NCBI GenBank assembly: GCA_026874595.1
Contig: CM049313.1
Span: 66,890,659 to 66,954,658, forward strand
DNA from: Sipunculus nudus
Lineage: Eukaryota > Annelida > Sipuncula > Golfingiida > Sipunculidae
DNA: 64,000 nt
Reading direction: 5' to 3'
Under the pieces are notes generated by a model. It was not told the origin of the DNA and ran no database searches. It saw only the letters and a list, made by a program, of their open reading frames with translations. Of the stretch, positions 1-64,000 are shown piece after piece; the first letter of the stretch is position 1, and each line of letters opens with the position of its first letter. Both the position numbers and the translations under genes were made by a program.

Positions 1-133
1 CTACGTGATAGCTGTCATCGTAGCTTGGAGCTATAACCATAAACACCTCTGTGTATGAGACAAAACACTTTGAAGCTTATTCTCTGTGGCACAGGCAGCC
101 AGTAGAGTTGCTGTAGGATGTCTGAGATGCTCG

Positions 134-1580
134 TTAACTTTTCCTTACTACAATCCTGGCGCCAGTGTTCGCCACACGCTGAAGCTTCTTCGTAACCGAT
201 GCCGGGATTTTAATCAGGAGCGAGTTACAGTTGTCAAGCTTAAATGTAATAAAGGCGGGCATTAATTTTTCCAGTTGCTTCTCTGGTGAGCATGTGTCTG
301 TTTTTACACATGGAAGTAGCAGGATTTGCACACAAATTTTACATGCTGCTCCATGGTACGTGGCTGTCTGGTCGAACCAACTTCCAAAATTTCTCATGGT
401 TGGACTAGCTGTGTTAGAGCAACCACTAATGTCTGTAGTGGAGAGCTCTATCTATTCTTGGTCTTAGCCTCGGAGCCGTAAGGATCATCAGTTCCATCTT
501 GATACCATTTAATCGGTTTATTTCTCACCATCTTTTCACCAACTTCATTGATACACAACTGAACAGAGGCAACAGCTGAGTGAATAGAAGGATCGGTTTT
601 GAAACTGAAGGCCAGGTAAATCCGGGTGTCTTCTACGTACAGATGAAATTGGATACTGTGTATGGTCACGATATCACAAAAAGGGTTAGTGTACAGGAAA
701 CGAAAATTGCCCCAATACTGATCCCAGCGGCACGCCGTGTGGTACAATTAGTGAGAGGAGGTGACACAATTGTAGAACACGGTCTGAGACCTGCCACTGA
801 GGTACGATTTTGGCCATTCACGGACTTCTGTGTCCTGCTAAGTCTGACCTGGAATCGCTCAAGCAGAGTATGGCGAGAGATCGTGTCAAACGCTGCAGAG
901 AAATCGAGCATAACGAAGATGACACCCTGCTGTGTATCGATGGCACACAGATAAATTATTGACATTATTGACACGAAGAAGGGCTGTTTCCTTACTGTGG
1001 TTTGGGCGATAGGCTGACTTAAAGGCTGTGTTTTCTTTCAGGTATCCTGTGAGTAGCTTTGCCACTTTTCTTTCAATACTTTTTTTCAAGATATGGTAGA
1101 TTTGATAGTGGTTTAAAGTGACCGGGAAATGAAGGGTCAAGAGATGCGGGTGATGAGGGGATGTTTCTATTCGAAGGGAAAGACCCCAGAAGACAGCGAC
1201 TGGTCAGCGATAGAAAACTCATCTGGGCAAGTTTTACCAATTGTGTCCTTAGCATCCATGTAGGCCATAGGTCAATGGATGTTTTTGATGGAGACTTAGC
1301 AATGACATTTATAATGTCATCAGGTATCAGGACAGAGAAATCCTGAAAGAACTATGGCACCATGGTTCATATGATGAGACATTGAAACCGGTAGCACTTA
1401 ACAAACCATGGATTTTACAGATCTTGTCAAGAAAAAAATCTGTTAAAGTCATCTGATTGATGAACCAGTGGAGTTGACGAAATTTAGTAGCTTGTTTGTT
1501 TAAATGACCCTTTAAAATATCAAACAGAGCCTTTTGGTCACCACCACATTTGGAGATCTTATCATGATTGCAACTCACTT
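134..1580 (-). pseudogene. LINE reverse transcriptase domain, frameshifted
   Basis: The reverse transcriptase of the same LINE is spread over several frames. From 1578 downward there is a linker with ISKCGGDQKALFDILKGH, then the fingers (FKPLSNLPYL), SAYRPNHSKETALL, palm motif A with the first catalytic Asp (DFSAAFDT), and motif C near 675-700 reading HLYVEDTRIY. The usual YADD is changed to YVED, so one residue of the catalytic box is altered. Motif B (the SVLGP block) is hard to follow because of stops near 800. The thumb and C-terminal block ends as KLMPAFITFKLDNCNSLL. It would have copied the LINE RNA at the nicked target; this copy cannot. Confidence 0.9.
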
Positions 1581-1866
1581 TTGCACTCTAACTCAACTTA
1601 TTAACTTTATCCCTCTGGCTTGTGTAGATCTCTCTATGTATATGAAGACGAGTTGGTCTCCGCACTGTTTCACGCTTTCTGCGCTTCTCATTTCCCAAAA
1701 ATGGTTTCATTTCTCCAATGAGATTTTGGTCTGACAGTGGGGGTGACAGTCTTCTGAGGAACATGCTAATCTAGAATAGAACTGCGCGTCTCATTGTAGA
1801 TGATGTGTAGATGTAATGAAGGATTATCTGACACTGATACCAGGGTGGATCCCTTAAGGTCATCCT

Positions 1867-2480
1867 CTACTGCCTCCTGATCAACTGACCTGAGCTTCCT
1901 GAGTGTGGGAGTCTTTTAGATAGACGAGGCTTACTCAGGTTCTGATTACAGTGCACAATGTTGTGATCACTGATCAGGGGCCAAACTTTCACAGATTCTA
2001 TCACATTATCACAAAAGCGAGGGATAACTAGGTCATGAATATGACCATAAGTGTGGGTAGGACTATACTCACATGCTGTAAAGAATTTTTGGGACTCGAG
2101 AAGATCATGTAAGCTGACTGACTCTGGACTGCTTCTTTTGCCCCAATGCACATTAAAATCTCCAAGAATGAGGAAACTGCATGGTGATGACTGAAAAGAA
2201 GTGATGTATCAGCAAGTTCACAAGGAAAATCTGCTTGTGTGAGGCCGTTTTTGGATGATGGAGGAGGCCTGTATAGAAGCACTCACTTAAGACTGGAGGA
2301 ATTATTTATCACAGTTACCTCCCAGCACTCCAATGACTTGGCTTTTTGGGTTGATGCAGATGGAACACACATGAGTGTGGTTCTATGAATGAGGGCCAGA
2401 TCACCATCCCTACCACGCTGTCTATTGTTTCTGATCATATCATAGCCCTCAGGAAGATGGCCAGCGGCGACTCTGTTCTG
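1867..2480 (-). pseudogene. LINE apurinic-type endonuclease domain, C-terminal half
   Basis: This part of the LINE encodes the end of an exonuclease-endonuclease-phosphatase fold that would nick the target DNA. The frame 2028-2282 reads YRPPPSSKNGLTQADF, and the overlapping frame 1867-2151 reads HIHDLVIPRFCDNVIESV followed by WPLISDHNIVHC. The SDH triplet near 1975 is the family's catalytic Ser-Asp-His. A frameshift falls near 2150, in the block that should read GDFNVHWG. The N-terminal catalytic residues of the domain are missing, because recognisable text stops near 2480. Confidence 0.85.
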
Positions 2481-2490
2481 TGACCGTGAT

Positions 2491-5035
2491 TATATTGAGT
2501 ACTACCTAAAGTCTGTGTCTTTAGAATAATCACAGCTTATATAATTTAATGTTAATCTGACCTGTATAATCTTTTATGTTATGTGAATAATGACAATCAT
2601 TCGCCCATAACTATGAAGGAGTTATTTTATCTTTAAGATTGCATTACATATATAAATGTATTATTAATGTCCGGCGGGATGATCCACCTGGCCCTAATGC
2701 CACACGTTCAATATAAGTTCAACACTAAAATAGAGATATATTTGCCTGCACCGTTATTAAGCGTTTAAAGATCCACTCCCTATAGAAAATTTTGTTGTGA
2801 ACATCATTTTAAGTTAATATATTTCAATGACATTATTACTTGAAATTTATTAAACACAAACTAATCAAAGGGTGATAAATAAAACCTTGCAAAGTGTAGA
2901 AACATAATCACCCATTCTAAAATGAAAATGATGTAGCCTTTTATTAACTTTCAGGATACGGTAATTAAGCAAAAAGTCACAGTTTATCCAAACAGTGGAT
3001 TCTTGTTACCTGAAATCATTAAACATACTTATAAAGATTCTATTTGGTGTAGCTGCTGTCATTGCGATATAATGAGGTGGAATTATATAAGTGACAAGGT
3101 ACTTATATGCGTTGAGCTTGAATTACACTTACCTAATGAAGTTTGTTCCATGTTTAGTTTAAGCTAATCATAAATCGGGTTTACATGAAAAATTAAGTTA
3201 TTACATTGTGTATCCTGCAGAATAAATTTTAATAGTTACAAATTATTATTTTCTGTGCACTTCATGATAAATATAGTTATTGAAGTTAGAGCGATCATTT
3301 GATTTACATTATTAGCAAAACAATGACTGTTCTTTAAAGCGTGGCGAATGTTGTCCAGTTGTGCAAGGTTTTGTTAGAAGTGCGGCAATTTCAAAGACCA
3401 CCCCTGGCGGCATTGAGGCTAGGTACGCCACTAGGGTTGTCCTAGGCAGTCGTGAATTTTCTTATCTAGCAGCAGAAGTGGGTCCAGAGGGAGCGTCTAG
3501 GGGCTCAGGGCTTATTTTTCGGGATCTGGGGATATTTTCAAAGCTAACGATTAGTCTTACGCAAAAATGCATGTAATTTTATGTATTTTATAACATGGGT
3601 ATACAGGTCCATGGCCTGCAGGTGGCTCTGTCGAATGAATGATGCATGTACAAATTTGATTACGGAGCACCCAGGGTTTCATGTTTCATATGCACGAGGC
3701 AAGGAATAATTCTAAATACATTAGAGCGAATCTGTTAAATTATATCGAGACTCCATTTAACCTATCGGGATTTTAACCATGATGATTCGGGTCCAAATTC
3801 CAGAGCATTAAACATTAGGTTTTCATTTAAAGCAATCTACTAATCTTATAATTTGGTATACGGAGCTTCTTGCGGGGTCAGTATTACAACTCTTGCTTCA
3901 TGGGCATTTTTAAAGGATATTCCTTTTTTTTCTGTCATATGAATAAATAATTTATCAAACCAATAATGAACGGTTCATGTATGCCTACAGATTCTAAAAA
4001 AAACGAATCAAATACCGGATTTTACAGCTCTTACAACGATGGCAGGGAGCCTGCACCGAGGAAAACCTTAAAAGTTAGGTAAATGTCAAAATTCAAAATC
4101 AGGTGTGAAAATGGCACCAGTGATTATGAAATTCTCATCGACAGCTTGCATTCGACACCTCTCTACCTTCCGGCACATATATCTTGACCCAAATATCGAA
4201 ATGGAATTAATTAATTATCTCATATAAGACTACTTACAACATACTGTGAGAGGTTTAAATATGGCAACCTATTTCAAGACAGCAGAGATATATTACATGC
4301 TTACACAAAGAGGCAACGGAACCAATAGACAATAAAGATTGAGATGATAGAATGTGTGGTTATTTCATGATGATATAATATAAAGGACTCTCAAATACGG
4401 TTCGTGAATACGTTTAGCTCCTTTGGTCATTGTGTACTTTATAATTTCGTGATGGACAGGTAGTCATGGCATCTTCTTTAGCCATGAGTTTAACCTTTTG
4501 ACTATGAAAGTGCGTGCATAGCAGTCTGAACCCCTATGGTTCTTTATTCATTTAGCAAGTTTAACGATGAACATGTTAAAGTTGAAAAGGCTGAATTAGT
4601 GAGTTACACTACTTTTTGGGTTGCTTTTCCTGAACAAAACAAAAGCAGGAGCACATATATTCTGCAAGTCAGTTGCCTAAAGTGTTAGTCTATATTACTC
4701 AACAGATAATGGCAGTTGATTTACAGACGAGGAAAATTTGTGTATCCTAAAATAGATTTTAAGTAACAAATGGAAGGAACGACATCTTTTGGCGGCCATT
4801 TATAAAAGGTGCCGCCATGTTGACTCTAACATAATTGCCAGGCTGCCAGCTATGATAAAAGTGTACCCTAGGAACGAATAAAGATATGTGAATAGGTGTC
4901 ATACTTGTCTCACTGTTTCATTGATAATGTAATAAAACATTATAAAGTAATAATGCAAAGGTGTGATATAAATAACCTGCGTAAAGCCGCTCTGCTTTTT
5001 AATTGCTCTCTATTTTGTCCCTGATTTAGTTGCAA
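2491..5035. other. AT-rich stretch with no recognised feature
   Basis: I see no coding homology, tandem array or paired terminal repeats here. The only open frame of note is 3361-3576 on plus (71 codons). It has slightly higher GC than its surroundings but no motif I recognise, and I do not call it a gene. Confidence 0.5.
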
Positions 5036-5039
5036 CATC

Positions 5040-6660
5040 CATAGTCTCACTGCCGATGACCTGAACCTTGTTTGCCTCAGCTGGTAAAATTTAACTAAAA
5101 CTGTTTTGGAAGATGAAGATATACTTGAACAACCTTCCCTTACTAATTCTTAGTTTTTCATCACTCCGATGAGCCAACAGGAAGTTGCTAAACAGTTTAC
5201 CAATCTGAAGAATTAAGCTGGACTTGATGTCCTGAAAATGCCAGTGTTATTGCTTGGTAAAGCTGCATACAGTATGGTGCCATAGCTGGTACATATTTGT
5301 TATTTATAGCTCAGTACAAGAACTCTTCCTCAAGATTTGAAATATGCGAGATTTGTTCCTATTTTTAAAGGAAAATAGGAATCTTCTGAACCAAACAATT
5401 ATCGGCCGATTTCCATCACATTCCATGTCATAAATATTTTGGTGACCCACATAAAACGTCGTTTCTTTATATACTTGGACCCTAAACGTTTTATAATTAC
5501 CTAACAAAATGCCTTTCAGCTCTTTCTCTTAATACCCTACCCATTCAGCATTGCATAGATTGGTGGATGATTGGCTTACAGTTATGAATCGCAGACACTT
5601 TAACTCCATATGGTGTCTCGACCTCAATAAAAGGTGTTTATTCCCTAAATCATGATATACTGCTTGGTAAATGAAGGCAATGTGGTATAAGTGGGACCTC
5701 GCATAGCTGCTTTTATAATTCATTAAATTTATAATTATTATATCACCGAAAGAGGTTTGTCCTATCCAATAAACATTATTTCAAGTCAGCTACAATGCTA
5801 ATAAGTTCCAATCAAGTAAACCATGAAACACATAACAAATCAGTGGTGATGCTCTCCTGAAATTTGATGCATACTGTCACCTTGGCCTCATAATTAATTC
5901 ACATATCACATGGAAGTCCCATACTTCTGCAGTCCTTAAAAGGTTATGTTGCACAGTAGGTATATATCATAGACTTAACACATTTTTCCCTCAGAAGTTT
6001 CTGCTCACAATATATTATGCGTTCATCAAGACAGTTATAGACTATGGATGAATTGTATAGGGCAGCTGCTCAAGCACTTTCCGTGCCGCTATTCAGCGTA
6101 TCCTCTGTCGGGCGGCGAGAAAAAGCACAAAAAAAACTATGACCAGTCAGGAAGTAGTTTGAGGTAATTAAAGAGATTGGTTTGGTGACAAATGAACAGC
6201 GATATTTCTATCTTTTGTCTAAAGTAACTTATAAATGCTTTAATAGTTTTGCTCCTTCGTATCTGTGTGATATGTTTGTTGTGCCTAAACACACCCACCA
6301 TTATTCAACACACTCATATAATAATAATAATTCTAACCTTCCAAAACCATGCACCGAATCCTTCAAGACTTCATTTTATGCAGGCAGTTTCCATTACCCT
6401 CAATATGAACTGCCCCCAACCTTGCAGCTTTAAAACAATTCCCGCTTTCACACTTCATCAGTCTTGCGAAGGAGTCTTGCTTAGAACTTGTACTTTTCAA
6501 AGTCATTGTATCAAGCAAAGTCGTTCATATGTTGATATCTTACCTCTCTTAGTTAACATAAATATACATGATAACCTTATAATCTTAAAATATAATCTAT
6601 CATTTTGTATTAGTTTTACATGTTCAGGTATTCCATTTAAATTTGTATTGTAACTTGTAT
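5040..6660 (+). mobile_element. Second LINE, plus strand, internally deleted
   Basis: Reading the three plus frames gives a decayed LINE ORF2. Near 5160 is MSQQEVAKQFTNLKN, near 5325 is LPQDLKYARFVPIFKG followed by ESSEPNNYRPISI (RT fingers), and near 5560 is RLVDDWLTVMNRRHFNSIW with a degenerate motif A. Text then jumps near 5880 to LGLIINSHITWKSHTSAVL and LLTIYYAFIKTVIDYG. It ends with the thumb/C-terminal part (YKCFNSFAPSYLCDMFV, 6182-6433) and a non-coding tail to about 6660. The YADD block expected between them is absent, so this copy lost its catalytic core. It differs in sequence from the LINE at the left edge and opposes it in orientation. Confidence 0.85.
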
Positions 6661-8080
6661 TTAAATATCATTGTCATATTAAGCTTTTTTTTATATCTAG
6701 AACAGGGCTTTGCTTACAACTAAATTGTTCTTTTGATCCACGCTACCCTGAAACCCTGCAGATTGTCTTGATAAATAAATATGATATACATTTTATATAT
6801 ATATATAATTATATATTTACATGAAAATCATAAATTCTTAATGTATCATTATATGTAATACATTGTATAATTTTGAATGAAAGTAACTAAACATCCCATG
6901 CAATAGCATTTGACTTAAGAGGATCAGGTGTGGACATGTCTTTCTTTTATTATTAGCCTAATCAAAGGGATTCACTCTTTCCGGCTTTTAAGTTTCACCA
7001 TCCGCCCACAAAGCCAGAACAAAGCCAATATTATCTTTCGCAAAACTGTCTTGATGTGGGCGTCCAAATTACACATTAACTTAAAATGATTGGTTGAGTA
7101 CCCCTCTCCTAAAGTGGTTAAATTCTCAAAATGGTTCCATCATATAATCCACTTTCCCTCTTCACTTACATATATTCGTGTATGGGAAGCGCTTTCTTTT
7201 TAATTTTTAAAATACAATCTAATGTCTCTTGATGGCGCTGTATGTATATTAAATGAGGGTCAAGGTATTCCTATGATAAAAATTATGACTTTATGCTAAG
7301 CCGTCTGGATTTTATGTTTTATACACAGGCTTAAAATAGCGTTAAGGCAATAACTGGTGATGAGGAGGGGTTGTTGAAGTTTACCCATTTTATGAAGGGG
7401 CGTCAATTCAGGGAATGTGTCACACAGACAATAAAAGGTATATGTGTGTGTGTTTATGAAAAAAAAGTTGCCTAAATTACCCCCTCCCCCCCCCCCCACA
7501 CACACACTCTTGAAGATAAAATGGCGCCACTGAATTTATACCGTCGAGGTTCTGTACGATCCCTCGATTCCTGCAAAAGTGGGCGGCTAGCACACCCTGT
7601 GGCTGCAGGTAATTGTATAGTGCTGGTGCTGCCTTTGTTATTGTAGCATCCAGGTAGCCACAGGTGTTGTATGATGGCCCCTTTGACAACACACGGTGTC
7701 CCCTGCCTCTTTGTAACATCAGGTCCTCAGCTGGTACCACAATAGCACAGGCTCGTATGACATGAATCGTCGGACTATCGACGTCCTCCAGAGACGTGCG
7801 GGTGATTTATTAAGCTGTATGCAGCTCATTATGTCCCTCTCACGTTCGAAGGCACGGTAGTCAATTGTAGTGATTGACCTGGTCCAAGTGTTGATAACAC
7901 AGTGAAATACAAAATTCGTATACAAGTCCTGCCCTGGTACAAGTTCCCTGCTGTGGCTCTGAATGCGGGACTCTAGAGCCTATTATGCCTATTTTTGTGT
8001 GGAATAAACCCGCACCCATTGTTGTTTAAATGCTTGCATGAACAAGTGCTATGTACATCTGCAGATTTCAGACTACGTGA
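6661..8080. other. Unannotated stretch with a C-tract
   Basis: AT-rich to about 7400, then more balanced. A (GT)-rich run at 7440-7452 and a pure C-tract at 7480-7497 sit side by side. Two minus-strand frames (7477-7740 and 7719-7925) are open, but I recognise no domain in either. Nothing else is supported. Confidence 0.4.
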
Positions 8081-8084
8081 CAGA

Positions 8085-8335
8085 GGCTTACACGCGATAA
8101 TCGTTGGGTCAACCAAGCCCGGTTTACCGTTCTCGCGGGTCTTTGGTGTGTGTCATCCCATTGCTGGGTCACAACAACGAGGAACCCCCGAAAGGCGTAC
8201 TCGTTTGTGAGTGAAACACGACAAGTTAGCACAGTCGCCCCTTTGAGCCCGCAAGCACCCTGAGCTGAGTTTCAAACTCACGATCTCCCGGCTTTAAGCC
8301 TTGTGCTCTACCCAAAACCAAGGATGCAGCTTTTT
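8085..8335 (-). mobile_element. tRNA-derived SINE copy
   Basis: On the minus strand, 8318 down to 8262 reads like a tRNA head: an A-box-like GGGTAGAGCAC at about 8308-8318, then a B-box-like GAGTTTGAAACTC near 8268-8280. It is followed by a GC-richer body of roughly 150-180 bp that lacks coding sense. Pol III box spacing is about 30 nt, as in tRNAs. The B box deviates from GGTTCGANTCC, so the copy is old or the family is divergent. The 3' boundary is uncertain. Confidence 0.55.
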
Positions 8336-8584
8336 TGTTAATCTTAAATTAGCTTTGACCCCTGAAAACAGCCAATTAGGTTCGGATCTTGATCACGTGA
8401 TTACAGTTAAGTATGGGCTACATTGACCCTTGTCTTACCTGGTGATGAAGCAGTTAACGTTATTATATTTACATTTAACGTTATTTTATTTATTTTTCCC
8501 TCTTTCTGCAAATAAAGAAAAAATAGGCTCCGTTTATAATCCATAACTTCAAAGAACAGCCGTCAGCTGGCAGAGATATGCGCT

Positions 8585-8995
8585 TTCCTGACGTAGTGAT
8601 TTCAGACTAACCCCTCTTCAGATTACCGGAGGAGGGGAGGGGGGGGGGGGGGCTAATCTAATCTTATTTTCCAAATCAGTTTGTCTCTTTGCATATCTTA
8701 TGTGTGCACATAAAGTTTCCAGCGCTTTGATGAAGGGTATGGGTCAATAAAAATTAATAATTAATTTACAACATAATCATCATTTTGCGACAATTTTATT
8801 TTTCCAAGAATAATACATTCTTTAAATCTCATATCTTTTGCGTGATAAATTGTAAAAAAGTATATATCATGGGTTAAAACATTAGAATTTACCTGTTTAG
8901 TTTAATCAGTGAGGTGGTAATCTGAACATTTCCGGGAAACCTAATATTAAGTTTAAACTACCTCCTTGGACAATCTGAAACCGATTTCAGATTAG
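8585..8995 (+). repeat. CAGATTACC-family MITE-like repeat, copy 1
   Basis: The left side carries CTTCAGATTACC near 8613, and the right side carries its complement GGTAATCTGAAC near 8916. A further CGATTTCAGATTAGC lies at the right edge, and a G-tract lies inside (about 8638-8652). The interior matches the repeat at 46765-47115 in order: a GCGCTTTG block, ATATATCATGG followed by TTAAAA, and TTAGTTTAATCAG against TTAGTTAAATCAG. No coding sense. Likely a non-autonomous DNA element; the superfamily is not recognised. Confidence 0.6.
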
Positions 8996-9815
8996 CTTGG
9001 GTATATATCTTAAAGGGGGAAGAAACCGGAGTCTCTCCACCCAACTGCTGTTCAGTTCAGGCTCCGTGGTCTCTCATATCACACTGCGCAGACTCGGATT
9101 CCCGAGAATAAGAAGCGACTCTGCTGTTTAGGGTTTAAGGGCGTCACAATCTGACCCCCACAATGCACCGCGGCTTCTACATACACCAGCGGCATGGTAA
9201 AATGTAGTGACGAGGGGAATGTAGTCTGTTCAAATATGTTGGATTACAATTATTTCAGAGCAAATTACATAGACATCGGCGTTTTGTGGCAATGACTTCA
9301 CGGAACAAGTAATATTTTGTAAAAAATGAGCATGTGAAATATGAATATTAACTTTGGGCGGGGCGGGTACGGGCTTAAAGCTGGAATATGGGGGGTGGTA
9401 CGGGCTACATGATTTTTTAATGTTGGTTTCTGCGGGCCAAACATTTAGTTGTTGTAATAGTGAATAGATTGTTATATTTACCAAAACGCAATGCCCAGGT
9501 CTATTCATGATCCTTCGAATATTCCACTTTCCCTCGAGAGTTTTCTGTGTGTCAAAGTATTGACGTGGTGAAATCTAAATTCTCTGAATTTTAAATAATT
9601 TCGTCTTAACAGTCACCATTGGACATGATATTGTATTAGTGTACCTGTACCTAGTGTTGTATGCATACAGACTGTCCAGCACTGTAGCCCTATGCCTGTG
9701 GCCAGTTTCACATATTACACAACTTTGCCCAGAGTAGAGCACCAGCATGGTTGCCTGTGACCTAATAATAGCAAAAAATAGCAACTGAATGGCTGCATCT
9801 GGCTTTATCAACAGC
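8996..9815. other. Unannotated stretch
   Basis: No gene or repeat boundary is visible. A short GC-rich patch at 9355-9405 (GGGCGGGGCGGGTACGGGC) resembles the G-rich tract at 10740-10830 and may be a fragment of the same repeat. Confidence 0.35.
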
Positions 9816-9824
9816 TGGATAACG

Positions 9825-10070
9825 GGGCTGTCCCACTTAGGTGACTTTACAGGCGACTACAGGCGACCAGGCTGTCGCCTCATGGTCGCCTGTATGGTCA
9901 CCTGAAGTCGCCCGTAGTCGCACCAAGACACGTGACCTGAAGATGTCGCCTCTGGATTTTTAACATGTTCAAAATTTTCAGGCGACGGCCTTTATGTCTC
10001 CAGTTTTTTGTCTCCTGTTTTTCGGCGACCATGAGGCCACAGCCTGGTCGTCTGTGGGACAGCTCCAGAA
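9825..10070. mobile_element. Short inverted-repeat element with CAGGCGACC subrepeats
   Basis: The left end reads GGGCTGTCCCAC and the right end GTGGGACAGCTC, giving an inverted repeat. Just inside, the arms carry several copies of CAGGCGACC and its complement GGTCGCCTG. Such subterminal repeats often serve as transposase binding sites in Harbinger- and hAT-type elements. About 245 bp, no coding capacity. I could not fix a target-site duplication, so the superfamily is open. Confidence 0.6.
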
Positions 10071-10599
10071 AAAGCTGTACATAACCCACAAAGCACGTGG
10101 TGTTCTCCTCGTGGACTTGCTTAAGGCCAATGGCTGGTTTGAGGCATTGCATGGACAAAGCAGATAGCTACAGAGAAGCCATGCTCTTTGATATTTATCT
10201 GTGTACACCTCCTGGGCCCAGAACTGGACTCCCTCTGCAGTTCCTTATGTTCCCTTTTGTCAGCTAATTAGGTGATCATTACTACACAGGATTAACCTGA
10301 TCACTGACCTTATTTTTGTCAAATAAAGGTGTGAAATGTTGTAAGCCAAATGCTTTCTCCTTATGTTTTGTTTTATATTTCAGTATAGATACATATACAT
10401 GGAAGACATTTGACCGCACCTGTTTTTTATCAACGCAGGTTTATGATAAAAAAAAAATAGAAAAGTCATAAGCCCCCTTTATATCAGCAAAACACAGTAA
10501 TGCCTTTCATTCTCAAAATGGACATTCAATATAATTATATGGAAAAAAAAAACGAAAATTGATTTATAGGGTTCCATATTCGTTCTTACTTACGTTTCT

Positions 10600-10860
10600 T
10601 TGCGGATTGAACGCGGGCTGTATTTTGGGGGGGGGGGGGGGGGGGGGGGGGGGAATGCAGTGCGGGTCGCGTTCGTGCTGAAACCTAAATGTGTGTGGCG
10701 GGTCAATTTTTTTTCTTTGCAAATGCGGGTTGGGTTTTTCTTCAACTGCAGGGTAATGCGGGGCGGGTTTTGCCAACTTCGGGGCGGGGCTATTACGGGC
10801 TGAACATTTGTTTTGCGGGGCGGTGCGGGCTTAACGTTTTGACTCGCGCAGTGCTCTAGT
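10600..10860. repeat. G-rich repeat with 27-base G-tract
   Basis: A pure run of 27 G lies at 10627-10653 and is followed by GC-rich text with several GCGGG motifs (GATTGAACGCGGGC before the run, GGGGCGGGTTTTGC after it). Open frames here are poly-Gly/poly-Pro artefacts of the tract. Confidence 0.6.
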
Positions 10861-11135
10861 AAGCATATGTCGAGTTACAGGTAGTAATGATCAAATAACA
10901 GTGATTGTCTAGGATATAGTAACCGTCAAATCTGTCAAATGAACTCATTCGATACATTCACCTGACGACTTGTAGTAGGACCCCACCTGAGGTTCACGTG
11001 ACAAGATCAAGAACCTCTCATATATAGATACATATGGGTAACAATGGCGATGTGTAGCTTTTCTTGTATAACTGCATCTAATCGTTCCTAGAAAGTCCGT
11101 TCCAATGCCTTATGTTAACATCTTTAAAATCAATA

Positions 11136-11330
11136 AATGGATAAATAAATTAAATGTACTAATACACTTCTACTCATCTACTACTTATACGATAACTTAT
11201 AATAATAATAGTCTTCAGACATGCGGAAATTAATAATGGATAAATAAATTAAATGTACTACGACACTACTACATACCTACTACTACTGTAATTAATAATA
11301 GTTATAGTCTTCAGACATGCCGTAATTTCC
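11136..11330 (+). repeat. Tandem duplication of about 98 bp
   Basis: AATGGATAAATAAATTAAAT followed by GTACTA starts at about 11136 and again at about 11234. Each unit ends with AGTCTTCAGACATGC. Two AT-rich, non-coding units. Confidence 0.7.
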
Positions 11331-13525
11331 CCATACCCTTACACTATACGTGGGCATGTTGAATATCCTAAAAATCCCAAGAAGCATTACTTATATTATT
11401 CCTGTTACCAGTTCCGGGTTGACTGATACATGGTGAAGGACGAATATGGACATGACCCCTTAATATATGACCCTCCATACATATTATATATATATAACTG
11501 TATATAGTTAGGTACGTAAAGTCATGCACGACTTTTAAAGGGGAGACGGGAACATATATGCAAACAGTTAAAGTTCTTCAACATATGTTCAAGATATACA
11601 ATCGTTCATGGGCATAAGGCAGTATTCTGTATGTAGCAGCAAATTTGACTCCCAGGGAAAATGCTGTTAATAAAGTGCTGCGGTCACAGCCCCTGACGTA
11701 TATCTCCGAATAATATCCCCACCCGTCTCTTTACAATGCTTCATAAAATAGGCAAAAAAATGACGGGTCAGCAGAATAATACAAAAACATTTCTTAAACA
11801 AGGCAAAAGGAGAACGGTACAAATGTACGACTGTTTCAGTATCATGTGTGTCACAAGGTCCGTGTGTAGACATGTCACTGGTGTGGTGTAGGGTTATAAT
11901 ATAAAATGAAGACGTGACGTCATAATTATACTCCTTCTGCGGATTTGACAGCTCAGCAGAAAATACGGTTACGCTAGATCATGCGATCCGACATTTAGGG
12001 CAAAAGATTGTAAGGTACGGACTGCGCATCTTATGTACCAGCTCTGACAAGAGATCAGAGGTACCTGTAATATTAAACTCTAATAATGTAAGCAACTCCA
12101 TAGGTGTGGTATATCAAGTAGTAGTCGACATCTTGCCATGGCCCTTCGACCTTAAAGCTGTCTTATACAAGAGCTAAGGTATAGTTATATCTAAGCATGA
12201 ACAAAAGTTGGGCCTTATTCCGGACTATTAATATCAGTGATTATATCACTTGACCATATTGGAGATCTATCGCAATATTTCAATATATGTAAGATATATA
12301 AATGTGATTCTATAATTTTTTCTATGCTAATATTATATAATTTGTATAAGTTTGTGTATGCTAATATTATAATAAATTGATTTATTACAATATATTTCAA
12401 CATGAAGTCTCATTAAGCAATTGCAGGTTTTCAATAAAGTCCTGCTAAAATGCCTAAAAGGTTCGTAAAATACGTATTAATATTCATATATTTGTTTTTA
12501 TTTATTATTCATTTTTGACATTCAGACCTATCGTAGGGAGGAGGGGCTTATAGAGGTTGATTTCTATATCAGTAATGCATCGCAATCTTTTATTGGCGGA
12601 CATTCTGAGATTGTTTATTCCTTTTTATCTCCGCCCGGGTTTGCACTATATTTTTATATATGGCTGATTTTATTAAGCGAACTTCGCTCACAGTCTTAGT
12701 TCTAGATGAAAGATCTGCACCTGATTTTTATATTTGACTTTGACTTTATTTCCAAGGCTGTCTTCATAGCCCATTCCCCATTATCGCCCATTTCTGTCCG
12801 TGTGCTACAGATATCGAATATGGCTGATTGAAGACATCTGGTTTCCTGGATTCTGTGATTTCTGATCTCATGTTTTATACATTTCTGCTTATATAAGTCT
12901 GCTAAGGCTTTTAAAATTCTTTAAGACAAAGTCCATTTCTTTTATTTTGCCTTTCTCCTGATTGATATTTTTATTTTATTAAGTGGGCTCCATTTTTTTG
13001 TGTCAGTCCAAATCTGCCAATTTTACAAAAAATATTATCTAGTTGTAGAATTATTAAGAAAGAACGAATAACTAACTTAATTGACCATGACCTGAATGTA
13101 GGTCTGCATGGATGCAAGTTTTTGTTATGTTAGTCCGCACATATGTTTCACAGCACCCCCTAAAAAATTGCTCTCAAATCTTTTGGGAAATATTTTATGC
13201 TAATATTCTGCCTCAAGGCAAAGGATGCATAGTTAGTCAGATGTATGATCTGGTTTAGACCCCAGTGTTTAGATAATCTAAATAGATATAGTACCATTTA
13301 TTTTATTTATCTATTTTTTTTTATTCAGAATTAAAAAAAAAAACATGAAATGTCATAATAATATTAATATATTTTGGTTTAATGTCAACCTGATTAAGGC
13401 AACATACCGGGTAAAATCCAGAATACCCATATGTATCGGTGTAAACCAATGAAAAGACTTCTGACGCGACCCCCCCCCCCCCCGCCCACCCATTTCAAGT
13501 TAACCCCCCCCCCCCCACCCCGCGG
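11331..13525. other. AT-rich stretch, no feature recognised
   Basis: No coding homology or paired repeats. C-tracts at 13471-13483 and 13505-13516 sit just left of the next MITE-like repeat and may belong to it. Confidence 0.4.
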
Positions 13526-13529
13526 GTAA

Positions 13530-13895
13530 TCTACGAACGTTTCAGATAATCCCCTGGGGTTGCCTGAACCTAATTTCAGATTACATTCACCCACTTCAGA
13601 TTACCCTTTGATGATTTAATTTAATGTTCATTTCTTATGTTTTCACTCATGAAATAGAGTTTTCTAATTAAATTGTTAGAAAATGTTATCTTTATTACAT
13701 TGGCTCATCCATGCACTTTATGAAAGCGCCTGATACATAACATGAACAAATTAGGTATTCAGGAATTTAAACTTATTTGGAAAAAAAAATGAAAAAAAAA
13801 TTCTATGAAGTAAATAAACATAAAAACAACTATTTTGCAGGGGTAGAATGACATCGTATGGAAAATCTCATATCGATTTCAGATTACCGTGGCTC
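13530..13895 (-). repeat. CAGATTACC-family MITE-like repeat, copy 2
   Basis: Contains several CAGATTACC-type motifs (near 13543, 13575, 13598 and 13882). Its interior has an inverted match to the GCGCTTT block of the copy at 8585-8995, so it probably lies in the opposite orientation. Adjacent C-tracts mirror the G-tract inside copy 1. No coding sense. Confidence 0.45.
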
Positions 13896-14274
13896 CAGGT
13901 CTTTTGTCAATGGAAGACATATGCCATCTACGACCTATTTAGTAAAGACAGATGCCAGTTTCAGTCAGCTCTTACATATCGATAATACTTAATATAACAA
14001 TCAATTATGGTAGGTTATAAATCGATGTAGCTGCTGCAGCCAAGGTTACCCTAGTGGACACCTGTAGCCAGTTTATATCGTGCGCACCTTACAGGCACAC
14101 GCAAGCCAAACTTGATATAGATTTAATTAGCAGTATTAGTAACCTTAGGTCTCTGTTCCTAGGCTATTCAACAAAGTGCTTGACACCTGATGGTACAGCA
14201 ACAAAAGGGCTGGTGAAGTTATATGAAAACTCACCAGATGCCATAAATCACTCATCAGAGCATTAACTGATGCC

Positions 14275-16170
14275 GCTCAGACCTCTAAGACAAGAGATCA
14301 TGTCTTCTCCCTCTAAGAATCCTCTACTTCCCAGGCTTTATTTTCTCTTAGGAGGCATGCCATCTGCGGCCTTTTAAATCTCTAAGAAGCCATGACATCA
14401 CTGGTATTTTTGTCCGCGGGAAGCCATGCCATCTACCGTAACGGACCTTTTACGCTCCAAGCAGCCATGACTTCACTGGCCTTTTTTTCACTAAGAAGCC
14501 ATGCCATCTACGGCCTTTTTAACCTCCGGGAAGCCATGACTTCACCGGTCCTTCTAATCTCCATGAAACCCTGAATTCACTGGCCTTTTCCCTCTAAAAA
14601 GCTATGCCATCTACGGCCATGTCTTCTCTGCCTTTTTTCTCTTTAACAGCCATGCCTTCTACGTCCTTTTTAATCTCTAGAAAGCCATAACTTCACTGGC
14701 CTTTTTTCTCTAATAAGCATTGGCATCTACGGTCCTTTAAATATCCAGGCAGCCATGACTTCACTGGCTTTTTTTACTAAGAAGCCATGCCATCTACGGC
14801 CTTTTTAATCTCAATGACTGGCTTCACTATCCTTTTTTTTGCTTGAAAGCCATGTCATATACGGCCTTTTTAATCTCTAGGAAACCATGACTTCACTGAC
14901 CTTTTTTTCTCTGAAAAGTCATGCCATCTACGGCCCTTCTAATCTCCAGGAAACCATGACTTCACTTACCTTTTTTCTCTAATAAGCCATGGCATCTACG
15001 ATCCTTTAAATATCCAGGCAACCATGACTTCACTGACCTTTTTTTACTAAGAAGTTCTGCCATCTACGGCCTTTTTAATCTCAACGACTGGCTTCACTAT
15101 CCTTTTTTTTTTGCTTGAAAGCCATGTCATATACGGCCTTTTTAATCTCTAGGAAACCATGACTTCACTGACCTTTTTTTCTCTGAAAAGTCATGCCATC
15201 TACGGCCCTTCTAATCTCCAGGAAACCATGACTTCATTAGCCTTTATTCGATAAGAAGTCATGACATTTCTGGCTTTTTTTGGAGGATATGACTTCTCCA
15301 TTTCTTTTTCCTTTGGGAATTATGGGATATCGTGCTTTTTTACGTCGAGGATTTCATGTTGTATTTGACCTTTTTTTCTGAAGGAAGCCCTTTTTTGTCC
15401 GGATTTTTTTTTCTGTCGGAAGCATTGACTTATCATGCTCTTTTCTTGTCTAGGAAGACATTACGTATCCGGCTCTTTTTATGTATAGAAAGCCCTGACT
15501 TACAGGGCTCTTTTTCTGTTGGAAGGCATCACTTATCCGGCTCTTTGTATGTCTTGGCAGCCATGACTTATCAGGCTCTTCGTGTTCTCTAGTAAACCAT
15601 GTCTGATATGTCTCTTTATTTTTTCTCTAGGAAGCCTGTTCTTTTTTTATAGGAAGCCATGAATTAACTGGCTCTTTTTTATCGCTACGAACCACGACGC
15701 ATCCAGCCCTTTTATCTTTTTGTAGCCGTAAATTCTCTGGCTCTTTTTATGTAAATTGTCACGACTTCTATTTCCTTTTTTTTCCTTTAAGGATCCATCA
15801 TATTTGTATCGTATATTAATACCGTATACGAACTTCAGAAAGCCATGCATTCCCCATCCCTGCTTTTGTAAAAGACATGAGATTCTCAGCTCTTTTTTCC
15901 TGTTGGGACATATGACTTTGCCATTTCTGTCTTGTTTTTGGAACCATGATTTTATACATGTACTTTTCTTTAGGAAGACCTGACACCTGTTTTTTAGATC
16001 ACCGTGATCTCAATCTCTGACCTTTATTTTCTGTAGGAACAAGTGATTTCATTATCTCTTTCTTATACAGGATGCCATGTCCTTTCCTCTATTTCCCTCA
16101 AAAAGAAAAACCAATGACATATCTATATTGTTTCTGTCAGAAGCCATGGTTCCTCTATTTATCTTTTTTC
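14275..16170 (+). repeat. Satellite of alternating ~34-bp monomers
   Basis: About 1.9 kb of degenerate tandem repeat. Two monomer types alternate: one built on GAAGCCATGCCATCTACGGC plus TTTTTAATCTC, the other on GCCATGACTTCACTGGCC plus TTTTTTCTCTAA. Together they form a dimer of about 68 bp. A longer block of about 280 bp at 14740-14970 is repeated at 15020-15240, which shows higher-order structure. Divergence increases toward both edges, most strongly past 15300, as expected if unequal exchange homogenises the centre. Short open frames across it are by-products. Confidence 0.9.
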
Positions 16171-17639
16171 TCTATATCCACATCATCTTCTGATGTCACA
16201 GATTTCACAAGTAATAACGTACTTGTTTATCCTCGTTAGGCATTTTTTTTTTAAATTAGGTAAATATTGTAAAACACGTAAATATATGAGGATTTAAAGA
16301 GCTTTATTTTTAAATAACCTGTGGGTTATAGCAACGAGATGTCACCAAGGGACCAGAAATATTCAGGGATAGAAAATGAACCAAGAAAGCAGAAATAAAG
16401 ACTATATTTAGAAAACGATCTATGCCAAAATTAAAGAGGGGAACGCATCATGCATATGTAAGTTTGAGGGGGAACGTCCAGAAATATAAAGAAGTTACTG
16501 TTGAGAATTATCGTCAGCGGGCACCTTCCGAACTAAAAACTTGAAATCAAAATAAATCCTTACAAACGTTAAAGACATAAAGCAAGCCACCAGAGGCAAG
16601 CACAAGAGATGCAGCTAGCCCTTTAAATCAGACGCAATGTATGGGAGATTTATTACAGACTGATGACGTGCTGTGGCCAACGTTTGTTTCTAGTTGATTA
16701 CAACAAAGCTGACTTAGCGAAACTACCACCAGCGTGAATTCATTAAATGTCTTTTAACCATTTCAGTTGAAAATTTCTTGATTGGCATGGCTTTGGCAAT
16801 GTTTCATGAAGAGGTTTTTTTCATACAACTTAAAGAGAAATATTTGATTTGATCTTATCAAAGACGAGCTCGTGTTGTGTTTGTTTATCGATCACCCTTG
16901 AACTAATTGAGCAATATCTACCAAGCGTTCTGTATATTTGAAGTTTAGAATAATGAGAAACATCGCAATAGGTTTATGTAGCATACATAACGTGAATACG
17001 TCCTGATGATGAAGCTTTATGACGAGTTGTAATAGCCGTATAGCTGACGTGGCACGTGCTGTTTGCCATCCTGCCGGCTGCTGAATGGCTTGGCGCCCCT
17101 TACCCAGAAAGTGCCGGATAGGCTACCGTTTCCAATACCGCACAGCGACCACTTCCGGTCCGCCCTTTCAACATAATTTAAACTCCAATAACAGGTTTAT
17201 AAAAGTATTAGTAAAGTTGCTAAAAGACGGACCAACAAAGTAAAAAACAAAGTACCTGGCGAAGATTTAAATACAAGTAGCTGTGGTAACTGTACCTTTT
17301 CTTATTATTTACCCACAATGATGAATACCAGTCCTTTTCACACCGATGGTTGTAATGCTGTCATAAGCACTGTAACATTACACTGTTTACACACTGTTAT
17401 ATATGTAGAACTAATTTAATGATCCCCTCCGAAAAGTGCTTCGAACGTAAGAATAGTCTTTAAAAGGCATGTGAAAAGGTTCGATTTTTATTTATTTTTT
17501 ATTTTACTTTTGATGCAATTATCATTTCAATAATTGGTTGAAAATAAGCACTAAATTCAGACTTTCATTTTATTAGGAGCAAATATTCTACCACAATGTA
17601 TGCTATGTTTACGTTTAGCAAGTACACAACCAATTAGTT
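16171..17639. other. No feature recognised
   Basis: Mixed-composition DNA without tandem arrays or coding homology. A GC-richer patch at 17040-17170 is the only compositional change. Confidence 0.4.
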
Positions 17640-17640
17640 T

Positions 17641-18465
17641 GTTACATGTATCTGTTTGTTATGCTCGGGATATTACATAACTTGGTATGTGCTAGGCATT
17701 CTGATTTGTGTTAAGCGCAAACCCTGGGCGTTGCTATTTGAAACACACTTGCTGAACTCTCGCGGAGTGTAAACACAGCGTGCTCAAGAAGTCTTGAAAT
17801 TTCGGGTCTGTTCATGCGCTATGGGCGCGTGTATTGTTGTAGTCTAGAGGGTTCCAGAATGGAAGGTTCCAGGCATCAGGTGAAAAAGCTATAAATAGTG
17901 GCTGTGTATAGAGCCGGCAGAGAGAAAGATACTAGCGGACAAGAAAGAGAATAACTATCTCGTCAGTTTTGGGACGTTTCCAATAATTGCAGAACTTACA
18001 GATATTCACCGGCCTTTTACTGACATACGGATAGCCTTCAGTTTGCCTTTGGGATTATTACCGGAACTTCACTTTTGGATTACAACAAATTGTTTTCAAG
18101 TTAAAATCAAACTGTTCTCTGGGAAGGTTTATTTGGTCTGTTTACGTGGGTTATTTGTGTTTAAGGACTCTTTTTGAGCTGTGACAGTGCTTTTATTCAG
18201 AAATCAAAGCCTAGGATCCGGACACTCTGGTGATGTACATTTTTATAACTGTTATACTGTGTAATTGTATTGATTTAGTGTATTGTAATGTTAGGATTGT
18301 TCTAAAAATAAATTATAATTATTTGTTAACAAAAAAATTGACTTCTTTATTCATTCCCCTAGACATTCTACGCTGTCTAGTGTTGCGGAATCTGATATTT
18401 TTATCTCCGTAACAAAATTTATGCTCGTCGAGATTACGTGATCTGTTGTTATTAGGTTCCGTAAC
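17641..18465 (+). mobile_element. Solo LTR-like unit, copy 1 (TGTTAC...GTAACA family)
   Basis: The unit begins TGTTAC (or GTTAC) and ends TTCCGTAAC(A). The 5 bases AGTTT at 17636-17640 recur at 18466-18470, a perfect 5-bp duplication if the ends are GTTAC/GTAAC. A TATA box (CTATAAATAG) lies at 17889-17898, and an AATAAA signal lies in the 3' third near 18309. The last 220 bp are closely similar to those of 60825-61611. No coding sequence. This fits a solo LTR left by recombination. Unusually, an internal CCGTAACA at 18407-18414 is followed by AAA and a primer-site-like stretch, so the true LTR may end there. Confidence 0.8.
17889..17898 (+). promoter_or_regulatory. TATA box of solo LTR copy 1
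   Basis: CTATAAATAG lies mid-unit, at the expected place for the U3/R promoter of an LTR. The second copy has TATATAAAGG at the equivalent position (61081-61090). Confidence 0.6.
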
Positions 18466-18471
18466 AGTTTT

Positions 18472-21400
18472 CTATTTGTTTATCGCAGCAATTTTGTTTT
18501 AATGGGGAACGATCTTATCGGCGAGCATTGAACACAGATCTACGATACGTAAACGATATATAAAACCTCGACATTATGCTCCGTCAAAATTGAAAGCTGA
18601 CAAAGAGATTCGGGATGAAACATGTAAAAAAAAATATTAAACGAAACGAATCGATTCGGATTATACTAATCGATTAGGATTTAATCGAGAGGTTGTAATC
18701 ATACGCATCGATGTTTAAGGCACTGCTACACCCGAGTTCATGCAATTGTTATAAGAGCCCACGTGGCCCACCAGCTAATGAACAGTCGTTACGCACCCAT
18801 CCCATATGCGCATTTGCCAAAACCATACCTCACGGCTTGAGAATAACACAGACTTCAGTGTCGTATCCACGTAAGTGTTAATTTACTCGAATAGACGCCG
18901 GAGTTTATGTTTAGGTAATATCACTGGCAGGTAAAACTGAACAAACATCGGCGCAGTGCTGAAGCCCATAAGTTCTTGATAATCTGAGACAATATTTCAT
19001 TTTATTTATATCCTCTAAAACAGACTCGCTGATCTAAAATGCAAAGATCACTAAAACTCTTTTGCAGCTGCTGGTGACTGACAATATCAAAATCAGATGA
19101 CAGCAGGTTATGAAGGAGCGCTTTCTGTCCCTAAGAGCATTTCCTCTATGCACTCACTGACCGCTGATTACCCATGACTTTGGTTTTCATAAATATATAT
19201 TTTCTTAATCTGTTTAGTATGTCAGGGTATTAACATACAAAACTAAAACGGCTAATGTTACTCTATTGAGCCATTTATGAATAAAATCCCCGAATAAACA
19301 GATTATATTAATGACCAGATTATCTTCTTTTTGGGAACTGTTCAATAAAATGCGTTAGCAAAATCCCATGCATGGAAGCAGAACTGCTTTGTATATGTCG
19401 TATGTATTGTAATACAAGTTCTAATATATATAAGGGACTTGTTCATATTCCATTTTCAACCAGAGCCGTTAAATAATTGTACATAAAGCACTAGCACCTT
19501 GGTAAAATAAAACTAAACAGTGTACGTAGGCGTAGGTCTTCAAGTATTCGTGACCCACAGATTAAGTGTTAAGCTGGATTTATGTGTCCCGAATGAACGG
19601 GATAAGCTCACAAAAGTTAACAAAGTCATCCAAGCGGTGTGAATGGAATTTTTCTAATCAATTGGGGACTCTTTACGTTTAAAAGGGCCCAAATGAGGAC
19701 ATATGTGTAAAGTTGGTTCAAAGACTCGTTGGCAGATTCAGCGTGGCTAAAAAAAAACCTTTATGCACCTGTTCATTTGCTCTAAAGAAACAGCTTGTGC
19801 ATGCTAACTATAGATTAGGGCTATATCGACCCTCTGACATTAGAAAGTCTACGGCCAGCGTACTTAGCTTCAGAGCGCCTTTGCATCCTTCATCGAGGAC
19901 CGCAATGTAATGCGCCATGAGGATGAAAATATTTTTGTCATTTTCGACAGCGCTTCATTGTCTACAAGAACGCTTTTACGTGACATAAATCATTTAAAAA
20001 TTTGATATACAATCGCCATAACTCTGGCAATAATGATGTAATGCCCATTTTGTTTATCGGAAGAAAAATAATTCTCACGCACAGTTCGTATACGCTATTT
20101 ATAACACTCAAGCATTATAACTATTCTTTGCTGACTTTTTAGGGAAGGAGATTTCCTGGGGAATTGTATCACAAGTCTTTTTATGTCATGAACAATAGTC
20201 CCTGGGAAAAAAAAGTAATACAAAGGATTATGTAGAAGTATTAATAGCACATGGAATTTTTTAAATCTTGTATTTTTAATAAGGTCCCCTACTCAAGTCC
20301 CAGTTAAGGACAGGTCTTGTCTGCTGGGAACTCGTTAACTAAGCACCATCTGTAGAGCACTAATTATAATCCTAAGGTATATTACGGGCTTTGCTCCACA
20401 GACGAGGACACTTTTTTACAGCTCAGGCTTCCTTTTCAATTTTCTACCTTATGACACACAAAACCTCTTCTAACATATTACACTGTATAGTCCCCTCAAA
20501 TATTTTCGTAGTATTCTAATATAAAAAAGTAAATAACCAATCTGGAAACAAGGAGAGAAATGATTTATCTTCGAGAATTTAATTAATTCAACATAAGAGA
20601 AAGAAGGCTACGTCTTCCATGGTTGTACTACGAATCGCGGATCAAATACAACATATAAACCTGAAAATATAAAATATAAAATATAATAGGCCATCACTTC
20701 TTTGTATTATTTTTTATTAAATTAAACAAGATATAAGCTGTTCAGATAATGAAATAATTCAAAGTGGACAGCGGATTATGAAATCAGTAAATTGATTGAC
20801 ATAAACACAACTACTGAAATCACTTTAGTTAAACATTAATAGTTAATATAATAACATTTTGATTAAACATCCTTCATATTCAGATGAATATATCATTGGA
20901 AACAAAGGAGATGTCAAATGGGTTGTACCAACAAAAACAATCCAAGTTGTCAAACTATCCATTGTACACTCTGGCAAACCTTGTACAATAATTGGTTTAC
21001 ATATCGTTTCAGTAGTTCTGCTATACTAATTGTATACCCGTCTGTACAATTAGATGTAACCACATACAATCACTAATTTATAAAGTAATAATACTCTTTT
21101 TTTTAATCATTTAAAAGCATAAACATTTGCTGGTGATTTAAAAGAACATTTTTTTAACGATAAATATGTCCTAATTTAAAAAAAACAACGCACTAGATCG
21201 TGTATGTGAAGGTCTCACGCTATTTCATTTTTTCTTTTTTTACATTATATCACTGAATATAGCATCCATTGTCAATGGGCTTCTAGGGAAATACCACTCA
21301 ATCATCGATCTGGGACAGATTTAAAAGGAGAATTACATAGCTAAGTGGCAGAGCGTATTTAAACAGCTACTATGCTAACACGAGACTGCGAAACCATTCT

Positions 21401-21699
21401 AAACGCTTCATTAAGTCGGGGCCTCTAAGGTACTATAATGTGGCCGAACCCAATCCAAGGGAGGCAGGGGAGCCATTTGGAGGAAGATGCCAGACTCTTT
21501 TTCGCCGGGCCGTGTGTGATTGGATTGCATCTGTGCCTTTCAAATGATCCAAACTGGTTCCTCTACAGATTGAATATGTGGTTGCATCAACAGTTAAAGG
21601 TCGTATTCAGATCTAGTTAGTGTACCTGACCAATCACTAAATTAGATATGTTAACGATTTAAATGGATTAATTGTACCCACAATACTACCGGGGATACA

Positions 21700-21700
<1 letters not shown>
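18472..21700. other. AT-rich stretch, no feature recognised
   Basis: No coding homology. Clustered ATCGATT-type short palindromes at 18640-18720 are the only local pattern. The rest shows no array or terminal repeat. Confidence 0.4.
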
Positions 21701-21701
<1 letters not shown>

Positions 21702-21759
<58 letters not shown>

Positions 21760-21772
21760 GTATATATATATA
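21702..21772. repeat. (TA)n microsatellite
   Basis: About 70 bp of nearly pure TA with two G interruptions. Confidence 0.98.
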
Positions 21773-22617
21773 AAATATTTTCTTCAATCAGCAGATTGAC
21801 ACCTGCTAGGCTTACAATTAAGGATGTGGTCAAGATCCTAAGCAACAAAGGAAATGTTGGTCACTTTTCAAGAAATCCACCCACCTGATTGTCACGATGG
21901 AACAGAATCCTTTGAATGGAAAAATATAGAATGAAGATCAAGATTACCTAAAAATTGACGAATTTGTCCTTGAGAATTATCCTAACCTTTAACAAATCTG
22001 TGTTTAGAACTTTGTGCGTAAATTTACTGACAAACAAACTAACTAATTTAGGGTAACGTTTATATTATAATGGCGGAGTCAGAACGATAGGCAGTCATCC
22101 AAACGTAAGACATAAAAAACATGTTTAACTAAAGCTGGTTCTTCAATGAAAATGCATATAATATGGATAAAAAAGGTGTAGGGAAAAAATAACATTATAC
22201 TTATTCTAGAGCAGCTACTATACTATCACTACTACTACTAATAATAACAATAATAGCAACAAATTTCACTCAGGTTCCAACAAGTGCCGGGGTATTATGT
22301 TTTGATCGCGTTTGTCGGTTGGTAAGTCCGTTAGCAGTCAGGAGGAGGTTAAGGTTACATCTAAAGAAAGCGTGGCTGGAGAAAAACCTATTGGCGTGAG
22401 CTTTATCGTTAAAAGAGACAAACCTTGAGAATATTTATTATAGGTTGGTAAGCGTTACCAGACTAGTCATCGGTGCCATCTGAAACATACTTTTTCGTTT
22501 TAAAGTTCACCTATATTACCCAGCCAAGGTTTAGGTGATACTTTCCAATCTATTTTTCAAAAATCAAAGTTTGGTCAGGATCCTAGCGGAGGTACAGATG
22601 CAGTAACAGACTACCTT

Positions 22618-22787
22618 TTATATATATTGTTATTATAAGTGTTATTATTATTTATATTATTTTTTTTATTTTTTTTTAGTATTTTAATCATTTGTTTTAT
22701 TATTATTATTATTGTTATTGATATTGTTATTGTTGTTATAAATAATTAATAATAATAATTATTATTATTTTAAGTGTTATTATTTAA

Positions 22788-22833
<46 letters not shown>

Positions 22834-22872
22834 AGTGTTATAATTATAATTATAATTATAATAATAATAATA

Positions 22873-22905
<33 letters not shown>

Positions 22906-23030
22906 GGTTTATTATTTTATTATTATTATTGTTATTAATTTATTTTTATCATTATTTTTTATTATAATGATTTTTATTATTATTATTATTATTATTTATT
23001 ATTATTATTATTTTTTTTATTCATATTATT
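22618..23030. repeat. (TTA)n/(TAA)n microsatellite block
   Basis: About 400 bp dominated by TTA/ATT triplets with interruptions. The phase changes strand sense at 22740-22770 and 22840-22875, so parts can form hairpins. Confidence 0.95.
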
Positions 23031-23639
23031 TAAATAAGTCAGGGTACTGCATATTATTGAAATGTTATTTGCAGTAAAAGATTTGAACAGAAGTGTGGAA
23101 AAAAAGTTGTATAAAATAACATTGTATCCTGATCCACACTATTTCGAAAGGCTTAATATATGGCCCTTGTGACATATGTGACATATATGAATAATTTGTC
23201 TTTAATATTTGAAATATATTTCAGTAATGAAATCACTGACGTCAAAATTGTGCTTTTTTCAGTAGACACTGACGCCAATACAATGTGCATATCGATTAAC
23301 CATGAACATATCTGAATATAATTACAATATGAAAGTCGTGTAGTTTATCACTTTGTGTACCTTGCAACTATAGCATGCATGTAAGGCAACCTACCATAGT
23401 TCAAATATTCTTTTGGATTTTGCCTTACACACGATTTATGTTGATTCTATTCAAACGGTGTGCACTATTGCGAGGTCTTCCGGAACGAACCCTCATGATC
23501 AAACAAAGCAATATGAGGTTCTTTTTACATTTTGTAGCCTTGTAAATAAAAATCAAGTTAATATTACAGCATAAGTGAACATTTTATACAAAAGATTTAT
23601 GGTTCACTTATCATTGATTGTGTGATCACTATTTGAGAG

Positions 23640-23830
23640 GAGGCTGGCTTTTACACGAAACTACGGATCGGGAATGCTTGAGCGATTGATGAATATTTCA
23701 GCGGCGAGCGAGTGATTTGGACGCCTTTGGCCGAGTGCGTTCCCTCTCCTATTTGGCTTTTTTGCGCAACTTCCGTTTAAGCAGAGAAGCAATTGCGCAA
23801 GGCAGTCGGTAGTAATTATTTATGTCCAGC
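23640..23830. other. GC-richer block with C/EBP-like palindrome
   Basis: A 190-bp island of balanced composition in AT-rich DNA. It contains TTGCGCAAC near 23761 and ATTGCGCAAGG near 23791, both close to the ATTGCGCAAT palindrome bound by C/EBP-type bZIP factors. No coding sense. An enhancer role is only a guess. Confidence 0.2.
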
Positions 23831-24756
23831 TACTTACTACTAAACCAAAGTATAGGGAGCTATTTTTTACAGCGTAAAATGCAATATTTACTAGCTCTTC
23901 GGGGCACAGAGAAAGAGCGGCAATTTGGAAGATGAAATGCTTCAATCAACTTTAGCAGGAATTACTGGCGCTTTCTTACATCATGGCTTTCCCAGCATCA
24001 ATGTGCCCCACATGATTAATTTGACTTGATTTTATATTTTTTGTGGTTTTTACATATCATCATGTTATTTCCCCAGGCAATATAATTTCCCCGGGTGGAT
24101 TGGATGGAAAAAACATACGATTCCTCCAGGGAGCTTTATTCTTCTTTAGGAATACCTGACGTAAAATGCATAGCCAGTATTAATTGTTTCTTTCACTGAC
24201 TTTTTGTCATTTATGTCATTCAATCTTAGTTTTACTAAAATGTCAGTATTAGAAAGGGCATACTGATTCCCAGTTTATAGGCAATAAAACATTTATTGAA
24301 AAAAAGAAAGCCTAATCTATATTACAGAAAATTATTTAAGTTTCATAGTTGAGCACAAAAGAAATATTTATACATTGTAAAAATAAGTAGTATACTGAGA
24401 AAACTATGGTTAAAAAATCAAACGATAAGAAACATTCAAACAAGATAATGAGCATTATATTATTGGTTTGAAAGAAGGAGGTTATCACAAAAAGATTTTT
24501 TTTTATTTTCCCCAAAATATATATGTAAATATTTATATTGTACTATATACTAATAATCTAAATTTTACCAGTGGATTAAAATAATGTAAAGAAACATAAT
24601 GCTGTGAGCAATTCATCAATATACAATAAAAGGAAAATATGTTATAATAAAAAAAAGTATTCTCATTAAATGAAGGGTTGCTACCATTGGCCTTTCTTGT
24701 ATATTTCTTCGTATATTTATAATTTTAATCAAATCTTTCATATTTATAATCTGTTT

Positions 24757-24758
<2 letters not shown>

Positions 24759-24810
<52 letters not shown>

Positions 24811-24820
24811 CATATATATA
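24759..24820. repeat. (TA)n microsatellite
   Basis: TA run of about 46 bp, extended by imperfect TA-rich sequence. Confidence 0.97.
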
Positions 24821-24975
24821 AGTATCTTTGTACTAACGTTTTGTTTATTGTTCCTCGGTTAGTTCCAACAAGTTTATATATTTACCAAATATTTTCCTGG
24901 TACATGGTGTTCTTTCCCTAATGGAAAAGTTATTATAGCACAAGAAATAATAAATGCTAAAAAAGCATTTATTAT

Positions 24976-25269
24976 TTAATGCTCGCGGTAATCCCGTAGT
25001 TTTGACATGCCACCTCTGAAATCCACGTTTGAGTTGAAGATGGCACCCAAAAGAGGCGGTTTCAAGAACCTGGGAGAAACAAACCAGTCCGGGTTAGATA
25101 AGGGTGCAGGTATGCGACACGAAAGAACCTCCAGAATAGCTTCCAGGCAAAAGTTTGGGAGCATGGGAACGCGTGTCGGCCAAGTTAATAATGGAATAAT
25201 GCTTTTTGGGACCACGCCCAAATTCTCAAATTTTAGTCGAATTATTACCGTACCATCTTCCCGTGCCAT
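24976..25269 (-). CDS. Possible small ORF of 97 codons, unknown
   Basis: An open frame on minus starts with ATG in a reasonable context (AACATGG) and ends just before an AATAAA-like signal (TAAATAATAAATGC at about 24974-24981). The predicted protein has no motif I recognise, no signal peptide and no transmembrane segment; it is proline-rich in the middle. The opposite strand is also open over the same bases (25007-25381), which lowers the case for either. Composition is clearly richer in GC than the flanks. It could be a decayed repeat, a retrocopy or a non-coding conserved block. Confidence 0.15.
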   Translation of the reverse strand: MAREDGTVIIRLKFENLGVVPKSIIPLLTWPTRVPMLPNFCLEAILEVLSCRIPAPLSNPDWFVSPRFLKPPLLGAIFNSNVDFRGGMSKLRDYREH

Positions 25270-25960
25270 GTTAAATGTTTCTAATTGCTGCTCTAAACTT
25301 AACCCTTACAAAAAATCATTACGTGTGATTAACACGCAAAACCATAATTCTTATATAATTCTAAAAAACAGATTGAAGTAATTAAAATTTGCATTGTCCA
25401 TGAGCACAATTTCAATAATTATCGAATATTTTGTGTCCATCGCGAAAGCTTGCAAATTGAATGTTTATTCTAGACTGGTATATTTTCTAAAAATGAATAA
25501 ATGATTGAAGTTGGTCCGTCCCCTCTGTGTATTTTGGTTCATCAGTCCACAGAACAATTTGTATTTTTCAGTTAAAAAGATCTTTTATAATCTAACACCA
25601 TGCATAGAATTTTACGATAAAATATTACAAAGTATTGGGATAAATGTAAAAATAATATTATAATATATTTAATATTATATTGCACAGAATATGATAAATA
25701 TATTAATGATTCAAGATCAATCGGTTTGAAAAGTAAAAAATATTCATAAAAGACAAAAAAAAAATAGAATTTACATTTAATGTTTCTGCGACCTGATGAA
25801 ATTTTCCAGTTGGTCGAGCATACTCAAAGGATTTGAATATTTATTAGTATGTATGAATATTTATGACCCCGCAGTAAAGTGATATTATTACCTTATCCTT
25901 TGTTTTATTCAGATTTGCATTTTTGGCGAATGCTTAAAATCTCGCTAAAATATAGTACGG

Positions 25961-25962
<2 letters not shown>

Positions 25963-26038
<76 letters not shown>
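25963..26038. repeat. (TA)n microsatellite
   Basis: 76 bp of uninterrupted TA. Confidence 0.98.
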
Positions 26039-26039
<1 letters not shown>

Positions 26040-28000
26040 CTTTTCTTATCCACGTGACATTTTCTCAAGCTAAAACTTCTATAATACCTTACATGTCCAA
26101 TTAATTTCTCGTTTTCACGTTCTGGGGTCTTCAACTAAATTTTTGGCTTGACAATCAACAAAAATGTGGGGAATCGTAGACAGCAAAAACCCGATCCGTC
26201 TCTGGGGAATAAAAAAAAGGAATTTAAACGACTAATAAGTCTGTTATACAAGAAAAACCATTGCCTTACATGTATTTTAAGTCTTCATCCTCTGCGCCAA
26301 AGTGACCAATACAACTTAGTCTTTGTCCTAACTAACCATAACAAAAAGCGCATCTTCGGAACACCACAGGGAACGTTATTCAGCAGGTGGTGCTATGTGA
26401 CAGGTGTTTATTTCGACAGGTTCAATTGTGCATATGGAATACAAACAAGTGCAACACGACATCAATTAAACAATATGTATAATTGCGCCGGTAAGAATGA
26501 ATCGGAAGACTCATTAATTAAGAAGCTGATCGGCTGTTCAGGTTTAGGAAGATAGCGCATGCTTAATATGAAGATCTGAGATTTTCTGAATACAAAACAC
26601 CTGCAGAGACCAATGAGATCCTTAAGCATTCAGAGCCTTCCCCCTGAAGCCAGCAGCAGACAGTCTTTGATGAATTTTCAAATGGTGCCATGCTGAGTTC
26701 TCGTATCAGTGCCTAGTGGTACCTACTAGCATATTACCAGTTCTTGCGGTACTTTCGCCTGGTTTCTGCTTGTATGATCAGAATTAACATGGGCCGAGTT
26801 CACGTGCGTAGTGTCTGGTAGGTGGCACTGCAAAAGACTTTTCGAAAAATAATGTCAAATTCCTCATGATTTCGGCACTTTAAAACCGAAAACTGACAAT
26901 GCGAGGCATGACCATCGAAAGGTGGCTTCACAATGGTCCCATCAATGTGGACACAAGTAACCCTGGCTGATGGTACTCAAGATGCAGTGCTGAGTTTTTT
27001 CCTGTGGTTTCTGTCAGACAGCCAGAGAGCTGTTGTCACGTCATAACCATGATTCTGTGAGGCACTGTGAGGAACTTAAGGCATGGTTAGTCTCTAATGC
27101 ATTTTTTTTTCTCAATTGACAATGACAACTTGCTTCGTATGGCTTGTATATGTAATATTTTACACTATGTCTTAGTCCAGTCATTAACTCAGTTACTATA
27201 CTTTGGTACTATACTAAGTCAGAATTACCCAGCTCCTTGTGGTAAAAAGTATAAATTTGATACTGTGGTTTTCACTCCCATCGAACAAGTAAAACAGTTT
27301 TTGTTTATATATCTTCTTTTTTCTTTATATTGTTTATGGTCCCATGACATTAAAAAATCTTGCCCTTCTGTCTTTTTCTAGGCTTGAGCTCACGTACAGC
27401 GATTCAGTGGTTTATAACCGGTACACATCTGCACAGGTTCCATAACGCCGCCTATGGATACGCCAGGGAGGGATACCACGCACTTCAGACATTCGACGGC
27501 TCTTTATAGTTTAATAAATTCATTCGTTACTTTAGTCTTGTGTTATGGACTCTGTTATTTACACTGGTTCATGTTAATATCTTGGTGAGTATTTGAGGCA
27601 TGAGTCAGTCATAGAAAAAAACATGAAACAAGGCACTTCAGGTTTAAAAAATATAATCCTGGAGCTGCGTCCTTGACATTTGGTGCTTTCACTTTTTATG
27701 TATTTAATGTAATATTTGTATTTATTACTATTGTTAAAGCAATATTTTTTTCAACATAGCATGTAGCACAATAAGGTACATAAATAATAAGAATATATAA
27801 TACTTTCATATTGATACTTAAATCTTTATTTTTTATTTGCTTTGCACTTTGTCGTGTTCCAGTTTAGGCTTTACCTTCAATTTAATAATTTATTTTAGTG
27901 CTGTGACCAGTGTATATCGGCTATATCATATGTCAAATCCACACCTTCGTTAATAGCTAGCTCTGGTAGAGGACATAATTCGGCGTGTTACATTTGTCTG
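26039..28000. other. No feature recognised
   Basis: Open frames at 26148-26555 (plus, 135 codons) and 27097-27381 (plus) have no recognisable domain, and their composition does not differ from the flanks. Nothing repetitive was seen. Confidence 0.35.
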
Positions 28001-29480
28001 TGGCTTTGCAGCTAAACCGCCGTAATATTTGATGTCACCAGATGCTGGGAGTAAAAATTTATTACTCGTAGATCTCGGAGCCAGCGGATCACAAGGGCGG
28101 GGATGGACAGGGCCATAAGTAAATCAAAAGGCGAATTGCCTTTTTTTTAAATCAATAATTATATGCGTGTTAAAGCCGTCCTCGAACCAGCCTGTTTGTT
28201 TTATTTTGCCAATCGATTTTATTTAATCGGCCAAATAGTCTCGCCGGTGACATGCCTGCTCACCTGACCGATTAAACGTGCAGGTCACCAGGTATTTCTG
28301 TGCAGTCTGTTCACTTGTTGTTTCGTCCTCATGATTGTCTTTGTCGTTAAGAATGGTAAAAGAAGATTAAAGGAGGAAACATCAACCGTCGGTTTAGGAC
28401 TTCTGGATTATTCCTAATCAGGCGCATATAAAACCTGAAACCCAGAAGGTAAAAAATGTCATACTATTCTCATTGTATAGATACCTGCCTCTGTATTCAT
28501 CAAATAGTACCACTAACAGGCCATAGACCATTCCTCAACAAATGTCCAAAACTTACGGCCTCGAGAAATATTAATTCCAAACGAAAGGAAAACATAAACA
28601 AGAAAACATTGAAGAGTATATGCATGCATAAGTATGTAAAACAAACAATTCACTTTTTCTGACCTTTCTGATTGTGAAACTTCGCCAAAAAATTTCAAAT
28701 TTTGTAATCGCCTCGCTCAGACTGGAACATCGCAGACTGATTATTAAATCTTTTTCCCCACGAACTAATTTTGCCAAGGGCTCAGGAGAATGGGTGGGAG
28801 GAAAAAGAAACCCGAAATGAATTGCGACAAATAAAATAAATGTGGTCTCTCCAAACAGTCGTGACCATTATTTTATGCGTCTACCCATGCAGTTGATGAG
28901 AATTCGGATTTAATTATGGTCAACCGCGGATAGTAACCGGGCTGCCTGTGACCTCGACTCAGCACCGGGCATTCTGAACAGAGCGTGGGTTGCGGCAGGT
29001 AGCGTCAAATGAAAGATTGACTCGGCTTTCTCTGGGGACAGATTAACCACTTGGTAGAGATATTTACTGCGGGGCTCCTGCCGTGGTGACCATTAAAGCT
29101 CTTAATCTGTTTAATTCACCGTGCCGTCGTGCTTGTGTACATAATTTCCCCGGAGCGGTATGCCAATCCAACTGCAATGTGACAGGTCGCATTTCAAGGA
29201 ATCACGCAGAGACGCGCGCACCCCTGACAACTGTCATCAGTTCCAAAGCACCCTGTCTGGTTAATAATTCAGCTTTTACGGTAAGGAGATCCGACAAAAC
29301 CAGCAAGTTTCGATCAAAGGGGGCGGTCTATTTTGTGTCATTACCTTAATAGGCTCACCACTGCTAATCTGCTTGCTGCCTTCGACAAAAATATCTGCCT
29401 GTCAAACAAAACCTTTGACATGACCCGGCAACAGGTGCATAAAAGCCGACACGGTCCCTCTGATGACCCCACAGCATCGC
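28001..29480. other. Moderate-GC single-copy block, candidate regulatory region
   Basis: About 1.5 kb with markedly more balanced composition than the flanks and no sign of transposon structure. No frame looks coding. It carries homeodomain-like TAATTA/ATTAA cores, E-boxes (ACAGGTG near 29429), TGACAGGTC near 29179, and ACCTGACCGATTAAACGTG near 28263. These are short and common motifs. The reading as a conserved non-coding region rests mainly on composition and lack of repeats. Confidence 0.2.
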
Positions 29481-29852
29481 CGGGAATATTATATATATAA
29501 TTAATTTAGTTTAAAATCACTTGGCTAAAAATAAACTTTATGTAAAAATTATTTGTCTCACATAAACACAGATCTGGTAAAATTTTCTCTTAATTATATA
29601 ATTTTTTATATGTTTAAAAATTTCACCATATTTTAATCTTGCCCCTGTGCAGAGGTTGCTACGTTACAGCGTGCGAACTCTGCAGATGGAAAAGTCATAG
29701 GCAAAACCCAGCCGAACTCGCGCGAACCTGCCGCAACTCAAGAACGGGCAATATTATATTAAATTTAATAAAGGAATTTGTTTGCAATGTGTTAATAGTT
29801 GTGCAGTTTTGCAATTTACATGTATATGAGGAATATGAATTTTAACCATTTT

Positions 29853-30693
29853 TTAGCCCTCAGCCCATTGGCTGATGGGCTATTGTCGACACCTAAGCCG
29901 TCCGTCCGTCCGGCGTCCGTTCACTTTTACTTTGTGAGCGGGATATCTGTAAAAGGATTTATCGTAGGAATTTAATTACTTCAGTGAAGATGTATATCGA
30001 CAATATCTCGGTCAGGTTCGAAGATGGGTGACATTAACCTATTTTTCTACGTTTTAGAGCTGATTATAGAAAAACACTTAGAAGCTTATTTCTCAGCAAC
30101 CATTGGTTGGATTTTCACAAAACCTTCTATGGTAATTTAGACTAATGGTCTTCACCTGCTGCACAAGTTTGGTCTCGCCATCTTCAATTTCTGATTTTGA
30201 ATGAATTTTTATCGGATTTTTTTTTTCGGGATATCTCTAAAAGGATTCACCGTAGGAATTCCATATTTTCGAAGAAGATTTATATCGACAATATTTCGGT
30301 CAAGTTCAAAGATGGGACCTTGACCTATTTTTCTACGTTTTAAAGCTGATTATATAAAATCACTTCGAAACTTAATTCTCAGGAACCATTGGGTGTATTT
30401 TCACAAAACTTACTATGATTATTGGGACTGATGGTCTGTAACTGCTGCACAAATTGGGGGCACCACCTACAATTCCTGATTTTTAATGAATTTTTTATTA
30501 AATTTTTCAACTTTGGCCTTGTGAGTAGGATATCTTCAAAAAGCATTTGGTTGGTTGTATTGAAACATGGTACATACCTCTCCAGTTTAAATTTATAACT
30601 GAGACATGTACAGATATACATCCATGAGAGAACAAATATTTTGTACTTGTTACTGTTACCACCTTTAAACACTGTTCTTTTGGCTGAGGGCTT
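29853..30693 (+). repeat. Hairpin-ended repeat with ~290-bp tandem units
   Basis: Starts AGCCCTCAGCC and ends GGCTGAGGGCT (30682-30692), an 11-bp perfect inverted repeat. Just inside the left end is a hairpin (AGCCCA...TGGGCT), then CCGTCCGTCCGTCCGG, then tandem units opening with a GGATATCT block at about 29939, 30229 and 30529. Units share GACCTATTTTTCTACGTTTT and CTGCTGCACAA. Non-coding. The layout parallels the element at 55153-56868. Confidence 0.75.
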
Positions 30694-31083
30694 TTGTCAG
30701 GTTCTATTGATATTTTAGTTTTTATTCGTGTGTATGAGAGAATGTGTGAAAGAGAGATAGTGAGAAAGAGAAAGAGAGAGAACGATAGAGAGATAATGCG
30801 AAAAAAGGTAGAGTAACATGTCACAAAAAAATTGACATGTTTTTGGATTTTGGTTATAAAAAACATTGATGAAGAAATACAATTTGAGGAACTGTGACGT
30901 GTGCAGATAGTGTATTTCACAAAAGAGTTTCGGAGGTTCAGTGCGTTTGCCTGTTTATCTGTGCATGAAATTTCTCAAATGCTTTAGCTGGATTGTCATT
31001 AAATTTGAGTTCAAATAATGGATAAAAAGAGAGTCGTCATCAGAAATTTTATTTTCAATTCGATAACGGTAACGGGTTTGCTG

Positions 31084-31084
<1 letters not shown>

Positions 31085-31119
<35 letters not shown>
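31085..31119. repeat. (GA)n microsatellite
   Basis: About 34 bp of pure GA/AG. Confidence 0.97.
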
Positions 31120-31121
<2 letters not shown>

Positions 31122-31759
31122 CAGAGGGAAAATGTAGGCGGTAGAAGGAGGTTCTAATGCCTGGATTTTGATGGTAAAATGCCATTAATAGGGGAGACAA
31201 GTTTGACCAAATATGCACCATGACGTGAGCTGCTTTATTATTAGATGAAATTCACCGGTGTCAGTTTCCAATCCGGCGTAGCCGTCTTTAGTTTACCTAC
31301 GGCAGGAAATGCTCCCCTTGCACGGTTTCAAATGACTCCTTTAATAACTGGCGTACTTGGTCTTTCCGCCAACTTGGCTTACTATTACTAGTATATAAAA
31401 ATATTTTGTCGTGTTTCTTTGAATAAGTATCAGATTAGAAAAGTGCAGAAGTGCACCTAGGTTTTGACATAAGTCATTTTTCAGAATATAAATAATACAT
31501 TATCTAACCTTGACTTTGTAACCCTTGTTTAGGTGCCAGTGTGTAATCACTGAATGATTACAAGTTACCATATTAATATATTATTTAAGAGATAGAAACA
31601 GCTTGATGTGCTTGTTTGTTTTCATAAAGCTACTATCACCGGGATAGCCATCCTCATTCCTTTCCCCTTCTTTCTGTTATAGGCCAGGAAACGAGGTAGA
31701 AAATTATTTTGCATGGTGTAGCCCCCCCCCCCACCCCCCACCCCCAACCCTCCAAAAAC

Positions 31760-32045
31760 GTATGGTTCTGAGGTACTTTTGTTTTAATCAGTGCGGGCGG
31801 GCGTTTTTTTATTGTTTTTTTTTTTTTTTTTACCTTTTTTTCCGTTTCGATAGAAATGTCATTTGGTCTTTGAAGCATGATAAAAACAGGTTTTTTTAAA
31901 TTTACTGAACTGGTTAAAGTACTACGTAACAAAGAAAATCTTATCAAAATTGTATTACGTTATCTTCTTGAAAGCTGAATATAAAAATAAATTGTTTGAT
32001 GGGGGGGGGGGCGGTTAAAATTGACGCGGGCGGTGCCATAGAAAA
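31760..32045 (+). mobile_element. Poly-G MITE, copy 1
   Basis: Same orientation and order as 57207-57471. Shared blocks are a left end with TATGGTTCTGAGG, CAGTGCGGGCGGG, a T-rich segment, GTTTCGATAGAAATGTC, ATCAAAATTGTATTA, TTATCTTCTTGAA, TTTGAT followed by a G-tract (32001-32012), and TTGACGCGGGC near the right end. Non-coding, about 286 bp. A C-tract cluster at 31723-31746 lies just outside the left end. Confidence 0.75.
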
Positions 32046-32094
32046 ATACTTTTTTCCTTTAGAAGCAAATAAAATGGTGAACAAACACAGTGGA

Positions 32095-32330
32095 AGTAGA
32101 TATACGGTATGTGATTAGACGAGGTACGGATCCCAACACTAAAATAGCACTAACATGGAAGCCAGAAGGAAAAAAAACTAAAAAAAGGTAGACCAAGAGT
32201 AACCTGGAGAAGGATGGTAGAGAAGGAGAGAGGAGAGATGGGAAGGTGCAGCTGGCAACAAAGACCATGTTATATTTCGGACGTTAGTGTACAGCTATAT
32301 TCACCATGATGGGTGTGAAGAGGAAAAGTA
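32095..32330 (+). pseudogene. LINE ORF C-terminal remnant
   Basis: The plus strand reads TWKPEGKKTKKRPRVTWRR followed by MVEKERREMGRCSWQQ with one or two frame changes. This matches the C-terminal tail common in many LINE proteins (pattern TW.PEG.R.RGRP..TWRR.VE.E). Only this tail survives; the RT and endonuclease are absent, and the upstream neighbour is an unrelated MITE. It is too short to assign a clade. Confidence 0.6.
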
Positions 32331-33007
32331 AGCAAGTTAGCCTTTACACATGCATAAATGTCATGATTAAGTGAAACCTTCATTTATATTGTAAGAAGAT
32401 AACCTAACACATGCAACTATGGGTTGCTGTGAACGTCAGTAAACATTTTATAGAATACATTTAAACGATTAACGGTTAAGGGTATAGCTTTAAAAAGCGA
32501 AAATAAAACTACTCGAAAAGAAATGGACTCCTAGCTCTAAAATATAAACGGAACAAATGAAAGATAAAACTTGATAAATAAATTAGAATATTACAGTTAT
32601 GTTAAATTTACTTTTATGTGAACTTGATAATATTTAAAAATTTAACTGGGGATTTGATAATCGATTTTGATCTATAAGCTCAGATAGGTAGAGATGTCTA
32701 TAGATGATTACAATAGAGATGCATGTAAAACGTTTTTATATGCCTGTATAGTTCTCATTGTAGAAATATTATTTATTTAAAAAATGCCGCCGAGGACATA
32801 TTTGGACTGGCTTTGTAAGTTTTCATATTCATTTTTTTAGAAATATTACTTTATAAGCACCATCAAAATAGAGTGCAACAACACTCCAACAAAAGTAAAT
32901 TCTTTTATGTTTTAAAACCTTGTTTTCCCCTATTTTTTACCTGACATTCATCTTAAATTATTCTTATATAGAGATACTCTCTTTCCATGTTATATTTAAA
33001 GTGCCGA
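32331..33007. other. AT-rich stretch, no feature recognised
   Basis: No homology, array or terminal repeat seen. Confidence 0.4.
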
Positions 33008-33809
33008 TGACGAAAAAACTTGAAAACTTGCACAACCGGGAAACTGGTTAAAAACGGTCCAAATGACCGAAATCGCAAGTAAAAGGGCTTTGGGTCTCGA
33101 AGTAAGGTCGTTCACAAGGATCGAGTTCGGCTCTCGAATGGCATGGCTGGGTCTCCGCTGCTGGGATCGGTGGAGGGAATGCGGGTTGCTTCTGGCTTTG
33201 TGGCTGTGGATGCTGTAGCTTTCTAACAAGGACAACAACCCAGGAGAGAAGATGGCGCCCTCAACGGCTCCCTGCTTGGCTTGGCGTGGCACTGCGTCTG
33301 TTGGCTCAGAGAACATGCTTAAAGCCACGGTCACACTGGAGATACGACCAGGTTACGACCTGTCCACGACTGAAAATTTGAGGAATCGCCGGACAATCGT
33401 GACAAGAACGTGCGACCGATCGCGGAGGTCGTGGCTGATCACTGGGTGAAAAATCGGTCGCAGGTGGTTTTTGAACTTGTTCAAAATCCAGTTGCGACTG
33501 ATTTGTCAATTTTGAGGTCGTAGGAGCTCGCAAGAAGGTTGTACCACCAGTCTTTGGTCATCGCACGACCAGTCGTGCATCATCGTGCGACAAATTGTTG
33601 CACGATTGGTCGTGCCACTGCTCGTGCCACCTCGCGATTGGTGGCACCACTGGTCGTACGACCTTGTGATCAGAATTGCGACTTGCCAAGATCTCCCCCG
33701 ACTTGTGGCACGACCATACGACTGGTCGTGCTATCAGCTCGGCAAACGTTATAAAAGTGTCGGGATCTAGAGCTAAGCTCATTCAGCCGTATTTACCTCT
33801 ATTGTAAGT

Positions 33810-33945
33810 ATGGATCAGCTGATGCCTCCCTGTAGACTCGAGTTTACGCTGGTTCGGCTACAGCTGGAGCAACAACAACAGCTTGGCGCTATTGCCGCAG
33901 CTGCACTTCTGCACCGAAGAAGCCAGCGAAGACAAAGAAGAAAAC
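33810..33945 (+). pseudogene. Harbinger transposase first exon
   Basis: Starts MDQLMPPCRLEFTLVRLQLE, followed by a Gln run, AIAAAALLHRR and a basic RRQRRKRK stretch. This matches the usual N-terminus of HARBI1-like transposases, an Ala/Leu helix followed by an Arg-rich tract. The frame meets a strong splice donor, GTAAGT, at 33946, which suggests the exon ended there. The DDE domain that should follow is deleted. It lies centrally between the arms of the transposon. Confidence 0.55.
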
Positions 33946-34098
33946 GTAAGTACTCTCAGAGGCATCTGTTTCCTGCACAGATTCAGGCTGCGGATCATCT
34001 TCTGCCATGGGTGCCGTGTAGATTTCTGCTAGCACCGCGGTGTCTGAAACAAGCTGTTTTCGGCCCTTGCCACGTCCTTTTCCTTTTCGTGGAGGCAT
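33889..34098 (-). pseudogene. Possible N-terminus of Harbinger Myb-like protein
   Basis: The minus-strand frame opens MPPRKGKGRGKGRK, followed by an acidic stretch (PMAEDDPQPESVQETDASES). Autonomous Harbingers encode a second, Myb/SANT-like protein from an independent promoter, often divergent. A basic start followed by acidic linker is compatible, but no Myb helix is present, and this frame overlaps the transposase exon antisense. The second half (FFFVFAGFF) is probably antisense shadow of the transposase Lys/Arg tract. Confidence 0.25.
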
Positions 34099-34565
34099 AT
34101 CACTGTACTTTCTTTACGAGATCTAGCGAACGAATGACTAGGGCTGATATCAGGCCCAGGAATATATATCCATACGATCTGTGGCACGACCAATTGAACG
34201 ACTAGTCGCAGGTCATTACGACAAGTCGTACGATTAGTCGCTGGTCACTAAGACTTGTCGTACGATCAATATTAATCGCAACGACTTGTCGCACGACTGA
34301 CCTTGCGACCAATCGTCACTAGTTCTGGTTGATCGTGCAACCGAGCGTGCCACCAGTCGTACGATTACCTACCACCAGTATCAAGTACTCACGACCATTT
34401 CAGAATCAGGACAAATTTGTGGAGACTGGTCGTGCGACTACCTGATCGTGGGTCAATCGCACGATTAAACAGTCGTACGATTCAGTGTGACCGTGGCTTA
34501 AGGAGCGCACAGGGCTGAGGTCTTGACCGCAGCAACCTGTAGCTGCTCGATGAGCGTATACTTCT

Positions 34566-35157
34566 TTTGGCTTTGGCTTGGTTATATTTAAAGCTATGAG
34601 CGAAGACCCATGTAGTAATTACTAATTAGATATATTTGATTGTATTTAGTTGTCTCTATCAAGCTTAAATAATCTTGTGGAAATGCAACTGGACCGTAAA
34701 AATATGTCACCTACCCTCATATTGTACTCGTGCCATAGTGTCATTTTTAAATTGTAGCAGGACCTCATTGAAAAACAGCTCACGCTGAATGAGCTATTCT
34801 GTTGCAACATATAGAAATAAATAAATAAGTAATCAATTTCTGAAAGCTTTCTCTCCACAAAATATTCAATAAAAGCAACCATAAGTGCCCTTTATGTTAA
34901 ATCCATTTAAGACAGTATATGCAGTAAAAATTCACAACTCTGAAACAATACAGCTCTTAGAAAGTCCATAAAATGAATTTCTTTCTTTGTAATTATGGCG
35001 TTTCCTTCAAATGCACGGGCAACAAGTATATATTCTTGAACAGGTCCTGTCATTTTAAATGTACGGGGACTTTATTCCAAAAATGCCTGATTCGTTTCCA
35101 TATATACATTGCACTTGTCATTTTGGAAAACAGAGTTTCATGTAAGATAACGTTGGC
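34566..35157. other. No feature recognised
   Basis: AT-rich, no homology or array. Confidence 0.4.
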
Positions 35158-35985
35158 ACATGTGAGATGTCTGTGTCATATGTAGGATGGGAGTTACATT
35201 TGTTAGATATATGTGATGAATGTGAGATGTGGGTTATATGAATGTAAGATGTTACATGTAAGGATTAACACATATGCACAATGTGAGATGTGTTTTATGT
35301 GTGATATCAGTGGTATATGTAAAATATGATTGGTATATGTGAGATATGAGTGGTATATGTGAGTGTTAAATGTGATATATTGGTGTTATATGTAAATTAT
35401 GATTATTTTATGTTAGATGTGGGTGTATTATGTGAGTTATGGGTGTTATATGTGAGATATTGATGTTATATGTGGGTTATGAATATTTCATTTGACACGT
35501 GGGTGTTATATGTCATATAGGGGTGTGATATGTCACATATGGGTGTCATATGTGAGATATGGGTGATATATGTCATAAATGGGTGTTATACGTCACATAT
35601 GGGTGTCATATGTGAGAAATGGGTGTTATATGTGAGTAATGGGTGTTATACGTGACGTATAAGTGTTATATGTGAGGTATTGGTGTTATATGTGAGGTAT
35701 GGGTTGATATGTTAGGTATGGGTGATATATGTGAGATATTGGTGTTATGTGTGACACATAGGTGTTATACGCGAGATCGGTGTTATATTATATGAGATAT
35801 TGGTTGTATATATGAGATATGGGTGTTATATGTGATATGGATGTTATATGTAAAATATGGGTCCTATATTTGAGATATCGGTGTTATTAATAAGATATGA
35901 GTCTTATATTACTGATATGATTGTGACACTGAAGATATGAGTGACCTGTTGGAAACATGAGTGATATACGTCAAACATGAGTGCT
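35158..35985 (+). repeat. Minisatellite, ~20-bp unit
   Basis: About 40 imperfect copies of a unit close to GGGTGTTATATGTGAGATAT. Some units differ by CACATA or GTTAT in place of GAGATAT. The array is most regular at 35390-35760 and degrades at both ends. Stop codons prevent any long frame. Confidence 0.93.
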
Positions 35986-36173
35986 TTAATATAGGATTTG
36001 CCAATCTCAGTGTCGTATGGGGGTTTTGTAGCTTGAAGATGTGCTGGAAGTTATAGAGATATGATCACTATGATATACTCTTATTGTTCGACATAGTACC
36101 CAGCTCTGAAGTCAACACCTAACTGGTCGTCAGCAATTGTTTTGTCGAACAAATATTAAATAAAAAGAATGAA

Positions 36174-36686
36174 CATTGATGTATGAATGGAGACCAGACT
36201 TAGACTCGAGTCTTTTTCAAGGACAGACTTGGTGGTCAGGACTCAGAACATCCATCTAAGTCCATCTCGAGTCCTGTAATAAAAGACACTGCTATGTAAG
36301 GTCTGACATTCAAATTAAGAAAAACATTGTAAAGTAAAGACTTTATTAGTGTTGCGCGAATTATTGACAATATATTGCAAAACCAGTAATACCATGGTGA
36401 CTAAGTTATATCTCCGCATGAATGAATTTAAAGAGTTAAGTACAAAAATACATATGTTAATCAGAATAACAATACAAATATTTATATTTTCAATTTAAAG
36501 TGCTTTACTGGAATGCATTAACTGGACAAGAACTTGGATATGGAAAAAAAAAGACTCGGACTCCAAAGTTCGATGGTCGATTTTGACTGAAACCACCAAG
36601 GACTCGGACTTAGTCTCGGGCTCGGGTGGCCTGAGCTTGCGGACTTGCATTTGGACAGGTATGGTGAGGACTCGACTACAACACTG
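36174..36686. mobile_element. hAT-like MITE with GACTCGGACT motifs
   Basis: The right end, read inward on minus, is CAGTGTTGTAGTCGAGTCC; the left end CATTGATGTATG is a weaker match. Both arms contain GACTTAGACTCGAGTC-type words, with ACTCGGACTTAGTCTCGG on the right. CAGTG-starting ends are typical of hAT elements. About 513 bp, AT-rich core, no coding sequence. The 8-bp duplication expected for hAT could not be recognised. Confidence 0.55.
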
Positions 36687-36689
36687 AAA

Positions 36690-37800
36690 ATCAACCTTTA
36701 ATAGTTTAGTGGGACTCTTTCCGCTGATCAGACAGATCGAGTGTTTTCTTACATGACATAGTTATCACCATACTTTGGTTATTAATAGATAATGTTTATT
36801 CATGAAATGAAACGCTGTGACGCCATATGCATTTCATTAATATCAATTACCGATATCTCTCTCGAACATTTCGCTGGGATCTTTTTCAGCAGAACCTTGC
36901 TGATTCAATAATATTTTTTTATTATAAATGTCAAAGGCTATTTCTCGTTTCAGAATGTTCACATAAATCTTCATCAACCTTTGCAGGTTAGCTGTCCAGA
37001 GGTCTTATCATAAGCTTGTTTTGTCAGTGCATCTGGAAATTCTCTGTGCAAAACATTTCTTAAAATGTATTTGCTGGTTTTTCTTAAAATATGTGTTCCG
37101 AGGAGGGAATTAAACAAGTTGATAAAAAGAAGGACGTAATCAACATTTGTATTTTCAGTTCAATAACCGTTACGGGTTTGCTGTTTGGTGAAAGTACGTT
37201 TTCTCTATGCTGGACATCTATGTTAGACACGTGGTCAGTACTCACGATTTTAAAAAGGATCTTGATTGTCATATAGATTTTAATTTTATGAAGTTTTATG
37301 TCATATGGTTTATCTTTTTTGGTTGTTTACAATAGAAACCCGCGTGGGATCCGACCTTTCGCTGGACATAACTAATTTATCCCACATGCCCCGACTCCTG
37401 AACGAAGGTCATTTCTACCAGCTGTTTGTCGTTATACCCCGGTTTCCCGCTCATAATCGGGCCCAAACTTATTCTAGCTCTCACTAACTGAATATGCGGC
37501 GTAAAATTCTTGATTCGGCCGAATTAAAAGATATATGATCTTAAAAATCGATTGCCGGGAAAAACCGTATTAAATCAAATATTGTGTTTAGGAAAGAGAA
37601 ACTTACATAGGTTTAATATGGGACAGAACGTAGGAATTTATTCAAGTAACAAAGCTGTTAAGTTTGATATTGTATTTGTGAGTGAAACGAGACTCGCTTG
37701 TATTAACTTTGCAATCCTGGCGCTTGAAACTATCTCCAAAGAGGAGCACCGCCAGCAGTTTATAAATAGAAACAAGTTTACCCTGGAGGCCCTCGAATGA
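36690..37800. other. No feature recognised
   Basis: Frames at 37091-37276 and 37552-37800 show no known domain. A moderate-GC patch lies at 37340-37470. No repeats seen. Confidence 0.35.
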
Positions 37801-37804
37801 GGGG

Positions 37805-37997
37805 CAGGGGCGGATCAAGGATTTAGGTAAAAAAAGGGGGCGTCAAACCCAGAAGGCCTTATGAAAATCCTAGAAAAAGATCATCAGGTCCGGAAGGGGG
37901 GGGGGGTCCAGGCCGCAAAACTTCGTAAAAAAAACCCTTTGAAAATGGTTGCTTTGGGGGAAGGGGGGGGGGTCCGGACCCCCTGGATCCGCTTCTG
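37805..37997. mobile_element. Short MITE with CAGGGGCGGATC ends
   Basis: The left end CAGGGGCGGATC and right end GATCCGCTTCTG form a terminal inverted repeat. CAG(G)GGCGGATCC-type ends are common on invertebrate hAT-like MITEs. Two G-tracts lie inside and another (38000-38013) directly abuts the right end. About 193 bp, no coding sense. Confidence 0.6.
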
Positions 37998-38029
37998 GGG
38001 GGGGGGGGGGGGGGTCAGAGCTCGTGTTT

Positions 38030-39950
38030 ACCGCTTACAGGGAAAATATTCTTCCACTCGATATTAAAGATGAAAAATACTGCCGAAGTTTATTTTACAC
38101 ATGCTTCGAAAAAAAAATATATATCAGTCGATTAATAATGAATACGACGCTTGTTAGCTGAGATATCATTTTTTTTCGATTTGTGGTATGTCTCTAGTTT
38201 TCTCAAAGAATCTTCCAGGGTCCTCGCATAGCATATGATTTACCATAGATCTACCGGTTAGCTATGAACGTGTTCCCTGGAAAACCACTGGGGTGGAGTT
38301 ACTATGATTATCAGAACAAACACACGCGTATTCCTTATTTGTAAACTGTCATTCAAGTTGACTTGCACAACACCTATATGTAATGTAAGTGGTTTTGAAC
38401 GTACAGTAAGAACAAAAGAATTACACCCAGTAGCAAGGGAAAATTGTTTAGATAAAATAGTATAAACACAAAAGATATCAGTTGATCTTGTTGTAAGCAA
38501 TTATGACTCTAAATGATATAAAATCAGAAAGTTAAAAACATTTATTCAAACATGTTAAGGGGGAAATAAAAAAATTTGCGTGAACAAAAATTTTGACAAT
38601 TCGAAAATGATTTCTCAAAGCTGCATATCTTATGTCGACTGACTATAAATCTTCTAAACCCTTTTTAGATCGTCCGATCTGTCGGTCCGACGATTGGCCG
38701 TCCAGCGAGCAGACATGCTGAAAGTTCCTGGTCGATCCTCTGTGGAAAATCCTGGATCAGGGTACTGTAAACTATAACCTCCTAGTGCCAAAACGCACCT
38801 CAGAAGTTAAAAAATCCCTTCATTAAAATTTCAAACAAAACATCACTTTCATAAAGTGTTATGGATTGGCATGAAATGATATTTTTTTCAAGACATAGTA
38901 CAGCCGCGGTCTATATTCAAGGAATATCCCTAGTACTTGGGAATTTACAACTTGACAAACTGAGTCCGAACTAGCATTGACGAAGGTCAAGCAGATTTCA
39001 GGCATCAAGGGTCATGCATGATAACCTAAGGCAAAATCAACTTGGCCTCTAGCTGAATGCAATTATTGGTATGTATTTCATTTAAGCCTTTTCTATCATT
39101 TGTTATTCATTTTATTGTTTCACTCACTCTTTAAACACAATGATGCCTTCTTACAGCATTGACAACATTGACTGGTTCTGGCAAATGTTCATACATATTG
39201 TAAATACCAACAATGGTGCTGCGAGTTGAAACATTAATAGCCAATTAGGCAATTAAAATACTCGTCCTGATATGGGAATTTCTTCAACAGAGTTTTATAA
39301 ATCATAGTTGAAGTACTATTTCTAAAATATTAGTTTCAAACCATTTTTAGCAATCCATTCTCCCCCGCCCCCCTCAGGAGATGAGGGCTTTTTAAGTTAC
39401 CTCATTAGTCCTCCTTGGCTTGACATATATATATATTTAACTTTACGAGATTACGAGATTATGCTTTGTGCGATTCGGGGGGGGGGGCCTGTGAAAGACA
39501 GACACTGATCCTATTGTCCTCGGGTGCACAATAGGATTGGTCGGGGTACACGTGCGATACTAGAACATAACAGGGCGGGGCAAAGAGGTTGTTATTGTTG
39601 TAAATTTTTTAAATACAAAGATATATACCAGGATGCTCAATAGCATACTGATTTCTAATAGGGTCTAGGAAGTAGTGAAAATATCAGTGGTATACATATG
39701 ATAAAAATACACATATACTATGAAAATACACAATATATAAGGCAAATATACAATATAAAAGGCAAATATACTATATTTTACTCATACCAAATGCAATCCA
39801 CTCGGTAAACTCACAATGATGTAGTGGTAACGCCATGTACCTCATCACTGCAAAGCAGTGAGAGAACAACTACCTGAACAGGTAAGTCTGCCCAGCGGAT
39901 CCTCGTTGGGGGGGGGGGTTTAAGGGGGAACGCTGAATATAGTACGAATG
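38030..39950. other. Mostly unannotated; short hairpin and G-tracts
   Basis: G-tracts lie at 39477-39487 and 39908-39917. A perfect hairpin word CACTGCAAAGCAGTG lies at about 39846-39860, just downstream (in minus sense) of the Penelope-like ORF, and may belong to that element's 3' region. No coding homology was seen. Confidence 0.35.
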
Positions 39951-39959
39951 CTATGTTTT

Positions 39960-41125
39960 AAAATATTTCAGGGTGAATTTGTTTTGATGGCGGCACTTGG
40001 AGAGAATTTCAGCTCTTGAGTTCAACAATGATCCAGGGGGGGCCGTAGCTATAAGTAGCTTTTCAGACAAGCAGAGATCACACTTCCTAGTCCCACAGTA
40101 GTAAGGTGCTGCCTTGGCAGGAGAGCTTGTAATTGATATTGTTGTCTTTAAGTGACCAAATGTGTTTAGACAGTTCAGTATTTTTAGCGTGGGATCTGTT
40201 CCGAAAGGATTGCTTGTGGTTATTGTATCTTGTCTTGAAATCACCTTCAGTACACCCTATGTAGTGTTTCACGTCATTGTCTGTTCTAACTGTTGCCTTA
40301 TAGACAATGCATTTCAGCTGACATTGACCATTCATAGGACATTCGTCTTTTTTACGGCAGTTACATTGTTTTTGAGGTACATTCACAGCATTGTCGGTAT
40401 TTAAAACCTTCATATTATGTTTGCTGATCAGGTTAGACATGTTGGGTAGACAGCTATAGCTAATTTTCAAATTGTTCCTGTTGAATAACCTGTGGTACCT
40501 GTGATGTTGAGGGAAGTGCTTTTCAACTAGTTTCATGAATTGTCTGCCAATGTTGGTTTTTACATGACGGCTGTAGGGTGGATTAAACCATATTATTTTC
40601 CTTTTCCTGTTTCTTTTGCTTTTCACTGTGGGTTCAACATATTTTAAGCTTTCTGAGAACCCGCTTTTCGCTAAAGCTTTGTCATACATGGGCTTGGCTT
40701 TCATAAATAGCTCGTTATTGCAGGAGATGTCAGATACACGTTTGCTGATCATCATAGGTATCTGCCTAATGATAGCTGGGGGGTGATTGGATTGTGCGTG
40801 GATATAGAGCGGGTCATTGTTCGGTTTTCTGTAAGGGTAGAAGATGTCATTTTGGAGGTCAAATGTTACGTCTAAGAAATCTGTGCAGGTCAGGTTAGTT
40901 TCAATGGTTAACTTTAACCCAACATTGGAAAAGAGTTTGATAATTTTCTTACGGGTGCTGTCTGCTTTGGGTCCAGACATGTTGGGGAAACAACCTAAAC
41001 CGTCATCACGATACAGGCCTAGAGCATTTTCACCAAATTCCTTTTTCAACATATCTAGGATGTATAAACCAACTATTTCGCTTTGTGACACAGAAAATGC
41101 CTTGTTACCATAAAGTTGGAGCTTA
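39960..41125 (-). pseudogene. Penelope-like element: RT C-terminus plus GIY-YIG endonuclease
   Basis: The long minus frame (stop at 40087) encodes the end of a Penelope-like RT joined to a GIY-YIG endonuclease. The copy starts in RT motif B (SQSEIVGLYILDML). The catalytic YRDDGLG follows (about 41000-41015), then thumb text TCTDFLDVTFDL. A Cys-rich linker reads KQCNCRKKDECPMNGQCQLK, and the endonuclease reads VYKATV...HYIGCTEGDFKTRYNNH (about 40195-40320). A frameshift near 40110-40120 moves the C-terminus (CGTRKCDLCLSEKLLIATAP, SKCRHQNKF) into the frame 39951-40244. The first ~100 residues of the frame upstream of 41125 are not Penelope but repeat X and foldback sequence. The enzyme primes reverse transcription at nicks; this copy is 5'-truncated and frameshifted. 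Confidence 0.92.
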
Positions 41126-41170
41126 TGACGAAAAAACTTGCTAATACATTCTAATGGCCGAAACTGCAAG

Positions 41171-41180
41171 TATAAAAGGG
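41171..41180 (+). promoter_or_regulatory. TATA box in repeat X
   Basis: TATAAAAGGG, a textbook TATA box, follows GCAAG. Copy 1 has the degenerate GTAAAAGGGC. If X is an LTR or terminal repeat, this would be its promoter. Confidence 0.35.
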
Positions 41181-41844
41181 CGCTCTGTCTCAAAGCTCTG
41201 CCGTTCAAAAGATTGGGTTCGACTCGACTGGCATGGCTGGTGTTACGACCCATAATGTAATAACCGGCCCATAATGTTATAACGGCCCATATTGTAATAA
41301 AAACGACCCATAATGTAATAATAGCCCGTAATGTAATAAAAATGGCCCATATTGTAATAAACATACCTTGCCCATATTGTAATAAAATCGCAAGTGGGTA
41401 AAACAGCCCATATTGTAATAAAATCGCGATGGGTAAAACGGCCAATAATTTTATAAATCAAATTTCATGCAAATTAACCTAGACAATTCAAATATTGAAT
41501 TTCTCGTGACACGAATGTGTAAGCGAACATACAAGTATGAAAAAGCACTGGATTACATAATGACTAACTGTTTAAAACGGTGACCAAGCTAATATTAGCG
41601 AAATATGGCAATGATTCATGTTTATCCTTTTGTTGAATCAGTGTTTAAATAGGGTAATAAAGTATTTAAACAAAATAATATGATATATATTTATATATAC
41701 GGCTGTAGTATTTTGGCTCCTTAAAAAGCCCAACAAAAAACACGTATTGAATGAATTTTGGGTTTGCTGAAAACACTTTAATATTTCTTCTGGCTACATT
41801 TCTAGGATTTATTTAAGCGCCTGGGTCCATAAAAACTAATACAC

Positions 41845-41845
<1 letters not shown>

Positions 41846-41890
<45 letters not shown>
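41846..41890. repeat. (TA)n microsatellite inside the foldback core
   Basis: Uninterrupted TA run of about 45 bp. Confidence 0.97.
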
Positions 41891-41893
<3 letters not shown>

Positions 41894-42360
41894 AATATTT
41901 TGTCAATTTTTACAGATTAAATATACAAACTCTCATTATCGATACATTTTAATGTATTTTAATTCTTTTGAGATATAAATGAAACTTTAAATTCCAGTGC
42001 GTTTTGCTCAATGTATCATAGAGAATATTTTATATGATCTCTCGAAACCTCCCGAGATTTAGAAATTATAAATGTAGGTACTGCTGCAATTATTTGGTGC
42101 CCATATATGCATTGGTTAAGATGTCTTAGGTCAATATGTATAACACGTCGCATAGATTGAGAGCTTTCAACACACGTATTTGAAGTTAAAACCTGGGTGC
42201 GTCATTCGTGCGATTCAAGAGTTTACAATTTAATTAAAAGAAAAAAATAGCCTAAACAACAAAACAACAATTTGAAAATGCCGGTTTCTGTGTTCTAGAG
42301 GGAGAGCATAGGGCCCAGAGCCGGGAGATTCAGGCGCGTTGCCAGGTTTGAGCCAGGTTA

Positions 42361-42371
42361 TATTATTATTA

Positions 42372-42414
<43 letters not shown>
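42361..42414. repeat. (TTA)n microsatellite inside the foldback core
   Basis: About 17 TTA/ATT triplets with one T-rich interruption. Confidence 0.97.
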
Positions 42415-42415
<1 letters not shown>

Positions 42416-43641
42416 CGTTATATTTTCGTGTATGAAAATACGATTTTTTTTCAATTGTGAACCATGGTTTCATTAAGGTTAGTAACAGGTTCATGGGGAG
42501 GGTATGGGAGGGGACAGGATATTAAGTAAATGACACTGAGCGTCTGCCCTGTCATTCTTGAGCTTAAACATATGTTATTACAATATAAATATGTTATTGC
42601 AATATGGGCCGTTTTTCCCACTTCCAGTTTTATTACAACATGGGTAGGGTATGATTATTACAATATGGGTCGTTTTTATTTCAGTATGGGCCGTTATTAC
42701 AATATGGGGCATTTTTTATTACATTATGTGCCGTTATTACAGTATGGGCCAGTTTTATTACAATATGGGCAGGGTATGGTTATTACATTATGGGTCGTTT
42801 TTATTACTATATGGGCCGTTATTACAGTATGGGCCGGTTATTACATTATGGGTCGTAACAGCTGGGACTCCGCTGCTGGGATCGGTGGAGGGGATGTGGG
42901 TTGCTTCTACCTTTGTTGCTGTGGGTGTTGTGGCTTTCCTAAAAGGTTGTCGGTACGGGCTGGACGGTGGAGTCTCTCGCGGCTCTCTGCTTGGCTTGGT
43001 GGCATCGCGTCTTGTGGCTCTGAGAACTATGCTTTAGGAGCACACAGGGCTCGAGGTCTTGACCACAGCAACCTGTAGCTGCTCGATGAGCAAAACATCT
43101 TCAGTCAGTCAGTCTTGACCACAGCAACATGCAGCTGTTCGATGAGCAAATACATCTTCAGTGGGTCAGTCATAAAGTTGGATTTGCACTTTGGTTTGTG
43201 AGTTCACATGCATTATTTTATGTTAATGCATCACTCGTAGCCATATTTTAAGATAATTGACTGTTAAAAACGATATCGCTGCAATAGGACGATTGGATTT
43301 GCCCTGTATTTGCCCGGTATGTCTTGTGTCGCGGCTTTAGTTTTGTTTCGTGTATGAACTAGATGAGCAAATTATCAATCAGACAAACAACAAAGGGACG
43401 ATGGATGAAATCTGATCTCCATTGTGGAGATCATCTAGGCTTGTTTTCCAGGAACCGTGAGTCAGTTAATTATCATCGCTTATATTTCGTAAATAAATTA
43501 TCAGGCATTACTGTACAGCTTTATGGTAAACTTAATCGCCTTTTTTATTCTACTTAATATATCATGAATTTAATACCGTAATCATTCGGGATAACGACAT
43601 TTTATCTCTTGTCTGCCGCCAAAACTATATGAACACGATGC

Positions 43642-43690
43642 ATTTCACATTGATAATTCAATGTGTCACATTGATAATTCAATGTGTGGT
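43642..43690. repeat. Tandem pair of short palindromes
   Basis: CACATTGATAATTCAATGTG occurs twice in a row. Each unit is itself an inverted repeat (CACATTGA/TCAATGTG), so two small hairpins lie side by side. Confidence 0.8.
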
Positions 43691-43848
43691 CTCAAATTCA
43701 ATTGAAATGGGTAGAGATTCAGTTTTCCATTAAATTGTTTACGGGGTCACAAAATACTAGTTCTTTTTAAAGCATATGCGTCAATACAGGCTCGTCAATG
43801 GTTGATATATTCAAGATATATCGCTCTTTTTTCAAGAGATCTGGAAAC

Positions 43849-43892
<44 letters not shown>
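43849..43892. repeat. (TA)n array abutting miniature LTR element
   Basis: About 44 bp of TA ending directly at the 3' LTR of the miniature retrotransposon. Confidence 0.97.
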
Positions 43893-43894
<2 letters not shown>

Positions 43895-43895
<1 letters not shown>

Positions 43896-44013
43896 GACAA
43901 ATTGCTCAGGGGAAAATACTGGGCCGATACGGGAGTCGAACCCACCTCTTTGCTAGAAAAGCAAGCTTCACCAGCGAGACAGTTCGGTCCGCTTTTATGT
44001 ACACTCCGTAACA
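43895..44013 (-). repeat. TRIM 3' LTR (LTR2)
   Basis: About 119 bp, begins TGTTACGGAGTG. Only 2 nt separate the A and B boxes, so the anticodon part of the tRNA-like segment is deleted. The 3' end (…GAGCAATTTGTCT) runs straight into (TA)n, so the terminal TTCGTAACA is lost. Confidence 0.8.
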
Positions 44014-44024
44014 CACCCCCTCTT
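44014..44024 (-). promoter_or_regulatory. TRIM polypurine tract
   Basis: AAGAGGGGGTG directly precedes the TG of LTR2, the usual position for the plus-strand primer of LTR elements. Confidence 0.75.
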
Positions 44025-44114
44025 AAGAGCGTTCTACCATCAGAACAAGACTAATTATCCCAGGAGTCACACTTTGGTGAGCTTATTCCCTGGGCCGCAG
44101 AGTCAACCGTCTTT

Positions 44115-44129
44115 CCGGACAAACCTCCA
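44115..44129 (-). promoter_or_regulatory. TRIM primer-binding site
   Basis: TGGAGGTTTGTCCGG lies 3 nt after LTR1. It differs from the tRNA-Pro-type site TGGGGGCTCGTCCGG at three positions in these 15. The second copy reads TTGGGGCTCGT at 63990-64000, one mismatch in 11. Confidence 0.75.
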
Positions 44130-44132
44130 TTT

Positions 44133-44273
44133 TGTAAGGAAGACCAATTGCTCAGGGGAAAATACTGGGCAGATCCGGGATTCGAACCCATGTTCGTGGC
44201 GTTCCAATCACTTCGCTAGAAAAGCAAGCTTCACTAGCGAGACAGTTCGGTCCGCTTTTATGTCACCTGATAT

Positions 44274-44275
<2 letters not shown>
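44133..44275 (-). repeat. TRIM 5' LTR (LTR1)
   Basis: About 143 bp. The start TGATATCAGGTGACATAAAA aligns with TGTTACGGAGTGTACATAAAA of LTR2 with several changes. Between the A and B boxes 19 nt remain, against 32 nt in the copy at the right edge of the window. It ends CTTCCTTACA, a mutated form of TTCGTAACA. Confidence 0.8.

Positions 44276-44356
<81 letters not shown>
44276..44356. repeat. (TA)n array abutting the TRIM 5' LTR
   Basis: About 75 bp of TA directly outside LTR1. The TRIM is thus bracketed by TA arrays on both sides. Confidence 0.97.
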
Positions 44357-44598
44357 GTGCAGGTTTAGAATAAGAGTGTTACTTATAATCATAATAATAA
44401 TTTAGTTTTATAAAACGCGTCACTCTTAATCTTTACCTGCTTCGACGACAGACTATAACACGGCTACACCATACCATAAATTATCATTATTAATCTATCA
44501 TTATATTTATTTATGATATATATAAACAATGTAATACATGTAGAGGTTCAATACATCACAGTGAAAGTGCTCTACCATGCAGGGAGCATCTATATTTA

Positions 44599-44629
<31 letters not shown>

Positions 44630-44640
44630 ATATATATATA

Positions 44641-44708
<68 letters not shown>
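44599..44708. repeat. (TC)n followed by (TA)n
   Basis: TC run 44599-44626, then TA 44629-44708 with one extra T. Confidence 0.97.
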
Positions 44709-44709
<1 letters not shown>

Positions 44710-45402
44710 CGATCACCTTGAGGACTTAGCAAACTGCTGGTAATGTGGGGGTATTCGTATTTGTGAAATTCTTACCTTGGTAAAATTACGCGCATTAAAT
44801 TATCTAAAGAGAGGTTTCCTAACATTGACAAATAAGTCAGAGTGGTGTGGCGTCACGCCAGAAATAGCTGACCAATTTAGTTATCCATTGCGAATGCGAC
44901 TGCCTGGTCACGTGATAACTTTCGGGATGATATCAATGGACCATCAACAGCTTTCCCAGAGGTCAGCTAACGGGAATTTTCATCCTCCCACAATCCCCCT
45001 TACACCAGAATTAGTAAGTAAGGCAACAGGCTTATCGTTTAAGAATTAGTTAGTGTATACAAACGTTTTACATTTTACATTAAGATGTATATTTGCAGAT
45101 AACATAATGATTGATGCCTGAGAGTTGTTATGATGAACTAATTTTGGTTTTATTCTGTAAACGGTAGGCATACGTGTTATGAGGCCTATACCCTCGCTGA
45201 TTATATCAGTGACTTGGCTTCTGTCACATGTTATTTATTTTAAAATCATAAGAAACGGTATGAATTATATAGAGGCACTAGTTGGGAGCCTAAATATTTC
45301 CCCACAAGCCATGCAGTCTTGTCTTGTTTGTAATAATCAGCCAACAGAGCTCGTGGTCCCTAGTACTCAGCCTCGTATAAATGAAAGGTTGAGTCAAAGA
45401 CA

Positions 45403-45424
45403 AATATATATATATATATATATA
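45403..45424. repeat. (TA)n microsatellite
   Basis: Short TA run ending at a CAGTGGAACC transposon-like end. Confidence 0.95.
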
Positions 45425-45530
45425 CAGTGGAACCCCCAAGGTGTACCTTCGAGGACTGTGGAAGTTTCAACCAATGTATTAATTCAGGGAATATCTGAGA
45501 ATTTATTCCCAAAAGAAACATTCCACTTCA
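45425..45530 (+). mobile_element. Tigger/pogo-like end or short MITE
   Basis: TA is followed by CAGTGGAACCCCCAAGGTGT and ACCTTCGAGGACTG. This resembles the terminal repeat of Tigger/pogo-type mariner elements (CAGTGGAACCTC...), which duplicate TA. A weak inverted match, ATTCCACTT, lies near 45515-45525. The right boundary is uncertain. Confidence 0.4.
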
Positions 45531-46760
45531 CGGCGATGACCTTTTTTCACAGGTTTCAAGGATGTTTGATTCTATTTTTGTGTAAAGAAATGCGATTCTG
45601 ACACCTTTCCCCTGGAAGAAAACGAAGTATTTTGAGAAACCTGGCTGTTTTTCTCTTTCTATGTGTGACTTACTGCAAAATTATCGCCACCTGCCAAGGA
45701 TTTTTATAGCATAAATGGAAGAATGAAAATTTTGCCTCCGAATGTTATCCCCTGCTTGACAGATTTGTGTATATAGTAACAATTTAATTATGACCGGCGA
45801 CTGGCGGCGTGTTTTAGGAGTCTGGTTTTATATCGACGTGTGTGGTCCATGATTGTATGGTATCTGCGCACATTTTTTTTTTTTTGTTATTATCTCAAAG
45901 GTTATTTTACTTGGTATTTAAAACTGCGCCACAAAGCTTGTTTTCATTTGTATTTTTGTCTATTGTTCTTTGCAGCATTACATATAAAGTACCATCAAAT
46001 CGGTTTCATGGATATTTATATCTGGGGTATACGTTGTGATGGTGGCGGAATGTTTTTCGATTTGGCACCATTCTAGTTATAAAATGAGCCAGAGGAAACA
46101 TTTGTGCGAAGTGGTTGCTTAGAGCCAGCTTTTCACATACTTGTTCAGTAGAATCTGTGTGATTTCTTGCTTACAATTTAATGAACTCTAGATTATCCCT
46201 GTTAAGAAAATGTGAATAACGGATCTGTGACGGGTATAGAAGCTTGTCTATACCCACAAACTGTTAGTGAACAGTAATGTTGACAAACGAAAAATAAAAC
46301 CAAATATGCGGAAGTTTAAACGTCACTACTTGCCAAACGCCTTTTACAAACTCTGGGTTTTCTGATTTGCCGCCAGATGTTTTTTTTAATGGATTAGGAT
46401 TATTCTGGCCGGCTCCTACTTGTTATAAACAAGTGGAAATAAACAAACTGAACGACCTGTGTGGGGCAGGATTATTGTTTTCTTGTCTGGTTTCACAAAT
46501 GGTTGAAGGGATTATCTTAATAGATAGCAGAATAGTCCCCTTTAAGTAACAGAATGGAGGTGTAACCTAATTAACCTGCTGTGCAAAAGTTATTGACCAA
46601 AGTTACAAGTTTTCTCTCCACATAAAGGAATTTACCCTTAGCTTATAAAGATCAGGGAAGACTTTTGGAGGAATAAAATTTGGTAGCAGTATGTAAATAC
46701 ATCTGCTAATTGTACAGGCACCGATGTAGCGACAACAGATTATTTCATCTACAAGTTACC
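45531..46760. other. No feature recognised
   Basis: Several short frames but no domain, array or terminal repeat. Confidence 0.35.
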
Positions 46761-46764
46761 GGGG

Positions 46765-47115
46765 GTGAAATTCAATCAGTTTCAGATTACCCATACGATT
46801 TCAGATAACCTTATGTTTGTACGTAATGTTCCATGCGCTTTGGTAAAGTCTATGAATGTAATTTACGATATTATTGACATTTTGCTCAAACAAGTACCTT
46901 ATTTTTCATTGACTGATTCCATCTTTTAAAATCTAGTATCATTCACGTGGTTTATTGAAATGATATATCATGGCTTAAAATCATTAAAATGTGTCATTTA
47001 GTTAAATCAGCGAGGGGGGAATCGGAACAGTGACGGGTGTTAACCTGATACTTTAGAGCACACCCTGTGTTTAGCTGAAATCTTTTTCAAACAACCGTAG
47101 GTAACCTGAAGGCTT
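46765..47115 (+). repeat. CAGATTACC-family MITE-like repeat, copy 3
   Basis: Same order as 8585-8995: TTTCAGATTACCC and CGATTTCAGATAACC at the left, CATGCGCTTTGGTAAAG, a GATATATCATGGCTTAAAAT block, TTTAGTTAAATCAGCGAGG followed by a G-run, and at the right GGTAACCTGAAGG. Non-coding. Confidence 0.6.
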
Positions 47116-48840
47116 TACACCGGTGGTGGTTATATAATTCTCTTAAAATATATGTAGACCTTTGGGGAAGTATTATTTGATAAAATGGTGGCGCTTACAT
47201 GAAAACAGATGTTGGGATTGGGATATTATGGGCTGCTGTATGGTTGATCATTTTATCACTTTATTTTAATATACAAAACAGTATAAAAACGGTATTTATA
47301 GCCCCTATAGTAACGTATAGATGCGTACACAAATATAAACAGTTAACATAAAGTTTTAGGACTCTTATAACATCCTTAAGGAAACCTTGGTTTCTGTTAT
47401 GTGGAAAAAGCTGGTATAAAAAACCCTTACATTAGTAGAAAAAAGAACGTGTATCAACAGTTTTTGATATGATAGTTACAGATTGTCTGTCCACCACCGG
47501 TTGACGCAAGGCCCCATCAGCAAAAAAATCAACCTAAAATTATGTTAAAATTTAGTCGGTAAATTGTCCGTTGTAACAATTATAAAGTGCCTTTAAGAAA
47601 ACAATTTATTTCAATTTGAAACCGTGAAAGGCTTCTCATCTAGAAACTGCTAAGAATTGTATGACCGGAGGGGGGGGGGGTGTAATTGTCCTGTTGCCGT
47701 TATGGTACTGTCTCCCTGATGCATTGCTAGACGTTTCAGCGGAACCTTTACATTTCATTGGGAAAATACATTCCCATCAAGGTTTCCATATGTGAAAAAA
47801 GTAATTTTGGTTTCCAATATCCATGAAGATTCTTCAAGAAACTTAACCCTTAGAATGCTAAATCCACCATAAATAATCTAAAAATATATTTATTTATTTT
47901 TCTTAGACTGTATCAACACGATTGCATTAATGTCAAACAGAAATTTATCAAGAGTCGAAAGAAAGTACAGGAATACATTTATACATGAGCCCACTATTCT
48001 TTCAGGGGGATGCGTCAAGACCTTGACGTAAAGTCAATAAAGTCTCCAGGGAGACGATTGTGTAAACTGGAGTGTGGTGAGATATGTCAGTAGCTGCAAT
48101 TACATTAATATTTGACAGAATTTAGTTAGCTGAATAAAAACAAGCAAATATCTAGTTAATTATTTGTTGACACGGAAAGAGTATCCGGTATAACACTATA
48201 TCTCTCAAGATCAACAGTTCGTGAGTTATTACTTCAGCCTAGGCGGTGATATTTTTCATGGTAAGTGGTAACCTCCACTCCAAAAAAAAAATATTTAACA
48301 AAAAACACTTTCACTCTCATCGAAAACCCATATACGCACTACTTTAAAAACTACTATCCTGTTATTTCAATAAAATGGAAAACCTGAAAATAATTTTGTT
48401 TCTGTTAAGTTTTCTGATTCTGTTTTTCGTTCAAACACACAACATGATATTTTGCGTAAGAAAAAACTCATGTACCAAAGGAGCCGATCCTCACTAGGCG
48501 TTCTTTAATTTCCATAAAGAAAAGTAAAATTCTTGTGACAAACGGTGACCTTTTAGAGAAAGAGCCTAACAAGGGAAGACGTATTGTATCACTTATTTTC
48601 CTTGCCTGTCAAAACGACGTGCGGCCTGATCGCAGTAATGAGTTGGATTTTAGTCCAGGGTATGCCCAGAGTTTTAAGATTTTTTTTTAAATGGTCGTTT
48701 CTGAGGCCATCATTTTTACTTTGCCTGCCACCTCACGATGACGATATTATTCTGTGTTTTATATGGGTTAAACTCAGGGGATACTATCAACTCTTTCCAT
48801 ATAGATCGATGGCTACCCACAAAGTGGCCTGTGCGGAATA
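47116..48840. other. No feature recognised
   Basis: AT-rich, with a G-tract at 47668-47680. No homology or array seen. Confidence 0.35.
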
Positions 48841-48875
48841 AATACACACACACATATAATATATAATATATCTAT

Positions 48876-49065
48876 TGTTACATGTGCCCTTTTTATTGTG
48901 TAACACGGGCGTAACTCGTATTGTAGCGGCCTCGCCTGGCCGCGTGTTGCACTCTCAGTTTAATCCGTACTGGTTTAACTATCTTTGTCATGTTGTGAAT
49001 TAAGTGTTGTTTTTCTTCAGTGTTATACCGCTCTGTAGGCCAAAAAGCACCTTACAACGGAAGGT
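48876..49065 (+). mobile_element. 5' fragment of the solo-LTR family, copy 3
   Basis: Begins TGTTACATGTGCCCTTTTTA and shares TTGTGTAACACGGGCGTAAC followed by TCGT with the start of 60825-61611, then TTTAATCCG and TTGTCATGT. A GC-rich insertion (GGCCTCGCCTGGCCGCG) separates the blocks. The promoter and 3' part are missing. TA-rich sequence abuts the left end. Confidence 0.65.
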
Positions 49066-49089
49066 ATCTCAACCTTCTATACATACATA

Positions 49090-49092
<3 letters not shown>

Positions 49093-49134
<42 letters not shown>
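49093..49134. repeat. (TA)n microsatellite
   Basis: About 42 bp of TA. Confidence 0.97.
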
Positions 49135-49136
<2 letters not shown>

Positions 49137-49250
49137 TAAACCCTCGCCCTACGACCTTCTTGGTTTAGGGACCTTATACATTGTATAATATTGATAAGCA
49201 AGACGTTCAGTCCATATATCAGGCCTTTCCAGCAGTGTATCATTGATAAA
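49135..49250 (+). mobile_element. Possible Tigger/pogo-like fragment
   Basis: GGTAAACCCTCGCCCTACGA followed by CCTTCTTGGTTTAGGGACC resembles subterminal text of pogo-type elements and directly follows a TA array. No matching right end was found. Confidence 0.25.
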
Positions 49251-49442
49251 TGAATGGCGTCCAAGCCTTCTAGTTGAGGGGGGTTTGGGAAGCCCTTAAC
49301 TGTTCTTCGTCACCAAAAATGTCATACAAGGATATGTTTAACAATTTTATCCAAACACATATGGGGTTTTAGTCCAGATTGAGGATTATACCTAACTACG
49401 TGACATTTTAATTGATGGCACAACACGTTCCACCACACTTAA

Positions 49443-49443
<1 letters not shown>

Positions 49444-49496
<53 letters not shown>
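49444..49496. repeat. (TA)n microsatellite
   Basis: About 53 bp of TA ending at a Tigger-like terminus. Confidence 0.97.
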
Positions 49497-49500
<4 letters not shown>

Positions 49501-49838
49501 GAATCTGTCTTGCAAGGCCGCCTTTTTGTTAATGCATTCACACTCTTTATAATGATTCCTCTGATAGGACCACTTATAAATTGAGACAACTGTTGCCAGT
49601 CCGAGAGGTGATCGCATTTCACAGGTTTCATTTTATATATAATTGACTTATACAATAACTAAATACAGAGATTTACTTAAAACGTGATCGGCATATAGAC
49701 CACCTATCTATTTGGAACACCCTTGCTTGAGCCGGAAGCATTCCAATTGGTTATAACTGACCTGTCTGATCAGTCTTTTTGTGAATTAAGACCACGTATC
49801 TCAGTTACTTGAGACGTCTTATTACACAGGTTTCACTG
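49495..49838. mobile_element. Tigger/pogo-like non-autonomous element
   Basis: The left end TAGTGGAATCTGTCTTGCAA and the inverted right end CAGTGAAACCTGTGTAATAA match at most positions. This is the CAGTGAAACCTGTxTAATAAGG type of terminal repeat found on Tigger/pogo elements that duplicate TA. About 344 bp, no coding sequence; the transposase is absent. Confidence 0.6.
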
Positions 49839-50872
49839 AACATGCAGCCGTTGATCAATTAACAAACATACACTGTGTGGAACAAGGAAGAGTATGGAAT
49901 ATGTTTTACTAAATCAAAAATACATTTATCAATAATGAGAAATAGTCCAGACCGTGGGCGAAGTGTCAAGCACCGACAAATAAACATCCACGAAGCGGAT
50001 ACGGTTACATAGTTAATTCACGCGTTACACGCTGCAACATGGTCCTCGCGGTCCATAATGGTGGTTTATTTCCAGACGCTGCCCTACAAAATTGACCAAG
50101 CAGCAGCCAGCCGTCTAGTCATTTGATTATTTAAAACTTTTTCCGACCTGCTGGGCTGGTGCATGTCTTACTTCTCGCTGCTTAATTCAAGTCATATCAT
50201 GACGTAGTAAAATTATCACCATATTAATCGCACTTTCTAGTTTTCATAAAAATCGTTATCTTTAGATTAATCTTGGTAATCAGGAAAGGCACAAAACCTG
50301 ATATCTTCTAGTTTATCCGTTTAAGAAATAAATCAAGGGAAAGTTTGCAAATATATTAAATCCATTTATATTTTGTCAAGTGTGTGTATGTTTTTCATAA
50401 AATACATCAATGGTTATGGCAGTTCAGGTGACTAAGTTGTTGCGGTTTGTTTTTTTTTTGTCCTAGTAAGACTTGATGCGTATGTGTGATTATTTACTTA
50501 TGGGTTGGTTTTGTTGTGTAAGCCTGCAAGTGTTCAGGTATTCCCTTTTGTTTTATAATGAAGCGAGTGTCTTTTGTAGGTCATAATCTTTAGCCTTTTT
50601 ATGTGTGCATATAGTAACCCATTGATCATGTTCGTTGATTGGATATGTTATTCGCCGGCCTATTATAAAACTGTCCTCATATTGAATGAGGGTGGCAATA
50701 TCGGCCCGAGGCCAATAGGGCACAGGTATACGATTTGGCTGCCAGAAGTATAATACGAAAGCAATACCCTACAAGCCGATTCATAATATAATTATTAAAT
50801 GGCAACCCATTTTGTCGACACGACCGTCCATGAACAATTCATAAAACGCTCATGTAAAATACTTCAGAAGCG

Positions 50873-51000
50873 TTTCATCCCGGGCAGCGCGTCACAGAGT
50901 ATAGTAACATTACACGAGACATGATGCTTGTCGATTTCATTCGGGGCGGTGATTCACTGCGTACAGTAACCTCAAACGAATCGTGATGCTTGACCATTTC
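50873..51000 (+). repeat. Degenerate 62-bp tandem duplication
   Basis: TTTCATCCCGGGCAGCGCGT and TTTCATTCGGGGCGGTGATT open two units that each contain AGTA.AGTAAC and end (C/G)TGATGCTTG. A third TTTCATTC starts at about 50997. Confidence 0.6.
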
Positions 51001-51009
51001 ATTCTACAT

Positions 51010-52250
51010 TTCTGAGAAAACTGAGCGCCAGGGTGATATAGCACATTGGACTAATAAGTGTACAAGCCGTATCTCCCTGGGACATTGATTCGGACCTTGA
51101 ATGACGTGACCTATGCTGGGGGGATATGTATCTAGGTGTAAACATGGGTGGGGAAAGCAGTTCGGTTTCTTTTCGTACTGTTCTTACCTGAAGGATTCTT
51201 GTGGTTTCTTGTTTGTCTCAATCTATTGTTACTTGTATAGCTCGAGTTATATCTAACACATCTAGTATGGATCTAGCACATTCAGTTTGCTGGAAATAAT
51301 AATATATAAAGTCGACAGTTTGTTTCGTGAAGGAGTTATATATATATGATAAACTTGTAATGTGTTGCTGATGTTTCTGATAGAAGGCACCATCTCGATT
51401 TTTAAAGTTAGTTTACATGCTAATTTTTAGACTGAAAAATAGCAATCATGCCAACATATGAACAAAGCTATCAAACATTTTGTTCTCAACCGTTTAAACA
51501 AGATTGAGTCCAAGGTTCTTCCAACTTCCAAATTACGACTAACATTACAGTCGGTCCATTGTGAATAAAACTCAAAGTAAATAACACGAATTTTTCAATA
51601 CTCATTGCATGCATAAATTTGATTTAGAATATACTTTAAATGTTAAACTCAGATAGCTTTCTATTTGCTGAATATATTTTGTTAGAAAATTGTAATTTTT
51701 GTAACTTAAAGGGTTATTTTAAGATTGTCAAATATCAGTCATTACAGCAAGTTCTTTAAAAAATAACTAGCAATTGTAAATGTAGTCCATAATTTCAGAA
51801 TTCATACTTGTCAGCTGAGCATCATGACCCATGAATCACTTGTAACATATCTGTACTGGTTCCACAGGCACTTCGCTCGGTAATTTTCCCAAAATGACTC
51901 ATCTAGTGTATAAATCTCAGTACAGAAGTGTTAATGTTGCAAGGGGCAATATCCGCAATTACTGACAGTAGACACAAGTCGGTCTGTTAATACATCTGTT
52001 GGACCATTTGGAGATATACTGGGTGGGTACAGACATATGTTCATTTATATTGTATAATTCGCTGAAATATATATATTTATGATCATGTTATATTGAGAAT
52101 GCTTATTTGGTGGAAATATTGGTCGGAAACATCCAGGACCTCATGTTTTGCATGTTTTACTGAAAATAAATGTGGCAGTGTTATTCAATAAGCGGCAAAA
52201 TGAAGAGCGCACCTTGTAAATAGTCCAATTCACACTGAACACTTAAATAT
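51010..52250. other. No feature recognised
   Basis: AT-rich DNA without homology, arrays or paired ends. 49840-50870 is likewise empty. Confidence 0.35.
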
Positions 52251-52255
52251 ACATG

Positions 52256-52258
52256 TTA

Positions 52259-52295
<37 letters not shown>

Positions 52296-52296
52296 G
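52256..52296. repeat. (TA)n-(GT)n microsatellite
   Basis: Short TA run followed by about 13 GT units, then GT-rich decay. Confidence 0.95.
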
Positions 52297-53812
52297 GTTT
52301 GATGGTGTGTGGATGTGGGTGTAGATATGTGAAAGAGTTGTCCAAAATTTAATTATCCTCCCACGCCTGCGGGTTATCACCAACCCCCGAAAATAAATGG
52401 GGCTATTGCATTTGATGTAAAAAACGGTCGAGATGTCAAAGTGGACGACGTGCTCATAGCGAAAATCAGTCTGAAAATCTGGATGATTAAATCAAATTTA
52501 TATTATCTTCATAATTTACAACGCTTCACACTCTACAAATCATTTAAACTTAAAATAAAGCACACCAACCGTGTAATAAGCTTATTCTCTTTCGCAAAAA
52601 AAAAATAAATCAATATTGGCGAAAAAGATTTCGCTGTAACTCACCATTTTGGTGAATCACCTTGCATTTTTATTGAATTTATGAGCATGCATGCCTCACA
52701 CAGGTTAAATAACCAACAGCATTGTATTCTGTGGCGCAGGAAATAACGGCGGTTTCATAGAGATGGAATTTGTATTTAGTATTTTACAAGCATGTACACA
52801 TATATTGGTTTGTGTTAAATGCAGCTAGCCTTATTTTAAGAAAACCGACTGCGTTATCCTCGCAGAAGGATAGATGGCCCTTACAATACATTTGTCCGTA
52901 TGATTTTCACCAGACGACTGTGACTTGGGTATTTTGTTGCATGTTCTGATAAGGATTACAACCAAATGATTGTTTTGATAATTTACTGTAAATTTACATG
53001 GAGTATCATGTTCAGTAGCGTAAGAAAATAGCGTAAGAGATCATACGTGTCTCGTTTGATGTTAATTTCAGTACAATTTTATTCTGTAGGAGCCGTCTCT
53101 GTTTGGCGGTCTCTATAGTAATGAGTTTTTTGTTGTAGATGTCAAAGGACTAGCATATGTTTAGTTTGGTTTTTCTAGGGTTTGTCTCACGAGGCGTGTC
53201 AATATCAAAATTCAAGTAATAATTGACAGTCGGCATAATAAGAATTGGTGATTGGCCAGAAGACGGTCGGGACTTGTGACATCAGAAAGCATATGAAAGT
53301 CATGCCCGATCAGTGCGCAAGTTTGTATAGCCTGACTATAACTGCAGTCCAGGGGCAGGTCTGCGTGCGTAGATTGTTGATGTCTGAATAAGGTCACGGT
53401 GATTTCTTTGTAACAGACTTCAGAGCGAGTATCGCATTTTGCTGACGGATTGGTCATCTGGGGAATTTACACCTGTTGTGACACTTCAGGAAGAGACCGA
53501 GGACCTTATTTAAACGCGTAACTGTAAAGGTACTGGATATTGCTGTGTAGAAACATTATCGATTACCTAGAGCTGTTTGATTCCAGGAAACATCAGATGT
53601 GAAAGACATTGATTCTGAGTCCAGATGGAGTAGTATGTGCCCTAATTAGTGAGTACTGCGTGAAATGTCTTTAGAGGTATACCAGTACTCAAACGAGGGA
53701 CTGTTGGTCGTCGGAGCTTCGTGTATCTAAAGGTGGACTGAACCTGCTGTGAACACAGCGCGAAAAAAAAGGTGGGCCAGGAAGCGAAACATTCCGATGT
53801 CACGTCTGTCAT

Positions 53813-53931
53813 GTGATCAGGATTACTGACCACTGTGAACTGTGGTTAACGGACTTGGTGGTTGTTTCTGTGATTATTATCGAACTGATGATCATCAGTG
53901 CTTGCATGTATGGAGCGCCTCTCCAGAGAAT
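53813..53931 (+). CDS. Possible first exon with signal-anchor, weak
   Basis: From ATG at 53813 the frame reads a short polar start and then a hydrophobic stretch LVVVSVIIIELMIISACMYG, with charged residues before it. That is compatible with a signal peptide or membrane anchor. The frame runs into a consensus splice donor, GTAAGT, at about 53932, after APLQRI. The 600 bp upstream are free of repeats and could be untranslated leader. Against it: no promoter or conserved downstream exon is visible, and short hydrophobic frames arise by chance in AT-rich DNA. Confidence 0.2.
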
Positions 53932-54094
53932 AGTAAGTGCATGTTTTCTTTATTATATTGATTTGTTTTTGTTAATTCACGTTTTATTTATCTTTTGGGG
54001 TGAACCTATACATGAGTTTCAGCCAGTTTGTCTGACAGTTAAAAGAACCTGGTCGTTCACATCTCTAGTGGTGTGACAATAATACGCTCCTCAT

Positions 54095-54146
54095 GCAGCG
54101 GTTATACACCGCAGTCGTCCCAGACATCGTTTCGTATAACCGCTGC
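54095..54146. other. Perfect 13-bp inverted repeat (hairpin)
   Basis: GCAGCGGTTATAC at 54095-54107 pairs with GTATAACCGCTGC at 54134-54146 across a 26-nt loop. There is no T-run or flanking element. The stem is short for a microRNA precursor; it may be a mini-foldback or protein-binding site. Confidence 0.7.
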
Positions 54147-55152
54147 TTGGTATGGAAAGGTTCTCTGGGCAGGAACACCAGAGTGCGCACAGAGCACCAA
54201 CACTAATCAGATCACTGAAGGCGTAGTATAGACCAACAAAATTGTAGGTCGTATGTGAAAATTTGAGCTGGATTCACAATACAATACCATGCTTTCATTG
54301 AGCTGATTATATTTTTTCTTTGTGCCCAGTTCATTGTTCTCAGCCAATAAATTAATTAGACTTGGCGCGAGAAAAAGAAATTGTATAACATGTCAAAACA
54401 CGGCTGCAGGCATACGGATTGGTATAACTGAGAGAGTTGTCAACGTTACCTGTCACCGTCTAACAGTCCTCCTATAGCTCAATATTGGAGTTTTTCCATT
54501 GATTTCACAGCAGATAAGGCTTGGGTCATTTAGTCTTCGCCATCCTTGATATCATGCGTACTTGTACACATGCCAATGAGAGAAAATGTGACGGACTAAT
54601 ATGCAAATATCAGGGACTCCCCCCATTATACTGAACAAGCCGTAAGAATGAGCAATTACGGAAGTTTCTACCAGGGTTACGTCTTTTACTCATTTTATTT
54701 GCAAACACTATTACTAAAGGCTTTGCGAGGAAATATGGTGTCATGATTACAACACATAATAACGTTTCATAACCCTGCAGCAGAACTACTTGTTAGCTTT
54801 ATCAGCCTGGTTAAAATCGTGATAACAACATTTCCTTGGTCTGTCAAGGCAGATTTTTAAAACGAAATGGCAGGTGTTTCAACCACTGTTGAACTTTCAA
54901 TTTAAATTAAAAAAAGTAAACATCGATGAAACCTGAAACTGAAAAAGGTTGTGTATTTTATGCGTCATATTGCGATTTCGACAGGGACTACAGCTGAGCT
55001 ATATTCGAGCGAATCGCAGCTGCCGCACCAACATTAATTAACAGTTTACCTTAAATCCAATAAGAAATGTTCATGAATCGGCTGGACACACAATGCAAGA
55101 TATTCAAACTCACGATGGAGGACAATGCTACAAGTTGTGCCATCTTTAATCT

Positions 55153-56868
55153 TTTTATGCCCTCGCCACAAAGTGGCCAGGGCATATAGTTTTACCGATG
55201 TCCGTCCTTCCGTCCTTCCATCCTTCCGTCATTCCGAAATCAAACAGTTGTACGGACTGCAGATACTGGCCTGATTTTTGTTGTAGGTAGATAATGACCA
55301 GTTACAGATCGAATTCGCGTTTCGTCCCAGTTGACCTACTTTTGACCGTTTTACGGCTCCTAAACTTAGAAAAGTTCGTTCATGAAAAATAGAAATTTTC
55401 ATGACAAATACACATGTACGGACTTTTTTTCGCAATGCCTGCAAATATTGGCCTGATGTGTGGCAGATATAGAGCAGTTACAGATCGAGTTCGCGTTTCG
55501 TCCCGGTTGACCTACTTTTGACCGTTTTACGCCTCCTTAATTCTGAAAATTTCATGAAAAATAGAAATTTTCATGACAATACACATGTACGGACTTTTTT
55601 CGCAGTGCCTGCAGATATTGGCCTTATTTTGGTGTGCGGGCAGATGTAGACCAGTTACGGATGAGTTCGCGTTTCGTCCCAGTTGACCAACTTCTGACCA
55701 TTTTACGGCTCCTGAACATAAAAATTTCATGAAAAATATAAATTTTCATGACAAATACACATGTACGGACTTTTTTCGCAATGCCTGCAGATATTGGCCT
55801 GATTTTTGTGTGTGGGCAGATAATGACCAGTTACAGATCGAGTTCACGTTTTGTCCCAGTTGACCTACTTTTGACCGTTTGACGGTGCCCTAACTTAGAA
55901 AATTTCATAAAAAAATATAAATTTTCATGACAAGTGCACATGTACCGACTTTTTTCTCAGTGCCTGCAGCTACGGGCCTGATCTTTGGTGTGTAGGCAGA
56001 TAATGACCAGTTACAGATCGAGTTCTTGTTTTTCCCCAGTTGACCTACTTTTGACCATTTGACTGCTCCTAGATCCTGAACTTAGAAAGTTTCATGAAAA
56101 ATAGAAATTTTCATAACAAATGCATATGTATGGACTTTTTTCCTCAATGCCTGCAGATACCACCCTGATTTTTTATGTGTGGGCAGATAATGACAGTTAC
56201 AGATCGAGTTCGCGTTTCGTCCTACTTTTGATTGTTTTACGGTTCCTAAACATAGAAAATTTCATGAGAGACAGAAATTTTTATGGAAAATGCACATGTA
56301 TAGACTTTTAATTACAATGCCTGCAGATACTGGCCTGATTCTTTGTGTGTAGGCAGATAATGACCAGTTACAGATTGAGTTCTTGTTTTTTCCCAAGTTG
56401 TCCTACTTTTGACCATTTGACTGCTCCTGAACTTTTTTTCTTGAAAAATAGAAATTTTCATAACAAATGCATATGTACGGACTTTTTTTCCTTAATGCCT
56501 GCAGATACCACCCTGATTTTTTTATGTGTGGGCAGATAATGACAGTTACAGATCGAGTTCGTTTCATCCCGGCTGACCTACTTTTGATTGTTTTACGGCT
56601 CCTAAACATGAACAATTTCATGAAAGACAGAAATTTTTATGGAAAAATGCACATGTATGGATTTTTAATTACAATGCCTGCAGATACTGGCCTGATTATT
56701 GGTGTGTTGCTTGATAATGACCCGTTACAGATCGAGTTTGCATTTTGCCCTTGTTGACCTACTTTTGACCATACGACACCTCCTGAACTTAAAAAAAAAA
56801 TTCAAAATTTAACAAATGTTTTTAATTTTCCCCAGGCGGGGGCATTCGTGTCGTTCCGACACATCTAG
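55153..56868 (+). mobile_element. Helentron-like (HINE/pearl-type) element with ~175-bp tandem core
   Basis: The left end is a hairpin (TGCCCTCGCCAC AAA GTGGCCAGGGCA) followed by CCGTCCTTCCGTCCTTCC. The core is nine tandem units opening with (C)GGACT...GCCTGCAGATA...GGCCTGAT at about 55252, 55420, 55591, 55766, 55946, 56131, 56305, 56479 and 56658 (spacing 168-185). The right part has CCAGGCGGGGGCA, then hairpin GTGTCG TTC CGACAC (56848-56862), then CTAG before T. A 3' hairpin plus CTRR is the Helitron/Helentron signature, and internal tandem cores typify the pearl/HINE elements known in oysters. No Rep/helicase is encoded. Confidence 0.7.
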
Positions 56869-57206
56869 TTTCATAAAAATCATGTAAAAAACAGGACATT
56901 GCAAAACAATGTCATTCAAATGTGCTTGTAAAGTGCGTTGATAAATCTGCTACATATACGCACACGCTAAATTCTTTTTCAATTTTTCTTGTCTGAAGTA
57001 ACCGGTTCCATTTTTAGGCTGGCTTAATTAAGTATATGTTCATATATCTTTTAATCAGCAAACTAACTTCGATCAAATTTTGCAACGGATTTTGTCTTTT
57101 ATCTATAAAGAGTATTTTAAAGTTTGAAACCGATCTTGTTTCAGAGTTTATTTTTGTCTATTCATTTGTCTACTTCGAAAAATCCTGACATATAAAGCCA
57201 TAAAAA

Positions 57207-57471
57207 GGTATGGTTCCCAGGCTCTTTAATCCAGAAACCAGTGCGGGCGGGATATAATTTATTATTTTTTATTGTATGTTTCGATAAAAATGTCTTATTA
57301 TAATGGAGAAGCATGAAAATAACAGACTTTTTTGCTAAACAGATAAAAGGACTATATCTGATCAAAATTGTATTATTTTATCTTCTTGAAGGATGAAAAT
57401 CAAAATAACAATTTTTGATTGGGGGGGGGGGGGGGGGTTAATTGACGCGGGCTGTACCTGAGAACCAAACC
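57207..57471 (+). mobile_element. Poly-G MITE, copy 2
   Basis: The left end GGTATGGTTCCCAGG and the inverted right end GGTTTGGTTCTCAGG match at 13 of 15 bases. Inner blocks agree with 31760-32045 in order, including CAGTGCGGGCGGG, GTTTCGATAAAAATGTC, AAAATTGTATTA, TTATCTTCTTGAA, TTTGATT followed by an 18-base G-tract (57420-57437), and TTGACGCGGGC. Non-coding. Confidence 0.78.
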
Positions 57472-57475
57472 TTTT

Positions 57476-58480
57476 ATTTTGTTTTTGGCCTTGGATATCA
57501 TAAGGTCCTAAAATATCAGAGAAAGAGTGTATAGGTAGAAGCCATTACATTTTAAGTTATATGTACATTTACTTGAAGTCTTCTCAAGGGTGGCCGATGT
57601 ATATGCGCGCTTCGGTAGATCTTTATTTTCAATTATATATAAAGTTTGTGTAAGACTATAAGTACCCGCCACGGCTAACCGTCTAGGTTTGAACCTGAAA
57701 AATGGTCAATTTGTACATGCCAATACCATCCTTCATTCGGAGTACTAAAATAGGCCTACCTGTGGATGTCATTTGTGTTTAGCAATTTCTTTTTTTTTAA
57801 ATAGGGGCCTATTCCGATAACGTCTTCAATTGACTTAAGATAGGCTGTTCTTTTGTTTATATCCACGTAATTATAATATGTGAAGGTTCCGCCAAAAGTA
57901 TCAAACAAACATTCAACAAGGACCTCTGGTGGCAAGTCAGACCAGCCAGAGTTAGCAAAGACTTAACTAGTGGCCTTTCAACTTTCGCAAATATAAAGCC
58001 AGCCGCTTTTATTGACATATTTTTCTTTTTGCCAATATAGACGCATGTACCGTGATTATAAACAGCTTGTAGATTTACAGGCTCCTAACCCATCACAGAG
58101 GCTTATAGGACTTTTCATAACAAGAATTATTACATTTCCTCAATATAGATTCCATATGATTAATTCAGACAGAAATATGACTGAACAGGTGTACGGTCTT
58201 GTGACATATCAGTGACGATCTAAAATGATAGACTTAAACTACATCTACTTGACGATTCTTTGTCATGACGGTACAGTGGTATTTGTACGTCCTGTGTCTG
58301 TTCGGTCACACCACAGGCGCTTGAATTGCTATTAGTGTAGATTTCGGTTATTTTTTTTTCTGGTTCATTTCCTTATACCTATTACTTATCTGACATTTTC
58401 CTAGCATTTTTCGCACTCTATGATCCATCTCTTTATTATTTACTTAATATTTGAGATAGGTAGGCAAGAAGCCCTTGTTG
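57476..58480. other. No feature recognised
   Basis: No homology or array. The frame 58012-58215 lacks a recognisable domain. Confidence 0.35.
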
Positions 58481-58487
58481 TTAGGCT

Positions 58488-58644
58488 CGACAGCCATGGC
58501 ACATCGGTTTCATGCTAAATCTGAAGTACATGCGTGATTAGCTGAACCATTGTTACGTCAGTGGTGTAACTATCTTAAGACTCCAGTAGTAGACATATCA
58601 ACCAATCAGAAAGCGCGTCCTCAGTTGCTATGCCATGGCTGTCG
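58488..58644. mobile_element. 157-bp MITE with perfect 14-bp inverted ends
   Basis: CGACAGCCATGGCA at 58488-58501 is the exact inverse of TGCCATGGCTGTCG at 58631-58644. The interior is non-coding. No clear target duplication is visible, so the superfamily is unknown. Confidence 0.65.
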
Positions 58645-58699
58645 GACCTATCGACGCCTGTGGTCACACATACGTCCCTCCTACATCGCAAGGATACAC

Positions 58700-59950
58700 A
58701 GATATGCCCACTTGAACTGAAGCAATAATTTAGCACCTCTTTCTGTTTAGGTCACCACCTTCAAGGCGTCGCAAGCAAATGTATTTATTTCATACTTATT
58801 TTAATCATCATAAATTTGTAGTGGCAACCAAAACATATTTGAAAGAAATATCGCGAAAAATTAGATGGACAGGGGAGTTGGGACAGAGTATAGTAATAGA
58901 AAGTCTTGTGAATTATGACTGGACATATTAAATATGTAAAATAGAAGACCCGTGTGCACTTATTAAAAATGTACATTTACCGACTTCCATCGCAGTCCGA
59001 CGTTTGGCTGCCAACCGACTGACGGTATTGTAATCAAACCAGGTTCGTTTCTTTTTTATGTAGAATGAAAGCGTTAAAGGATAGAACAGTTCAATATATG
59101 CCTTAATATCTATAGAGCACTGCCAAAGTTCATTTGCAACTAACTCTCCCACCGCATTCCAGTATACAGATCGCAAATCTTTTAGATTACATACTGGAGC
59201 AGACTGTAACCCAGCTGTCCACTGATCGGGACATCAGCTGCACCAACCATGTAGAGAACTTGCTAATTCCAACAGTATATGGCCACGGAGAAGATCTATA
59301 TTGGTCCTTTGGTTCTCGCAGACACATAAATGTCAGCGCTGAATAAGTTTGGCGGACACCTGACATACGGAGAAATGGTATTTGCCTCCTAAAACGCAAT
59401 TTTCTTGCTGATTCAACCTAATTGTAGGACTAGATAAAGAATTACTTGTTGGTTTCCCATGGATGCCTGTGTAAACAGCAGATATTAATGTTCATAATCC
59501 GACATTTCCGTCTTGAAATAGCCCAAAGTAAATGTGAAAAACGACCCACTCTAACCCAGTCCCATAACCCCGGTAAGTTACGATTCCCTTATGTTGTGTT
59601 GACGCCCTCGCCAATCGATTAAGGAAGCCCAATCAAACCGAAATGGATAGAAGTTTAGTATAGAGGTGGTTTGATAGTTCTAACTGAAACAACTAGAAAC
59701 GTTTATAAAAAAATATAAAGATTAAGGCTGTGTTTGTAAATAACTTAATAAGCCCCTTGGTGGTGTATACCGGGGTGTTTATGTCTTTTTGAATTGTGGA
59801 AACTGTAGGTACGACAGTGCAAGAAATGAGTGTGGTTGGAACGCCAGTCTAATATGGCTGTGTTAAAGTTTAGTAGCTCATTCAGTTTATGAGAACGATG
59901 TAGAGGTCTAGTTCTCTTGTTAGTTTACGTAAAACATGAAATGGACCCCC
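58700..59950. other. No feature recognised
   Basis: Short frames on both strands without domains. No repeats. Confidence 0.35.
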
Positions 59951-59954
59951 GGGA

Positions 59955-60090
59955 TTGATAATTCGGCGGTGTAGAGTGCTCTGGTGAGCATTATCGCTCG
60001 AAAGACGGCGTTGGAATTATGGCCGCAAGGTTGTGGGTTCGAGTCCTGTTCTCACTTTCTTCCGCGCTAAAGTTAAAGGGGCCTAATCGC
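59955..60090 (+). mobile_element. tRNA-derived SINE head
   Basis: GGTGTAGAGTGCTCTGGTGA at about 59967 resembles an A box region, and GTGGGTTCGAGTCCTG at about 60033-60048 contains a B box close to GGTTCGANTCC. Spacing is about 50 nt. The sequence cannot be folded into a full cloverleaf with a matching acceptor stem, so a SINE or tRNA pseudogene is more likely than a tRNA gene. It differs from the TRIM tRNA-like segment. Confidence 0.5.
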
Positions 60091-60768
60091 CTATAAAGCA
60101 TATTGAATTAACACGAAAATTAGCGTGTTCTCTTTGAAATAGTAAACAGCTGCATGCTAACCTTGTCCTAAAAGCGTTTGCTTACTCCTGTACACCAGTG
60201 TTAAAATAGTAGAGCGGGCGAATCACAGACTTCAACATAACCACAGCGCATGTCAATCACAAACTTTTAAATCAGTAGATGCCCTGATCGACTTGGCAAA
60301 ACAAATGTTATACATGTTCCAGTTGTCTCAAACATCGCATATTGCTACCCGTGTCATTTCAGCTGAGGCCCCTGGACTTATCGTACAAATCTGCAGGGAC
60401 AGGTTCTACAATGAAATTACATTCGGCCCATGCCTCGTAACTACCATTCAGCAGAGAGATATTCAAGGACATGGGGGTGCATATAAGGACTACTTTGGAC
60501 TACTCTTTGTTAAGGATCTGTCGCGGATGCGCAAAATCAGACCAACGGTCACACGGTCTTGCTTTTCTAAATAGACACACGTGGACTGTGCATGTTTACT
60601 CACACGAAGAACCACAACAATAGTTAACAGTTCAGGTCAGGTACTGAGACCGAGCGCTTGGATGGCTTTCCTTAAAACTTTTATATAAAGCTTTATATGA
60701 ACTGATAGTGTAAAAGAATAGGCATAACGTTGCTCCTGATTATGTCCTTTTAATGCTATGTCTTCTTC

Positions 60769-60771
<3 letters not shown>

Positions 60772-60823
<52 letters not shown>
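60772..60823. repeat. (TA)n array left of solo LTR
   Basis: About 52 bp of TA directly abutting TGTTAC at 60825. Confidence 0.97.
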
Positions 60824-60824
<1 letters not shown>

Positions 60825-60826
<2 letters not shown>

Positions 60827-61607
60827 TTACAGGTGCTCTTTGTATTGTGTGACACGGGCGTAACTCGTGTTGTTGTTACATTTTATGTTTAATCCGAAAT
60901 GGTTGAACTCTCGTTGTCATGTGAGCCTTGGGTTTTCACGCCTGGTCGTAGGTCACGTGATGGCCCTGGTATGTGAAGGTACGCAAAGTGATGTCTTCTC
61001 GATAATTCCTGAAACGCGTGATGTGCAAGAACTTATAGACTGTTCGAGAAGTGGAAAATTCCCGGCTTGGGGTGTGAAGGTATATAAAGGGGCTGTTTTT
61101 TAGAACCAGAGGGCAGACAGCAGAGCAGATTCCAGCGGACGCAGAAGCGTGTGTCAGATTCTAAGACCTTATCCGACGAATGCGGCAATTATACATTTTT
61201 TCAAAGACTTTCTCCTGGATTTTATGCATTTGGACTTCAGTTTACTTTGTGGGTTGTTGCAAGAACTTTCCACAGGACTGTCATCCTCCGAGAGTTTACA
61301 TTTAAAGGACTTATCGTTGTGACGGTATTGGTATCCAGGTACTGTATCATTATCTTTCTGTGTGATTGTATTAACTTGTTGCTATAACGCTGTTTTACTG
61401 TATAATTGTATTGATTTAGTGTATTGTATTGTTAGGGTTGTTTTTAGAATAAATTATAGTTATTTGTTAACAAAAAAACACTGACTTCTTTATTAATTCC
61501 CCTAGACATTTCACGCTGCCTAGTGTTACAGAATCTGATTCGTTTTTATCTCCATTACAAAATTTGTGTTCATCACGCATACGTGATCTGTTTATATTAG
61601 GTTCCGT

Positions 61608-61611
<4 letters not shown>
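60825..61611 (+). mobile_element. Solo LTR-like unit, copy 2
   Basis: Begins TGTTACAGG, ends GGTTCCGTAACA, 787 bp. TATA box TATATAAAGG at 61081-61090; an AATAAA signal near 61449 lies in the block shared with copy 1 (GATTTAGTGTATTGTA, TTATTTGTTAACAAAAAAA). As in copy 1, an internal near-terminus ATTACA (61554-61559) is followed by AAA and TTTGTGTTCATC. No coding potential. TA arrays of about 50-60 bp on both sides show it inserted into a single (TA)n tract, which hides the target duplication. Confidence 0.82.
61081..61090 (+). promoter_or_regulatory. TATA box of solo LTR copy 2
   Basis: TATATAAAGG, in the same relative position as the TATA box of copy 1. Confidence 0.6.

Positions 61612-61673
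<62 letters not shown>
61612..61673. repeat. (TA)n array right of solo LTR
   Basis: About 60 bp of TA directly following GTAACA. Confidence 0.97.
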
Positions 61674-61676
<3 letters not shown>

Positions 61677-62944
61677 TGTGTGTTTGTGCGTGGGCGATAA
61701 ACTGCTATTTATATGTGGACAACGGCTGGATGTATGAAATATGAAGTCCAGATTTCAGTTATATCTTTGGACTGCTTTACACTTGCGGTTAAACGCTAGT
61801 TTTTGTTTTAAATAAATGTATATAAACATTTTGGATGGTTCAATCATTTAAAGAATCATGCTTTGAAAACTTATATTATAAAAAAATAAAAAAAAATTCG
61901 GTTTGATTTAGCATCTGTGAATGATCCATATTCATTCTGTTTAAAATTCACAAAACTGTCGCTACATACAAGCCCTAAAGTTAAAGGCGTCAGTGGTGTA
62001 TTATAATAAGGGATGTGAGGCATTATATATCGGCTTATTGCAATATGGCTATTCGTATATTGCTTTTTGCGATATCGTTTTCAGACAATGATATTTTTCG
62101 ATATTTTGTCAAACATGACTGAACCTGATAAACAATTCAAATATGTAAGTTACTGTTACAACTTACAAGTTTATATATCTGAATTGCTTCGTGAAAGCTT
62201 GAAAGTAAAAGCCGCTGTCGTGTCTGTAGTCCAGAATTGAGCGCCGACGAGCCTCACCCCCACCCCCACCCCCCCAACACACATAACACCCAAAGGCCCG
62301 GCTGACGGCATTGGGGTGTTTGGGCGGTTGGTTTGTGAAGTCCGTCAGCATCGAGTTCTTGACTTTCGTGTCCGTTGATACGATTCAGGCCGATTATAGC
62401 TTGGTCATATAAGCATAGGCCGCCAAAGAAAATGTCCACACTGACATATTGGTGCCAGTAACATTTCAAAACAGAGAAAGAAAGAAGTGACCAACACGAT
62501 CATATTATATGGATAATTTATTTATATTAATGTCTCTTTATACATCTTGTAAAAACTGCAGAAAAACAAGTGTCAAGTAAACAATATTTTGTTCACGAAT
62601 GGCAGCCCTACAATACGGGACACGGCTGTTAATGAGGACACCCTTAGTGATCACTCGATGCGAAACTACTGTCCAGCATCTTATTGGCAAGTTATGTCCG
62701 CAGGTAAGGGATAAAAAAAAACTATAATTAAAATTGGTAATATTACAATAGTACTATTACAATAAGTAAAAACATGATTTAATTTACTAAGGCATGCTGC
62801 CATGTTTCCATGATGTGCATACAATAAACTGTTCTGCATATATTTTATGATGTCACTAATTTAATATGATAATGATTTAATAACATATAAATATAAACAT
62901 ATAATTTATTATGATTATTATGATTTAATAATATATTAATATAC

Positions 62945-62949
<5 letters not shown>
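61674..62949. other. No feature recognised
   Basis: A C-rich patch (CCCCCACCCCC) at 62256-62273 is the only pattern noted. No homology. Confidence 0.35.

Positions 62950-62992
<43 letters not shown>
62950..62992. repeat. (TA)n microsatellite
   Basis: About 42 bp of TA. Confidence 0.97.
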
Positions 62993-62993
<1 letters not shown>

Positions 62994-63537
62994 CAAGCCG
63001 ATACTTAACTGTAATTATAATACATAAACAGATTTTAATATGAAAGATCAAAGATACATCGTATGTGAGATTTGTTCTGAATCTCATCCCAGGTCAAGTC
63101 CATAATTGATTTATTCCTTGCTTTTTTAAACCTATTTTAGATACATTTTGGGGAAATAACCACCGATTTTATTACTGCTTGTATACTTTACTATTATGAA
63201 CACCTTCAAAATTTCAGTTTGGTTCCGGACGACGTGCATGACAGGGCTTCACTCGACGATTGAAATGGCGTCTACCGGTCACTCTTGCAACTACTCTCAG
63301 CGATCCGTCAGGCGCAGGACTCCATTTATTAGATGGAAATTAGAAATTACTCATTATTTTGTGTAAAGGGACTTGCTCGATAGGTTAAAAAGGTACTAGG
63401 CCACAAACATACGCTATATACAAACATGTAAGCGAGTGCCCTTCTTTAACTTGATTAAATGCTATTGCTCTGCTGTCATTGATTTGCTCTCAAACTCAAC
63501 TAGAAAGTTAACTCGACATATATCCTAATTATAATTT

Positions 63538-63546
63538 TCATTATTA

Positions 63547-63577
<31 letters not shown>

Positions 63578-63590
63578 TTTTTTTATATTC
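63538..63590. repeat. (ATT)n/(ATTT)n microsatellite
   Basis: Triplet run followed by tetranucleotide ATTT units. Confidence 0.95.
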
Positions 63591-63746
63591 TTTTTATAAT
63601 CCTCGTTTTTGAGTTGCGACACTTTATTCCGCTGGCTAAGTCACGACGACTGGAGGATGATAACTTTTGCCCGGAGGAAAAGGATTGTCAGCAAAATATG
63701 CACATTACAAACACCCGTGGTTCCTCAAACCATCGATGAATATAAG

Positions 63747-63829
63747 TACAGTAAACTTCAAAATTACGACCACCATCGGGACCTCGATATGGTGGTCGCA
63801 TTAGCGAGGTGGTCGTCTACGCGAGGGCT
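63747..63829 (+). mobile_element. Tigger/pogo-like terminal fragment
   Basis: TA then CAGTAAACTTCAAAATTACG followed by ACCACCATCGGGACCTCG and GGTGGTCG repeats, the usual look of a pogo/Tigger terminal repeat. It is cut short by the start of the second TRIM LTR, so no right end is visible. Confidence 0.5.
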
Positions 63830-64000
63830 TATTATAAGGGGAGACATAAAAGCGGACTTAACTGTCTCGCTAGTGAAGCTTGCTATTCTAGCGAAGCGGT
63901 TGGTGCGCCTGACTTGTGCGCCACCGACGTGGGTTCGAATCCCGGATCGGCCCAGAATTTGCCCTGAATAATTTGTCTTCGTAACAAAATTGGGGCTCGT
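63830..64000 (+). mobile_element. Second TRIM copy: LTR plus start of interior, cut by window edge
   Basis: The LTR runs from about 63830 (TATTATAAGG, degenerate TGTTACGG) to TTCGTAACA at 63978-63986. Then AAA and TTGGGGCTCGT (63990-64000), which matches the tRNA-Pro-type primer site at 10 of 11 bases. The tRNA-like segment is the best of the three: A box TAGCGAAGCGG (63889-63899) fits TRGYNNARNNG, and B box GGTTCGAATCC (63932-63942) fits GGTTCGANNCC exactly, 32 nt apart. Between them GTGCGCC...TGCGCCAC can form an anticodon-like stem. The ACATAAAAGCGGAC block at about 63844 is shared with both LTRs of the first copy. The rest of the element lies outside the window. Confidence 0.82.
63889..63942 (+). 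promoter_or_regulatory. Pol III A and B boxes inside TRIM LTR
   Basis: A box TAGCGAAGCGG and B box GGTTCGAATCC with tRNA-like spacing. Together they form a type-2 internal Pol III promoter. Whether it is active cannot be told from sequence. Confidence 0.7.

Follow-up and report, generated by a model that had tools for sequence, protein, structure and literature searches.

A probable Helenus-type TRIM with A and B boxes in its LTRs in a 64-kb window of the Sipunculus nudus genome

In a window of 64,000 nt of Sipunculus nudus DNA (by window we mean the whole stretch analysed), we found a 381-bp unit on the minus strand, read 44275 -> 43895, that we consider, with a probability of about 85%, to be a Helenus-type TRIM present as an old copy. 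An autonomous LTR retrotransposon likely supplied in trans the enzymes for its copying. The TRIM reading proposed in the preliminary description of this DNA is supported by a pair of LTRs, a spacer, a primer-binding site (PBS), a purine tract and A and B boxes, as well as by a second locus in which the same junction between LTR and PBS is present. The anatomy of a TRIM could be recognised from one copy and part of another by means of the tRNA-Pro primer site. The particular family, compared by description only, is probably a new member of the Helenus-type elements, and likely a further family to be added to the TRIMs bearing tRNA-derived sequence.

Structure of the unit

The succession of LTR, AAA spacer, PBS, gene-less interior, purine tract and second LTR, as claimed at the outset, was confirmed. 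The features of the unit and of its insertion site are the following:

44276..44356, no strand: insertion site, (TA)n tract flanking the 5′ LTR
44133..44275, minus: 5′ LTR, 143 bp, TGATATCAGG...CTTCCTTACA, its start set by alignment to the 3′ LTR, its end by where the PBS lies and by comparison with the related locus
44255..44263, minus: TATA-like ACATAAAAG of the 5′ LTR, with the A box starting 45 nt further downstream
44208..44218, minus: A box TAGCGAAGTGA of the 5′ LTR, 1 mismatch to TRGCNNAGYGG
44178..44188, minus: B box GGTTCGAATCC of the 5′ LTR, exact to GGTTCGANNCC
44159..44162, minus: TTTT, 15 nt past the B box, possibly a weak Pol III terminator
44014..44132, minus: interior, 119 bp including spacer, PBS and purine tract, free of TTTT
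44130..44132, minus: AAA spacer, the same as at 63987-63989
44112..44129, minus: PBS, like the complement of the tRNA-Pro 3′ end at 13/18 bases (12/15 over the first 15)
44016..44024, minus: polypurine tract AAGAGGGGG, 2 nt (TG) ahead of the 3′ LTR start TGTTAC
43895..44013, minus: 3′ LTR, 119 bp, beginning with TGTTACGGAG
43945..43955, minus: A box of the 3′ LTR, TAGCAAAGAGG, which fits the looser pattern TRGYNNARNNG without mismatch
43932..43942, minus: B box of the 3′ LTR, GGTTCGACTCC, separated by 2 nt from the A box
43851..43892, no strand: insertion site, (TA)n tract flanking the 3′ LTR

The direct repeats are represented by two gapless blocks of 60 and 50 nt with 92% identity; BLAST gave 81.9% identity over 127 columns (E 6e-21), and with the LTRs aligned from TG, 105 of the 118 gap-free columns were identical. 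The repeat is hence real. In the 3′ LTR 25 bp are missing, of which 17 bp would lie between its boxes and 8 bp at its end, and 7 of the first 12 columns of the two LTRs are alike. The start of the 5′ LTR (TGATATC) is no inverse of its own end (CCTTACA), and the start of the 3′ LTR (TGTTACG) is an inverted copy of the LTR end at the related locus (CGTAACA). Target site duplications (TSD) could not be read for the unit because both of its outer ends abut long (TA)n tracts, from which we also consider these ends probably eroded.

A polypurine tract before the 3′ LTR is present, and it is readable at this one locus only. We counted 241 purine runs of at least 9 nt in the window (both strands, 128,000 positions) and, by simple arithmetic on these two values, the chance of a run so placed is less than 1%. 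As regards coding capacity, a single ATG frame of at least 40 aa overlaps the unit (46 aa, the longest), and for a stop-to-stop frame of 138 aa, which lies on the plus strand at 43957-44373 and enters the TA repeat, no Pfam match was obtained.

The same structure could also be read as part of a satellite or tandem array of such an element, amounting to about 1.45 units, and not as a single insertion. Tandem arrays are reported, in the excerpts considered, for biv-TRIM, for Cassandra and for LTR-11_DR, a Helenus family of the zebrafish, and the LTR pair differs at its outer ends. Yet there is just one interior between the two LTRs, with (TA)n on both sides, and we consider this reading very unlikely.

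Primer-binding site and related locus

The 15 bases after the AAA spacer show 3 differences from the complement of the tRNA-Pro 3′ end, all of them transitions, and the 18 bases show 5, while the matches to tRNA-Lys and tRNA-Phe were 8/18 each (Pro, Lys and Phe being the three tRNAs compared). The tRNA-Pro primer sequence was taken from the excerpts of PMC10993922 and PMC12217144, and the identical 18-mer is given as a tRNA-Pro PBS in those of PMC1769482. When all window positions on both strands were ranked by their match to tRNA-Pro over 15 bases, 44129 tied as the best site with 9389, a site that lies within no LTR found in the window. Over 18 bases 9389 was better (4 mismatches against the 5 of 44129, with which 23495 and 63956 tie), and over 11 bases 44129 has 3 mismatches, a level common to 71 sites of the window. 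Taken by itself, the PBS of the unit is no more than fair evidence, which becomes strong through its position and through the related locus.

This related locus was the only other place found with E <0.01 when the unit was compared by BLAST with the 64-kb window (63840-63990, 79.6% over 152 columns, E 1e-22), so that the loci of this family in the window are two. Its features are the following:

63830..63986, plus: LTR, left end approximate, aligning poorly before 63840
63844-63852, plus: TATA-like ACATAAAAG
63889-63899, plus: A box, exact
63932-63942, plus: B box, exact, 32 nt from the A box
63977-63986, plus: LTR end CTTCGTAACA
63987..64000, plus: AAA spacer and start of a tRNA-Pro PBS TTGGGGCTCGT, 10/11, cut by the window end

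Precisely, 63990 is the sole site of the window with 1 mismatch to the 11-base tRNA-Pro primer, and it lies 4 nt past the LTR end of this locus. The LTR start aligns poorly to both LTRs of the unit. The left flank (63751-63823) is possibly the left end of a pogo/Tigger-like element, in which the related locus seems to have inserted.

We weighed on these data an origin of the unit from two independent insertions of a tRNA-headed SINE, or from a dimeric SINE, 263 bp apart by chance. A and B boxes are typical of SINE heads, and the two repeats differ by the 17-bp gap and at their ends. Against this, the spacer and the PBS past the repeat are common to a locus 20 kb away, with a match to tRNA-Pro exactly where an LTR element needs one; at that locus the repeat is followed by AAA and PBS and, as far as the window reaches, by no poly-A or simple tail. 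Furthermore, the 3′ LTR of the unit starts with the inverse of the sequence that ends the LTR of the related locus, and two insertions leave the purine tract at the LTR start unexplained. A single tRNA-headed unit with a LINE-type or simple 3′ tail, the form expected of a SINE family, was not encountered, AAA and PBS following the LTR in both of the two readable junctions. Since the related locus repeats the LTR, the AAA and a better tRNA-Pro site, we consider two such insertions very unlikely.

A and B boxes and likeness to tRNA

To find pairs of boxes, we ran a strict scan in which TRGCNNAGYGG and GGTTCGANNCC were each allowed at most 1 mismatch, at a spacing of 10-70 nt. Two pairs were found in the 64-kb window, one in the 5′ LTR and the other at the related locus (63889), and none in 20 first-order Markov sequences. 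A loose scan (TRGYNNARNNG, gaps from 0) returned 12 pairs, of which 7 are on the tRNA-like strand of the three LTRs, one is on the opposite strand of the 5′ LTR and 4 are elsewhere in the window. The boxes are hence present in all three LTRs, and both are exact at the related locus only, where their spacing is the normal one of 32 nt; it is 19 nt in the 5′ LTR and 2 nt in the 3′ LTR. Because of these two latter spacings, the unit copy is probably dead as a Pol III promoter. Each LTR of the unit has two TTTT runs near its boxes, the first ending one base ahead of the A box and the second 15 nt past the B box; there are no TTTT runs in the related locus.

The preliminary description had placed a tRNA-like segment with A and B boxes in both LTRs. 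The boxes are there, and no cloverleaf was recognised. ARAGORN called no tRNA over the window and, with permissive settings on the unit, gave four low-scoring calls scattered on both strands. No Rfam family reached its gathering cut-off over the window; at E <=10 over the unit there were 20 sub-threshold matches, many of them to TA repeats, and the best likeness to a tRNA model was that of tRNA-Sec, which scored 19.0 and 13.7 bits on the two LTRs, the cut-off being 47. At the related locus 3 sub-threshold matches were obtained, none to a tRNA family; only a 13-base tmRNA match falls at the T-loop. Folding showed no cloverleaf by eye, with z-scores of -1.68 for the 5′ LTR, -1.95 for the related locus, 0.16 for the 3′ LTR and 0.13 for the interior. 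As neither a cloverleaf nor a match to a tRNA model was recognised, it is the two boxes alone that point to a tRNA origin.

A reading with the tRNA starting at GCGGACC was dropped; the A box TAGCGAAGYGG sits further downstream.

Transcription and possible copying route

In the copying route that we propose, Pol III would begin transcription within the 5′ LTR near 44230, about 12 bases ahead of the A box, would read through the weak TTTT at 44162 in the same LTR and then through the T4-free interior, and would terminate at the corresponding TTTT of the 3′ LTR. The RNA so formed would carry a repeat R of about 70 nt at its ends. The minus-strand DNA would then be primed by tRNA-Pro and the plus-strand DNA by the purine tract, and the product would be inserted by a borrowed integrase. 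The TATA-like box could, instead or additionally, direct Pol II to start close to that position.

This last point leads to a different account of transcription, in which the TRIM is transcribed by Pol II from the TATA-like box, while the A and B boxes, left over from a SINE or tRNA once captured, have ceased to drive transcription. The ACATAAAAG motif is identical in all three LTRs and always 45 nt upstream of the A box (44000/43955 in the 3′ LTR, 63844/63889 at the related locus), so that it lies about 30 nt upstream of the expected start; moreover, the unit copy combines a poor A-B spacing with TTTT runs able to stop Pol III early. On the other hand, the exact boxes of the related locus, at their normal spacing, look maintained, and Kojima, in the excerpts of PMC10886601, argues from box conservation for the use of Pol III. 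In addition, the core CATAAAAG of the TATA-like box occurs 8 times in the window (both strands), 3 of these occurrences being in the LTRs here described, where it may be present by chance. We regard transcription by Pol II with relic boxes as possible, if rather unlikely.

The two signals may also act together, as a hybrid promoter in which the TATA-like box and the A and B boxes, at a constant spacing between TATA and A box in the 3 LTRs, would target one start site. This is a doubtful proposal, drawn from motif positions. If it were true, one element could give both short RNAs made by Pol III and a genomic RNA of full length made by Pol II, and this would answer how TRIMp3 templates get past their own Pol III stop signals. 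The wider question concerns the use of Pol III by such LTRs and the passage of the genomic RNA beyond the stop signal of the 5′ LTR. We found in the open literature no test of Pol III transcription of such LTRs; the excerpts of PMC10886601 call the point unvalidated and draw, for Helenus, no conclusion on Pol III transcription without experiments.

Comparison with known elements

The preliminary description knew of no described animal case of a TRIM with a tRNA-bearing LTR. This was wrong: TRIMs with tRNA-derived sequence in their LTRs were published in 2024 by Kojima, who named them Helenus (TRIMp3), and the parallel between Helenus and Cassandra was already drawn there (PMC10886601, excerpts). 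According to the same excerpts, Helenus is hosted by six animal phyla, by fungi and by one plant (Selaginella), its elements are 311-1263 bp long with a PBS and a purine tract, and its TSD in animals is of 4 bp. Primers of bivalve Helenus include tRNA-Pro, Gypsy-13_CGi having the same primer type; for most Helenus families no functional tRNA was predicted, and in most of their LTRs the boxes take the forms TRGCY, YGG and GGTTC.

Like Helenus as there described, the unit is gene-less and shorter than 1.3 kb (381 bp, within 311-1263), with boxes in both LTRs, a tRNA PBS and a purine tract. As for the boxes, GGTTC and TRGC are present in all three LTRs, whereas in box A the fifth base is Y in 0/3 (G, A, G) and YGG is present in 1/3. 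We liken the unit to the published description of Helenus in the structural features compared, with box A departing.

Three other systems were compared. Cassandra, a plant TRIM for which Pol III transcripts are reported (PMC10886601, excerpts), similarly has the promoter of a small-RNA gene inside the LTR and would work alike in principle; its LTRs, though, carry 5S rRNA and its hosts are plants, whereas tRNA-like boxes are present here. Ajax, a nemertean TRIMp3 known to us from the same excerpts, is likewise a TRIM whose LTR includes part of a Pol III promoter, but this part is 5S-derived, and Ajax is 421 or 434 bp long, with a 5-bp TSD and a tRNA-Leu primer. The bivalve biv-TRIM (Satovic 2019, PMC6934838, excerpts) resembles the unit in its short interior and its purine tract; unlike the unit, it is described with TDRs of 202-218 bp, an interior of 77-80 bp, a polypurine tract that is mostly GGGGAGA and no PBS that is unambiguous. 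We set biv-TRIM aside by description, as the LTRs of 143 and 119 bp, the interior of 119 bp and the tract AAGAGGGGG do not fit it.

Among the matches listed, which cover open papers, there were no other descriptions of tRNA-bearing TRIMs. A search by exact pattern for relatives returned 0 in viral contigs and 0 in prokaryote genome contigs.

Possible mobilising partner and other features of the window

An LTR-like unit of 787 bp, TGTTACAG...TTCCGTAACA, lies at 60825-61611 between (TA)n tracts, with partial relatives at 18244-18466, 17845-18069 and 48876-48993 (85.6%, 62% and 70% identity, respectively). The first of these pieces holds GTAACAAAATTTATGCTCGT, which is alike at 17/20 positions to the LTR/PBS junction of the related locus and is the best match in the window besides that locus; the next ones were at 54233 (15/20) and, with 14/20 each, at 63175, at the unit's own junction and at the homologous place of the 787-bp unit, 61554. 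BLAST of the TRIM pieces against the 787-bp unit gave nothing better than E 0.05. The junction likeness weakly hints at a mobilising lineage that the TRIM and the 787-bp unit might have in common.

A 456-aa open frame (40087-41457, minus) resembles by eye Penelope-like elements, with a GIY-YIG-like end; in a Pfam search of 10 chosen ORFs of the window, no match was obtained for this frame. The start of the frame (41245-41457) is overlapped by minisatellite arrays, which are found again in inverted orientation at 42591-42861. At 1870-2208 (minus) there is a weak match to a LINE-type endonuclease domain (PF14529, E 0.0004), scoring 20.7 bits where the cut-off is 27.4, and at 669-1037 a possible piece of reverse transcriptase was noted by eye, with no Pfam match.

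At 60036 an exact B box GGTTCGAGTCC is preceded, 5 nt upstream, by an A box with one mismatch, possibly as part of another tRNA-derived repeat. The window also contains a satellite array at 55257-56796, with a period of about 176 bp and 8.7 copies, and a second array at 14617-15236, with a period of about 68 bp.
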